Part shown: positions 1 through 64,000 of the stretch, in pieces
Layout of the letters: the number at the start of each line of letters is the position of its first letter
Position numbering within the stretch: position 1 is the first letter of the stretch
From: Aedes albopictus
Lineage: Eukaryota > Arthropoda > Insecta > Diptera > Culicidae
Length of the DNA: 64,000 nucleotides
Assembly (NCBI RefSeq): GCF_035046485.1
Contig: NC_085137.1
Location: 454,762,980-454,826,979, forward strand
Reading direction: 5' to 3'
Notes under the pieces: generated by a model
Told to the model about the DNA's origin: nothing
Databases searched by the model: none
Seen by the model: the letters and a program-made list of their open reading frames with translations, nothing else
Program-made: the position numbers and the translations under genes

Positions 1-520
1 AATAATTTGTAGAATGTTGTTAGAAGAAAAATTTTCCGGCATTTGTGTCTGTAATTCTGGAATATATTAAGCAAACTCCGAAAAAATTTACGACGGAATC
101 CTTAGTCATGGTAGAATTTTAAACAACAGGGTTATTATCTAATTCCCGTCTAACTGAGCACCGACCAATAATGATCAAGTTTATTCTTGCACCTAGCCTA
201 ATGTCTCAAATTTGGTATCAATTACTAATTTATGAATTGTCGTCCATTTCATGTACAGAAATATTGGACCTATAATTTCCTTAAAATAATAATATTGAGT
301 AACTGTTCTCTAATGCATTCTGTTTCCGTCTAATTCACGTCTATTTTGGGCACACTGTCATTGTAAAATCAGAGCTGGTTACTTAAGGTTTGAAAATTCC
401 AACGCCCCATATACTAGTACGTCTCCAATGAAATTATCTTAATGTGGAACCTTTTTTACATCATTTGGATGATTTTTTCTAATCAAGACGACAATTCAAT
501 AGAAAAGAATTTTTTCGTTT
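1..520. other. AT-rich intronic sequence, nothing recognised
   Basis: I see no open frame with coding character, no terminal inverted repeats and no tRNA-like boxes here. By position it is intron of the Rbfox1 gene, whose first visible exon is at 8144. The upstream exons carrying the RRM are outside the window. Confidence 0.5.
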
Positions 521-1100
521 CCTTGAGAAATTCAGATTTTCTCGAGAGCTTCTCTTTACATTATCTTAGAAATTCCAACAGGGAATCTCTCAGACATTTC
601 TTCAGAAATTCCTCCAGAAAGTTCTCAAGATAGTTTTCCTGAAGTTCCTCCAGGAGTTGCATTGTAAACTTCTCTTGAGGTTTACTGAAACCTTTCGTCA
701 GGAATTCTTCCAGAAATTTTGCCAGGGACCGACCCTTCAGAGATTCTTTTAGGAGCTCCATCAGAAATCACTTTTGAATTTATTTATTGGTGTTTCTCCA
801 GAAATATCCTAAGAAATTCTACTTGAAACTACTGCACAGCATTCTTCAGTTTTCCAGACATTTTTAAGACATTTCTTTTGGCGATTCCTTCAAGAACTCT
901 TGCATTTGATTTAAATTTGCTCCAAGGATTTTTATCCACTAATACCTTTCAGACATTTTGCAAGAAATTCTTCCAAGAATTCCTACAGAAGCATCTCCAG
1001 CAGTTCTTCCAGGGTTTGTTCCAAATCACTCTCCAGTAGTTTATGTAGAGGTTTATTCGAGAATTCTTCCAGTAGGGTAAAAACACAATTTAGAAATTCG
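520..1100. repeat. Degenerate GAATTCC-type interspersed repeat tract
   Basis: Irregular units of roughly 12-15 nt, built on motifs such as AATTCCTCCAGAAATTTC, are repeated with heavy divergence. Short open frames here are rich in Leu, Phe, Glu and Lys only because the unit lacks stops. They are not genes. The same family recurs in both orientations through the window. Confidence 0.7.
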
Positions 1101-1128
1101 TTTAAGATGTTCTTCAGAAATCCCTTTA

Positions 1129-1249
1129 CCCTTCAGGACGCGCGCTGTTGTATAAAGTATAACACTGCCAAAAAACATCGCTCTTTGTATACAGAGCAAA
1201 CGCGGTGCAGTGCAGTTTCGGTTGTTGGATGGCACGCGTCCTGAAAGGG
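1129..1249. mobile_element. TTAA-flanked MITE (piggyBac-like ends)
   Basis: The ends are inverted copies of CCCTTTCAGGACGCG (left CCCTTCAGGACGCG, right CGCGTCCTGAAAGGG). The right flank is TTAA (1250-1253) and the left flank is TTTA, a likely mutated duplicate. Length 121 bp with no coding capacity. A TTAA target and CCC-starting ends point to piggyBac-type mobilisation; this is inference from end structure. Confidence 0.6.
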
Positions 1250-1253
1250 TTAA

Positions 1254-1963
1254 CCCGACTAGATGGGAAAAACAAAATTACTTAAGATTGTGTAATTTTG
1301 TTACAATGATTTTTGTAACATCGGTTGTTATAGAACATGTATCGTTGGTATAAAAAAAATCTAACAAAACTCATTCCAATTTACCCTCCTTTGGCATTAG
1401 GGTCATTTTTGACCCAAACCGTACACAACGTTAGCGAGCTGCTGCCAACGTTATGCAAAAGGAAGGTTAAAATAGAAATATATCAAGTTGAGATATAATC
1501 ATAACAAGATTATATCAAATTTTGTTAGACCAAACTTGCGAAATCATAGCAAAATCATAACAAGTTTAGTTATATATTTCAAAACAAATTTGTTACAAGT
1601 TTTTTTATAATTATCTTGGCTCGAGTGACCAAAATAACAAAAAATAACAATCTTTTTTGCTACAACACTAAAAACCTTATAAATTCTGGAATTATTTTGT
1701 TTCAAAATATAAAACAAAGATGGCAAAAAACGTGTTACAAAATTATGTTAAAGGCAATTATATTCTGATGCAGAATATAACAAATGTTGTTATGTATCTA
1801 TTCGAATAAATAAAACAAGTTTGGTTTTATTTTTGTTGCTAAAATTATATCAAATGGTAATATTATTTTGTTATGGATGTTTTCATGGAACAGAATTATA
1901 TCAACTAATTATTTCTAACAAAAGTTGTCATAATTTTGTTATGATCTTGCTTCTGGACGGGAG
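1254..1963. mobile_element. AT-rich non-autonomous element with ATAACAA motifs
   Basis: The segment is packed with ATAACAA, TTATATCA and TTGTTATA motifs on both strands. The left end (CCCGACTAGATGG, then AACAAAATTA) and the reverse complement of the right end (CCCGTCCAGAAG, then ATAACAAAATTA) are imperfect inverted repeats. Similar ends bound the large element at 58877-62728, so they look like one family. A smaller TTAA MITE is nested at 1385-1466. No open frame of note. Confidence 0.5.
1385..1466. mobile_element. Small TTAA-type MITE nested in AT-rich element
   Basis: Ends CCCTCCTTTGGCAT and ATGCAAAAGGAAGG are imperfect inverted repeats, flanked by TTAC (1381-1384) and TTAA (1467-1470). Length 82 bp. 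It interrupts the ATAACAA-rich element. Confidence 0.45.
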
Positions 1964-1974
1964 AAGATTTTCTC

Positions 1975-2110
1975 AGTAACTTCTCAAAGATTTTTTGCAT
2001 AAGTTTCTCCAAAAGTTTTTCTTAAAATTCTTCTAGAAATTCCTCTAAATCCATCTCAACGAGTTCCTCCAGGCATTCCCCATGGATTCCTCCAGAAATT
2101 CATCCAACGA
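1975..2110. repeat. Degenerate GAATTCC-type repeat tract
   Basis: Short run of AATTCCTCC-like divergent units, same family as 520-1100. Confidence 0.55.
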
Positions 2111-2228
2111 TAGATTCATTTTCAACTGCTTCAATGAAATTTGTTCATGAACTCCTGATTTTTTTTAAACATTTCGGTCGAAATTTCTTCAGATTACGCT
2201 TGAATTAATTACTTCAATATATTTTATG

Positions 2229-2493
2229 TCTCCAGTTAGCCTAGTGGTTAAGGCTATGGATCGCCGATCCGGAGACGGCGGGTTTGATTCCCGTTCCTGT
2301 CGAAAATTTTCTCGACTCCCTGGGCATAGTGTATCAATGTACTTGCCTCACAATATACAAATTCATGCAATGGCAGGCAAAGAAAGCCCTTCAATTAATA
2401 ACTGTGGAAGTTCTCAAAGAATACCAAGTTGAAGTGAGGCAGGTCAAGTCCCATTGGGGACGTAGAGCCATAAATAAGAAGAAGAAGAAGATG
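2229..2493 (+). mobile_element. tRNA-derived SINE ending in (GAA)n, copy 1
   Basis: The 5' part is tRNA-like: an A box in TAGCCTAGTGGTTAAGG and a B box GGTTTGATTCCC. A tRNA-unrelated body follows, then a GAAGAAGAAGAAG tail. TTTTATG flanks both sides (2222-2228 and 2494-2500) and is the likely target-site duplication. The copy at 31208-31452 is clearly the same family. SINEs of this kind are transcribed by Pol III and moved by LINE machinery. A Feilai-type mosquito SINE is possible, but the family name is unverified. Confidence 0.8.
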
Positions 2494-2519
2494 TTTTATG
2501 TAATTCCATAAAAGACAAA

Positions 2520-3025
2520 AATCTTCAATCTTCCAGAAAATATTTCTGAAGAAACCGTAGGAAGAGTTCCTAAAAGAAACCTTCTAGACATTTCTTCTGT
2601 AACCCATGAGGAAATTTTCCAATGGATTCCTGGAAGAATTTCCAAAGGAATCGCTAAAAATTTTGAAAACTTAAAGAAAATCTTAGGTTTTCTCTTGCTG
2701 ACATTCATGAAGAAATCCTTAAACCACTGAACTGTCCCCATTCGCATAACAGTCCCATGTGGATAGGAAACCCAGAAAATATGAGATTGTTGTGCCAATA
2801 GGGGCAATGGAGGAGTCTCCGATGATATTTCTGAAGGAATTCCTGAGTAAGTTTTAGATGGAACCCATGGAGGAATTTTTCAAAAAATCCTTGAACGAAT
2901 TTTCAAATAAATTGTCTATTTAATTTTAAGAATATCTCCAGGGAATTGTAGAATTCCCTGGAGATATTCTTAAATGAATTCCAGGAGGATTATGTAAGAG
3001 AATCCGAGGGAACTCCTGAAGGAAT
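2520..3025. repeat. Degenerate GAATTCC-type repeat tract
   Basis: Divergent units of the form GAATTCCTGGAGGAATTTTC. It includes a local inverted copy of CCAGGGAATTGTAGAATTCC around 2938-2962. Confidence 0.6.
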
Positions 3026-3344
3026 TCTCTCCCTCAGAACCCGGACAGAGGAAAAGAGCTCATTTTGGTATTGAAATCAAAATGTGATATTAGTTTAATT
3101 TTTATAATAGATAAAAGATCTAAAAATAATATCTTAAATTTACTCCTGCAACATCATCATCAGATCATATTTAGATCTTGTAAGATCCAACCAATAGCAG
3201 CAATCTATTCGTTTGATCTTGAAATATGAAATTTTGATATTGTTCATTTGGTCCAGGAACATTTTTCAGATGTTATTTCAGATCTTTTATCTCTTATATC
3301 GATCGCACCAATATTACGCTTTGATCGTCAGTACTTCACCTCTA

Positions 3345-3590
3345 CCCGGGAAACCTTTGGAAGAATTCCTACAAAGATTTATTAAAAATATTTGCAAAAG
3401 TATCTAGAGAAATCTGTTACCAAAATTCAAGGAGGATTTTGTGAAATAATTTCCAGAGAAATTCGTGAACGTATTATTAAAATAATCTCTTAACGTCTGG
3501 AGAAACTCTTAAACTTTTGTAAAGATTCGTAGACAAATCTCATGAGAAATTTTCAAAGGAATTTATACAGAATGTTCTAGGAATTCCCGC
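3345..3590. repeat. Degenerate GAATTCC-type repeat tract
   Basis: Units such as GGAAGAATTCCTACAAAG and CCAAAATTCAAGGAGG, strongly diverged. No coding signal. Confidence 0.5.
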
Positions 3591-3604
3591 ATAGAAATTT
3601 ACAA

Positions 3605-4755
3605 TTTATGGTATCGTACATATTATAAGACGTTCATTAGTGGAATGGTTACTATAGAAGCAATGATAGTTTTATGATGCGATGATTTAAGATGAAAAAT
3701 TATCACCGGCTGAAAATCTCCTTAATAAAGCTAATAATAATAATAAAAATTATCACCATACAATACTTTTCGAATATCATACCACTTATAATAACGATAC
3801 ATTCAATAATGTATGAATAATTTTTAATAATGCCTTTTTGTTTGGCTGGTAGTTGATACTACTTTTTGTGGCTTGTTCCTCGGATTTTTTCAATGTTAAA
3901 ACAATACAATGGCAAGTAATTAAGATAGTGTCCATTACTGTTTCCTCAGCAGTAACGAAATTGAGCACTTTTGCGAACTTCTGAGCATAACTGTAGTGTG
4001 ATGGATCCACTTTTCTCTAGTGGGGATCACTTTTCACCAAAATCCATCGTAGCCTTTTTTTCGTGCCAGCAGCTGGCGTTCTCTGATTTCCACAAATGCA
4101 CTTGAAAGCTTACTTTCATCCGAATTTCGCCAGTTGCCTTTGCGGCTGCACCAGAACGTTGAAGCCGTCCAAAAATCCCCTTTTCCTCTCAGAAGATTCA
4201 TACTTGGAAGCTTCTCCGATGCCGATGATTTCCACTAATTTCTTTTTCGCTTTCTAACTTCAATGAGCTTCAACGTACCGCGAACACTGCTTCCGTCTGG
4301 TGTAGCGCAAAGAGTTACCAAATAAATCTTGACCACGTCAATCTCACTCGGTTCGATTCCCGATCAAAAAAAAAAACGCCGCGAATATAAACAATGATTC
4401 ACACAATCGTAGAAACACTTGACAGCGTCCGAAAGTGCCCGCAGGGGTGTGCACTTTTTCGGTCGGTAAAGCAGTTTTGGTGAAATATTTTCGTTTTGTT
4501 TTTATTATTCGCCGTATCATAAAATTGATTATAAAGTGATTACAATACGTATAATTTCGCAAAATACTTGTTCGAGAAAAATGACATTTTTGAATGGTAA
4601 CGATACTTAACAACCCATTCGGTCTATCATCAAAACTCCTAAAATGATAACTGCTATCATCGATATGATTCATCGTATCATCGATTTATAATCCAGTTTA
4701 CTATAACACGAATAATAAAAAAAATCATACATACTTCAATTTATGTATAATACCG
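3605..4755. mobile_element. AT-rich composite region, probable MITE with SINE remnants
   Basis: The edges are AT-rich with TATCAT and TGATA runs and share weak inverted similarity (GGTATCGTACATA on the left, TATGTATAATACC on the right). A truncated SINE 3' tail, GGCTGAAAATCTCCTTAAT followed by (AAT)n, lies near 3708-3752. The centre (about 4020-4330) is ordinary sequence with no clear gene. The boundaries are uncertain. Confidence 0.35.
4298..4365 (+). mobile_element. tRNA-like sequence (SINE head or tRNA pseudogene)
   Basis: TCTGGTGTAGCGCAAAGAG resembles an A box and CGGTTCGATTCCCGA is a good B box, followed by an A-rich run. The cloverleaf between them is poor, so it is unlikely to be a working tRNA gene. 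Confidence 0.4.
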
Positions 4756-4794
4756 TTTTATTTGGGTTGTTTCAACAGTCAAATTGCTGAATTT

Positions 4795-5460
4795 CTTGAA
4801 GAATCCGAGCCAACATTTTTGAGGGGATCCTTGATAGTATTCCTTCGTGGAATTTCTGGTGAAATACAAGAAGGAACTTATTAAGAAATCTCTATATGAT
4901 TTTTTTTGCTAAAATCACTAAACAAAATCATGAATGGACTTCTGGAAAATTTCCTCTAGACATTCTACGAAGAAGTTTATTGGAAAAGCCCTGCAGGAAT
5001 TTTTGAAGCAATCGATGGATAAATTCCTGAATGAACCCTTGGATTTCTCCGCAGGTGGAATTCTTTTTGTTATTTCTGAAGGGTACACAAATTTCAGAGT
5101 AGGTCCCATACAAAAAAAAAATGTTAAATATGGACATTTTTGCGTGACCTCATTTTTGGAATTTCTAGGAAATGATTGGAGTCATTTTAGGAGGTTCTCT
5201 ATATCAATTCTTTGGAATATTTATGGAAGAACTTAAGGCACTCAAAAAAATATTTTCGAAGGAATATTCGTTTTTTTAAGTAAATCCCTGGAGAATTTGG
5301 TTTTCTGAGAGAATTCCCGAAGATATTTCTGAAATAATCCATGGTCCATGGAGGAATTTCTTAAGCATGGAAGGTTCTCTAGAAGAACTCTTGGTGATTT
5401 TTTTTAAGGTTCTCAAGAAGAATTTTGGAAGAAAATTTTATGGAATATAATCCTCCAAGA
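4795..5460. repeat. Degenerate GAATTCC-type repeat tract
   Basis: Divergent units such as CCTGCAGGAATTTTTGAAG and GGAGGAATTTCTTAAG. Overlapping open frames on both strands here are a product of the repeat, not genes. Confidence 0.6.
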
Positions 5461-5472
5461 ATGTCACGCCTA

Positions 5473-6067
5473 CAGCATCCGCTCGATAACTGGACTGCTT
5501 TATAACTGGACACTCGATAACAAAGCCTAGTTAAAAGCAGTTGTCTGTCAAAATTAACCGAAAACTAACCTAACATCAATGATGGGAACACTCACTTGCA
5601 AAGAGTTACACTCACTCGCTGTTTTCTCAGTCCAGAAGCGTGCAACCAAGAAACGTTGTATGGACGACTTTTGCCTTGTGGTTTTGTCTAAAAGTTTGCC
5701 GAATAGAGTTAGGGTCGCACACGCATGCCAAAATCGTGAGAGAGCTGCGAAGGCAACTCTCCACGAGGTGAATGTATATTACACTCACCTCGTGAAGAGT
5801 CGCTTTCACTGGTCTGTCACGACATTGGTATACGTGTGCGACCTCTACTCTATTCGGTAAACTTTTAGACAAAACCACAAGGCAAAAGTCGTCCATACAT
5901 CGTTTCTTGATTGCACGCTTCGGACCTGAGAAAATAGCAAGTGAGTGTAACACTTTGCAAGTGAGTGTTCCCATCCCCGCCTCACATTTTGCAATTCGAC
6001 AAACAAAACAAAATATAACAGTCGTTAACTGGACTGTCGTCAAATCCCAATTATCGAGCGGAAGCTG
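5473..6067. mobile_element. Pogo/Tigger-like foldback MITE, TA target
   Basis: Terminal inverted repeats begin CAGCATCCGCTCGATAACTG (left) and CAGCTTCCGCTCGATAATTG (right, reverse complement), each flanked by TA (5471-5472 and 6068-6069). Inside are two long inverted arms of about 190 bp meeting near 5772, which create matching open frames on opposite strands. The CAG start, TA duplication and ATAACTGGAC sub-terminal motifs resemble pogo/Tigger elements. It has no transposase and is non-autonomous. Confidence 0.7.
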
Positions 6068-6069
6068 TA

Positions 6070-7420
6070 CTTGCTTTCTCCCTTGACGAAGACAACTTGT
6101 TGTTTACATTTTACCAACGGGAAAAAAAAATGATTAAACCATTACTTATTGAAAAGCTTTTGCTGCATTCTGCAGCAGTGAAATCCAACTTTGAAGTTGC
6201 ACAGAGGTTTGAATTCAACAAGTGAATCTAGCGAAGTGAAAATTACGAGAAAAAAACCTTAACTCGTAAGTAGAGTGTAATTTAAACGTGAATTTTCGCG
6301 TAATCATTCGATTTCTAGTGCTATAGGCGCTGATTATTGACAGTCTACATCTTTTTGCTTCCATCCGGTGAGCCATTAGCAAAGGTAAGTTGGAATATCT
6401 GTAATTATTGGCTATTTCCCGATATGACGGGAATTAACGCATATGACGAATCTTCCCTATTTTGAACGAAGTTTTAAAAAGTTGTTCGATTATTAATGTG
6501 GATTTTTTGGGAGAAATTTTCTAAAGGAAATATTAAAGTTAATTAAGACTTCGGTGAGATTTTTCGAGATTGTTCAATGGAAAAACTCTTGGAGAAATAT
6601 TGTGAAATCCGTTCGAAAATTTTACAAGAATCCACTAATCCACTAATATTTTCATAAAAAACAATCTTGTAAATCATTACTCTAGTTTTCAGCATTTTTG
6701 AACACGGTAACAAAATTGACTACACTGTAACGTGTCTATTTAAAAGATATATTCGTTTCTTTAATATCCTTTACTAACTGTTCTAAATTAAACGTTGTCG
6801 AAACCAATGTTGCAAGTCAACTGTTAAATAAATAAGCAATAGCAAAGCCAGAAATGATACATATTTGCCGATGAGTTGATGTGTATGGGTGGAATAACAA
6901 AACAACTAATCAAAACTGACACGACCAAACTTGTCAACCTAGCTGGCAGACGCTCGGCAGATTGATCGATAGGTCCCAATAATCCGTGTACTAACTAATC
7001 CCACCATCCTCCATCCAGTTCCAGAAGTTTACCACCAGCAGGCCAATAATTCATCGGAAACCCAAAACCAAACAATCAATAAATCATTTTCACACGCAGG
7101 ACAACCCGCAGCAGTAGCAGCAGCTTTCGCGCCCTCTACTGACTGACTCACTGTGGCTACGGGCCACGTGAAATCCAAGCCAATAACGGGAGAGTCAAAT
7201 ATTATTACTTCGTTCTCGTACCTTTCCGTCAAAATACGCGGATGGATCTGTACAGCAACTGGGTCGTGAGTAGCATTGACAACAAGCTTTGCTAGCTCTC
7301 CTGGTGTGCACAGGTCCTAAAGAGGCGGCGCCTTTAGGGCCGGAAAAGCAATCGTCATCGTGACATTCATACATTGGAGACCCGATTTGAAAATAACAAT
7401 TTGTGGTATGCTTAGTACTA
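6070..7420. other. Intronic sequence, no gene seen
   Basis: Mixed AT-rich and ordinary sequence (a GC-rich patch lies around 7100-7350). I see no conserved motif, splice-bounded open frame or mobile-element ends. Confidence 0.4.
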
Positions 7421-7760
7421 TGTGATTATTTTATGGTAAATGGTGACAATCTAACTATTAGTTAACCACTGTTACTTTGCAAGTATTATGGAATAACCAA
7501 GTATTATCTATACAAATCATACAATTAATGATACTACGTATAATTCGTAAAATTAACTGTATAATATTCGTATGATATTTACCATTTGATTTGATTACTC
7601 GCATCATTTTATTTATTCATTGTAGCATAACGGTAATGGTTATTATCAATATTATAATATAATTTGTTGCATTGATCAATGGTTTAGGATACACCGTATT
7701 ATAACATCAAGAATTTTATTATCAGAAAATGATACCATGTATCATAGTTATGTAATATTC
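7420..7760. repeat. AT-rich MITE-like remnant
   Basis: Dense TATCAT, ATGATA, TTATAAT and GTATTAT motifs resemble the edges of 3605-4755. Ends with partial inverted similarity (TATGGTAAATGGTGA and ACCATGTATCATA). Family and borders are uncertain. Confidence 0.3.
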
Positions 7761-8143
7761 TTCCTTTCGGGATACCTACAGAAACACCTGAGGTTTATTT
7801 GATTTTACGCGGAAATAAACCACACGAACAACGACAACGAGAAGCAACTTCCGGCTTCGTCGCCGTCGTCGTCGCGAGGGAAATCAAAATCAAATTTAAT
7901 CCCCTTCCGAGCTCCGTTCCTCATCTGCCGATCAGATTCGAAGGGTGTGGTATCAGTTTTCCCCCGCGGTGTAAACGGCGATACCACCACCAAGTGATAG
8001 GGAGTGTGGGAGGCAGCAAACGCATCAATAAATAAAGCCATTTCGCTGACTATTACGTTATGACATGTGTTTTTCTTCTTTTTCTTTCCATTTTCGGTAC
8101 CATCCAACTTGGACTTTTGCATCATCATCATCGCCGTCATCAG

Positions 8144-8210
8144 TGTGTATTTCGATCCATACATGGCGGCAGCAGCAGCAGCAAGTGCGGATCAGCAGTA
8201 TCGTCTACAG
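8144..8210 (+). CDS. Rbfox1: Rbfox1 (A2bp1) C-terminal-region exon, 22 codons
   Basis: Internal exon of the RNA-binding Fox splicing factor, which binds (U)GCAUG near alternative exons in the nucleus. The acceptor is CATCAG at 8138-8143 and the donor is GTGAGT at 8211. One base completes a split codon, then the frame reads VYFDPYMAA, an alanine run, and SADQQYRLQ. This matches the Rbfox segment after the RRM that in vertebrates reads VVYQDGFYG...YRYAQ. The frame continues directly into the exon at 39499. The ATG inside the exon is an internal Met, not a start. The upstream exons with the RRM are off the left edge, so this is a partial gene. Confidence 0.85.
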
Positions 8211-8524
8211 GTGAGTGTGCGTTTCGTACTGATGTATTCGTACGGTAGGCTTAGTTATCCAAACTAAGCAGATACTGTTTGTTCACGTTCGCCATCAAAG
8301 CCCACCGTATAATGACAATATACAATATCGTGGACAATATTGATAATAGTCCTGATCAAGGTGGGGAAGGCCCATACACACAAAGGAGTCGAACTAATAA
8401 TGCTGTCAAGTTGCGCTTATCGGACGGACTAGGCTGTTGTCGTAGTACGACGACAGCCATCGTATCTGTCCACGTTAAGCATAGAAATATCCAATCCATA
8501 TCATTCCGTCGTCGTGTAGTGTAA

Positions 8525-8868
8525 GCTCAAAGGTAAACACCACGCGTCGAGATATGTGATTGAAAAGGGAGGCATTATAAGGAACTTTTTTATGAGATAC
8601 CGTTGGAGGCTTTGCGCGTATGGAGACACATGGTTCTTTGTACTGAAGATTGACGGCGTTTGTTTCAAGAGATCATAAATTTAATGCTATTCGGATTAGA
8701 ATGTGATCTTATGTGATAACTTGAATGCCTTGCCGCCCTTCTGACAAACAAGGGATCCGTCAAGTAATCACTAGTTTTCATTCTTTTTCTATCATATTCT
8801 AACGAATAAGCATGAAACACTTTGAATCGAAGATTTAATTCAAATGGCGGCCTGGTTTCAGCAACAAT
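8525..8868. other. Intronic sequence, no gene seen
   Basis: Start of the 31.3-kb intron after the 8144 exon. Ordinary sequence, with no repeat ends or tRNA boxes recognised. Confidence 0.4.
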
Positions 8869-8878
8869 TACAGAATAA

Positions 8879-9065
8879 TTTTTTTTTTTTTATCTGTATT
8901 AACGAGATTTTTAGCCCTAGGCTAGTTCATCTCGGGACCCACGCTTTACTTCCCTTCCGAAGGAAGAACTCACATTTTGTGAGTTTGTCGGGAGTGGGAT
9001 TCGATCCCAGGTCCTCGGCGTGATAGTCAAGTGCTCTAACCATCACACCAGGTCCGCTCCACAAC
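8879..9065 (-). mobile_element. Full-length tRNA-derived SINE, poly(A) tail
   Basis: On the minus strand it starts with a tRNA-like head (A box TGGTGTGATGGTTAGAGC, B box GGGATCGAATCCC). A body ending GATGAACTAGCCTAGGGCTA follows, then AATCTCGTTAATACAGAT and a poly(A) tail. ACAGAATAA flanks both ends (8870-8878 and 9066-9074) as a target duplication. Partial copies of the same family lie at 11484-11588 and 38081-38129. Probably a Feilai-type mosquito SINE; name not verified. Confidence 0.85.
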
Positions 9066-9074
9066 ACAGAATAA

Positions 9075-9345
9075 ATTACCAATGGAATTTCCAATAAATC
9101 TTCAATAGATATTCCCCAAGAGTTTGACAAAGAACTTTCAGAAGTATGTTAAAATTCACGCATAAAAAGAAATGTAAAGAAAAACTTTCTGAAGAAGTTG
9201 TCTAAAAATTTCTCAAGAAAATTTTCAATTCCTGAATTTTCTGAAAAATTTCCAATAGAATAACAAATACAATAATGACATAATTTACAGAAAAGATTGC
9301 CCAATGAATTCCCTGAACGAATTGTGGACAGAGTTCCTAAAAGAA
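9075..9345. repeat. Degenerate GAATTCC-type repeat tract
   Basis: Units such as GGAATTTCCAATAAATC and TTTCTCAAGAAAATTTTC. No coding signal. Confidence 0.5.
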
Positions 9346-9410
9346 TTGGCTTCTTTAGTGGTGTTGGGATAATTCTGAATTTGCACGCTGATTTTCGATC
9401 GGAATACTAC

Positions 9411-9610
9411 CAGTGTACAGATGTTGGCTTTCTTGGTCTACCGCCAAACGGGCAGGATTGCCCGACGTTTCGGCCGGCTTTATTTGGCCGTTTTTAGTCT
9501 TATGTTGACTGATGTTTTCCCTTAATAAAGGCCAAATAAAGCCGGCCGAAACGTTGGGTAATTCAAAACTAGTTGTTAAAATTGACCGAGAAAGCCAACA
9601 TCTGTACACT
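9411..9610. mobile_element. Palindromic MITE, 200 bp
   Basis: The ends AGTGTACAGATGTTGGCTTT and AAAGCCAACATCTGTACACT are perfect inverted repeats. The inner arms GGCCGGCTTTATTTGGCC and GGCCAAATAAAGCCGGCC are also perfectly inverted, around a loop near 9508. The whole unit can fold as one hairpin. No coding capacity. Confidence 0.7.
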
Positions 9611-9639
9611 AGTAATTAACAAAGCGATTGCCAAAATAT

Positions 9640-9745
9640 TATTCAGGGAAACTACTGAAGGAATTCTTGAAGGAGTCATTAAAGGAATTTTAAAGATATT
9701 TCCGAAGAAATTTAGAACTTTATTACCGAAGATACTTCTAATAAA
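9640..9745. repeat. Degenerate GAATTCC-type repeat tract
   Basis: Short run including GGAATTCTTGAAGGAGTC and GGAATTTTAAAGATATTTC. Confidence 0.45.
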
Positions 9746-10139
9746 TTTTCTGTATGCAAATGTACGTTTTAGACAGATTTAGCGCAGATCTGTGCCATGG
9801 TTCAGCGATTTTTTCTTGTTCTTAGTTGATTGCACTGCTTGAACGATTTTCAAAAAATTTCGTTCTACGGAAAGGAACCAAAAATTACACGAGCTTTGAA
9901 CACCACATCTACACCATTTTCCAAGTTTTTGCGTGAAAGAATTTATATTTGTGCAGATAGTTTTACGAAACACGGTAATTTTATCACAATTTGTAGGTAC
10001 CATTTTGAAAACTTTGTTTTTAGACTCGAGCTCAGCATTTATTGTGACAACTGATTTAGCAGTACTAAATCGCTCATTCATTGATCAATAAAAAAATCAC
10101 AGAGATTCATTCAACAATGTTTTTATTTTTTAATTCTTT

Positions 10140-11040
10140 CGGCAGTTACCAATTCCTTATGAATTTCTTTTCAAATTTCTCCAGCGATATTTGTGAATTC
10201 CTTAGGAAATTGCTTTGGTAATGCATATAGATAATTCTTAGGAAACAAAATTTGTTTGCAATTCCTGTTTCTCTGAAAAAAAAAATCCTGCGGCAATTTT
10301 TTTTGTGATTTCTTTTGATAATTGTTTTAAAATTTAATTTAGGAATTTCGTAGATGTTTTTTTCTTTTGGCAAATAGGAAATATTTCAATGGTTTAAATG
10401 ACTTAAAGGAAATATTTCAATGCCTTAAATTCATATGACTATTTGAAAATTTGGCAGATTTTTTTTAAGAATTATTTAATCAATTTCTGCAGCCTTTTCC
10501 TCGGGAAATCACTCGGCAATCTCTTTGTATGTTCTATTCTTTTTAAATTTTCTCCATTTATATCATTATTAGACAACTTCTTCTAAAATTTCTTTAGTTA
10601 ACCCTTTGGAAGATTTAATTGTAAATTCCTTTGGAAATTTATTCGGCAAATCTTTTTTTAGAGTTCCTCAATAACTGCTTCTGAAATTTGTTCGCAAATT
10701 GCATCGGAGAGGTTGCTGAAGGGATTAGCAAAACTTCAGAAGGAATTTTCGAAGGAGTTTCAAAAAATAATTGCCAAATAAATTTCCAAAGGGAATTCCA
10801 ATTAAATCTTGCAAAGAAATTCCTAAGGATTTTCAGATGAAATTGCTTAAAAAGTTTCTAAGAGAATTTGCAAAGGATCTACCGAAAAAATTTCCGTAGG
10901 AATTGCTCGAAGAATTTACTAAAGAATTCTCAAAGAAATTATGCTTGCATTTCCAGAGGCACAAACCAAATCAATTCCCAACAGATTTGCTAAAGAAGTT
11001 CCCTAAAAGTTTTTATTGTAATTTCCATAGGAGTTAGTTT
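10140..11040. repeat. Degenerate GAATTCC-type repeat tract
   Basis: Nearly 900 bp of diverged units such as AATTCCTTTGGAAATTT and GAAATTGCTTAAAAAG. Orientation appears to switch near 10700. No gene. Confidence 0.55.
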
Positions 11041-11152
11041 CCAAATAGGGCTGGAACAAATTTTGAATTAATCTTATATGCCAAACTCCAAATCCACCTC
11101 GCCTTCCCGGGAAATTGATGTCATATTTTAACACTTTGAGGGGGGCACTTAT

Positions 11153-12062
11153 ACACGCAGAAAAATCTACGGTAAAATTAACCATATTTGACGTAAAATC
11201 AAAAGGAATTTGACATTGTTTTGACCGCAATGAGAATGTATGATTGTTTTTACAATTCTGTATTGTTGTTCCTCAATCGGAAATCTTATTGAAATAACAA
11301 GAGTTTCAGACTTTTTCGTGCATTGTCAAGTTTGACATCTACAATATTATGGTAATTTCAAAAATATTTTTCTTTTGCTTTCAATAATATATTCATTGGA
11401 AAACAACATGCAAGATTCTTACTGAATAATCTGGGAATCTCCTGATTAATCAAATTTACAACGTTTCAAAGGATCTCACTCCCGACAAACTCGCGAAATG
11501 TAAGTTCTTTCTTCGGGAGGGAAGTAAAGCGTGAGTCCCGAGATGAACTAGCCTTAGGGCTAAAAATCTCGTTAATACAGAAAAAACTTCAAAAATGCCT
11601 TACCTTTTATACCACACTAATTGAAGGTAATTTTCAATTATGCTTTTAATTTGTAATAACTTTGCCTAACTTAAATATTATTCCATTCCCAGAATTTCCA
11701 AAGTAGTAAATGCTTTCCAAAACATTCTGCTTGGTTTGACAGAAGTGATCGAGGGATTCAGTGAAACATTTGCATCAAAATACTCTGTTTGATTTCATGA
11801 AGAATATTGTGGTTTTTACATTCCTATTCGACGTCGAGGGAATGGTAAGTTAAATTGACTTAGAATCAAAGTAGACATATGTTAATTTCTACAAGAGTCT
11901 CTATTAAACATTGGATTGTTAAATCGAACAGAATTTCACATGGATTTTAAATTGGAAAATCTGTTTGAAACTATAAGAATTCACATAATTTCAAAAGAAT
12001 TTCAATGTGTAAATTCAACAAACGTTATTTTAGTTTCAATGTGAACGCTTTTCTGTCCGTGT
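11153..12062. other. AT-rich region with weak inverted ends
   Basis: TACACGCAGAAAA near 11153 and TTTTCTGTCCGTGTA near 12048-12062 are imperfect inverted ends. They could bound a degraded DNA transposon of about 0.9 kb. A SINE fragment sits inside. No open frame with coding character. Confidence 0.3.
11484..11588 (+). mobile_element. 5'-truncated copy of the 8879-9065 SINE family
   Basis: Begins inside the B-box region (CTCCCGACAAACTCG) and matches the rest of the 8879-9065 SINE through GATGAACTAGCC and AATCTCGTTAATACAG, on the opposite strand. It lacks the A box, so it is a dead fragment. Confidence 0.75.
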
Positions 12063-12206
12063 AGACTCCTAGAGGGGAGGGGGTCCATCCAAAGTCTACG
12101 ATCCACATAAATTTCGAAAATTTGGTATGGACAAAAGTCTACGAGAGGGGAGGGGGTAGGGTCTAAGACGGCCAAAAATGAGTCCACGTAGTTTATGGAC
12201 AGCGTC
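12053..12206. mobile_element. Degraded MITE related to 18380-18543
   Basis: The right end reads CACGTAGTTTATGGACAGC and the left end CTGTCCGTGTAGACTCC, diverged inverted repeats of the GGGCTGTCCATAAACCACG type seen intact at 18380-18543. Between them are two copies of an AGAGGGGAGGGGGT motif. Confidence 0.45.
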
Positions 12207-12419
12207 ATAATTTGTCGAGGAATGCTTTCTTGTAAAATCTGAGTCAACTAGATTTTTTTTTATCAAATCCGATGAGTTTTATGATTTTGCGTTTGTGTTT
12301 GCGATACTCGAACAATTTGAGTATTTTTCCACAAAATTCATCAAGTATATCCTTCCCCCTAGACAAGTCAACGAGCACTGTGACAGAAGAAAAAAAAAAA
12401 TTGTTCTGGCCCAAATTCT

Positions 12420-12870
12420 AAAGTTGTAGAAGGAATTTTCAAGGAATTTCTAATAGAAATACTAGATCACTTCCCAAGGGCACCGCTGAAAATCATTCTT
12501 TTGAAGTTTTTGAAATAAAATACCACAGGAGTTCACAATAATAATTTCGAAGAGTATACCGAATGAATTTCCAGCAGAAGAGCATGAGAATTCTCCAAAG
12601 AATATGATGTTGAAATTATACAATGCAATGTTCGAAGAAATTATCGAAGAAACTTAAAACAAATTTTCAACAAAACAAACAAAAATTCGTCAAAAATTCT
12701 CAGAAGAATAATCGAAGAAGTTTCTTAAATAATTGCCAAGAGAATTTAAAAAAAAAGCCTGAGAATCTCAAAAAATATGTGATTAAATTCCCGAAAAAGT
12801 TCCAAAGAATCCAGAAAGCATAACTGAAGAGTTGTCTAAATAATTCCCAAATAACAAAAGGAATTCACAA
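12420..12870. repeat. Degenerate GAATTCC-type repeat tract
   Basis: A-rich variant with GGAATTTTCAAGGAATTTC and AAGAATTC units. The Lys/Asn-rich open frame at 12623-12823 is a product of this tract. Confidence 0.5.
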
Positions 12871-12878
12871 AGACAATA

Positions 12879-13034
12879 GGGGTACTCACTCAACAGATTG
12901 AATTGCTGCATAAGCCATGATTTTCTGCTTATTTGAAATGTTTCATGATTCTGCGAATAAAATAATCAAAGATTGCCTTGGTGATAGCGACGTTTAATTA
13001 GTTTAATCAGTTTACGCTGTTAAGTGAATCCCCC
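12879..13034. mobile_element. TA-flanked 156-bp MITE, copy 1
   Basis: Ends GGGGTACTCACTCAAC and GTTAAGTGAATCCCC are inverted, flanked by TA (12877-12878, 13035-13036). A second copy of exactly the same length lies inverted at 62331-62486 and shares the interior (GCATAAGCCATGATTTTCTG). No coding capacity. Confidence 0.75.
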
Positions 13035-13044
13035 TAATGTTTAA

Positions 13045-13475
13045 GAACTTATGAAAGGAAATGCAGAGGGATTCTGCAATGGAATTATCGAAGAAAAGCG
13101 CGAAAAAAAGTGGAATACATAAATTCGAAAGAAATTTCTGAAGAAATTAAAAAAAAATCAAAATAAAAAAAATCCCAAAGTTATTGCCGAATATCTTTTC
13201 AAAGGCATTACCGAAGGATTTCCCTAAGGAAATGCCTGAAAAATTTCAAAAAAAAATGTTTTAGAAAGTGCAAATCAATTACCACAGAGATTCATAGAAA
13301 AGGGCTGAAGCAATTTCCAAAGAAATTGCTGGGAAAATCGACAGCGTTTTCTAAGGAATTGCTGGAGGAATTTCTAAAGAATTTGCTTAAGCAATGCCCA
13401 AATACATTAATGGAGTGTAGGAAATTTGAGAGGAATTTTCAAGAAAATATGGAAGGAGTTCTCCTAAAAGTTCCA
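13045..13475. repeat. Degenerate GAATTCC-type repeat tract
   Basis: Diverged units such as GGAATTGCTGGAGGAATTTC. No gene. Confidence 0.5.
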
Positions 13476-13859
13476 TACATCCAAATTGAGTAATGCAATT
13501 TCATATACAACTTCACGAAATTTTGCTAATATATTTTGTTTTTTAAATTGGCGATCTTGCAGGTGATGTGATTGTCTTCTGTCAAAACTAGTTGTCACAA
13601 CACCTAAATGCTGAGTTTGATTCGAAAAACAAATCATGGCATACTTTTTCAAAACATCTCAAATTCCCCTATTGTTTAGAGCTGATAGTTTTACAGCACT
13701 TAAATTTCCATAATATGCAACCAAGTTTAATTTTTGGATTTTACTCTCTCAAATTTTGAAAATTTCTATTGACTGTAGACTTTTGCCAGACCCCTCTTCT
13801 AATCACAATCTTCTTAAATAGTTTTTTTTTATCACAATTTCATTATAATCCATGATCTG

Positions 13860-14460
13860 GGATTTCAGAGACGTTCCAATCCCAAGGGTGTTTCCGATGG
13901 TCATAGGAGGTTTGATTGGGTTTCAGGGGCATTCCAGGGATTTTTAGGCGGATTCAGAGGGTTACAGGAGCGTTCCAGGGAGTTTTGAGAGGTTTCTGGG
14001 GTTTCCATGGGCTTTCAAGGAGTTTCAGGGGTGTTATAGGTGACTTTAGGGGCGTTCCAGGGGTTATGTTTTTTTTTTTACTAAAACGTTTATTTTAGGC
14101 TCATGCGCCAACAAGGTTATAATGGGTTACCGGAGTGTTCCAGGGGGTTTCAGAGGCGGTTCATGGCGTGTCAAGTTGTTTAACGAGGTATCAGGGGTGT
14201 TCTAGGGGATTTCAGGTGCGTTACATGGATTTAATTAGGTTTCAGGGGTGCTTCAGGGCTTACAGTTTGTTTTCAGGGGTTTTTGGGCCGTTTTGGAGGT
14301 ATACCAAAGGGGTTTCATGTGGTTTAGGAGATTTTCAAAAAACTTCAGGCGAGTTCCGAAGCCCTTTGAAACCACCTGAAATGCGTTAAACCCTCCTGAA
14401 ACAGTCATGAAATCTCCGGAAACAAATTCCAACACCTTGTAATGCCTTGACCCGAGAGTT
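13860..14460. repeat. G-rich degenerate repeat, about 20-24 nt unit
   Basis: Repeated TTTCAGGGGTGTTCCAGGGG-like units, more G-rich and more regular than the GAATTCC tracts, with purine-strand polarity. The Gly/Phe/Arg-rich open frames at 13916-14098 and 14135-14389 arise from the repeat and are not genes. The tract ends in a CCTGAAA-type inverted segment near 14345-14410. Confidence 0.6.
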
Positions 14461-14605
14461 CCTTCGGAACTCTTCTGAAACTGGCCATGACCATGAAATT
14501 TGAAAATGATAATCGGGAAAATACTTAGCAGACCATTTCAAATTTCAACTACCGGTGTAAGCCATTTAACAGTTAGCAAGAATTGGTCAACTTTAGAATG
14601 AGCTA

Positions 14606-15095
14606 GGGTAAGTGTACCAATTATGGCACTACCTAAGGAAAGCTATTTATACAAAAATAACGAGAAGACCAACGAATGTCATCAATAAGTTAAAAGACAG
14701 CTTAGTTGCCATACTTTACAGGAAAAATATAGAAACGGAGCCAAAACTACTTTTAGTATTGATTACAGCGTGTGCCAATGATAGGAACCCTGTACCAGTT
14801 ATGGTTACATTTTTTAACTTCGGTTTCTTTTCGCACTATTTGCATGCATTCCTTATGGGGTTAGCCATAACTGGTACACTATGGCGAAAAAGGGTGCAAG
14901 GAAGCCGAATTTTTATGGAAAATGATTTATTTCCACCATGATTTGAGGAAAATGTGGAGTTTAAATGAGTGCGACTATCTTTTGTGAACGTGATCCGTTG
15001 TTCACAAAATTTGTCTTGTTGATTTACATCGTTAAGGTGTGAAAATTAACTATGGCGAATAATTGGTACTATAGCCATAATTGGTACACTTACCC
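14606..15095. mobile_element. TA-flanked MITE with 22-bp inverted ends
   Basis: Perfect terminal inverted repeats beginning GGGTAAGTGTACCAATTATG, flanked by TA on both sides (14604-14605, 15096-15097). A second inverted motif (GTACCAGTTATGG and CCATAACTGGTAC) lies inside. 490 bp and no transposase, so non-autonomous. Confidence 0.8.
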
Positions 15096-15239
15096 TACTT
15101 CGTGCATGCGTTCAACATTTAGGTTCCAGACTTGCGGTACAAATGTCCTAATTTCTTTTAGAAACTGGAATTTAAAGGAATTCAAATTCAATGGAATATG
15201 TAAAAAATGACACTAGACGCTAGACACTAAACGCTATTT

Positions 15240-16110
15240 GTTTTTTTTTCTTTTCTACTACCGTGGAGTTATACACGGAAAAACAAATAAAGCAAAGCAA
15301 AGATAACCGTACACATCGTAGGTAGTGCTACTCCGTGATTGACTAGAACAATCGAAGTTGCACAGAGATCCAATGAATGGTGCTTGGAAACAGCTACACA
15401 CTCTCAATGTGCACAATTCGAGAGTTCAATATTTTAAAGTCAATAACGGCGCCGGCTACGTCCTTACGGTCATCGGGAAGAGGGAAGGAATGTTAGTTCG
15501 ACAACCGTTGTTACTAGAAACCGTGGAATCCACAGCATCCCCTCAGTTGTCTCGGAAAGGCGAAGGAGTATTTGTTAATAGGGTAGGGTAAGGTATGGAT
15601 CTTGGAGTCACCTTTGGTAGGTGATAAAGCCTGTATCCGCAATATTCGGGACACAGAAACACATCTGTAACTCTGCAGTAGATACATTAAAATTGCTCAA
15701 ATTTTGCCTAATAACATCTTAAGATGTGTTCATTTCACCTACAAAATTTCATGTGAATCGGTGCAGTACTTTTTGTTGTAGCAACGAAAGAGTAAAATGT
15801 GCGCCATTGAATTTTGTTTGCTGTTTGCTACTAAATGTGCATCCATTTTTATCACATCATGAAGAAGGAGAATGTGCACCTGCCCCAAACACGTGGCACT
15901 TTTCACTTTTTCCTTCGAACTATGCAACACGACCGAGATTTTCATCGCAACTGCCACAAACACGCGTCACTTTTCGTCTTTCCGTCAAACAATGCAACCC
16001 GAGCGAGATCCCCATCGCAATTGCCCTAAACACGCGTTATTTTTCATTTTTTCCTTCGCGATCTCCAGCGCAACTCAGTTATGCACGGAAAAACAAATAA
16101 CGCTATTATC
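15240..16110. repeat. Repeat-bounded region with about 70-bp tandem units
   Basis: CACGGAAAAACAAATAA occurs as a direct repeat near 15274 and 16084. Between them, from about 15886 to 16080, are three diverged tandem units of about 70 bp, each beginning AAACACG and containing CTTTTT/CTTTCC and GCAACCCGAGCGAGAT-like segments. Open frames crossing this array have no recognisable domain. Confidence 0.4.
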
Positions 16111-16359
16111 TGTTCAACTAATGACGAATAACCCTATTTTTTATATTTGCCTGAAACTTCTTCTTGTGGAATTATGTATAGGAGTCACTGTACTTTGCGC
16201 CAATTCCAATTTAACGATGTCCCTTAGCTTTATGACTTTTTTTTTTTTGGTTGCCACCCACTCCCATTACCTGGTAGTATACCAGGTTTTGCTTGGCACC
16301 CCGTGTGAACGTGTTTCTATTGTGTGACAACGAAAAAGGAAGAAAAAAATGTTATCAAG

Positions 16360-17900
16360 ATTTCGATTGGGGTAAGGGCGAACGACACCCGATGGTGGAG
16401 GAGGGCGATACTATTCAGAGAAGGCTTCTAAGGGAAAGGATAGGACGCTGACATCACCCCCGAGAGGTGGATGATTGTGGGGAAGTGGAGGGCTAATTTA
16501 ACTGACTTAATCAAATAAAGACGGGGAGTTCCTTTTCACAGGTTTAATGTTTCCCCTCGCTGTTTATATATTGCGTACCTCTTGGCAGGTAACTGCACTA
16601 CTGGGGGTGTGTTATCAACGGTCGGAGGAATGTTTGCCCTCATTAAGTGAATTAACGGGGCGGAATTTGTGTGTCATTGCTAATTTAAACATTTATGTTA
16701 TGAGAGCTGTTATGAGATTGTGCTGAAAGTGACGTGGGACGTGCTTACGCACAGACGTACTTATGCTCGTGTAATTTCGTGGAGGCGCCTGGTGGCTCGT
16801 TATTTCAGCTGAAAACAATCAGCCGTGAATCAGGACGGTAAACTCTGGATTTCGCTATATACGAACCGCTCCACCCGGAATAGCTTCAAACAACAGATTT
16901 GTCCAAAATTAGAAAACAATCTCGTTTAGCACAAATTTTCCCCTGTCATCTGGTACAATCTGATAGGAGGGCGCACAAACTTTGCGCCAGGATAGTACCG
17001 AAACCGGAGACATCGCCTCCGATACGGGGGATTTCGCAGAACCCAATATTGATTCCACTAACCGAGCCAATCTAGTCCGATCCAGTAGATTAAAAGCTTC
17101 TGTCGGAGAATGTGCCTCACTCGGAACAAAAGCTTGGAGGGCTTCATCTGAAATTGGTTTCGATTGTTACCGGTTGTTGGTTGGAGGAGGATTCGACATT
17201 CCTAAATTGCCCCGCCTGCCAGCATTAGGATCCAAAACGTCTCCCCGTGGTCTAGTTTTGCGCCGAGATTTATCAGGCACTGCGCGCTTGGTACGCAACT
17301 AGAAGAGTTATAATGCGGGGGCCGGATGCCGCCGCGGTGAGTTATGGATCTCGCGCGGATGCTATGTCACCGAATTGTAAGGATTCTACGCCAAACGGCG
17401 CAGCGACCGAATAGCGCGACAGCGCTCGGGGTTGGCAACGGAAGTTGGTTTCAATTTTTGAATAGATTGCGTTTTACCAGAATCGACTGGTCGTAGAACA
17501 CAATGATTGTAATCAACCGCGTAGTTGCCCGCGTGTTGTCAGGTTACCGTGGACATTGGGCAGCCTTGCAACCGAACGGGCTACGCGCAGGTGGGCTTCC
17601 GTCGTAACGTTGTGCGCGCTCGAAATAGTTGGCAAATTGAATACCCGTCGTGCAGTCAGCAGTGTGAGTGGCTTGATTCTATTTCCGGGTCGCAATGAGA
17701 TGCTATCAATGTATACACAGGTATGCTGCGGTGCGTGAGTGTGGTGAAGCCGTACCGATGGAAATCCTTGCTTGGACCGGGGATGTGGTTCTGTTATTAA
17801 TTAATTCCGTTGATTTGATTTAGCGGTAGCTGATACGGTGGTTTGTAAGGTATGCTCGGTTTTCGCTGGAGGGCTTGAATAGATGGTTTCGGTATTGACT
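16360..17900. other. Repeat-poor, GC-richer intronic island
   Basis: This stretch lacks GAATTCC units and obvious TE ends and is GC-richer than its surroundings, especially 16980-17700. Both strands are open for some 80-100 codons around 16915-17300, but I recognise no domain. It could be an old TE coding remnant, an intronic regulatory region or plain sequence. I do not call a gene. Confidence 0.3.
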
Positions 17901-18104
17901 GGCGTAGTGTAGGAGTATGTATTTAGGCTGTTCAGGCGTTTTGACCCACAATATTTATTTGATTCTATACCTTCTCCAAACATTTGAATTTTGGAAAACT
18001 GAAACCACAGAAACCCTTTGATGCAGAAACGATTGAGAAAAATCATTCAATTTTTTCCCTTACCCAAAGGCACAATAGAACATGTTCTAAATTTGTGAAA
18101 AAAA

Positions 18105-18190
18105 ATCGCTTTCTCGTCGGATTCGAACTCACGACTCCGTATTCGCCAAACCGGTGTTTTAACCAACTAAGTCACAGAACAAGTAACGAT
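18105..18190 (-). mobile_element. tRNA-like sequence (SINE head or tRNA pseudogene)
   Basis: The minus strand has an A box in GTGACTTAGTTGGTTAAAAC and a B box GTGAGTTCGAATCCGAC. The GTCGTGAGTTCGA segment is shared with the tRNA-like modules in the foldback elements at 33765-34450 and 43415-44592, so they may share an ancestor. Confidence 0.55.
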
Positions 18191-18379
18191 TCTACAGAAT
18201 AAATAGAAGGCCAAACTGACTCCGAGCCTACGCCATAAACACTCGCTTTTCCACAAATCTTTCTTTGAGTTTAGGTGCCGATCTACGACACACTCGCGTT
18301 TTAGTGTGTGAGAAAGAATTGTTTTGATGAAGCCGAGACTTGTTCTCACACTCCGCATACATTGCCACCGAGCAATAAC

Positions 18380-18543
18380 GGGCTGTCCATGAACCACTTG
18401 GTCATTTTTTTTGGGACTTCTCAACCCACCCACCCAGGCGTGGTCATTAGTCCACACAATTTTTTTTTTCTTCCACACAAAATGGTCATTGGCCGAACCC
18501 CACCCCCACCCCCCTCATGACCACGTGGTTTATGGACAGCCCC
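18380..18543. mobile_element. MITE with GGGCTGTCCAT inverted ends
   Basis: Ends GGGCTGTCCATGAACCAC and GTGGTTTATGGACAGCCC are inverted repeats. The inner arms also pair in part (TTGGTCATT and AATGGTCATTGG with CATGACCACG). 164 bp with no coding capacity. No convincing target duplication. Confidence 0.7.
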
Positions 18544-19104
18544 TAATAGGTATGTGTTACTGGTGTCTAATTGGTTTCGGTGTAGAGACAACTTCATATT
18601 CTAAATCGCCAAACTGGACCGAAATCAAAATTTTCATGAATTTCGATGCCTATTTAAAAATCAATTTTAAAATTTTATGGGAGCTACTTGTTGAATCACC
18701 CCTCGACGATTTTTGTACTGGGTGGAGCTGTCAAACAGTTGCCCAGTTGTCAAAAGGTGATTGTCATTGGCATCGGCATTAAGCAAGTCGCACACATTCG
18801 TAGGTAGGTGGCCGCTATTACACAAGTTTACAAAATAAAACGAAAGTCGTGTACTTCTGTAAACGACCAACATTTTTGAAGCACAATTAAGTGCTGATTT
18901 CGAAACCAACATTCAAAAAATTTTAAGTAGAACAGTTTTTGAGTTTTAGCTCAATATCGAATTTTGCAACTTTTCATAATGTGTAATTTACTAAAATTCA
19001 AATATTCAAAGATTCTACACCAAAAATGATCTTCAGCTTACCGAGTTCAAAAATGCTGTAAACTAGTGTTATGAGAACTGCCTCATTCCACTGACAACAT
19101 TCTA

Positions 19105-19484
19105 CCGTGACGTTACAACGCTTTGACGCCTTTTCTGTCAGATTTTCCACTATAACTCGTAAATTCGACCGTAAACCCTCAAATATTTTTACATATTCGG
19201 ATTCCTTGTAAAATTTCCAATTATTATGATCTGTTGAACAGTTAGTTGGAAAGTATGTTAAAAATTGGAATGAGTAGCGTGACGTTACAACGATGTAACG
19301 TCACACTACTAATTCCCATTTTTAACATAATTTTCCAATGAAAACTAACTGTTGAACAGATTCAACTTATTGGAAATTTTACAAGAAATCCGAATATGCA
19401 GAAAAATTGAGGGTTTACGGTCGAATTTACGACTTATAGTAGAAAATCTGACAGAAAAGGCGTCAAAACGTTGTAACATCACGG
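19105..19484. mobile_element. 380-bp full-length palindromic MITE, TA target
   Basis: Almost the whole element is one inverted repeat. It starts CCGTGACGTTACAACG and ends CGTTGTAACATCACGG, flanked by TA (19103-19104, 19485-19486). The arms continue through ACGCCTTTTCTGTCAGATTT and its complement to a centre near 19292 (CGTGACGTTACA then TGTAACGTCAC). The RNA would fold into one long hairpin. No coding capacity. Confidence 0.8.
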
Positions 19485-19519
19485 TAGAATGTGTCCTATA
19501 CAATTCTGAACGTGCTCCA

Positions 19520-21635
19520 TGCGGGTAATCTATTCCTCTCGATAATTCTCCATAGATTTCTCCTTGGATTCTTATCAGATATCATCTTGTTAGTCCTCCA
19601 GAGAATGCGATTTGCCTCAGGATTTTTCCTGAAATTCCACTTAGGATTCTTCATTAGAATTCATTTTTCTAAAGAGATCTCCAGGAATTCCTCCCAGAAT
19701 TCTAGCAGGGTTTCCTCCTGAGTATCCTTCAGATATATCTCCCGGGATTCCTTCATTGATTTCTCACGTGATTTCTTGAAGGATTTCTTTCAAAATGTCA
19801 TCTGGGATTCCTACTGAAATTTCTTCATTAGTTTCCTAATGATTCGTTTAGATGCTCCTCTGGAAATGCATTCAGGGATTCTTCCCGAAATTTCTTTAGG
19901 GACTTATTTCCAGAATTTCGTCTTCCCCCGGCACCCCTTCATTGATTTCTCCCGGAGTTCCTACAATACTTCTTTTATTCCTGAGATTTCATCAGAAATT
20001 TCGCTAGGATTCTTCTTGGGTTTTCTCGCGGAATTCCTTCAAGGATATTTTCGGCCCTCCTTCAGGAATTCCTCCCAGAATTCCTACATCATATATTCTT
20101 CGTTATATATTTTACCGGCTTTCTTTTGAAGAGTTTTTCCGAGATTCCATCGTTGATATTTTTCGGAATTCCTTTGGGGATTTCTCTTTTTTTCAGGTAT
20201 TTTTGCCGAGATTCATTTAGGAATTCCTTCTATGACTTTTCATATTATTCCTCTGGGAATTTCTCCCGAGATATCTTTAGAAATTGCTCCTGAGTTTCCG
20301 TCAAGGATTTCTCCTTGGATTCCTTTACTGATTACCCTTGAGATTCTTTTATGAAATTTTTCCGGTATTCTGTCCTAGGATTCCTTCCTGAATGCATTCA
20401 TTGATCCTTTCCAGGTTTTCTTAAAAAAAAATTCCTAAGATTCCTTCAGGGATTTCTCCAAGATTTTGTTAAGGATTTTTCCAGCAATTTTTCTGGAATT
20501 TCATTAGCAATTACTAACAATATTCCTTCAGGGATTTTTTTTCAGAAATCCTGCAGGGATATTTTCCGACATAACTTAATCCTGCCCGACATGCCTTAAT
20601 AATTGATTCCGTCTGGGATGCTTTTAGATATTTTTTCCCAAATTCTTTCACGGATTATTCCCGATTCCTTCTAGCATTCTTTCAAGTATTCCTCCCAAAA
20701 CTTAGGGATTCCTTTGGAGAAATCCCAGGATTCCTGGATCCTTTCAGTGATTTCTTCTGGGATTTCTTTACTATTTTCTTCCAGGATTCCTTTAAAGATT
20801 CGTCTCGAGACTCATTCAGGGACTCTTTCAAGCATTCTCCCCGGGAGTTCTTCAGGGATTTCTTCCAGAATTTCTTTATGTGTTGCCTCATTGATTTTTG
20901 ATTTATTTTTAGGATTTCTTCTGGAATTCTTTCAGGTATTCCTCCTAAAATTTGTTTAGGAATTCCTATGAGGATTCTTTTAGAAATTTCTGCTTTTCTT
21001 TGTTTATCCGAGTGTTCCTTCGGAATTCCTCCCAAGAATCTTGCATCAAGGATAATACTTCAGGAATTCATTTGAAGATTTCTTCGGAGACTTCTTCCGG
21101 CATTCCTTCCGGAATTTCTTCTGGGATTCTGTGATAGATTTCTTCAGAGATACCATCCGGAATTCGTAGAAGGGTTTCTCCCGCGATTCTTTCTTTATTT
21201 TTGTTCAGAATCCTCTAGGGATCCCTTCAGGAATTTCTCTTGGGATGCATTCAAAAATTCGTTCAGGATTTTTTTCAGAGATCACTCCCGAAATTCTTTC
21301 AGGGATTCTTTATTGATATTAAAAAAAACTTATTTTGAAATTTTCAATGGGGGGATTCTTCAGCAAATTCGGCTGGGATTCCTTCATGGATATTTCCAGA
21401 ATTCCTTCAAGAATCCTTCCCATGATTCCTTCATTAAACCCTCTCAGGATTATTTCATGAGTTCTTCTTAGGTTAATTTTTTCAGGAATACTTTCGAAGC
21501 TTCTTACTGGGATTACTTTAGGGATTTCACCTGGAATTCCTTTCCGGCATTCTCTCAGGTATTCCTTCCTAGATGAAATTTTCTCGGTATTTTTTCATTA
21601 ATTCTTCACAAATCTTCTTCAGGGGTTTATTTATT
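19520..21635. repeat. Longest degenerate GAATTCC-type repeat tract (2.1 kb)
   Basis: Over 2 kb of alternating units like GGATTCCTTCAGGGATTTC and TTCTCCCGGAATTCC, all in one orientation, each diverged from the next. Open frames on both strands (for example 20682-21035) simply translate the unit into Ser/Phe/Leu-rich or Lys/Glu-rich strings. No ends, target duplication or coding domain are visible. Confidence 0.75.
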
Positions 21636-22745
21636 TCGTCAAACATAACGTAGACTACATTTTCACTTATAGCTATATTCTATGGTTTGTCAAGGAATTA
21701 CAATATTTTTTAATATTTGTTCGCATATTGATTGATTTGTCTTTACTAAAGAGACTTTCAGCCCTTGACTGGTTCGTCTCTAATTATTCGCATATATAAT
21801 GCGCAGTGCTGATTATAGAGATTCATCATTCGATTTAAAGGATCAAATTTTGCATAATCTGTTCGATGACTGTTAAGAGTAAATAGATTACGGCCTCAGA
21901 ATGGTTGACCAGGAGTATAGAAAATGATGTTTGATAATAGATTAGCAATCATTTATAAATGATACCATGGCTAATTCGCGACACTCCCCCGAAGTTTGGA
22001 TGTCTATAAGCATGCATCGAGCCTCATAAGAAGGCAGTGGAAAAGTGGTACAACCTCACTTTCGTAAATCATATAGGAGGAACTGTTTTTGTATTGATTC
22101 GATTCGATCCTCGTGAGTTATAATGTAGGGAGACCATACTATGCCACAAAATTCTAGAACTGATCTTACATAAGCATCGTATACTGTTTTTATTGTGTAT
22201 GGGTCCTGAAAGTTGTAGCCAAAACGCATACTGAAGCCTAGTACATTAGTTGCTTTGTGAGTGATAGCATTATAATGATCAGTGAAAGCTAACTTCGAAT
22301 CAAAGATAACTCCTAAATCTCCAATTCTATTACATTTTACAACTTTTTTACAACTTCATCAAATATTTCCTAAAAATATAGTTATTCGTGGTGTGCTATG
22401 TTTTCTGCTGAACGTAATTGAATTACACATTTTCACGTTTAACTGCAGTAGGTTTTTTCTACACCATTGGTCAAATATAAATACCTACTTCTCTTAAAAA
22501 CATTCTCTGTCTTCTACATTTTTTATTTCCATAAAAAGTTTGATATCGTCAGCATATATGAGGATCTTTATGTGCTTAAGAATATACGTGATATAGTTTA
22601 CAAACAAAAAGCAAAGGTCCTAAATTGTGAGCCTGGAGGAACTCCCGATGATACTTTGATAGGTTTTAAATTTTCCATCAAATCTTACTATATGTAAACG
22701 GTCAGTTAAATACGATTCGATCCATTTCAGAGATTTTGTTTCGCC
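21622..22745 (-). pseudogene. Decayed non-LTR retrotransposon (reverse transcriptase part)
   Basis: Reading the minus strand with several in-frame stops gives a reverse-transcriptase-like string: a WIESYLTDR segment, a GSS-RL segment, then ILIYADDIKLFMEI with the catalytic YADD at 22545-22556. C-terminal RT-like text follows toward 22000. This pattern fits Jockey/CR1/I-type LINEs. The minus-strand 3' end has a SINE-like tail (GAACCAGTCAAGGGCTGAAA, 21753-21772) and AATAAATAAAC near 21625-21636. 5' truncated and multiply broken, so inactive. Confidence 0.7.
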
Positions 22746-23165
22746 CACGATTCTTTCAGGAAATCCTTTTTATGGATTTTGCTAGCTAATGATTTCTTCG
22801 GGAATTCTTTTCGGCATTCCTTTATGGCTTCTTCTCGAGATTCCTTCCTAGCAGGTTTATCCAGGAATTTCTTCATGAATTCTTTTAAAGATTCTCTCAG
22901 AGACTAGTCTTGAGATTTTTTCAGGGATTACTCCAATATTCCTCCTGGGATTTCTGCTGGGATTTCTCCTAGAGTCTTGCAGGGGTTCCTCCTGGATTTC
23001 TCCCGGACTTCCTTTAGAGATTTGTTCTGGGATCCCTCTTACTAAGATTTCTCCCGGAATGTTTCTTGATTCTGGATTTATGCAGGACATATTCTCTAGA
23101 TTCATGCAAGAATTACTCCATGGGGGTAGTGATGTAGGGGATTCTTCGATAGGGAATGGAGCCCA
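22740..23165. repeat. Degenerate GAATTCC-type repeat tract
   Basis: Units such as GGATTTCTCCTAGAGTC and GGAATTCTTTTCGGCATTCC, ending about 30 bp before the gypsy element. Confidence 0.55.
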
Positions 23166-23197
23166 CATTCACTCCACATGGTCTTTCTGAATATATA

Positions 23198-23543
23198 AAA
23201 AATCGACCGGACCTTCGGGTACGAGTTTTTAAAAAGAACTTTTCTGGCTGAAGGCCTGATCAAGAATGATTTTATTAACTTCCAAAGTGTTCTTCATTGG
23301 TTTGCTTATGACTACTTAGTTGCTATCGTGGTTGACCGGATAGGTGGTGTCTGGTGTCGCGCGATGTCAGCAGAACGTGGAATGCTGATGGGTCGCGCGA
23401 TTGTCGTCGTCGTCGTCGTTGATGTTGTTGTTGCTGTTGCTGTCTGTTGCTGTGCCCTGGGCGCGGGCAATGTGGAAATAATGCTTATGTTCGATATGGC
23501 TAAGTTCTGGGTTGATGATGGCGGTGTGGGCCGTTCAGTAACT
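23198..23543 (-). repeat. 3' LTR of gypsy element
   Basis: On the minus strand it begins AGTTACTGAACGGCCC and ends GGTCGATTTTT. It matches 30458-30806 at about 99%, with a GTC-repeat difference (five here, six in the other LTR) and a 1-nt indel near 23310. The tail of the env frame runs into it. Confidence 0.93.
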
Positions 23544-24196
23544 GCTCCCTCCTGAAGAACGGACCGTCCCGGTTCGGTTTGACTGGTTGCTTTTGCTGTG
23601 CATGAGGAATGCTTTATGGTCAGGTAGAGTATCGAAATGATGACGATGGTAAAAAGTATTAACGATATTCCAAAGGTTGATCGTTTCTGTTGCTCATGTA
23701 AAAAATTCAGCTGTTGTCGAGTTTGGAGATTGACTTCTTGCAGTTTTTGAAGTGTGAAATTAGTGCTTATGGTTTTGCAGTTGATTTCCAATCCGTTCAG
23801 CGGAATCATGATTGGTTGCTGCTTTGTGGTGTATTCAATGTCGATGAATGATGTTTGGTTGATGATAACGGTACAATTTCTGAAAAATATTAGCGTGTTT
23901 CCAGAAATGTTTCGGCTGGAGAGCCCACAATTGGATGTGATCGGAGTGCTCTCATTTCCAGTAATAATGATGTAGTTACTACTGATTCGCTTAACTCGTC
24001 TCTCCTCGGTGACTTCTATGAGGTCGCAGCTGCCTGATTTTCCTCGTAAAAGTTTCGAATAACAGGTGTCGCTGGAAACATCCTTAACGTGGTGTTCACT
24101 GCACATGATACTCTGTCCTATTCCTTCACATTCTCCAGTTATTAGAAATGTTGATAAATCGTTGTTGAGTGCCTCTGCATATTGAACATTAAGCAT
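23312..24196 (-). pseudogene. env: Gypsy env, C-terminal part (frame 2)
   Basis: Second part of the broken envelope frame. It carries the rest of the ectodomain with several Cys residues and N-glycosylation sequons. A hydrophobic membrane span follows (about residues 174-195, STFGISLILFTIVIISIL), then a Ser/Thr/Pro-rich tail. The last 77 or so codons lie inside the 3' LTR and include a Thr run encoded by the LTR's trinucleotide repeat. It overlaps the upstream frame by 55 nt in another phase, consistent with a single-base change in an A run near 24187. The Met at its start is therefore internal. Insect errantivirus Env is a baculovirus-F-like fusion protein. Confidence 0.75.
23544..23555 (-). 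other. Polypurine tract of gypsy element
   Basis: The minus strand reads AGGAGGGAGC directly before the 3' LTR start (AGTTACTG). This is the expected site for plus-strand DNA priming. Confidence 0.7.
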
Positions 24197-25119
24197 TTTC
24201 CATTTTTGATGACTGGCTCTAGTAGTTGATGGATGAAAACGTCTTTTCTCAGCAACGGGATCAGGATGATGAAAACGATTTTGTTGTCTTTGTGAATCAC
24301 TGCTAAATCTAAATATTCTATCACTTGATCGAAGCTTTCGATATTAATATTTTCACTTTCCAAAATTTTTGTTGCTTCGTTAAGTTCTTCACTGGATAAG
24401 ATATCTTTTGAAATGGTGTTAACTTTTGACATTTGTATTGCTTCAAATATATTGTTGACATGATTAGCAAGAAGATCGATATTAAGATTGAGGTTGAACA
24501 ATTCTTTAACAACTTTGATATCATCTGAGATATTTTTACCATTTATAAATTTTTGTCTAAAGTGTATAAAATTATTTTTGATAACATCTTGTTGATCGTT
24601 TACAATTTTAATGAGTCTGTTTAGTCTATCCTGGACTTTAAGATTAATCTTTATTTGTTCGTTGTTTTCTGTTACTAGAGCTTTATTTTGTTCAGACAAT
24701 GTGTTAAGTTGTGTATTAATTTTTACAAGATCATTGTTGTCAAGATTTCCAGTAATAACTTTAATCATATTGCCAATACCGTTAAAAAGTCCTCTTTTGT
24801 TTCTAGTAATGGGTACAATTTTTCTGTAAGAATGTTCAATCAAATCTAGCTTTTTATTCAATAGTATAATAGAGTCTTCTACTTTAAAAATCTTCAAGTC
24901 GTTAACAATCGTTCTGAGTTTTCTGAAAATTGGTTCTAAAGGTTTAGCATCAACTATGTGGAATATTTTGTGCGCTCCTATCTTCATTCTTCCGTTTCCA
25001 AGTTGTAGTGATATGAGTCCTGGGTTATTTTGTAAGTCGTAGATTTGTATATGGCTGTTGATTGTCGATGTCGCTACCGTCAGGCACATCCATGATACAA
25101 TTAGATTTATAGTTGCCAT
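24142..25119 (-). pseudogene. env: Gypsy env, N-terminal part (frame 1)
   Basis: The envelope frame begins 26 nt after the pol stop and would be expressed from a spliced RNA in related elements. A hydrophobic signal-like segment occupies residues 1-18. A basic furin-type site RNKR lies at residues 106-109, followed by GLFNGIGNMIK, as expected for a fusion peptide. A long heptad-like region follows at about 125-200, typical of baculovirus-F-like errantivirus Env. The frame then changes near 24187 and ends out of phase after about 20 foreign residues. The remaining ectodomain and membrane span are in the overlapping frame at 23312-24196. Whether the change is natural decay or an assembly error cannot be told from one copy. 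Confidence 0.8.
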
Positions 25120-25144
25120 TCTCTGTGGAAAGAGAATGTTTACA

Positions 25145-26680
25145 TTAGTGTTTTCGTTTTCGTTTCAGTTTGGATTTGTGGAATTTTATTCCAATTGAGG
25201 TTATAATAGTTTTGAATCTGTTTTCTCTTACTTTGACCTTTTTAAATTTTGGTTTTGTTTTTCTTTTGATGCCTTGAATAGTGTTAAATACCTCTTCATT
25301 TTCCTGGAAGTTCGGCTCCTTTTCTCTTGTTTTATTATGATAATCAACATTCTTTTTAGCATTTTTATCGAGTTTTAACATCACTTCATCTGTAATCTCC
25401 TGTCTATTCTCAAACAATCTGTCTAAATCAAGGGGTAAATCGTCTTCTTCGCGTTGTCCAAAAAGTATCTCGCAAGGCTTGTGTTGGTGTGCCGTATGTA
25501 TGGTTTTATTATAGAGACCGACAGCAATTTTGAATATTTGTTTCTGAGATAAATCGTCATACTTATCCTTTATGCAGCGAAAGATTTCAATCAGTGTTGA
25601 ATGGAATCTTTCGACGATGCCGTTGGATTCACTATGGTTTGAGGGTGTGTATTCTACTTGAATATCTAGTCTTTGGAAAAGTGATCGAATTTCTATGGAT
25701 TTAAGGGCCGGTTCATTGTCACAAACGATTTTCTTCGGAGTTGCATATCCGGTAATCAATTTAATTAAACCTGCTCTTACATCCGGAATTGATCGAGATT
25801 TAATATGAATAAGCATAGCATATCTAGAGAATCTGTCTACTGCGGTCAGGAAAAGATTGGGTTGTGCAATAAAAATATCTAAGTGAACTGTTTCGAAAGG
25901 TTTGTTAGGGATTTCTGGTCTATGTAGAGTGATATTGTACGGATGCCTTTCGTATTTGTTCTCCAAACACGATTCGCACAAATTAACAAATCGTTGAATT
26001 TGTCGTTTCATGCCTGGAAAATAATACTGCTTGATAATCTGGGCATGGTTTTCGGCAGCTCCTCTGTGCGCGCGGTCGTGCGTTTTCGAAATTATTTCAT
26101 TTTGCTCCTCGGAAGTGCGTAAATCTGTCAACATTTTCTGACTGATTCTCACTTTCAAGATTTTGGCACGACTGAAATAATTGCGATACACTATATTGAG
26201 GGTATTAATAAGAGATTCGTCGCACATGATACCATTTACTCTTTTTGGATTCATATAATCTTTAAAAATATTGAGAACTATGGCTACGGAAAAGTCGAAG
26301 CGAATAATAGTTCTTCTATGAATATTCGGAAATATTTCCTCATATTCAGTAGATTCAATGTCGCCCTTTTTCAATATTATTTGATTGCTGAAGAAGTTTA
26401 TGGGTAACTCTGTCATTTGAATCAAATCGCTAGCGTCAGATTCTGCAGAATGACATGTTTCGGCTTCTGAGGAATCTGTTGCATTATGTTCTTCGCTACC
26501 ATATGTTGCATGATCTGAAGAGTCAGATGTATCGTTAGCATTTACCTCATTCCTGATTCTGGAAAGTCCATCTGCAACGATATTTTGCTTACCTGGTCGA
26601 TACTTGACGTCATAATCGAACTCCTGTAAACGTAGTCTCCATCGAAGCATCTTATCGTTGGGGTCCTTTAAACTAAACAT
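25145..26680 (-). pseudogene. pol: Gypsy pol: RNase H end and integrase
   Basis: The frame is open from just after a stop at 26774-26776, in the same phase as the RT segment upstream. It starts in the C-terminal RNase H region (LRWRLRLQEFDYDVKYRPGK). The integrase follows with a His/Cys zinc-binding domain (H and H around HDRAHRGAAENH, then CESC). The catalytic core shows Asp in TVHLDIF, Asp in VCDNEP and Glu in GIVERFHS, the D,D,E triad. A basic C-terminal tail ends at 25145. Integrase as such is uninterrupted, but it can only be made as part of Pol, which is broken upstream. Confidence 0.85.
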
Positions 26681-26773
26681 GTACGTTAATGGCCTGTGAT
26701 CAGTGAATAAAGTAAACTTCTTGCCATACAGATATGGCCTAAAATATTTACAACCCCATGTGATTGCTAAAAA

Positions 26774-27394
26774 TTATTTTTCTATTACAGAGTATTTTTC
26801 CTCTGTTTTGGTGAGCGTTCTCGAAGCAAATGCAACTGGTCGATCTTGCCCAATTGGTCCCTGCGAAAGCACGGCACCAACAGCAAATTGACTAGCGTCC
26901 GTCGTCAGAATAAAGGGCTTCGTAAAGTCCGGGTACTGAAGTACGTGACTGCTAGTTAGCAAAATCTTACACTTATTAAAGGTTTCGATGAATTCCTTGC
27001 TATGTGTAAGTTTTTCTCCTTTTCTTAATTGGGTTGTGAGTGGCTTCACAATTTTCGCAAAGTGTTTTATAAATCGACGGTAATAACCTAGGGTTCCAAG
27101 GAAACCTCTAAGCTCTGTTTCCGTTTTTGGAATTGGCCAATTTTTGATTGCAACAACTTTGTCAGGGTTGGGTTTTACACCATCGGCCGTGACTAAGTGT
27201 CCTAAAAAGGCTACTTCCTTACATAAAAATTCAGATTTATCTAATTGAATTTTAAGGTTATATTTTCGCAATGCATCAAATACTTTGCGCAAGTTAATCA
27301 AATGTTCCTGATATGATGTTGAGTATACAATGATGTCATCCATGTATACTAAACATACTTTTCCAATTAAATCCCGTAGTACGTTATCCATCAC
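26774..27394 (-). pseudogene. pol: Gypsy pol: RT palm/thumb and RNase H start
   Basis: Contains the reverse transcriptase catalytic motif LVYMDDIIVY (YMDD at 27335-27346), the connection region (GFLGTLGYYRRFIKHFAKI) and the RNase H start (FILTTDASQFAVGAVL). It ends at an in-frame TAA (26774-26776), after which the same frame continues through RNase H and integrase. The break is therefore a nonsense change, not a frame change. Its start is a frame junction with the next segment near 27420. Confidence 0.85.
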
Positions 27395-27777
27395 CCTTTG
27401 GAAGGTGGATGGCGCATTCTTCCGAATGGCATTTTGAGAAATTCATATTTCCCATGTTCTACGGTAAAAGCAGTTTTTCTAATGTCTCTTGGGTTCACCT
27501 CAATTTGATGAAATCCCGAGGCGAGATCAATTGTAGAAAAATAATTACATCTTCCGAGCTTGTCTAGAACTTCAGTTATGTTCGGAATTGGATATTTGTC
27601 ATCAATTGTCTTTTCGTTGAGCTTTCTGTAGTCAACGACCAGACGCCACTTTTTCTTTCCTGAAGCGTCCATCTTTTTGGGTACAACCCAAATAGGTGAC
27701 GACCATGGAGAATTGGAGGGTCTTATGATGCCTTGGTTGAGCAAATCTCTAACTTGGCTTTGCACCTCTTCTTTCAA
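27391..27777 (-). pseudogene. pol: Gypsy pol: RT fingers/palm N-terminal part
   Basis: Typical Ty3/gypsy RT opening: [20 protein letters not shown], then [14 protein letters not shown], then [14 protein letters not shown] with the first catalytic Asp, then EFLKMPFG. Just after MPFG the phase changes near 27420 through a short deletion, and the frame runs into a stop at 27391. Upstream, a TAA at 27787-27789 separates it from the protease/linker segment in the same frame. Confidence 0.85.
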
Positions 27778-27786
27778 ACAAAATGG

Positions 27787-28374
27787 TTATCTATAGCTTT
27801 TTGTATACACAGGAATGTCATCTTTAGTGTCAATCCTATGTTTCACAACATTAGTAAACGTTAATTTTTCATTTTTAAGGTGAAAAATCTCTTGATAGTC
27901 AGATATCAATTTTACTAAACCAACTCGTTCTTCCTTATTCAGATGATCCAATCGTAACTGATCCATTAAATTTACGTGTACACTGCTATCAGAAACTAGT
28001 TCTGGAGGCGGTGTAATTTCAAAATTATTTTTCTCGATGCTACCTTTTAACATCTCTACTTCCGTGGGTTTATTGGTCATGTTGGTTATAACTAATTGAG
28101 TTTTAAAATTTTCGGCTTTGTATAAGCCAGAATGAACAAAGGCTTCATTGTTTAGAACGAGATCCTTTGAGAGAAGAAATTCTCCTTCTTCTTCACAAGT
28201 TGGCAGCTCAATCACACGCGTTTCATTTGCATGTAATTGGAATTTGAAAATTTCTGGAAATTTCTTTTGCATAATAATGTTTGCAAAAGGTAAATGAAGG
28301 GTGTTAGTGTGTACGGAAATGCTTGCCTGTAATTGGTTCAAGGACTCATATCCGATGAGTCCATCGGAAGTCAT
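27787..28374 (-). pseudogene. pol: Gypsy pol: protease C-terminus and PR-RT linker
   Basis: Begins with the protease C-terminal motif (DGLIGYESL) in a phase different from the protease start. The linker to RT follows and ends VYTKSYR at an in-frame TAA (27787-27789). The phase change lies near 28368, where one extra base in a C pair would explain it. Both lesions are seen directly. Confidence 0.8.
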
Positions 28375-28579
28375 AAATTAAAAAGATGAGATTTTCGGTC
28401 CCATAGAAAGGATTTAATTCTACAAAATGTGTTATTTGGCATCTACCTTCGACATTCTTTACTGTCATTGGTTTCAAAAGTTCTCGAATAAATCCCAAGT
28501 TTGCATGACGAGGACTAATAATGGATTTATTAGCGCCCGTATCATTTAAAAACTTTAAAGGTCCATTTTTACTATTCAC
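28346..28579 (-). pseudogene. pol: Gypsy pol: aspartic protease N-terminal part
   Basis: Contains the protease active-site motif FLNDTGANKS (DTG near 28535-28543). The open frame extends upstream to overlap the 3' end of gag in the -1 phase relative to gag, as in gypsy elements that express Pol by -1 frameshifting. I see no canonical slippery heptamer at the overlap. It runs out of frame after LIFLIYDF. Confidence 0.8.
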
Positions 28580-28608
28580 AGTTACGTATGGTATGAAATT
28601 AGTGGATT

Positions 28609-29892
28609 TCAGCTGGGTTTCTCTATAACTGCGGCTGTTTGAAAATTTACGTCTACATCGACGTTTTCGTTATACGAAGGGTCTTGATTTTGGTTTAGAT
28701 AATCTTGGAATTCTTCCGGAGGATATGGGATTTCAGGATTATCGTAATAATCATTATAATCTTCATATTGAGGGCCCACTTCCTGATTTTGTAACTCATT
28801 AGTAGGTTTTTGACTAAATCTACTTTGTTGAGTCCTATTTGAAATGTTGGAATATTGATTCTGTTGGTTATGGTTAGGTGGTCGACTCGCAAATCTGTTA
28901 GGAAAATTTCCTGGACGATTTGAAAAATTTTGTACTGCTCTATTTGGAAATGTTGCTTGTTGGTTAAAAGATGTATAGGATGTTCTATTTGGAGCGATTT
29001 GCGAAGAGTTCTGTGTTTTAGCGTTTCCTGCGATATTCATAAATGTTCTCGATGGTAGAGGGTTGTTAGATGGAGGATATACATGAGTTTGCATTACTTT
29101 CGGATTTCGTCGATCTTCAAAATCATAATCGCAATTTCTGCGCGCAAGCTTATTTGCCTTCTCATTAGCAAACTGATAAGCCTGGCATAAAGTTGTTGGC
29201 TGTAAAAGCCCTACATGAGACGAGTACGGCTCGTCTAGCCCGTCTATGAACTTCTCCAGACAAAGTTTGTCTGTGAACTTCACCAATTCGTCTGGATGTC
29301 TCCACTGGGCATCCATCTGAATGTGGGTCGATATTCCCGTGTAGCAATCTTTGATTGCTGTATAGAAGTTCGTTACCGAATTTCTGTTTTGTTTTAATGA
29401 AAAAAGTTTTTGTAATAATGTAGATAACTCACGTTTATCGCCGTAAATTATCTTTAATTGTTCTTTAATTTTGCTCCACACTAGCGGAGTACCACTGGAG
29501 GCAAGTAGATCATTAGCTTCACCGATAATTTTATTTCTCACCTCCATTAGCCAAAGGTCGTAAACGTCTGTGCCTATGATGTGTTTATACATCTGCATCA
29601 CTAGATCGGCGCAACTAATCCAGTGATTAATCTGTCTAGGATTGCCAGCAAATGTCGGCAAGTTTTTGATTAAATCAGGAATTTTCCCTTTTTGGCATTC
29701 TTCGTCTATATTTATCGTCGGATTCCTTGGCACAGCTGGTGCTGGAGGAATCAAATCCTGTTCCTGTCTTTCCTCTAAGTCTGCGATGTGCGCGTTACGC
29801 TCGCGCAACATCATACTAAGGTTCTCGATTTGCTGCTGCAAATCTTCGACCTGGTTGTCAGCCATATTTGCTGAACGCAGACCCGGTCTCAT
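28609..29892 (-). CDS. gag: Gypsy gag polyprotein, intact frame
   Basis: The only uninterrupted gene of the element, 427 codons from the first ATG; a second Met at residue 10 (MADNQVEDL) is an equally good start. Residues 12-45 are a predicted coiled coil. A capsid-like helical region follows (about 75-265, including LPTFAGNPRQINHW and the DGLDEPYSSHVG segment). The C-terminus is rich in Asn, Gln, Arg and Pro with no CCHC zinc knuckle. Lack of the knuckle and an Arg/Asn-rich nucleic-acid-binding tail are known in errantivirus Gag. It ends TGA at 28609-28611, overlapping the pol phase. Confidence 0.88.
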   Translation of the reverse strand: MRPGLRSANMADNQVEDLQQQIENLSMMLRERNAHIADLEERQEQDLIPPAPAVPRNPTINIDEECQKGKIPDLIKNLPTFAGNPRQINHWISCADLVMQMYKHIIGTDVYDLWLMEVRNKIIGEANDLLASSGTPLVWSKIKEQLKIIYGDKRELSTLLQKLFSLKQNRNSVTNFYTAIKDCYTGISTHIQMDAQWRHPDELVKFTDKLCLEKFIDGLDEPYSSHVGLLQPTTLCQAYQFANEKANKLARRNCDYDFEDRRNPKVMQTHVYPPSNNPLPSRTFMNIAGNAKTQNSSQIAPNRTSYTSFNQQATFPNRAVQNFSNRPGNFPNRFASRPPNHNQQNQYSNISNRTQQSRFSQKPTNELQNQEVGPQYEDYNDYYDNPEIPYPPEEFQDYLNQNQDPSYNENVDVDVNFQTAAVIEKPS

Positions 29893-30446
29893 TAAACAAA
29901 TGGAATGTTACACGCGTTTACAAAAATTCACAAGAAAAAAACACAAGATTTCAAAAATGTATTACACAAATATTCAACACACGAAAATGTTCTGACCCCA
30001 CGAAGATTCTTGCTTCTCTCCCTCACTCTCTTTTATCACTCTTCTATCACTTTCTTATTCAGGGAAGAATAAAAATGTTATCACCAAATGTGTTCTCGTC
30101 AATAAAGTTAATTTCCTTACTTAATAAACACTTAATCAAATCACTAAAAAAAAAATCTAACCTAAAAATAAAGGAAACTGGGGGACTCACCACAAATTGA
30201 CGATAATCCGTCGCCAACGTTTTCACGGATGAACTCCCGTTCGGATGCGCCGTGCTGTCGTCGCTCGTAGAATAAAAACGTCTTGTCCCTGGCACTATCC
30301 AATAGGCTGCTGCGATTCCGAAGCTGTTCCCTGGATTTTTCTCCCAATAGGTTGTCTGCTTGTCTGAATGCTGCTGGTCCCTGGTTGTCCAATGGGTGGA
30401 AGTTTTCACTAGCGGAGCTAAACGACTAACACTTTGTGCATCCTAC
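29893..30446 (-). other. Gypsy 5' untranslated leader
   Basis: About 550 nt between the primer binding site and the gag start. In the related elements this region holds packaging and splice-donor signals. I cannot pick the donor from sequence alone. Confidence 0.6.
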
Positions 30447-30457
30447 CGACTGCGCCA
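30447..30457 (-). other. Primer binding site, tRNA-Ser type
   Basis: The minus strand reads TGGCGCAGTCG directly after the 5' LTR, complementary to the CGACTGCGCCA 3' end of insect tRNA-Ser. The 17.6/297 group uses this primer, whereas gypsy itself uses tRNA-Lys. Confidence 0.8.
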
Positions 30458-30806
30458 AAAATCGACCGGACCTTCGGGTACGAGTTTTTAAAAAGAACTT
30501 TTCTGGCTGAAGGCCTGATCAAGAATGATTTTATTAACTTCCAAAGTGTTCTTCATTGGTTTGCTTATGAACTACTTAGTTGCTATCGTGGTTGACCGGA
30601 TAGGTGGTGTCTGGTGTCGCGCGATGTCAGCAGAACGTGGAATACTGATGGGTCGCGCGATTGTCGTCGTCGTCGTCGTCGTTGATGTTGTTGTTGTAGT
30701 TGCTGTCTGTTGCTGTGCCCTGGGCGCGGGCAATGTGGGAATAATGCTTATGTTCGATATGGCTAAGTTCTGGGTTGATGATGGCGGTGTGGGCCGTTCA
30801 GTAACT
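30458..30806 (-). repeat. 5' LTR of gypsy element
   Basis: Near-identical partner of 23198-23543. Differences seen are a G/A near 30643, one extra GTC triplet, two neighbouring substitutions in the following TTG/CTG run, an A/G near 30738 and a 1-nt indel. It is followed by TATA, the target duplication. Confidence 0.93.
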
Positions 30807-31207
30807 TATATATATATATTTTTTAATGTGATCAAATAATTCTAACCACATGCTAGCGATAAATTTTGTAGACAAATATTTCTGTAGCCAGCCGTAATGT
30901 AATCGGACTACCCGTATTCTATTTTTTTGTAGTTGTCATCTCTTTCACTACACCATAGACATCCAATTTTCACGTAAAATCTTGTTTATTTTATTGGCTA
31001 TAGATATATTTAGATGATGCATTGTTTGTAAATTACTCTGAAGAAGTAGCGGCACAGTTCGTTTGGTTTCATAACTTGTAGGCGTTATATAATACATTGA
31101 CACTGTGTTGTGAAAGTTGGAAGGAGTGGAAACGGCCTTTTCAACCCGTTTATATTCTACCGATGGCTATGAACTATACATACAATATACATGAATTGTA
31201 TATGTAG

Positions 31208-31452
31208 GGTCTCCAGTTAGCCTAGTGGTTAAGGCTATGGATCGCCAATCCAAAGACGGCGGGTTCGATTCCCGTTCCGGTCGGGAAGATTTTCTCGTCT
31301 CCCTGGGCATAATGTATCATTGTACTTGCCTCACAATATACAAATTCATGCAATGGCAGGTAAAGAAAGCCCTTCAATTAATAACATTAAGTTGAATCGA
31401 GGGAAGCCAAGTCCCAGTGGGGACGTAGAGCCATATAGAAGAAGAAGAAGAA
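31208..31452 (+). mobile_element. tRNA-derived SINE ending in (GAA)n, copy 2
   Basis: Same family as 2229-2493: A box in TAGCCTAGTGGTTAAGG, B box GGTTCGATTCCCG, a body containing CTCACAATATACAAATTCAT, and a (GAA)n tail. Perfect 10-bp target duplication GTATATGTAG at 31198-31207 and 31453-31462. The B box matches the tRNA consensus better than copy 1. Confidence 0.88.
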
Positions 31453-31727
31453 GTATATGTAGAGAAGAGAAAGTAGATAGAAAGATACAAAGTAAGAGAA
31501 AAGGGACGGGCCGGGGCCGGATCACAACGTCCGAGGCCATACTGTCCCGGTCGTTAAGTCGCGTTTTTTTGCGAAATAGCGTCCAAAAATTTGGGTGCGT
31601 CATAATATCCTATGTGCCTTCTTTCCTTGGACTTCGTGACATACCTGCACGTTTGGACCTTATGCCCCGAAAAAATGCGCCATAAAGTCCTGGGACTTTA
31701 TGGCCTCGGACGTTATGATACTGCGCC

Positions 31728-31977
31728 GTATGGCACCTTCCACGACGATAATTTGAAGTGGTTACAACGCGGTCGTATACTATGTTTTGTATGCTTACAG
31801 GGTGATGTATATTCCAGAACTTTGCTATTTGTCTTCTGAAGTTATTGTTGGAATACCCTCTTGGCTTGGTGGTCTACCGCTTCTGATTCGTATGGATTTA
31901 ATCCCTGGCCCGTCCGGCGCCAGTAGTATACGACCGCGTTGTAACCACTTCAAATTATCGTCGTGGAAGGTGCCATA
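31728..31977. repeat. Inverted repeat with 53-bp perfect arms
   Basis: TATGGCACCTTCCACGACG... at 31728-31780 is the exact reverse complement of 31925-31977. The 144-bp loop contains a tRNA-like stretch (TTGGCTTGGTGGTCTACCGC and GGATTTAATCCC). The flanks also hold partial inverted GC-rich pieces (GGGACGGGCCGG near 31502, CCGGCGCC near 31915). Probably a MITE or foldback; ends not resolved. Confidence 0.6.
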
Positions 31978-31999
31978 CCGACAATTTGATATGTTCAGC

Positions 32000-33750
32000 C
32001 CCCACCCTCAACCCGGGAGTAACCCCATTCCCCATCCTTTCGTGACAAAGTTCAAAAGGGAGCATACCTACGCATCAGCTATCGTGTGTATAAACTATTT
32101 GTAAGAGTTGATGTTCAAATATCGTGGTGGGAGCTACCTCCGCCCAAGTGAGGACACAGGATTTTGCAGGATATATTCATATTTCGATGTCCCCCTACCC
32201 TAAAGGGGGGGGGGGGGACCTACGGTTAACTACGACCCGACGCGACGACTAAAGTGGCGTTGTCAAACAGGATCCATAATCGTTAGACTGCGTCACCATC
32301 ACCACCACCACTACCGCCACCACCGTGTGTAAATACCAGTTTAATGGCAGTTTGATTGGTTGGAGTGATTGCTGCTTTATTGTGACAACAACCGTAAGAG
32401 CGATGCGGCTTGACAGAACGCGATGCCAAGGGGGAAAGTAGTTTTCCTACTCGTGGAGTGGGGGAAAATTGATATGCACACCTTTTGGCCTCCTGACTTG
32501 GCTGACTGACTGACTGACTGACTGTCGTGTGATGATGACGGAAATTGACACTAATGGTGAGTTACGAACGGACGGGTGCAGAAGGTCGTAAAAGTGCCAG
32601 CAACTGTGTCAGGACGTTCGTTGATGGGAAGATGATTGCCGGGAGTGCAACAGATGTCAACACATTTGAAGTGGTGTCCTTACATCATTATTGACAATAA
32701 GGGTTTCTGCTGTGAGACAATGCATTTTGATTGAAACTGCATGGATTGATTTAGATATTTAGTTACAAAGGTATGTCTTGCAGTTCAACAGACCTGCACT
32801 TTATAACAACTTGAAGAGTTTTGCATATGACATCAACATCTTCACTTCAAAGAAATTCCTTTCAAGTATTAGATTATCCGGAACAATCCTTAACCTTAAT
32901 CCCAAATTCAGTCTAGAAGTTTCGAGAAACATCTGTATATAATATAACAGGAAGCAACTTCTCTTCAACCCTTCGCATTTCGGTGTGAGAAGATTCTTCC
33001 ATTTTCCCATACACGCCCATAAAATAATATGCAATCAATTAGAATTCAAATTAAGGCAAACTCCATTCAACTGAATTGAACCGTTAAACAAATAAATCAA
33101 ATTTCCATGCCATGATTTGTTCATACGGCCAGCAATTCAATATTTATCATACGCCACAGAAAAAAACAGAGGCCGGCCAAAAAAAAACCGGCAAACGAGG
33201 CGTTGTGGGCGTCCAATTTGACCACCACCGCCGCCGCAGGAAATAGGATTTTTTCGCACCTCTAAAATCCTAGGCAACGGCTAGTTGCAAAGTTCTGTTC
33301 TGATTCATTCGTATTTCATGCAGTTGTAGGCGCACTATTAGTGATGCTGCGGTCAGTGATGCAGAACAACAACCGCCCAACCCGTGCCACATACGCCGTG
33401 CAATGTGGAAGTGGAGAACAAGAGAAAAATAGTGGAATTTGTGTGAAAAATTCACGTGGGAATGTGTTTAGGTGTACGGTGAGTTTGGAAAAAAATTGGT
33501 TGGGTAAAAGTGCTTGAGGGGAGCTGGACTTATGGTGGCTTTGTTGCGACACACAGAGGAGTAATTTTCAATTACTAATTCCGCCGAATTGTTGCTAGGT
33601 TTTATTTGCTTTGGTTGGTATTCTTGGGAACTGAAAACAAAGCAGTGGATTAGGTGCAAACATAGATGTAGGAGCCCTGATTACAACGATATTATCACTG
33701 TTGTCACAGCTTTCATTACCATTACTGTTATCACTACCATAATGACTCGG
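32000..33750. other. Intronic sequence, mostly repeat-poor
   Basis: Contains a 13-base G run (32205-32217) and a short (GACT)n microsatellite near 32500-32523. Otherwise ordinary sequence with no gene or TE ends recognised. Confidence 0.4.
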
Positions 33751-33764
33751 CTCCGTTATGCCTG

Positions 33765-34450
33765 TTGAAAATGCTTTGACATCCATGTGCACAACAGAAC
33801 ACGTGCTCGATGAACAAATTGAGATTTGAAATTATGAAAAGAAATCCACGTACTCCGGTGAGACTCGAACTCACGACTCCCAATTCGCTAGACGGGCGCT
33901 TCTATTCCTTCAAGCTACGGAGTCACTCGACTATCTCCGTCGCCAGCAGGCCCAGAACTGAACTCGATTCCACAATCGCACATGGTTATCTTCTTTTCAC
34001 AATCCAAACCCCCTTCGGATGGGATTAGATGAACATCTAACACATTGTCTGTTGTGCACATGTATGTCAAAGCGAGAGAGGAAGTTATTTTTAATTGTCG
34101 AGAGCTTCGGGCACAATGTGTTAGATGTTCATCTAATCCCATCCGAAGGGGGTTTGGATTGTGAAAAGAAGATAACCATGTGCGATTGTGGAATCGAGTT
34201 CAGTTCTAGGCCTGCTGGCGACGGAGATAGTCGAGTGACTCCGTAGCTTGAAGGAATAGAAGCGCCCGTCTAGCGAATTGGGAGTCGTGAGTTCGAGTCT
34301 CACCGGAGTACGTGGATTTCTTTTCATAATTTCAAATCTCAATTTGTTCATCGAGCACGTGTTCTGTTGTGCACATGGATGTCAAAGCATTTTCAACAGT
34401 GTAATTTCCCACATGGCTTGGTCAGCCAAAGCAAAATCAAGAAATTGACA
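33765..34450. mobile_element. Foldback element with a tRNA-like module in each arm, copy 1
   Basis: Arms of about 282 bp (33765-34046 and 34114-34397) are near-perfect reverse complements around a spacer of about 65 nt. A 53-nt extension lies only on the right (34398-34450). Each arm holds a tRNA-like module, on the minus strand at about 33855-33925 and the plus strand at about 34235-34312. The module has a T arm GTGAG/TTCGAGT/CTCAC, a 6-bp acceptor (ACTCCG with CGGAGT), a D-arm-like GCTT...AAGC and an Ala-type AGC in the anticodon position. A 13-bp duplication TCCGTTATGCCTG flanks it (33752-33764 and 34451-34463). No coding capacity. Confidence 0.8.
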
Positions 34451-34544
34451 TCCGTTATGCCTGCTGGCGCTTGAGCCCTGAACGACGATAAAGTAAAGAA
34501 TATCATTATGACTATTATAATCAAGCACAATGATTTTTCAGACG

Positions 34545-36645
34545 CATACAATCACAGAATCAAAGAAACAGAAGATCAGAGAATCAGAGAATTACCGAAT
34601 CGAAGGATCAGAGCGAGAATCAGAGAAAATCAGAGAAAATCAGAGAATCAGAGAAAATCAGAGAATCAGAGAATCAGTGAGTCAGAGAATCATAGAAAAT
34701 CAGAGAAAATAAGAGAATCAGAGAATCAGAGAATCGGAGAATCAGAGAACAAGAGAATCAGAGAATCAGGGAATCAGAGAATCAGATAATAAGAACCAGA
34801 GAATCAGAGAATCAGAGGGAATCAGAGAATCAGAGAATCAGAGAGTCAAAGAATCAGAGAATCAGAGGGAATCAGAGAATCAGTCAGAGAATCGGAGAAT
34901 CAGAGAATCAGAGAATCAGAGAATCAGAGAATCAGAGAATCAGAGAATCAGAGAATCAGAGAATCAGAGAATCAGAGAATCAGAGAATCAGAGAATCAGA
35001 GAATCAGAGAATCAGAGAATCAGAGAATCAGAGAATCAGAGAATCAGAGAATCAGAGAATCAGAGAATCAGAGAATCAGAGAATCAGAGAATCAGAGAAT
35101 CAGAGAATCAGAGAATCAGAGAATCAGAGAATCAGAGAATCAGAGAATCAGAGAATCAGAGAATCAGAGAATCAGAGAATCAGAGAATCAGAGAATCAGA
35201 GAATCAGAAAATCAGAGAATCAGAGAATCAGAGGGAATCAGAGAATCAGAGAATCAGAGAATCAGAGAATCAGAGAATCAGAGAATCAGAGAATCAGAGA
35301 ATCAGAGAATCAGAGAATCAGAGAATCAGAGAATCAGAGAATCAGAGAATCAGAGAATCAGAGAATCAGAGAATCAGAGAATCAGAGAATCAGAGATTCA
35401 GAGAATCAGAGAATCAGAGAATCAGAGAATCAGAGAATCAGAGAATCAGAGAATCAGAGAATCAGAGAATCAGGGAATCAGGGAATCAGAGAATCAGAAA
35501 ATCAGATTTCTGAGAATCATAGAATCAGAGAATCAGAGAATCAGAGAATCAGAGAATCAGATAATCAGAGAATCAGAGAATCAGATAATCAGAGAATCAG
35601 AGAATCAGAGAATCCGAAAATCAGGGAATCAGAGAATCAGAAAATCAGAGAATCAGAGAATCAGAGAATCAGAGAATCAGAGAATCAGAGAATCAGAGAA
35701 TCAGAGAATCAGAGAATCAGAGAATCAGAGAATCAGAGAATCAGAGAATCAGAGAATCAGAGAATCAGAGAATCAGAGAATCAGAGAATCAGAGAACCAG
35801 AGAATCAGAGAATCAGAGAATCAGAGAATCAGAGAATCAGAGAATCAGAGAATCAGAGAATCAGAGAATCAGAGAATCAGAGAATCAGAGAATCAGAGAA
35901 TCAGAGAATCAGAGAATCAGAGAATCAGAGAATCAGAGAATCAGAGAATCAGAGAATCAGAGAATCAGAGAATCAGAGAATCAGAGAATCAGAGAATCAG
36001 AGAATCAGAGAATCAGAGAATCAGAGGGAATCAGAGAATCAGAGAATCAGAGAATCAGAGAATCAGAGAATCAGAGAATCAGAGAATCAGAGAATCAGAG
36101 AATCAGAGAATCAGAGAATCAGAGAATCAGAGAATCAGAGAATCAGAGAATCAGAGAATCAGAGAATCAGAGAATCAGAGAATCAGAGAATCAGAGAATC
36201 AGAGAATCAGAGAATCAGAGAATCAGAGAATCAGAGAATCAGAGAATCAGAGAATCAGAGAATCAGAGAATCAGAGAATCAGAGAATCAGGGAATCAGGG
36301 AATCAGAGAATCAGAAAATCAGATTTCTGAGAATCATAGAATCAGAGAATCAGAGAATCAGAGAATCAGAGAATCAGATAATCAGAGAATCAGAGAATCA
36401 GATAATCAGAGAATCAGAGAATCAGAGAATCCGAAAATCAGGGAATCAGAGAATCAGAAAATCAGATTTCTGAGAATCATAGAATCAGAGAATCAGAGAA
36501 TCAGAGAATCAAAGAATCAGATAATCAGAGAATCAGATAATCAGAGAATCAGAGAATCAGAGAATCCGAAAATCAGGGAATCAGAGAATCAGAAAATCAA
36601 ATTTCTGAGAATCATAGAATCAGAGAATCAGAGAATCAGAGAATC
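34545..36645. repeat. Satellite array, 8-bp unit (GAATCAGA)n
   Basis: About 2.1 kb of an 8-bp unit, ragged at the left edge and then nearly uniform. Variant units (AGGGAATC, GATAATC, AAAATC, and an ATTTCTGAGAATCAT block) recur in the same order near 35470-35640, 36290-36470 and 36440-36615, showing higher-order duplications. Confidence 0.95.
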
Positions 36646-37669
36646 AGATAATCAAGAGAATCAAGAGAATCAAGAGAATCAAGAGAATCAAGAGAATCAA
36701 GAGAATCAAGAGAATCAAGAGAATCAAGAGAATCAAGAGAATCAAGAGAATCAAGAGAATCAAGAGAATCAAGAGAATCAAGAGAATCAAGAGAATCAAG
36801 AGAATCAAGAGAATCAAGAGAATCAAGAGAATCAAGAGAATCAAGAGAATCAAGAGAATCAAGAGAATCAAGAGAATCAAGAGAATCAAGAGAATCAAGA
36901 GAATCAAGAGAATCAAGAGAATCAAGAGAATCAAGAGAATCAAGAGAATCAAGAGAATCAAGAGAATCAAGAGAATCAAGAGAATCAAGAGAATCAAGAG
37001 AATCAAGAGAATCAAGAGAATCAAGAGAATCAAGAGAATCAAGAGAATCAAGAGAATCAAGAGAATCAAGAGAATCAAGAGAATCAAGAGAATCAAGAGA
37101 ATCAAGAGAATCAAGAGAATCAAGAGAATCAAGAGAATCAAGAGAATCAAGAGAATCAAGAGAATCAAGAGAATCAAGAGAATCAAGAGAATCAAGAGAA
37201 TCAAGAGAATCAAGAGAATCAAGAGAATCAAGAGAATCAAGAGAATCAAGAGAATCAAGAGAATCAAGAGAATCAAGAGAATCAAGAGAATCAAGAGAAT
37301 CAAGAGAATCAAGAGAATCAAGAGAATCAAGAGAATCAAGAGAATCAAGAGAATCAAGAGAATCAAGAGAATCAAGAGAATCAAGAGAATCAAGAGAATC
37401 AAGAGAATCAAGAGAATCAAGAGAATCAAGAGAATCAAAAGAATCAAGAGAATCAAGAGAATCAAGAGAATCAAGAGAATCAAGAGAATCAAGAGAATCA
37501 AGAGAATCAAGAGAATCAAGAGAATCAAGAGAATCAAGAGAATCAAGAGAATCAAGAGAATCAAGAGAATCAAGAGAATCAAGAGAATCAAGAGAATCAA
37601 GAGAATCAAGAGAATCAAGAGAATCAAGAGAATCAAGAGAATCAAGAGAATCAAGAGAATCAAGAGAAT
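36646..37669. repeat. Satellite array, 9-bp unit (GAATCAAGA)n
   Basis: About 114 near-perfect copies of a 9-bp unit that differs from the neighbouring 8-bp array by one added A. Only one clear variant (CAAAAG, near 37437) is seen. Because 9 is a multiple of 3, the minus strand reads as Ser-Leu-Asp or Leu-Leu-Ile repeats without stops for over 340 codons. These are not genes. Confidence 0.95.
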
Positions 37670-37679
37670 ACAAGAAACG

Positions 37680-38080
37680 TTTGCACTTATTTCACTCTGT
37701 GTAATTAAAATTTTAATTTGGTTTTGATACAAACCAATGCTGCTGAACTCCGGATGAAATCAAAGTTGTATGCATTCAAGGAACTCGTTATTTTTATAAA
37801 TAATCAATGTTTACTGCTTCCAAGAATTTTTGGGTGATGATGGCCAGTCACAGAGCAGAAAACAGTTGGATTCATCCGCCTAGAGAGATAAATTTCTGTT
37901 TTTTTTCTTCTGAAGTATTCTGACATAAAATTCAAAAAAACATTTACCCAATTTCACGATTTGTAAAACAACATGCCTCAAACAAGATTTGAACTCCAAC
38001 TGTTGCATTTAAATGTTCCACTCCTATCAATGGGACTATTATGCCACTTGAGTAAAACATTGTTTTTATTCGTTTTTTTT
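37680..38080. other. Intronic sequence, no gene seen
   Basis: Ordinary AT-rich sequence between the satellite and a SINE tail. Confidence 0.4.
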
Positions 38081-38129
38081 TTTGTCTGTATTAACGAGAT
38101 TTTTAACCCTAGGCTAGTTCATCTCGGGT
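38081..38129 (-). mobile_element. SINE 3' tail fragment
   Basis: The minus strand reads GATGAACTAGCCTAGGGTTA then AATCTCGTTAATACAGAC and a poly(A), matching the last 50 nt of the 8879-9065 SINE. The rest is missing (5' truncated). Confidence 0.75.
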
Positions 38130-38340
38130 TTTTATTCGTTGTTCATCTTTGTATTGTTACAATATCAAATTTATCCAGATGGAACATGATTGAATGTCGA
38201 ATTTCAATTTTTCTTCGATATTTTGAACGAGCTTTCAGCATATCAGTAATAAGATAATTGCACATGGCAAACCTATATATAACCATCTGTTTTCCTGCAT
38301 CTATTTTCCCAATCAACAACCGCATCCCACCACACAATTG

Positions 38341-38365
38341 AAAAAAAAAAAAAAAAAAAAAAAAA
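38341..38365 (+). repeat. Poly(A) run of 25
   Basis: Uninterrupted A run with no recognisable retroposon body upstream. Could be a retroposon tail or a simple repeat. Confidence 0.6.
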
Positions 38366-38369
38366 CAGA

Positions 38370-39498
38370 GCAGAACACAGGAGATCGCCGAAAATGGCCT
38401 TTATAAATCGCGATAATAACAGTTACCGCCAACAACAACAACTACAACAATTTTCGATAACGACGATTGTTGCAGCAGCAGTAGCAACAGCAACTCTCTC
38501 GATAATTCATTATTCATGCACTGTCCAAGAGTGTCCAGTCCACCTCATCATCCCCTTGTTTGGCCCTGTTTCCACCCTGACCGCCATTTATCCGATTGGG
38601 TCTTTATGATTTTTATCACCACTGGCCAAAGAGTGCCGTTATTTAAAAAAAATGATATTTTGTGGTTACTATCACGACGGTGTCCGCCTCCTAGTCACAG
38701 TCAGTGATTGTTCGTTATCACGTGGGTGTGAAGTGTTCCTGTTGGCCCGAGTTGAAAATAGGGAGAACTGATTTTGATATTCTTAAAACTCAAGTTGATA
38801 ATATTTTGGTAGGGTTAACTGGAATATATTTAGAAACTCGTCCTCGAATTTGATTATTGAGAGAATATGAAATTCCAATTCTCAATATTTTGATATTGAA
38901 ACTATTTTGATATTTGAATATCAAATTTTGATATTTCTTTTTGCAATTTTTGTGAATTACCTTTCAAAACTGTAGCATACTATGTATGTTAGAGAGCACA
39001 AATTTTTTGAAGTATATTTTTTATATTTTTGTTTATAGTTTAAAATATCAAACCACTATCAAGTTAAAGTATTGAAAAAAAACATTTTATAAGTAACTTG
39101 GTAATTTTCCTGAATTACTGATTCCGATTCGTCTCGGGAAACCACCGCCAATATGACAATGGAAGCGGTGCGGCTGCTCCCACAGGACAAAAGTGCTACA
39201 AATTTAAAATCGATAAATTTAATTTTGTTTCTCGGTGCTTGGCCGACCGATGCAGCCCACCTCGAGGGGAGTCAGAAAACATCAGTTAATCCACTTTTTA
39301 TCCTTTCGGTTCGGCGCGGTCCCCGTTTACCCTTTCTTTTGTTTTCCTTCGAGCGATGTTGGGGTGGGGGTGCTGTTGTTCGATTTTTGACCAATTCTCT
39401 TTTTTGGCCGTTAATCTCCATATCGAATTAATTTTTAAATGAGTTATACACGTGTCCTTTTGTCATGTGGTTCTTTCTGTTGTTCGCTCTCTTTGCAG
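38370..39498. other. Intronic sequence before Rbfox1 exon
   Basis: Contains a CAA/CAG-rich patch near 38425-38490 and AT-rich sequence with ATATTTTGATAT motifs near 38770-39060. The last 30 nt form a T-rich acceptor region (TTCTTTCTGTTGTTCGCTCT). Short open frames have no domain. Confidence 0.4.
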
Positions 39499-39546
39499 GC
39501 TGCCAAACCGGTGACGGAGGTACCCGCCCAACCGGCCATTCTGAAT
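39499..39546 (+). CDS. Rbfox1: Rbfox1 48-nt in-frame microexon
   Basis: Acceptor CTCTTTGCAG ends at 39498 and donor GTAAGT starts at 39547. The exon is exactly 16 codons, phase 0 to phase 0, reading AAKPVTEVPAQPAILN. It joins in frame to YRLQ upstream and to AAAPLLKTPL downstream. As a symmetric exon its skipping would keep the frame, so it may be alternative; Rbfox genes are known to regulate their own splicing. It sits alone between a 31.3-kb and a 12.1-kb intron, so without its splice sites and frame it would be easy to miss. Confidence 0.75.
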
Positions 39547-41720
39547 GTAAGTAGTAGATGTTTTCTCTCTCTCTGATGCCGAAAATTTGTCCGAAATTGT
39601 TTGATTTTTCATCAAATTTACAAAAAGAAAATAAAAAAAAGATGCTTTGGTTTTTATTTTTTTTTTAATCCAAGAATTGTTTAATATGTTATGAAAAAAC
39701 TAATTCACGATTTGCTTTGGACTTTGGATCTTCTCTAAGGAAAAGACGCTGTGCGATGCGGACCAAAGAAACTCTCAAGGAAAGAACTCAAGAAACAACC
39801 TCTGTTTGACACGAATGAAAATTCGATCGAGTTAAACAAGATGTTTGAGCATTGGTTTCTTTTTAGCTGTACTGAGATCTTAAGAATCCAGTGTGGTACT
39901 TTTTGTCGAGTATATACTCTTAAAAAATCACTTCGGAAATCTGAAAATCTGACGAGATTTCTTAGTCTTATGAAGGATTCCGAGAAACACTTTCACCCTA
40001 GGCAAAACGGTACAGATTGCATCATTCAAGCCCCTTTTCTTTCAACTTAAATCTACTTTCCTCACTTTGGTCAATGCCTTCACTGATCCAATTTTTCAAC
40101 TAAATGAGTTGAACTGCGCATTCAGACATCAATTTTCATTAACATCGACCGAGGGACGCCGCAGCGGTTAACCTCCTGTCCTGGAGGAAACATTGCACCA
40201 TGCGTCTCCATTCTTCACTTTGCACACCGCCTTCGTTCGTCGAGCGCTTCAAGGAAGGAACAACCTTTACCCTAATGGATCGCCATAATTGAATGGAACG
40301 ATTCCAGCACGTGGCCGCCACGTATAACTGTGATCGAGGGCCGGGGAGGTCGATTGTACCTTTTTCCCAGAATGGAAACCCGCCCCGCACCACTCCAAAG
40401 TAGTATGGTGCACCTTTCTGTTTAGGGAAAAAATGGACTGACTGTCTTCATCTCTTCTTCCCCTGCACTGGATTTGAATGTCATGAATTAATCATAAACC
40501 CCGCGCGAATAAGGGTGAAATATCCAGCTTTCGAGCTCGCTGTAGCAGTGGTTTTCAACGTACGCCAAATAACTCCAATTTCTGAAAAACTTTCATCAAT
40601 CTATACTATTTCAAAAGCATTTAACCTTTTTCGTGTATTAGCTGACGCTCACCAGCACGCTGCAGTAGTACATACTCAGCGTACGTGCTTGTCTGAGTGG
40701 TAATGACCCCAATGCACGACTAGAGATAAGTAGTTCTTTCCAGGGACATCGGCGTTACATCTGCTCTGCAACATGTGCACTACACAGACTGCACAGTTAA
40801 AAATTACTGTTTTATAAAATTTCAGAACTGAATCAAACTTTTATCAGGTGGGAAAGTTGAACACCACTGCACTAAAGGGTCTCGCCCGTGATGACAGCTG
40901 GGAGCGAAGGTGTGTGCAAATAGAACGTTTTAATCGAGATTCCCAAGAAAGTTTTTTTTCTGGTTCAACTTAATGCAGAAAAATTCATCGCGAAACTTGC
41001 ACAAAACGTAATCTGTTTAATACGATTCAATGTTTTCGCTAATGAAGCATAAAATCGACAAGCGAATCACGGATGGAATAAATTTCAGTTGTCATACAGC
41101 GCTCCTAATCAGAAGCAGTAAAACAGCAGAAAAAACTGCGTTCACATAACCAAACAGGGGAAATTAATTTTATATCCGAGTGGCCTGTCAGAACGATGAA
41201 ATTTATTGCAAACGTGACACTACTGAGTAACTACGATGCTATCATCGTCTCCCAAGCTCGTCATTATTGCGTAGCCGACCAAAACAAAAAAAAAGAAGCA
41301 AATTACTATGATTTTTCCCCACTTTTACTAGCCATCCAATCGATATCGGAACAATCGAATTAATGCGCACCCAATAAATTCATGATATTTATTATCACAC
41401 AATAATGGTTCATCCGGTTAATTAAGTCAGTGCCATCGATATGTGACCTATGCCTCAGAAACTAACCACAGAAGGATTTCATTATTGGATTTCCCTCGGT
41501 GCGGTGGCTGTTGGACCACCGTGCAAGAGAAGGAGAACTTGCCCGAGTAATATCTTTCTTTACTACTTGGGTGGTCCAATGTGGCAAGTTTTAGTATGCT
41601 TATGGACATGGTAAGTTTCCTATTCCCAGGTAGAGCGCTCAAGTAAAATTCCTATTTTTTCCGTAAGTAATTATGACATTTGTTTAACTGACATTTTAAC
41701 GAAACGATGTTGTAGTAATG
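39547..41720. other. Intronic sequence, repeat-poor
   Basis: The first 2.2 kb of the 12.1-kb intron carries no GAATTCC units and no TE ends that I can see. A GC-richer patch lies at 40140-40430. It could contain intronic splicing or transcriptional control elements, but I see no decisive motif. Confidence 0.4.
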
Positions 41721-41734
41721 ATGTGAAGAATAAT

Positions 41735-43402
41735 AAAATTGACAATTTCTACTGGAGATCCTTGTGGGATTCATCTTTGTGGAATTCCTTGAGTAGTTTC
41801 TTCTGGGAATGCCTTAGTTTTTTTTGTTATGCTCCTAAAAATCTACCAGCAGAACTTTCAAGAACTCCTCAAGTCGTTTCTTTGGGGATTTCTACAACAG
41901 TTCCTTTTGAGATTCTTCTGGAAGCACTTTTTGGGTTTTCTCTTATAGTTCTCCCAGAATTCCTTCTGTGATACTACTGAGAATCAATACTAAAATTGCC
42001 TCAAGCAGATCCCCAAGAATTCATAGTTTTCCGGAAAATCCTTCAAAATAACCCTGAGAATATCTTTAGAATCTACTCAGAATTTCTTCCAGAAGTACCC
42101 CGGGAAGTCCTTCAGGAGTTCATGAGAATTCCTACAGGAGCCCCGGGAATACTTCCATGGCTTCCCCAGATATACTTAATCGAGGTATTTGTAGAAATTC
42201 CCCAAGAATACCTCCAGCGTTTTGTTACCAGCTTTATTTATCTGGTCAAACCCCTCTAGGATTTTCCAGGGAATTTCTCTACAGTAATTACTTCATAAAT
42301 GATCCTAAAATTCTCTCTAAATCACGAATGTTTTATGAGTTCAAAATTTCTCCAAAAAGTCCTCTAGTAATAATGCCCAGAAACTCATCCAGCAGTTCCC
42401 CAGAAATTATTTGCACAAGTTTCTCACAAAAAAATCCTCAGAGTTCCCCGGGAATTCCTCTTGGAATTTCCAGGAAATTCTTGAGGAATACCCTGAGGAA
42501 ATCACATGGAACTCTTGTAGGAACTCCTGAGAAACTCCTTGATAAATTCCCGGGAATCTCCAGCAGAATTACCAATGGAAATCCTGAATATATTTCCTGT
42601 GAGTCGTTAAAAAAGCTACCGGGATCTCCTAGGAAAAGGAAGTTATGGAGGAATTTTGTGGAAGAATTTCCGAGGAACTTCTGGTAGAACTTCTGGAAGA
42701 ATTCGCGTAGATTCCCTGAAGAAATTCCCAAGGTAGTTCTGCAGAAATTCGCGGGAAGCTCCTGGAGAAATTACCTGCGAACTCTTGGAGAAATTTTCGC
42801 GAGGAAGTTCTGGAAGAATTCCTAAAAACTTCTGAAAAAAAGATTGCCAAGGAACTCCTGCAAAATATCAAGAAGACTTTCTGAAGAAACTCCTTCAGGA
42901 AATCCAATGAAGCTCCTGGAGGAATTTCCGATGAACTTCTGAAAAGCCACCTGGAAGAATTCTATAGAAGAAGTCCTGGATAAATTCCTAAGGAACTTCT
43001 GCAGAAATTCCCAGGTAACTCCTGGAAGCATTTCCTAGGAACTTCTGGACGGTTTCCCAGGACACTCCTGGAATAAATGCCGTGTAACTACCGAAGAAAT
43101 TATCGAGAAACTTTTGGAGGAAACCCCGAGCAACTCCTGGAGAAAATGCCGTCAATCTTCTGGTGGTACTTGCCACGAGAATCTCTTGTAGGAATTTCCG
43201 AGAAGCTACTTGTCGAATTCCCGTGAAATTCTTTGAAGAATTCTAGGTATTCCTGCAAGAATTCTCGATCAACTCCCGGAAAAAAACTCCTGCACGATTT
43301 TCCGAGGAGCTCCTGGAGGAATTTTCAAGGAACTGCTGAAGGAATTCCCGAGGAACTCCCGGAGAAATTCCCGAGGACTTCTTGGAAAAATTTCGGAGCA
43401 AC
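41735..43402. repeat. Degenerate GAATTCC-type repeat tract
   Basis: 1.7 kb of units such as GGAATTCCTTCTGGG in the first half and CCGAGGAACTCCTGGAGAAA in the second, so orientation changes near 42650. Overlapping Arg/Ser/Phe-rich open frames on both strands are by-products. Confidence 0.7.
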
Positions 43403-43414
43403 TCCTTGAGGATT

Positions 43415-44592
43415 GTTGAAAATGCTTTGACATCCATGTGCACAACAGAACATGTGCTCGATGAACAAATTGAGATTTGAAATTATGAAAAGAAATCCAC
43501 GTACTCCGGTGAGACTCGAACTCACGACTCCCAATTCGCTAGACGGGCGCTTCTATTCCTTCAAGCTACGGAGTCACTCGACTATCTCCGTCGCCAGCAG
43601 GCCTAGAACTGAACTCGATTCCACAATCGCACATGGTTATCTTCTTTTCACAATCCAAACCCCCTTCGGATGGGATTAGATGAACATCTAACACATTGTC
43701 TGTTGTGCACATGTATGTCAAAGCGGGAGAGGAAGTTATTTTTAATTGTCGAGAGCTTCGGGCACTGCCTTCCAATCACTTATTGGTATGGCAATTAGTG
43801 TGCAGTCGGACTCTCGACGGGTCGGTCCTCGGCCGACCGAATACGGTAAGGGTGACCGTAGCACCTTACAAATGTCAATTTCTTGATTTTGCTTTGGCTG
43901 ACCAAGCCATGTGGGAAATTACACTGTTGAAAATGCTTTGACATCCATGTGCACAACAGAACATGTGCTCGATGTTGTGCACATGTGTGAACATGTTGTG
44001 CACATGGATGTCAAAGCACTTTCAACAGTGTAATTTCCCACATGGCTTGGTCAGCCAAAGCAAAATCAAGAAATTGACATTTGTAAGGTGCTACGGTCAC
44101 CCTTACCGTATTCGATCGGCCGAGGACCGACCCGTCGAGAGTCCGACTGCACACTAATTGCCATACCAATAAGTGATTGGAAGGCAGTGCCCGAAGCACT
44201 CGACAATTAAAAATAACTTCCTCTCCCGCTTTGACATACATGTGCACAACAGACAATGTGTTAGATGTTCATCTAATCCCATCCGAAGGGGGTTTGGATT
44301 GTGAAAAGAAGATAACCATGTGCGATTGTGGAATCGAGTTCAGTTCTAGGCCTGCTGGCGACGGAGATAGTCGAGTGACTCCGTAGCTTGAAGGAATAGA
44401 AGCGCCCGTCTAGCGAATTGGGAGTCGTGAGTTCGAGTCTCACCGGAGTACGTGGAGTTCTTTTCATAATTTAAAATCTCAATTTGTTCATCGAGCACAT
44501 GTTCTGTTGTGCACATGGATGTCAAAGCATTTTCAACAGTGTAATTTCCCACACGGCTTGGTCAGCCAAAGCAAAATCAAGAAATTGACATT
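43415..44592. mobile_element. Large foldback element with a tRNA-like module in each arm, copy 2
   Basis: About 1.18 kb. Two arms of about 560 bp (43415-43975 and 43977-44537) are near-perfect reverse complements with almost no loop. A right-only 55-nt extension lies at 44538-44592. The outer part of each arm equals copy 1 at 33765-34450, including the tRNA-like module (minus strand about 43505-43580, plus strand about 44370-44450). The inner part (about 43720-43930 and complement) is absent from copy 1. A 12-bp duplication TCCTTGAGGATT flanks it (43403-43414 and 44593-44604). No coding capacity. Confidence 0.82.
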
Positions 44593-44593
44593 T

Positions 44594-44705
44594 CCTTGAG
44601 GATTTCCTATGGAACTCCTGGATGATCCCCAAAGAACTTGTGGAGAAATCCCCGATGAAATTCTGGAGGAATTTCTGAGGAACTTTTAAAGATATTCGGA
44701 ATAAT
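44594..44705. repeat. Degenerate GAATTCC-type repeat, continuation
   Basis: Continues the tract interrupted by the foldback insertion; the target duplication TCCTTGAGGATT is itself repeat sequence. Confidence 0.6.
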
Positions 44706-44841
44706 ACATCGACATATTGTTCCACAAGGAAAATTAACAAAATAACTGACAGCATCGCAAGATAGTGCCATCTGTAAGCAAATCTTTTCGGCTGCGAATT
44801 ACTCATCATTTCAAAGGGTTTCAGAGGGATTCACTGTAGAT

Positions 44842-46007
44842 CAGGGTTGAAAATCGTTGCCGTCCGGACAGAAAAATCGACGGCGAGAACGAAAACTAGG
44901 CAGTCGTCGTGGCTCCTTCCACATCGGATGACTCATTTTAGCCAGCGAATCGTCATGAAGGGCTTGCGTCGTGAAGAAAATAAAATCTTCATTCTTTTTG
45001 TTTCGCTCTTCGTCTAAGTTCGCCTAGCCGACGAAGTCAATGTTGCCCCTAGCAACACAAAGAAAAATAGATTTTTATTAAAAAAAAAATAATAATTGCA
45101 ACTGGAATCAAACAACGTGCCTCTAGATTGCCAATCCAGTACTCTTACTAGCTGAGCTAATGAGGTTCCACACCAGCATGTGCGTTGAAACGGCAATAAT
45201 GCCTGGTTGACGGCGCAAGTGACTTGATTCCAGCCAGTTCAAAATGCCCAATTGAATGCGAGTAAACACCACCATCCATCTCACTTGAGCAACTGACTTG
45301 ATTTGAACGAAAGTTGAACATGTTGAACTTTTTCATTCAAGTCGAACGAAATCATCTCACTTCGCTTGCCCCGTCTAAATCCGCGATTCATGTGAGATGA
45401 ATTCAAGTCATCTGTCAAGCGAGATGAATTCAATTCAGTTTGCTTACGCACCGCACGAGTTGAACAATGTAAACTCTTCCTTCTACTGAGACGCATTCCA
45501 GAGCTTGCAAGTGGACACTCAAATCATTGCTCAGTCTAAACACCTCATTCCATTGGATTGATCATGTTTGAGAAGTTTGCAAGTCTAATGCTCGTTTGAA
45601 TTGAACAGTGTAAACCAGGCATAAAAGCTATTCCATAGTGGTTTCTGCTTTAAGTGGTGTTGCTTATAGGTACACGCTGCATTACACGAACACCACCTGA
45701 GTTACTGGTTGAAAATAGTAAACAAAGGTCAGCTGTTCCCAGAAAAATCAAATGCGCATCGCATATTTTCAACCAGAAGATTTGCATTAGTGTTCGTGAC
45801 ACTGCGCTGCGAAACCACTCGTCGTTCGTTTCCACGGAACAAAGAGGGCGACGAAAAGTTGGTGGTCGACTATTTTATAATTGAGCTTCGTCGTGAAGCC
45901 CTTAGTCGGCGATGAAACGGCTAGTCGTCACCGTTGTTCTTTCTGATGACGATGATTTTATTGTTCACTTCACGGAGCGGTGACGAGAAGGGCGATTGTC
46001 AGCCCCG
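44842..46007. mobile_element. hAT-like non-autonomous element, 8-bp target duplication
   Basis: Inverted ends CAGGGTTGAAAATCG (left) and CGATTGTCAGCCCCG (right), imperfect but aligned. They are flanked by an exact 8-bp duplication CTGTAGAT (44834-44841 and 46008-46015), the hAT hallmark. 1166 bp with no transposase. A tRNA-like piece lies inside at about 45095-45178. A second inner pair (TGCCTGGTTGAC near 45200, GTAAACCAGGCAT near 45610) suggests another nested element. Confidence 0.7.
45095..45178 (-). mobile_element. tRNA-like sequence inside hAT-like element
   Basis: The minus strand has an A box in TTAGCTCAGCTAGTAAGAG and a B box GTTTGATTCCAGTTG. An A/T-rich run lies next to it. Probable SINE head or tRNA pseudogene. 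Confidence 0.5.
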
Positions 46008-46118
46008 CTGTAGATAGAGTTCCAGTGGCGTTTTGAGAAATTTCATGGGTTTACATGTTTGAAGCTCACATGTAAACCCATGGTATCCTTCAAAACGCCA
46101 CTGGAACTCTATCTACAG
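46008..46118. mobile_element. Hairpin MITE, 111 bp, split by hAT-like insertion
   Basis: CTGTAGATAGAGTTCCAGTG and its exact complement CACTGGAACTCTATCTACAG bound a hairpin with inner arms GGGTTTACATG and CATGTAAACCC. Its first 8 bases are the hAT target site, so the other copy of those bases and the true left flank lie at 44834 and before. Confidence 0.7.
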
Positions 46119-46164
46119 ATGTTTAAATTTAAAACAGTTTCAGACGTTTACACGGGATTCCAGG

Positions 46165-46292
46165 CTAGAGACAAGACACTGTGCCAATCGGAGCAACTCT
46201 GAGCAATTATTTTTATTTGAAACTTTTCGGAAACGTCGCTGAATAACACCCTGAAAAAATATTTACTCTCGTCATATCTGTCTTGCCCCTAG
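46165..46292. mobile_element. CTAG-ended 128-bp MITE
   Basis: Inverted ends CTAGAGACAAGACA and TGTCTTGCCCCTAG. The interior (GGAGCAACTCTGAGCAA, then AAACGTCGCTGAATAAC) matches the element at 55607-56166. No coding capacity. Confidence 0.6.
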
Positions 46293-46299
46293 GTTTCAA

Positions 46300-47880
46300 G
46301 AGGTTTCTGAGGGTTTTTAAGGGACTTCTGAGGGTTTGAAACCCCTGAAGCTCCCTGGAACGGCTCAGAGAAATTTCGTCTAGAACTATTTAAAAACCCA
46401 TAAATTTTAAGCACTCAGATGTTCACCAAAAGTCATTTCACAGATTTTGTCAAGCGTTTCAGTAAATCAATTACAAATTATTCTGTGAACTGTTGTCAAC
46501 CATTTATCAATTAATTGTTAAAAATTCTTTAGCAGCCATCTACGCCAGCTACGATGCCAGAAGAAAATTGAACAGCATTGCCCAATTTTATGCATTCCAG
46601 CGACGTTTCTGAACGCATTCGGACAAAAAGAGTGACTCTGCAATGCTCTGAGTTGCTCTGGATTCAATCCCTCCGTAACTTGACAGATGAGCTCAGTTTC
46701 GCGTACCTACTTGCAAATCGCAGATGTCGCTACTGTTCGTAAACAACGGGTCCATCCTTCACTGACGCAACAATTTTTGTCCATGCGAAAACATCTTTTT
46801 GTATCGTGGTGAGTGGAAGCCAACAAGAGGCTAGCGTTTCGTATCAAAAGGACGTATTCCACAGAAGCGCAAAAACTAATGTTCATTAAATTGAAATTAT
46901 TTTGATTTTTCTTTTTTATTTGTTGTAAGAATTGTAATAAAAGCACATGTTTAAACGGTCTTCCATATTAATTGGTGACTGCGCATGCTAGACCAAACTC
47001 GAAAAAAACATCAACAAATGATTATTTTTAACTTTCATTTTGGCTTTGCCACCAGATATGTAGCTGTAAAATATTAGCATAAGTAACCTTATTTATTACT
47101 AACTGGTGCTTAATAACCGCACTAGAAGAAAACATGAGTTTCTTATCAATTTATGAATGCCGACTGTTTTGCCTTTACCCGTTTTATAGATATAATTTTC
47201 GCTTTTAGTAAACAAAATTCATCATGCCGCACTTAATTTGTATTTATCTACCACAAAAAAGCGGAAACAACAAATTAAGGTTTCTGTTTAATGTTTTAAT
47301 ATTTTTTGTGCGGTTTGTTATTGTCGGTTTCGTCCTTTTCAAAAGTAGCGCTTGCCGCTTTGAATCTGACAGTACCACCCGGACCAAAATTTTTAGGTAC
47401 GCTGACGTTGTTCGGCAGCTGTCAAGTATTGCTTATCCAGAGAAATCTTCCAACCTGGCGGAGTGAAGAAGACAAAGAAGACCTGTTCCGCAAACGTCAA
47501 ACTGATGCACACTTCAAAAAGTATGCACACAACCTTGAAACAAAAATAAATAGTTGAGAATCTAAATTATGTTTAATGGCGTACAGCTGCATACTTAAGT
47601 GCTAAAATTACACCTAATATAGTTTAGATATAAGTTACATGTTGTGGCAGCAATTGCGATTACATAAACCATGCATGAAACAATTTTCATTATTTTTGAA
47701 TTTTATGGCAACCAAGTGAGTGAGAGCTTTTTAGCGTGAACCGAGCACTTTTGACATTTGCGGAACGACTGCGGCGGTCGAAACCACCGCAACCCCGTTG
47801 GATTTTTTCTATTTTACCGCAGTAGCTCCCGGGTTGTCTGGATTACACAGCGTCTTGCCTCTAGCTTTTTGCTAAAAATA
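46300..47880. other. Intronic sequence with a possible small decayed gene
   Basis: No clear TE ends. Around 47224-47557 two partial plus-strand frames look more protein-like than the surroundings. The first starts ATG with MPHLICIYLPQKSG. The second contains NLTVPPGPKFLGTLTLFGS and ends KKYAHNLETKINS, with a possible short intron between (acceptor TTTTCAAAAG near 47345). I do not recognise the protein. It may be a small gene, a processed copy or chance. Confidence 0.25.
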
Positions 47881-48153
47881 CATTAGACCTTTGCTCGGTG
47901 CAAACGCTTTAACTGCAAGTCCGCTAAGTGCAACAATTTTGCAGTTATCGCACCGCTATCCGTCAAAACGAAATGTCAACGGCGATGCGATGTTTTTCGC
48001 ATGCCCTTTTGTTGCAGTGCGATATTTTCCATATGCACATTGGTTGCATTCTGCAGCAACTGACAGTTCTTTGACGTCTGTCAGTTGTTGCAGTTATCGA
48101 ATTTCATTCGCTAAGTGAAACGTGAACATGTTGCAGTTATCGAACGTCTACTG
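47881..48153. mobile_element. Pogo/Tigger-like MITE, 273 bp
   Basis: The right end, read in reverse complement, is CAGTAGACGTTCGATAACTG; the left end is its diverged partner CATTAGACCTTTGCTCGG. TA flanks both sides (47879-47880, 48154-48155). Internal GCAGTTATCG and CGATAACTGCAAC motifs repeat, as in pogo-type ends. Confidence 0.65.
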
Positions 48154-48449
48154 TACCATTGTTAACTAGAAACCAGTTTTAAAATACTAGCTTTATACTC
48201 ATATATTGAGTGAATTTTGTTAACCGTGTACAGCACGTCAAGGTCGACCTCAGGGTCAGTGGTGTTGGTAAAAGGTTTATTTGGATCCAGTTGATATTAA
48301 GAGGTTTGGTATAACAGTATAAGTATTCTATGAGACTCAATGGCTTCGTGGCATATAAACGAAAGACAATAGATTCAACGATCATCATTACCAACTAGGA
48401 AGAACTAGAATAGACATCTAGTAATATTAACAGTAGAAGTGTAGTACCT

Positions 48450-49480
48450 TCTGAGATTGATTCAAGAGGGTTACTTCTGGATTTCCATCAAGGAACCCTT
48501 CAGGAGTTCCATCAAGGTGTCCTTCAGGAGTTCCTTCTGCAATTTCTCCAAGAGTTCCTCCAGGGATTCTTCTTGTTTAGGATTCCTGTTTCTAAACTAC
48601 TTACAGGAGCTTTTTCTAGCAGTCCTCCAGGAGTTTATTCTAGAATTCTTCAAGAAGTTTCTTCTGAGATTCACGAGTTCATTCTGAGATTCCTCATTTT
48701 GAGGATTTTTCCTTCTGTGATTCCTCCAGTGGGATTTCTTCAGAAGTTTCTTCTAGGATTTCTTCAGCAATATTTTCATGGGTTCCTTCCGGATTTGTTT
48801 CTGGGATTCCTACAGGATTTTCTTCTGAAATATACCGGGAGTTCCTTTTGGGATCCCTCCAGATGTTCCTTCATGTATTCCCAGTGTTTCCTACAGGAAT
48901 TTATTCTGAGATTCCTCCAGGATACACACGAGACGTGACATGAGACAAGACATAACACTTATTGTTCTTATAATCGGACAATCCTCTATTAATTCTGGTT
49001 TTCTTCCAGGAGTTCACCCAAAATTCACCTGGTAGTTTCTTCTGGGATTTCTGTGAGAGTTATTTCTAAAATTCATCCAGTAAATACTTCGTCCAGAAGT
49101 TCTTTAATTTCTTCCAATATACCTTCAGGAATTTCTTCTGGGTTTGCTTTGAAAATTCCATTCGAGACACCTACATGGATGCTTTCTGGGACTTCTTCAG
49201 GATTTTTTGCTGGGACTCATCCCTTAAGGAGATCCTCCTGGATTTTGTTATGGAATTGCTTCAGGAATTTCAGGAAGGCATCCCACGTGGATCTTAAAAG
49301 AAATTAATGAAAGATTCTCAGAGGGAACTTCTGAGGGAATCCCAAACAAACGCCTCGAAGAATTTTGAGGTAGCTCCTCTGAGGTATCCCAGAAGAAGCT
49401 TTTTAGGGAAGGAATCGTTGGAGCAACTTCCTAGAGTATTAATTTCGGGGGAATCTCAGAAGGTCTCAAAAGGAGCTCAT
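48450..49480. repeat. Degenerate GAATTCC-type repeat tract
   Basis: Units such as CCTTCAGGAGTTCCATCAAG and GATTTCTTCTGGGATTCC over 1 kb. No gene. Confidence 0.65.
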
Positions 49481-49690
49481 GATGAAATACCACCAGCAAG
49501 TTATGAATTAGCGCCATTAGCGCACTCTTCCACGCGTGTGAACCACACATTTCACAAATTACCAAAGAAAACCGACAAAAAGTGTCCAAATTATTAAAAA
49601 AAAATCGTGGCAATCGCCTCGTTTGCAGCGGACTTTCTCTAAACGCGGGAACTGTTGCCCTCTAAAAGGACTTTTTTATGAACAACCAGC
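49480..49690. other. Non-repeat gap between degenerate tracts
   Basis: Short stretch without the GAATTCC unit (ATTAGCGCCATTAGCGCACT and onward). Possibly an unrelated insertion; no ends found. Confidence 0.3.
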
Positions 49691-49694
49691 GATC

Positions 49695-51028
49695 GAAAGG
49701 AATTCCTTCTGATATTCATTAAGAAAATTTTCCTTGTTTACTTCCAGGAATGTATACCGTGTATGTATACAGAATTTTTCCAGAATACCTTCAAGAGTTC
49801 CTTCTGAAAAGAAAGGCTCCTAAGGGAGCTTCTTCAGAGATTCTACCAGTGATTTACTCAGGATTCCTTCCGAAGATCCTTCCAAGTTGAGCTTTCTTAG
49901 AGGATGCTACTGTGATGTGTTGGATGGGGGTAATGGATTCCAATCTGTCACAACAGGTTCAGATTTTTGGGATTCCTACAAGAATTCCTTCTGGATTCCT
50001 CAAAGAATTCCTTCTGGGATTCGTCCAGGAAACCTTTCCGTGATTCCTTGAAGAGTTCTTTCACAGGTTGTTCCCACAGTTCCTTCAGGGATTCCTCCAG
50101 AACAGAACTTTATTTTTCTGATATTACACCAGGAGTATCTTTTTCGATCTCTCGAGCAATATCAAACAGGATTTTTTCCGAAGTTCTTTGTGGACTTGCA
50201 CAGAAATAACTTCAGGATTTTTTTTAGGGATTCTTTCAGGACTTGTCAAGGAATTCCATTCAAGATTTCTCTTCTCCACGAGTTTCTTCTGTGATTTCTT
50301 GAGAAATTTTTTCGTTAATTCATTCAGGAGATCTTTCCGGGATTCCTCCAAAAATTTTGCCAACCCCGAGTATTTTATCTGAAGTTACTCCCGCATCTTC
50401 TTCCGAGCAGTTTGAAAGAATTCCTTCAGAGATTCCTTTGGGAGTTCCTTCTGTGATTCCTCCAAGAACTCCCTTCAAAGATTCCAGCAGGACTTCTTTT
50501 GGAAATTCATCTACACGAAATTCTGGAAATTTCTCAGCTGTTTTTAATGGAAATCGTTCAGGAGTTTATTACGAATTTCCTCCAATAGTTTTCAACGGAA
50601 TTCCAAATTATCATTACTCCAATGATAATGGATTTCTTCCATGAGTTCGTATTCTACAGGACTCCCTTGAGGTATTCCTTCAACAACTTAAGGAACTCCA
50701 CCAACAGTTTTGTTAGGAATTCTTACAGTTTCCTCTGGTTTTACTTCAATGTTTTCACGCGTTTGTAAAGGAACTCCTACTGGGAATCCCAAAAAAAAAA
50801 CTTCTAAAGACATCTCAAAAGAAACTTAAAAAATTTCAGAATGACCTTCTACAGAAATCTCAGGAGGAAATCATGGAGAAACCTCGAAAAGAATTCCTGA
50901 AGGTATTTCGGAAAACAAAATCCTGGAAAATTCCGAATGTCCAGAGAGAATCACAGAAGTAATTCTCAGAGATATCCCGGAAGGTATTCAATAAAGAGTT
51001 CCTGGAGAAATCCCGGAAGGAACTCATG
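49695..51028. repeat. Degenerate GAATTCC-type repeat tract
   Basis: Units such as GGAATTCCTTCTGGATTCC up to about 50740, then reverse-orientation GGAAATCCCGGAAGGAACTC units to 51028. No gene. Confidence 0.65.
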
Positions 51029-51030
51029 TA

Positions 51031-51185
51031 AGGCTATCTGACGTTCAATCACCTTTCTCTTTTTGGCTCCCGAGGAGGATAGGTTTGCTTTCATAGGAAA
51101 ACGTTTCCCTACGAAAGCATTAAACAAAAAATTGCTATCTTCTGCTGCTGCTTGAAAGAGAAGGGTGATGAACTCCAGATTGCCT
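51031..51185. mobile_element. TA-flanked 155-bp MITE
   Basis: Inverted ends AGGCTATCTGACGTTCA and TGAACTCCAGATTGCCT, flanked by TA (51029-51030, 51186-51187). The sub-ends CACCTTTCTCTTT and AAAGAGAAGGGTG also pair. Non-coding. Confidence 0.65.
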
Positions 51186-51354
51186 TATGGGAACCCTGAA
51201 AGGAACCTGGGTAAACCGTCAAAGACAAGTGAACAACTGTAACGTTCCATGTTAATTATTTTCTGTAAATGTAACAATGAGCTGTTTCGACATCCTTGTC
51301 ATTAAAATTATGTAATGTAAGTGTAAGATAAACTCCCGATGAAAAAAAAATGGC

Positions 51355-51440
51355 ATTTTGTTTTTGCCGCGAGTGGGATTCGAGTCCAGGTCCTTGGCGT
51401 GAAAGGCATGCGCTTTAACCATTACAACAAGTTCACCCCA
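51355..51440 (-). mobile_element. tRNA-like SINE head
   Basis: The minus strand reads an A box in TTGTTGTAATGGTTAAAGCG and a B box ACCTGGACTCGAATCCCAC, followed by A-rich sequence. The spacing resembles the 8879-9065 SINE head, but the body is missing. Confidence 0.6.
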
Positions 51441-51634
51441 TAACCCTAAGTGTTTTCGGTTAATTTTATTGCCAATTTTACCGATCCTTTGCAAAGCTAC
51501 TATGTCTGTGCCCTATTTATTTCAGGTATTCAAGTTTCCAAAAAAATGCAGAAACCAACTCTTCTAATAAAACTAAGTTTAAAATCATAAAATAAAATCG
51601 TTCAACATTCGCATCCCTTTGTTTTCATTTTCAG

Positions 51635-51780
51635 GCCGCAGCCCCTCTGCTCAAGACACCTCTCTCGCAAGCCCAGCAGGCCTACAATGCAGCAACCTAC
51701 ACGGCCGTGGCAGCTAGGGCCGCCTACGGAGCTGCAGCGGCAGCTCAACCAACCGTAGCAGGCTACGCCACCGTTGCGGG
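51635..51780 (+). CDS. Rbfox1: Rbfox1 alanine-rich exon
   Basis: Acceptor TTCATTTTCAG ends at 51634 and donor GTAAGT starts at 51781. It reads AAAPLLKTPLSQAQQAYN, then ATYTAVAARAAYGAAAAAQ, then PTVAGYATVAG with the last codon split (phase 2). This low-complexity Ala/Tyr/Gln-rich region corresponds to the Rbfox C-terminal domain, which in vertebrates drives assembly with other splicing factors. Codon use is GC-rich (GCC, GCA, CAG, TAC) against an AT-rich background, a sign of real coding sequence. Confidence 0.88.
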
Positions 51781-51863
51781 GTAAGTTCTGGCCAATCGTG
51801 CAGTACTAGATCTAATCTCGGTGAATATTATCCTAACTGTATGTTCGTTGCATTGTGTTTTAG

Positions 51864-51927
51864 ATACGGACGAGAGTACGCCGATCCGTACCTTGGTCAC
51901 GGAATTGGACCAGTTCCCGGCTACGGG
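51864..51927 (+). CDS. Rbfox1: Rbfox1 exon, YGREYADPYLG
   Basis: Follows an 83-nt intron (acceptor TGTGTTTTAG to 51863; donor GTAAGA at 51928). One base completes the split Gly codon, then YGREYADPYLGHGIGPVPGY and a final Gly, ending in phase 0. The YGR-YADPY block is a signature of Rbfox proteins (vertebrate YGRVYAADPYH). Confidence 0.9.
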
Positions 51928-51990
51928 GTAAGAATCAGTGTCTCTTTGTTCTAGTACTTCCCACTTACTGATATTTCTTCACTTTTGTAG

Positions 51991-52035
51991 GCAACCATGT
52001 ATCGAGGAACGTACAACCGTTTCGCGCCATATTAG
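51991..52035 (+). CDS. Rbfox1: Rbfox1 last coding exon with stop
   Basis: Follows a 63-nt intron (acceptor CACTTTTGTAG to 51990). Reads ATMYRGTYNRFAPY then TAG at 52033-52035. The terminal YRGGYNRFAPY/YRGGYSRFAPY peptide is the conserved end of the Rbfox1/2 isoforms that have it, which fixes both the identity and the frame of all five exons. The exon continues into the 3'UTR. Confidence 0.92.
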   Translation, partial: ATMYRGTYNRFAPY

Positions 52036-54240
52036 ATTTAAGCAGACAAAGCTTGTTCCGTTCATCCGCCATATTTTGTATGACACGTATACAACAACAA
52101 CCCCTTTTTCTGCACACGCGCGTCCGTTTGTTTACATTTTTCTTTCGATTCGCGAAACAAACAATAGGGCAGACAGGCAGGCAGGCGAGCGGTGAAAGCG
52201 TCGGAAACGATTCCCAGTGAGGAGGAAACGAATGGAAATTAACCAACAAACAACATAAGAAACCCACTAATCCAGGATCGATACCAAAGTTGTAGCACAA
52301 AACCATGAATGATGATGATGATTAAGAAGCAAGAAAAGAAGAATTAACGAGCCCGATGCTAGGATGGTAGCATCGAGGCCTACAACAACGCCGCCATTGC
52401 AGTGGAAATAACGCATGCTCTCTCCCTATATCTAAGTAATGTTCGTCATATCTGCCGTTGTAGATATACGCATTGTTCTCTCGTAAACGCACTCACCGAT
52501 AGCGACACGGAGCGAAATCGACGCACGCACGCACGTCAAGGATGATTGTGACAACCATGACACACTGAAACAAACAATGATATTCGATTGTGACGGAAGC
52601 AAAAACGTGACAACAAGAGGTCAATCTCTCTTCTAATGTGGTGGTCGTAGACGGTAGGATTTATAGTTTTGAAGGGGGTTTTCGGTTCACCGAAACTCCT
52701 CTAGTTAGGAGACAGGGTGGCAACCCAGCAAAGAATACTCACAGAAAGTTTTCCCGATTCCGTTTGCAAGCGGTTCCTTCCAGAATGAAAACCGGTATTG
52801 GCGGTACACAAGTAGTTCCTGTAGAAACAGCTAACGGAAAAAGTTACAAAGTCATCCTTAGAATCTTCCAAAATTGTTTTTTTATTACGATTAGGTTATT
52901 TTTTTTCAGTTACCATCATACCGAGAATTTAGTGAGATGTCAGTGTTTTTTGGTAAAATTTATAAAGTTTGTAGAATTCTTTTTTGTGCCTCGGAAATTT
53001 CTTCCGTAGAAATTCCTCGAGGGTAATGCTCAAAATCGCATATATATATATAATGTATTATCTCTGAATGTCATAATGTGAAATAAATGAAAAGATTTGT
53101 GAAGTTAGTATTGATCTGATTCTAGTACTGCTCAGTGTCAATCGCAACTGTGTTACAGTACTAGATTGAAGTTGAAGTTCTCAGTCCACGTCGTTGTCCT
53201 TGATTCTAGTTTTAGAGGAAACACACAAACACACGAAAAATACACTCTGCAGAATGATTTTATATTAAAATTATTCTACTACGACACGAAATACAAATCG
53301 CGATCGCGAAATGGGAGCGAAAGCTAATGCTACAAAAACACGTAATAACAAAAAGAGCCAAAGTTATCGACTAACCAGAATCAATATAGACGCAAGCGAA
53401 GGGAAGCAAAAGCAAACATACAAAGTTACAAAACATGTTGATAATTCCCACAGAAAATAAAAATCGAGTCTGATTTTTTCCTCCAAGGACTCGCTAGTAG
53501 GTAGTCAATGTGCTCACGCTATAGCAAACATAAACACAAACGCGCAGGCAGACAAACACGTCCGTACAGGAATCTGTTTTCCGTTGTTTTGGCAGCTTTA
53601 CGAATTTTGGTGTTGTACAATTTCCAAAATTTACAATATAGACGGTAAAATAGGGCGGGTGTATGTGTGTACGAATTGTACGAAACGGAACTCAGTCTCA
53701 GCCCAGTCAGTCAACACCATCATCACCAGTCTCGATAGTCATAGGGAGGAGGCCACAAATACTCAGCAACTTCTATAGCTCTTCTAGTACTGAACCGAGC
53801 GAGCTGCTTCGAGAGATTAGGTTCTACGACCGCACGCAGCTGGGCAAAAACTTCTCAGTTAAAATGGAACGGAAATCTACTCATATTATACTATCACCTA
53901 GGTTTAATCTCTTTTATTCTAGTACGTCCGTGGCGGCGCGTTGTCATATCGGTTCAAATCTCGAATTGTGCACAAAGCAAATACCGTATATTTTTATGTT
54001 AATCGTTTACTCTTATGGAGGTAGAAGTTTGGAGATGAGTTATACTACAGTCATTATCGAAGTACATCAGAGTTCTAAGGTTAGGTAGGCGCTGGTGCGC
54101 TCGCACACATGTTTAATCATCACCCACACTAATGCAACTGATGCGGACACGAAACTCAGACAAAACAGCAGACGCCGAAGTAGGACGGAGAAGAAGCAAA
54201 CAAACTCAATCAGGGCATTCTATGTTTGTAAGATTTAGTT
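52036..54240 (+). other. Rbfox1: Rbfox1 3'UTR, repeat-poor
   Basis: Starts directly after the stop. No TE ends or GAATTCC units. AATAAA signals occur at 53082-53087 and 53456-53461, so cleavage near 53.1 or 53.5 kb is possible. The repeat-poor character goes on to about 54.2 kb. Fly and vertebrate Rbfox genes have long 3'UTRs. Which site is used cannot be read from the sequence. Confidence 0.6.
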
Positions 54241-54259
54241 TTTCGTTTTAATGGTAACG

Positions 54260-55270
54260 TTCATTATACATTGAATAGTTTTAGGTTATGTGTTACGCTG
54301 TCAAAAATGAGGAGCACTGTAGTTGGTAGCGTCGATTGTCGAATTACGTGCAAACTGGAAGGGGGGGAGGGTGTTTTCAGCTCTAGGACTGCTTTTTTTG
54401 GTAGTGGATGGTTGTGATTGAGAAAATAGAAGGTTACATCTTCTTTGTAAGACAGATTGCTTGACAGAAATCTGTGCAGTTTACAGACTTCTTGCTTTTG
54501 AGATGTTTGATTACACTTAGCCATGGGCAATTTTCTTCAATTCTTCAATTCTTCTCGAATACAAAATGCCTTATACCGACAATGGGTTTACCTGTTCTGC
54601 AACGCCAAACCAAGAACTTAACAACTTTCTCCATGTTCTCCTTTCTTTGTTGTCCGGCATGACTAACCTCATTTGCGTCAACCACTCCCGGGTACAGATT
54701 TCTGGTTTGTCGTTCCGGTTAGGTGCCTTTCTTCAGAAAGTCGGCTCAGGTGGCACGTTCTCCTACTATTGGGAGATTTGTGCCATGGATGTCTTCCGTA
54801 CCTTGTAAACATGAAGTCCGACACGTTTGCAGGTAGAAACCTTCGCCTTCTTGGGCGACGCTTGAACAAATTTAACACCTTCCTTGCCTTTATCGGATCA
54901 ACTGTCGTTAGGTTACTGAAATTGCCTAACTACCACTTTCTTGGTTTCCTTGAACAAATTTACCACCAGGAACGCCGTCGAACGATGCAAACTTTGGAAG
55001 ATGTTTTCCGATCCATCCATGAGACGCAGTTGAATTTTCCACAACAGCACACACACATTTGTTGCTGGATCATGTCTTGTTTTGATGAAATCTCGATAAC
55101 CACTTGACAGATTGTGTCAACGTCAACATTACACTCAACTGGTTCCAGTGAAAACAATCGCCAGTTAAGTTCTGAATTCTGTATCCCAGAGGACTGGCTT
55201 TTGTAAGCGGATTTCTTCGGATTGCGTTTCAGAAAATCCATCGCAGTTACCTGAAAGAAGGAAACAATTT
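54260..55270 (-). pseudogene. Possible decayed minus-strand coding region, unrecognised
   Basis: On the minus strand a good acceptor-like tract (TTTCCTTCTTTCAG near 55252-55266) precedes an ATG frame. It starts MDFLKRNPKKSAYKSQSSG and contains a Cys-rich stretch MCVCCCGKFNCVSW before stopping near 54960. A second open frame in another phase (54678-54878) contains RRPRRRRFLPANVSDFMF. Together they look like one protein broken by frame changes. I do not know the family. The plus-strand frame at 54673-55107 is the shadow of these. Confidence 0.3.
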
Positions 55271-55606
55271 GATTAGATATTTTGCCAGTTAAAAACTGCT
55301 CTTCAACGTAAGCTTCAATCTGGATGTTCTACTCTAAATTCTACTTAGAAGCACAGCAAAACTTCTCCACGTGTTCGATCGTCACTTCCGGTTTTTCTTA
55401 GCGAAAACAAAAACAAACTGTCAACAATGCGCCCTTCAGAAACACCTTCTGATTGCAGGTCAGGGGCTAGACACTGTGTAAACAGGAGCAACTCTGATAA
55501 ATTTGTAGCAAATCTTTTTATAAACATTTATTCAGAAACATCTCTGAAATGTACAAGTTTTCATTGTGTTTCTAAAGGTTTTTGTCCAGTTTTTGTTTAC
55601 GGACAT

Positions 55607-56166
55607 CTAGGGGCAAGATACTGTGCAAACCGGATCAACTCTAAGCAATGCTGAATAGGCCTTTTCAGGTGACAGGTTCGTCTATAGGATACTGCAAGAT
55701 GACGTCATGAAGCCGTGCACTGACAGTTCAGCGAGCTTGTTTACATGGACTTAGTCTCTGGCGGAGATCCGGCAGAAGTGTTTTTCAATTCAACTTCAGT
55801 AAAACTGTAATTTGACGATTGGTTCATAATGGCTTCGTAAATTAAATTTTCGCCGCTCGTTAAAAATTCTAACACCTTGTAAACAAGCTCGCTGAACTGT
55901 CAGACAAAGTGAGGTTAGATCAGGTGCTTGCAGTACCCTATGCCACTGTTTACAACTGCCGAACAAAGGCGCAAACGCTGAATTGCCAGTTTCATAGGAG
56001 AGCTGTCAAAGACCCCCAAAATCAGCTGATTTTAGACGTCAAATGAAAAAGCCCATATCACTCCTTATTAGAATCCATTCAGAAACGTTTCTGTAATGCG
56101 GAAAATTGGGCAATAATGCCAGAGGAATGATGAGCGACACTTTCGCAATATCTGTCTTGCCACTAG
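55607..56166. mobile_element. CTAG-ended MITE interrupted by a TA MITE
   Basis: Ends CTAGGGGCAAGATACTGTG and ATATCTGTCTTGCCACTAG match the 128-bp element at 46165-46292. The interior is split by a TA-flanked insertion (55658-56055). A further partial copy (GGGGCTAGACACTGTG) lies just upstream near 55464. Confidence 0.6.
55658..56055. mobile_element. TA-type MITE nested in CTAG element
   Basis: Ends GGCCTTTTCA and TGAAAAAGCCC near TA dinucleotides, with perfect internal inverted arms GACAGTTCAGCGAGCTTG and complement (55725-55747 with 55878-55900). About 398 bp, non-coding. Confidence 0.55.
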
Positions 56167-56169
56167 TCC

Positions 56170-58680
56170 AAGGATTGCGCAGAATTGCTCTGGATTGAAC
56201 AGTATTTCAACTGATTTCTCATAGAAGAAGTCCTCCTCTTGAGATCACCAGTACTAGACTAGTCAACTGTTCTAATTTAACCTTTTTGTACGCACATATG
56301 ACTAGACATACGAAGCCCAGTAACAATGAAAATGACGGGTTTATATGGAGATGCAAATAACACCGTTCGTATATCATAACAACAGTGTTCTGAAGCATGG
56401 AAAGCTTTGGAAACTCCTTTTTTCCTACTCCAAATCCTCCAGAACATGTAATTCGTCTTTTGACAAAGAAAAAAACACACGCGAACAGCTCAAAGACGGC
56501 AAGAGAAAACCAAAACATTAGACAAGTTAGTGCTAGTTAGTTATCGATAGACCCTAGGTTTATAGAAATAGTACGATGTCGCAGGACAAACAATAGGAAA
56601 TGCAACCGCGCAAAATACGAAACAAACACACACTCACACAAACACACCGTCGTCGTTGTCGTCACTTTGTTTTAACGTCTAGAGATGTAGGGGAATTTAA
56701 TTGTTTTCAAATCAGAAGCGTCTCTCTAAGAACACGCAGGCCATATTTGATTTAAGACGATTCAGATAGTTCGAGTTTTGTTTTTAGGTTGGTTATATTT
56801 TTCTGTTTTCTTTTTTTATTCTCCTGTAAAAGTAGAAACTTCTAATCATATATAACGAAGATATATTCTAGTGGTAATCGTATTCTCCGACTCCGATGAT
56901 TAGGTCCTCTCTATAGTGCACGCGAATAAAGGGCAGCAGCATCAGCAAGGAGCCATTTTTATTGAACTGATCGAGCTTACTCACTATTGCTTTCTGAATT
57001 AAACTTTTTAAACACGAGTAGAACCATAACGGTCTTACTCCATCGAGTTTTGATGGACCGTCATATTACATCATGCTTTCTCTTTATCTTCACCAGTGAG
57101 CCGATTGGTAACAATTTCGGCCATATTCGTTTCATCTGAGACTGCAAAAAAAATCGCTGAAGCTTACCCGTTTGATGAAAACACAAAGCTTGGAAAAGAA
57201 CGTGTAGAATTCATGTGTTGCGACTTCGTTTGTACATAGCTGATTGTATACTTTGTTTCTATCAAATCAGACTCAAAAAATCACCATTGAAGAACGGCTC
57301 GTAATCGCAATTAAAACGAGAAACATCAGACACAAAAAACTCAGACTCATGTTTTCCATCGTTCTCTCCAACAAAGCTGTTTAGTATTCAAGTCAAAGGA
57401 TCCGAAAGTCGAATTATTCCATTTTCGGCATCACCGTATTGCAAGAAAACAACATAACAAAACAAACGGGACAGTGAAGTAGCTTTAAAACGATACTCTT
57501 CCAGTTGAAATGCAAACAGAGTTATTAAGTATATATATTTAGGAAACCACTCCGCAGCAGCTCTATAGGAACTCCTCGGATAGTGCATCAATGAAATTGC
57601 GATTCCAAAAGCATCACAAACCAACACGCTCTCCAAATCGTAGAATAGAATTTAACGGAAATTTCCACGATTCAATGGTGAAGAGGTTAGGGACGTACCG
57701 ATCTAAAAGGCCGACATCCTTCCATTGACCCAGATCCCAGAAACGCTAAACGTAAGCTCAAATATATTGTCACAAAAATACAAATAATCTTAGCGCTTAG
57801 ACGAAGGAAAGTAATTCAAAAGAAGATAAATGAACAAGAATCACAAATAGAAATCTAGTTCTAGAGAAGTAATTTTAAAAATTTAAAAATCTACAAAAAA
57901 AAACAAACCGAGAAGTCTAAAAACTTCCCACTTTCGCCAAATTATTATTACTATTGATAAGGATATTACAAGAAAAAAGTACATTATAATTATTACTCTC
58001 TAATCATAGTGTTATAGAACCGCAAGGAAGAAAGATGAAGCTTATGCGCGCGCAACAAAGCAGAACAGTGTGTTCTCTGAACAGTGAAAACACCCCCGAA
58101 ACTCAAACCCGTGTAGGAAGCCCCTAGCTAGCTCAGATCCCTGACCGATTAAGATCGCACTTTTTCCGATTTCCTCTTTTTATCACGTCTGGCAATTGAA
58201 AAAAAACAGCGTAGACACACCGCGTGAAAGCGTCGTCACTGAGTTTAAACACAGGAACAGAACCCACGCGTCACTCCATTCGAGATTCCACTCTCACGTA
58301 CCAATTGTAGCGAAAAGAAACAAAAGCAAAATAAACAGTAGAAAACGAGAATCCAAAAAGTCAGTCAACAAAACCCGCTCCAGGTAAAACAGGAAGCAGA
58401 CACATACTGGTCGAGGGAAAAGAAAGGAGCTAAAAAACAGAATCTGGTGAAAATAAGGTATTTGAGAGAATTACTAGGTCGTAGGAAGCAAACAGAAAAA
58501 AAGTAAGAAAACCATTTAAAAAGTACCACTTGTTCTTCTTATTTTATAATAAAATCTCGTAAAATGCCAAATAAGGTTGTTTCGTAGTTCCTTATCCGAA
58601 ATTCATGGTGTCTAATAACAACATATTTTTTACTTATCACTGCGTGACGCTGTACTGAACGCTACCAAAAAATGCCAGTA
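56170..58680. other. Repeat-poor stretch beyond Rbfox1, possible distal 3'UTR
   Basis: 2.5 kb without GAATTCC units, SINEs or MITE ends, A-rich, with several AATAAA-like signals (for example near 58545). Short open frames have no domain. The absence of repeats ends sharply at 58685. It may be distal 3'UTR or intergenic control sequence. Confidence 0.4.
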
Positions 58681-58684
58681 GCAA

Positions 58685-58860
58685 TTTTTTTTTGCAATCC
58701 GGAGAATTCTTTCAGAGATTTGTTTAGAGATTTGCATGAAAATCTATCCAGAATTCGATCCAAAACTCTTCAGACAATTTCTCACGAAGGTCTATCCAAG
58801 ATTCTTCCTTGTAGATTCTCGATTCTCAGATCTCTACTGAAATTCCTCAATTGATTTATT
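58685..58860. repeat. Degenerate GAATTCC-type repeat tract
   Basis: Short run (GGAGAATTCTTTCAGAG and onward) next to the left end of the large inverted-end element. Confidence 0.5.
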
Positions 58861-59264
58861 CTGCACTTTTTCACAGATCCCGATCAGAAAGGCATAACAA
58901 AATTATAACCGAATAAGTTATTTATTTCAAAGATTTTTCATAACAGAATGAGTTATAAAATTCGCCGTTAGTTGTTAAAATAACAAAAATTATAACTAAA
59001 ATTGCTCTAGCCATAACATAATTATAACAGGTCTTGATACAGTTATAACAAGTTTATAACAAAATGAGATATAAAAAATCAAGAAAGGAAAATCAAATTA
59101 TATCACAAGTTGTTATAAAGCAGTTACAAATATATTGGGTAAAAATTAAGAAGTGTAAAAATTAACTCATTTTTGGGTAATCAATTTTTAGAGTGATATT
59201 TTATTTTTAGTAAAAAGTTACTGGCATCAAAAAACTTCTCCACATAGTATACATAAAACCCAGG

Positions 59265-59340
59265 GATTCGAACTTAGGACGGCTAGAACCTAGAACAGGA
59301 GCTCGTCGTTTTTACCAGTGAGGCCATCGCAGCACTTGAA
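59265..59340 (-). mobile_element. tRNA-like sequence
   Basis: The minus strand has an A-box-like GCGATGGCCTCACTGGTAAA and a B box AAGTTCGAATCCCTGGG. SINE head or tRNA pseudogene. Confidence 0.5.
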
Positions 59341-60042
59341 GTGAGAGGCGATAGAAGATGAAATGGTTCTTCATATTGGTAGCTCCTCTATAAATAGACC
59401 CGCTGATCCAACATACCGGAGAGGGAAAGTATGACGTCACCATATCCAGTTATGACGTCACCATGCACCTTACTACAGCCCATTTAGTCCCTCAGCTTCA
59501 ATGTCGTGTGCGCTTGTTGTGCACTAGAGCCAGCGTTCACTACTTCGGAGTTGGAGCCCACATTGCTGTACCTACGCGAATGGACGTCACACGAGACTGC
59601 TCCTAATACAGTTGATAGCAATTATATCTTCGTGTTATTAACTTAGTTGAATAGATAGATAATGACTTTCAAATAGTGAAAAGTGTGGAACTAGTTGCGC
59701 CAGCGTTTATTTAAATGTTTAAAGTGTTTGTTACGCATGTTTTATTCCATTATTATTTCATGACATGCCTTCTGCAAAGTTGTTCAGTAGTATTATGGCG
59801 CTAAAGTGGTGAATGTTTTGGTAGGAATATCCACCGCAAATTCTTGCAGGAATATTCCCTTGGAGGAATTTATGAATGAATTTTTAAAAGAATAGAAAAA
59901 AGCATTTCCATAACGAGTCATTGGTGTAATTGTCGATAAAAATTGTAAAGAAACCTTTCGATAAATACTTGAAGTAATTTGTTTTCGAACACAGAGCGTT
60001 CAGGAAATCCAAAGGGATATCAAAACACTTCGTTTCACTGTT

Positions 60043-60689
60043 TTTTTTTTATTCTTAATGACTTAACCTAATTTACAGCTCTATTGTCCACTAGGGCACT
60101 ACGTGAGCGACTTCAATTGACAGCTGCACCTACAATATTGTACAGCGCCTAGATGTAGGGAATCGCGCCACTTGGGCGGTGGCTTCTATATTCGTCTGTT
60201 TTCCACTATAACTCAGTCAAATTTGAACCAATTGACATAACTTTTGGAATGTGATGAGATAGGTGTAGTATCTACCCGTGTACAACATTTCGAGTCAATT
60301 GGTTCAAAACCGACTGAGTTATAGTGGGAAACAGACGAATATAGAAGCCACCGCCCAAGTGGCGCGATACCCTATTCTATTTTACTCTATTGAACTGCCT
60401 GCCTTTCTGCTGCTTTCACTTTTCTACTACATGGAATGATGAGCACAAGGATGATGGATGGCCGTTGTTCCTTTCCAGTCCGATTGGGGGTCCATTATGA
60501 GTAGCAAAAGTTCGCCGATTTCCAGGTATCCGGGTCCGTTTGAGCCATGGGGCTCAGAAGAGAGTCAGTGTCAGCCGCTCTCGGTAAAGAGCAGCTGACG
60601 AAAAATTGCAAGTGCCGGGGCTGGGAATCAAACCCATGACCATCCGCATATGAAGCGAACGTGTGACCAACTACGCCACGGGCCCCGAC
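60043..60689 (-). mobile_element. tRNA-derived SINE with nested MITE
   Basis: 13-bp target duplication TCGTTTCACTGTT at 60030-60042 and 60690-60702. The minus strand starts with a good tRNA-like head (GGGGCCCGTGGCGTAGTTGG, B box GGGTTTGATTCCC, then AGCCCCGGCA). A body with TCAGCTGCTCTTTACCGAGA follows, and it ends in poly(A) (T run at 60041-60050). A TA MITE interrupts it at 60158-60372. Without that insert the SINE is about 430 bp. Confidence 0.75.
60158..60372. mobile_element. TA-flanked 215-bp palindromic MITE
   Basis: Ends GGGAATCGCGCCACTTGGG and CCCAAGTGGCGCGATACCC, flanked by TA (60156-60157, 60373-60374). The arms extend about 80 bp as near-perfect complements through TTCTATATTCGTCTG and CCACTATAACTCAGT. 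Confidence 0.8.
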
Positions 60690-60869
60690 TCGTTTCACTG
60701 TTGAACTAAATATTTTATTAACTCTAACAAAACAACTACACTTCATTTGGTAGTACATTACTATTCCGATCGGCAGATATGCATACACAGATTATCTGTG
60801 CGGAAAAAAGCTGTAGTTCATTGTAGTGATATTCACAACAGAGACTGAGTGACCACATACTGAGAAATT

Positions 60870-61080
60870 TCGAAGAAATTGGAATTGGATTGAAAAGTTT
60901 AACTTTAAAACTAGAACTTAATGAAATACGGAGATCCTTTAGAATTTCTAATGGATTTTTCCTGATGGAGAATCCTTTAAGGAATTTGTGATGCATAGGC
61001 TGAAGTAATTTGCTATAATTGTCTTAAAGAATCTCCCTTTTGGATTCTCTGAAGAAATTCTCAAGGGAGGAAATGTATGT
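60870..61080. repeat. Degenerate GAATTCC-type repeat tract
   Basis: Units such as GGAATTTGTGATGC and TTCTGAAGAAATTCTC, diverged. Confidence 0.45.
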
Positions 61081-61329
61081 TGGATTTTAAACTTAGGTTT
61101 AACCTTGCGGGAAATCCCTATCGCGAATGATCTGTATACTGTACAATTGAATTCATATTAGTAGTTTAAGTTGAGAGCTCTGACAGATCAAAGGCGACGT
61201 GATTTGGTCGGTGAAATATAATTGGTGAATTGGAATGTGTTTTCGTGCTCTATGATCAAGATGATGGTTCATAGGAGTGGTTTACTTGGGATCCCAACAT
61301 GTATAAGATATAATCTTTCAACAAATCCT

Positions 61330-61810
61330 TGGGGCAAAGTTCTTTAAAAAATTCAAAGAGGAGGTCATGAAAAAAATCATGGAGTAATTGTTGAAGAATT
61401 CCTTGGAGGATTACCCGGAAGAATACGTGGAGGAATTTCTTATGGATTTTTTGCAGAAATTCCTGGAGAAATCCTTTGAAAATTATTGGAAAAAATCTCT
61501 AGAGGAATTCCTTGGAGGGATTACCGTAGGAATCTTTAGAGTAATTTTAAGAAGCCTTTCTTAAGAAATCCTTGGAGAAGTTGCTGAAGAATTCTCCAAC
61601 CACAATTTCTACAGGAACTCTAGGGGAAATCTCTTTAAGAACTTTTGAAGAAATATTTGAATATTTGACTGGAGGATCGTCAGTAAGAATTCACGTAGGA
61701 ATCGTTGAGAAAACTCTCGGAGAGATCTCTGGAAGAACTTCTAGTGAGCTCCCTAGAAGACCTACAAGAGAAATACTTTTTATATCTCTAGAAATATTCC
61801 CTGAAAGTAC
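61330..61810. repeat. Degenerate GAATTCC-type repeat tract
   Basis: Units such as GAATTCCTTGGAGGATTACC. The open frame at 61572-62003 starts in this tract and shows no domain. Confidence 0.6.
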
Positions 61811-62330
61811 TCCGTGGCCATCCATAACAAACAGACAACCTGTAAGACATGTACAAAATCCTGTAAACAAATGTAAACGCCGCGGTTCAATTACAATTAA
61901 CATTTTCCACTTGAGAGCCAATGACTTCTCGACAACTTCGCTGATAAGTGATGATCCGAACTTCCTAGGACAGCAGAATAATGAGATTTATCATATCAAA
62001 TAGCTCGTAGTAGTGAAATTGTGCATACAATTTTACACCATTCGAGAATTTCAAGAATCATGAACAACTTTGCTGAACATACGAACTGTGCAGGTGATCT
62101 GGATCATGATAAGAAACATTTATAACTACCCAATATCATCACGTAATGTAGGAATTGCCTACCTCATTTTCCATCTTCCAAAGTCATAAGCTTTCTGTAC
62201 AAATTTGATGAAGACATGAGCTTTTTTGGTAGTTCATATAATAAAGGATATCAACAATTGTGTATTTTCTAAACACAATGACGCCATACAGCGGTTAATT
62301 TACGCACTAAACACTACCAAAAAAATATTA

Positions 62331-62486
62331 GGGGGATTCACTTAACAGCGTAAACTGATTAAACTGATTAAACGTCGCGATCATCAAGGCAATCTTCGAT
62401 TATTTCATTCGCAAGATCATGAAACATTTCAAATAAGCAGAAAATCATGGCTTACGCAGCAATTTAATCTGTTTGGTGAATACCCC
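62331..62486. mobile_element. TA-flanked 156-bp MITE, copy 2 (inverted)
   Basis: Same length and sequence family as 12879-13034 but on the other strand. Ends GGGGGATTCACTTAAC and GGTGAATACCCC, flanked by TA (62329-62330, 62487-62488). Confidence 0.75.
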
Positions 62487-62727
62487 TATTGATTAGTTAC
62501 ACATTGCATTTTAAAAATTATTACTGAGTTTGTTATAATGTTGATGTATTTAATGATGATCAAATCACATATTCATTTATTGTAACTGACTTTGTTAGAA
62601 TCTTGAAATAATACAAACTAGTTTCGCACTAATTCCAACAAATATATCTAAATATAACAAACCTTGATATAGATATCAACCGTTGATATAATTATGTTAT
62701 GTTTTTGTTATGCCTTTCTGATCGGGA

Positions 62728-62930
62728 TGATTCCTGCGATTTCTCTCGGAGTGCTTCCCTAAATTTGTCAAAGGTTGTTTTTCTTTTATTTTTTTTTCAA
62801 GAGTTCAAGATTTTATACAGAGGTTCTTCTGCTCCTAGAACGCATGCCAATATTTTTCCGGTGTTCTTTCTCGGATTTCTGAGGGTCGTTACTGGGATTT
62901 CTGTACCTTCTACACACTCAAATTAATTTA
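62728..62930. repeat. Degenerate GAATTCC-type repeat tract
   Basis: Units such as GGGATTTCTGTACCTTC and GATTTCTCTCGGAGTG, next to the right end of the large element. Confidence 0.4.
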
Positions 62931-63125
62931 CTGATTGAATCTAAGTGCAAAAAGCACATAGATGACGAAGGAGAGAGAGAGAAATCAATCTATGTGCAAC
63001 TGATGAAAATTAAAAGTTACTTTGTTAAATTTTATTCTTTTAATAATAAATGTAGAGTGTAGCAGCTTAAAAAGCAACCCTGCCAACATAAATTTCAAAC
63101 ACAGCATAACAAACGCGAAACGAGC

Positions 63126-63388
63126 ATGGCGCGCGCAGAAGATCCAAATTTTGTCACGGAAAAGTTCTTTGTCCACCTCAAGGAATCAAGTTTGCCGACC
63201 GAATTGCTTTCTGTTTTTGAAGGTAAGAAGTTAACTTGAAACTTTAAAAACCTTTTCTACATCTGTTTTACATTTTCGATAGAATTGCACTACAACGTTG
63301 ACCACTTCACCACCGTCACCAAGGACGAAGTCGTAAATGATTTGGAGGCTGCCACAGTGCCGGAGGGAGCTGCGAATGAGACGTGCTG
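63126..63388 (+). CDS. Possible small two-exon gene, unrecognised
   Basis: ATG at 63126; exon 63126-63222 (MARAEDPNFVTEKFFVHLKE then SSLPTELLSVFE, split codon). Intron 63223-63282 (60 nt) with a consensus GTAAGA donor and a CGATAG acceptor. Exon 63283-63388 reads ELHYNVDHFTTVTKDEVVND, then LEAATVPEGAANETC and TGA. Codon use and amino-acid composition are protein-like, and an AATAAA follows near 63491. The product would be about 67 residues, acidic, without membrane span or signal peptide. It may be a truncated copy of a longer gene, because the sequence after the stop (63389-63470) looks coding in another phase. Family unknown. Confidence 0.4.
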
Positions 63389-63525
63389 ACCGGCATACTG
63401 CGGGAGCTCATCATGGCATCTATGCGGATCTCCCCGGTCCATCATCATTGTTGACCGTGATGTCGCCGGATTGAGCAAACAATGGTGTAAAAATAAATCT
63501 TGAATATTTTGCAACCATCGTCAAC

Positions 63526-63937
63526 AATAGGAAGCAAGCAGCTGCGGTTTTGCTAAATTGCCGATAGTGGCGCTTTTTTGATAAATGCGGTAAACGTGAT
63601 AACAGTGTAAACAAGCAGAAAAGCTTGCGCTACGGAATCATAGACGGCGCTCGTGTTCCATGTGTTTTTCACATATACAGCGGCGCCGCCTGGCACCTAT
63701 CCACTCGAAACATCATGCGCAACACGGGTGCAAATAGGAAGTAAGCAGCTGCGCTTATGCTAAAGTGCCGGTAGTGGCGCTTTTCTGATAAATGCGGTAA
63801 ACGTGATAACAGTGTAAACAAGCAGAAAAGTTTGCGCTACGGAATCATAGATGGTGCTCGTGTTCCATGTGTTTTTCACATATACAGCGGCGCCGCCTGG
63901 CACCTATCTACTCGAAACATCATGCGCAACACGGGTG
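63526..63937. repeat. Tandem duplication, 207-bp unit, two copies
   Basis: 63526-63732 and 63733-63937 match at roughly 95% (both contain GATAAATGCGGTAAACGTGA, CATATACAGCGGCGCCGCCT and CATCATGCGCAACACGGGTG). Starts about 140 nt after the small gene. No coding capacity; function unknown. Confidence 0.85.
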
Positions 63938-64000
63938 GAAAATGCCAGTCAGAAAAAAAGAAGTAAACAACTTGAAATTTGTATGGTGATGTAATCAATT

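Follow-up and report, generated by a model that had tools for sequence, protein, structure and literature searches.

The 64,000-nucleotide stretch of Aedes albopictus DNA analyzed here (hereafter the window) contains two insertions of a repeat family built from a 511-bp unit, in which positions are numbered with the prefix U. Copy 1 comprises the following features.

33752 to 33763: left target-site duplication, TCCGTTATGCCT (13 bp with the G at 33764)
33764 to 34450: whole element, a palindrome with a tail on its right end
33764 to 34114, reverse strand: reverse-oriented arm without the tail, running from U455 to U105
33773 to 33812: older 40-nt inverted repeat within the arm, 85% alike to its partner at 34034 to 34073
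33850 to 33924, reverse strand: tRNA-like module of the reverse arm (Ala-AGC by ARAGORN; 31.1 bits by Rfam)
34113 to 34450, forward strand: forward arm with the tail, running from U171 to U508 and overlapping the reverse arm by 2 nt
34237 to 34311, forward strand: tRNA-like module of the forward arm (ARAGORN and Rfam)
34398 to 34450, forward strand: one-sided 53-nt tail with no mirror at the left end
34451 to 34462: right target-site duplication (to 34463 if 13 bp)

A first-pass annotation had described palindromic arms, a 13-bp target duplication, a one-sided extension of 53 nt and a tRNA-like module in each arm on opposite strands, and these descriptions stand. Each inverted arm (33762-34048; 34113-34399) has 287 nt, with a single difference between the two (1/287), and the extension at 34398-34450 is real and has no left-end counterpart. 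The sequence TCCGTTATGCCTG is present exactly on both sides (33752-33764 and 34451-34463), and the duplication is 12 or 13 bp long because its final G is common to the element and the duplication. With equal base frequencies, the chance expectation of a 12-mer match at these borders is about 1e-5. ARAGORN finds both tRNA-like modules, with Rfam scores barely above the cut-off. Adjoining copy 1, positions 34550-37669 hold a 3.1-kb array of AATCAGAG-type repeats.

Copy 2, which the first-pass annotation had missed along with the tandem unit and the older inverted repeat, is a longer insertion, and in its right half units join head to tail every 511 bp.

43403 to 43414: left target-site duplication, TCCTTGAGGATT
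43415 to 44592: whole element, flanked by its own 12-bp duplication TCCTTGAGGATT
43415 to 43974, reverse strand: reverse-oriented arm of 1.10 units, starting at unit position 455 and lacking the tail
43501 to 43575, reverse strand: tRNA-like module of the reverse arm (ARAGORN and Rfam)
43975 to 43993: 19-nt filler at the head-to-head junction
43994 to 44592, forward strand: forward arm of 1.17 tandem units with the tail at its end
44083 to 44593, forward strand: one full unit (repeat period 511 bp), its final base shared with the start of the right duplication
44377 to 44451, forward strand: tRNA-like module of the forward arm (ARAGORN and Rfam)
44538 to 44592, forward strand: 55-nt tail
44593 to 44604: right target-site duplication

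The tail-less arm starts exactly at U455 in both window copies, and the tails measure 53 nt in copy 1 and 55 nt in copy 2. Within the full unit, the older 40-nt inverted repeat (U146-185 and U407-446) flanks the tRNA-like module at U295-369, and the unit as a whole is predicted to fold far more strongly than shuffled sequences (z -6.5). The unit contains no long open reading frame. A predicted stem-loop in the tail is no stronger than those of shuffled controls (z -0.4 to -1.4), and its candidacy as a landing site for reverse transcriptase was dropped on these grounds. Hammerhead motifs have been reported in the pseudo-LTRs of Penelope-like elements; none was found here by Rfam in the window, in copy 2 including its unit junction or in the unit alone, nor by a core-motif search of two joined units. 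MicroRNA matches, all below the gathering score, were set aside as a generic effect of long hairpins, and pattern scans of bacterial/archaeal and viral collections gave no matches, as expected for an animal repeat. A diverged relative of the 3' half of the tRNA-like module and the inverted repeat lies at 18070-18154 on the reverse strand (83% identity over 35 nt; local score 102, where 200 shuffles reached at most 66), which suggests an older history of the family.

The module is only just a tRNA by the Rfam model (31.1 bits, with the cut-off at 29), and when its 75 nt are folded in isolation the minimum-energy structure is not a cloverleaf. In all four window arms a TTTT run starts 10 nt past the module, and an ordinary Pol III transcript should therefore end well before the tail. 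The module lies at U295-369 of 511, with this TTTT run behind it, compared with the position of a tRNA SINE promoter near the 5' end, and the terminator makes it a poor promoter for the entire unit unless it is read through. Alternatively, the module might serve as a signal for cutting and ligation, or be simply a passenger. As a result, the origin from a Pol III transcript proposed in the first-pass annotation is unproven. Gene finders for tRNAs can report false tRNA-Ala genes in such repeats, four of them in the window. Another tRNA-like sequence in the window (31218-31275, forward strand; 37.7 bits by Rfam), which has a 93% relative at 2228-2402, is perhaps the head of a SINE, and a tRNA-Met call by ARAGORN at 60614-60681 on the reverse strand is absent from the Rfam matches at gathering score.

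We searched the 1.344-Gb genome with two queries. A one-arm query gave 43 matches from the best 40 of 385 candidates, the full-length matches listed all having 100% identical arms, and the twelve stretches fetched held ten further insertions (L031+L032, L033, L034, L035, L036, L037, L038+L039, L040, L041 and L042). Eight of these ten are two-ended, and L041 and L042 have one orientation only. A tail query, which included the duplication of copy 1, gave 41 matches from the best 40 of 104 candidates; 30 loci were fetched, one of which was window copy 1, leaving 29 new ones. The 41 insertions examined thus comprise 27 two-ended copies, 11 copies in one orientation (L041, L042, L048, L049, L050, L052, L055, L064, L065, L067 and L068) and three (L044, L056 and L066) that reach the edge of the fetched stretch. 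Palindromic and single-arm forms, whose coexistence had been raised as a question, do therefore occur side by side. A duplication of at least 10 bp flanks four of the 11 one-orientation copies (L049, L052, L065 and L067), and no duplication was found for the other seven. Some pieces are just 88-93% like the unit, so that older or variant subfamilies exist. Three insertions carry about 300-340 nt of foreign sequence between unit pieces (L053:1960-2298, L060:1076-1372 and L071:772-1093). In addition, the 13-bp duplication of the L038+L039 family member encloses both the insertion and about 11.7 kb of nested DNA rich in a minisatellite of 12-bp period (L038:2349 to L039:4098), the open reading frames of which look like minisatellite translations and were discarded.

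The 27 two-ended insertions follow common rules at their ends. An exact target duplication of 11-15 bp is present at every one (11 bp in 14 insertions, 12 bp in seven, 13 bp in four, and 14 and 15 bp in one each), and each has one tailed and one tail-less end. Because the tail query itself selects for a tailed end in 17 of these insertions, the fair count for the latter rule is the ten others, all of which obey it (10/10). Tailed ends of the mapped insertions fall at U505-510 and tail-less ends at U455-463, or at U453-467 by the untrimmed BLAST ends of the tail-query set. The two one-orientation copies obtained without tail selection differ in their start, which is the tailed site in L042 and the tail-less site in L041. 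The outer pieces always stand head to head, with one side in reverse and the opposite side in forward orientation, and L071 has an additional inner forward/reverse pair. For the target sequence, the AT content is 74% in the eight non-window two-ended insertions of the arm query, 54% at the two window copies and 62% in the tail-query insertions (17), whose query held the duplication of copy 1, as compared to 62% for the window overall; a preference for AT-rich targets, a trait associated with Penelope-like elements, is thus suggestive in the arm-query set only.

The junction between the arms behaves differently from the ends. Every one of the ten mapped insertions has its own pair of junction points (U105/171, 407/423, 34/34, 272/240, 454/198, 468/403, 454/26, 260/50, 22/362 and 332/249), joined with an overlap of 0-8 nt or, in copy 2, by the 19-nt filler. 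These insertion-specific pairs imply that the palindromes are made at insertion, and they rule out a palindrome inherited from a master copy whose left end is a transcription start. Contrary to the initial reading, the foldback is not itself the element; the 511-bp unit is. The junction points are not wholly random, given that a breakpoint at U454 is found in two insertions (L034 and L036) and one at U167-175 recurs in six (window copy 1, L044, L045, L057, L070 and L072). The latter site lies toward the inside of the 40-nt inverted repeat and is perhaps a stop for the enzyme. Among the mapped insertions, reverse arms span 0.39 to 5.84 units and forward arms 0.50 to 15.96 units, giving 1.35 to 21.8 units per insertion; several contain 511- or 512-bp units arranged head to tail, and others have less than one unit per arm.

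Sequence variants bear on whether the two arms of an insertion were copied from a common template, and we aligned 58 unit pieces from 13 sources. The 11.1-kb array of L031+L032 (C1:120748973-120760103), for which the count of about 22 units depends on the assembly, has an 11-bp duplication. Of its full 512-bp units, 18 were compared; 17 proved identical, and the remaining one departs from them by a single base. An extra base near U60 is found there in both orientations and in no other aligned source. Similarly, L034 has A29 and T128 in all three units spanning these sites, and site U417 is G in both arms of copy 1 and A in the three pieces of copy 2 that span it. Across the 29 insertions with both arms, 39 private variants are common to opposite arms, compared with a mean of 12.2 and a maximum of 31 under random re-pairing of arms (0/5000 trials reach 39). 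A distance version of the re-pairing test on 10 insertions gave 97/5000. The test on 29 insertions counts 86 variants confined to one arm, some of which are false; BLAST pieces that overrun the junction inflate this number (24 in A40, 19 in L053, and 10 each in L046 and L051), so that these errors count against the reading of a shared template rather than in its favor. The forward unit and reverse arm of copy 2 differ at 4/456 sites, which also counts against a single template, and at three of these four sites the forward unit is unique among the pieces compared.

Taken together, these observations suggest that the sequences probably form a young, non-autonomous family of retroelements, with a 511-bp unit bearing a tRNA-like module, that is moved by Penelope-type machinery. 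The family is best seen as working like a Penelope-like element, its formal membership hanging on the partner enzyme, which should be an RT plus GIY-YIG protein of the kind that such elements encode themselves or draw from a partner with shared ends. Published accounts describe Penelope-like elements as tandem or partial-tandem copies with pseudo-LTRs (PMC3846280; PMC8969392). In the examples given in PMC3846280, the inverted neighboring copy is shorter (by 37 bp in Pen2a_Av), a tail of about 30-40 bp (31 bp in Pen2a_Av) is optional and lies on one inverted copy, and target duplications are variable, being 8-10 bp where present. Tandem copies, a shorter inverted copy standing head to head, an optional one-sided tail, a variable duplication and 5'-truncated copies are all found in the present family, as in Pen2a_Av and Poseidon of Anolis. 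The view that the element fits no standard class is not supported, since its anatomy matches Penelope-like elements as described in PMC3846280, including the inverted copy and the optional one-sided tail. The family differs from them in having a unit without a long open reading frame, without a detected hammerhead and with a tRNA-like module, in its longer tail (53-55 nt vs 30-40 in the published examples) and duplications (11-15 bp vs 8-10), and in the presence of about 22 units in one insertion. Among the matches listed from the open-access literature, there is no description of a tRNA-bearing Penelope-like element.

Biochemical work on a lizard Penelope-like protein offers a model for such insertions. 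According to PMC11167929, this enzyme cuts and then extends both target strands in vitro, with two internal start sites of reverse transcription that correspond to the tail and do not differ between strands, the further steps of insertion being described there as yet to be validated. By analogy, a staggered cut, of which the 11-15 bp duplications are evidence, would open the target; reverse transcription of the unit RNA would then be primed by both exposed 3' ends, starting at either of two sites inside the unit. To account for the observed end positions, one strand would start at about U508, thereby including the tail, and the other at about U455-465, thereby omitting it. The observed arrays would arise if the enzyme often passed round the unit more than once, perhaps on a circular RNA template, and the two cDNAs would finally be joined head to head at a variable point, with the 0-8 nt overlap or short filler seen at the junctions. 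Extension of a single strand may give the one-orientation, 5'-truncated copies that we observe. Given that the start sites of the lizard enzyme are equal on both strands, the strict pairing of tailed and tail-less ends is not predicted by that enzyme; the other rules at the ends and junctions agree with this scheme. Reverse transcription, invoked in the first-pass annotation, is the likely route, in keeping with the 11-15 bp duplications, the defined tailed end and the truncated one-orientation copies; template switching by one enzyme fits more poorly than the copying of one template sequence from two primed strands.

The conclusion that the element belongs neither to the standard SINEs nor to the MITEs is upheld when the alternatives are considered. 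It is unlikely that the family is a tRNA-type SINE moved by an ordinary LINE, with its inverted copies formed by twin priming on two RNAs. The tRNA-like module identified by ARAGORN and Rfam is in keeping with this idea, and the 11-15 bp duplications and 5'-truncated one-orientation copies fit target-primed reverse transcription by a LINE equally well. Twin priming, however, is an occasional inversion with varying internal points, unlike an inverted arm that starts within about U453-467 in all 27 two-ended copies. Arrays with as many as 16 tandem units in a single direction, as found here, are likewise not SINE-like, the TTTT run 10 nt past the module would terminate a Pol III transcript before the tail, and the window copies end in neither poly(A) nor a simple repeat. 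Twin SINE of Culex, in which two tRNA-related units are combined in one mosquito element, differs from the present family in that its units are in direct orientation and do not form mirror arrays. A foldback DNA transposon or MITE moving as a palindrome would explain the long, near-perfect inverted arms, but is rejected as extremely improbable given unequal termini (53-55 nt extra on one side), duplications that range from 11 to 15 bp rather than having a fixed length, junction points, arm lengths and unit numbers that vary among copies, and the presence of one-orientation copies. Assemblers easily err on palindromes and on long arrays of identical units, and the count of about 22 units does rest on the assembly. 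Nevertheless, mirrored or over-expanded reads are scarcely credible as the source of 27 two-ended loci, each with a separate exact duplication and asymmetric ends, or of window-copy arms that differ at 1/287 and 4/456 sites, and we reject an artefact of this kind.

We consider it very unlikely that the family is a classical retrozyme, a hammerhead-bearing retroelement with a circular RNA, and have set this assignment aside since no hammerhead was found in the unit or over the unit junction. Animal retrozymes are similar to the present family in having short non-coding tandem units, self-paired RNA and duplications longer than 4 bp, but are defined by the hammerhead that was not found in the 511-bp unit; they are expressed as circles, and a primed circular template with a Penelope-like partner has been proposed for them (PMC7229834). 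The main text of that paper never uses the word 'inverted'. Helenus and other TRIMp3 elements resemble the family in placing a tRNA-like sequence in the repeated part of a non-autonomous retroelement, Helenus being an earlier case of small-RNA modules within repeated ends, but these are LTR elements with two LTRs, a primer-binding site, a polypurine tract and duplications of 4-5 bp (PMC10886601). Identity with them is rejected because direct LTRs with a 4-5 bp duplication are absent and the duplications here are 11-15 bp.

A competing account concerns only the template in the proposal of two primed strands served by Penelope-type machinery: the enzyme would copy a linear, multimeric RNA transcribed from an older array instead of a circular monomer. 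We regard a linear template as a serious contender, if somewhat short of an even prospect. Genomic arrays do exist, and the homogeneity of the young ones means that their transcripts would give homogeneous daughters; moreover, a multi-copy mRNA has been proposed for Penelope-like elements (PMC11167929). On the other hand, all 18 full units of the 11.1-kb array are 512 nt long and carry the extra base near U60, and private variants are found in both arms, for which a single monomer is the simpler explanation while a linear template is still compatible.

We regard the 511-bp-unit family as a selfish element. We also entertain the idea, which seems to us rather unlikely, that the tRNA-like module takes the place of the hammerhead, such that host enzymes of tRNA processing and ligation would turn tandem transcripts into circles of unit length that Penelope-type machinery would read in a rolling manner from both cut strands, one strand always starting with the tail and the other always without it. 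If this is so, the genome would directly document rolling-circle reverse transcription that is target-primed and two-stranded. The family amounts to a natural assay for Penelope-like insertion and for the origin of its tandem mirror copies and optional tail, having a short unit, many recent copies and one tailed plus one tail-less end in 27 of 27 two-ended insertions. This pairing suggests that sharing of the template between the two strands follows a rule, and the family offers a test case for a tRNA-like module doing the work of a ribozyme in Penelope-like elements.

The window holds several other elements. An LTR retrotransposon at 23312-29907 on the reverse strand retains, in different reading frames, reverse transcriptase/RNase H, integrase and Gypsy/Baculo_F envelope-like pieces, together with a weak gag-like piece below the Pfam cut-off. 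A 207-bp unit is present twice at 63526-63941, the two being 94% alike, and an inverted pair of 114 bp at 8888-9000 and 11473-11586, 92% alike, is possibly a short inverted-repeat element.
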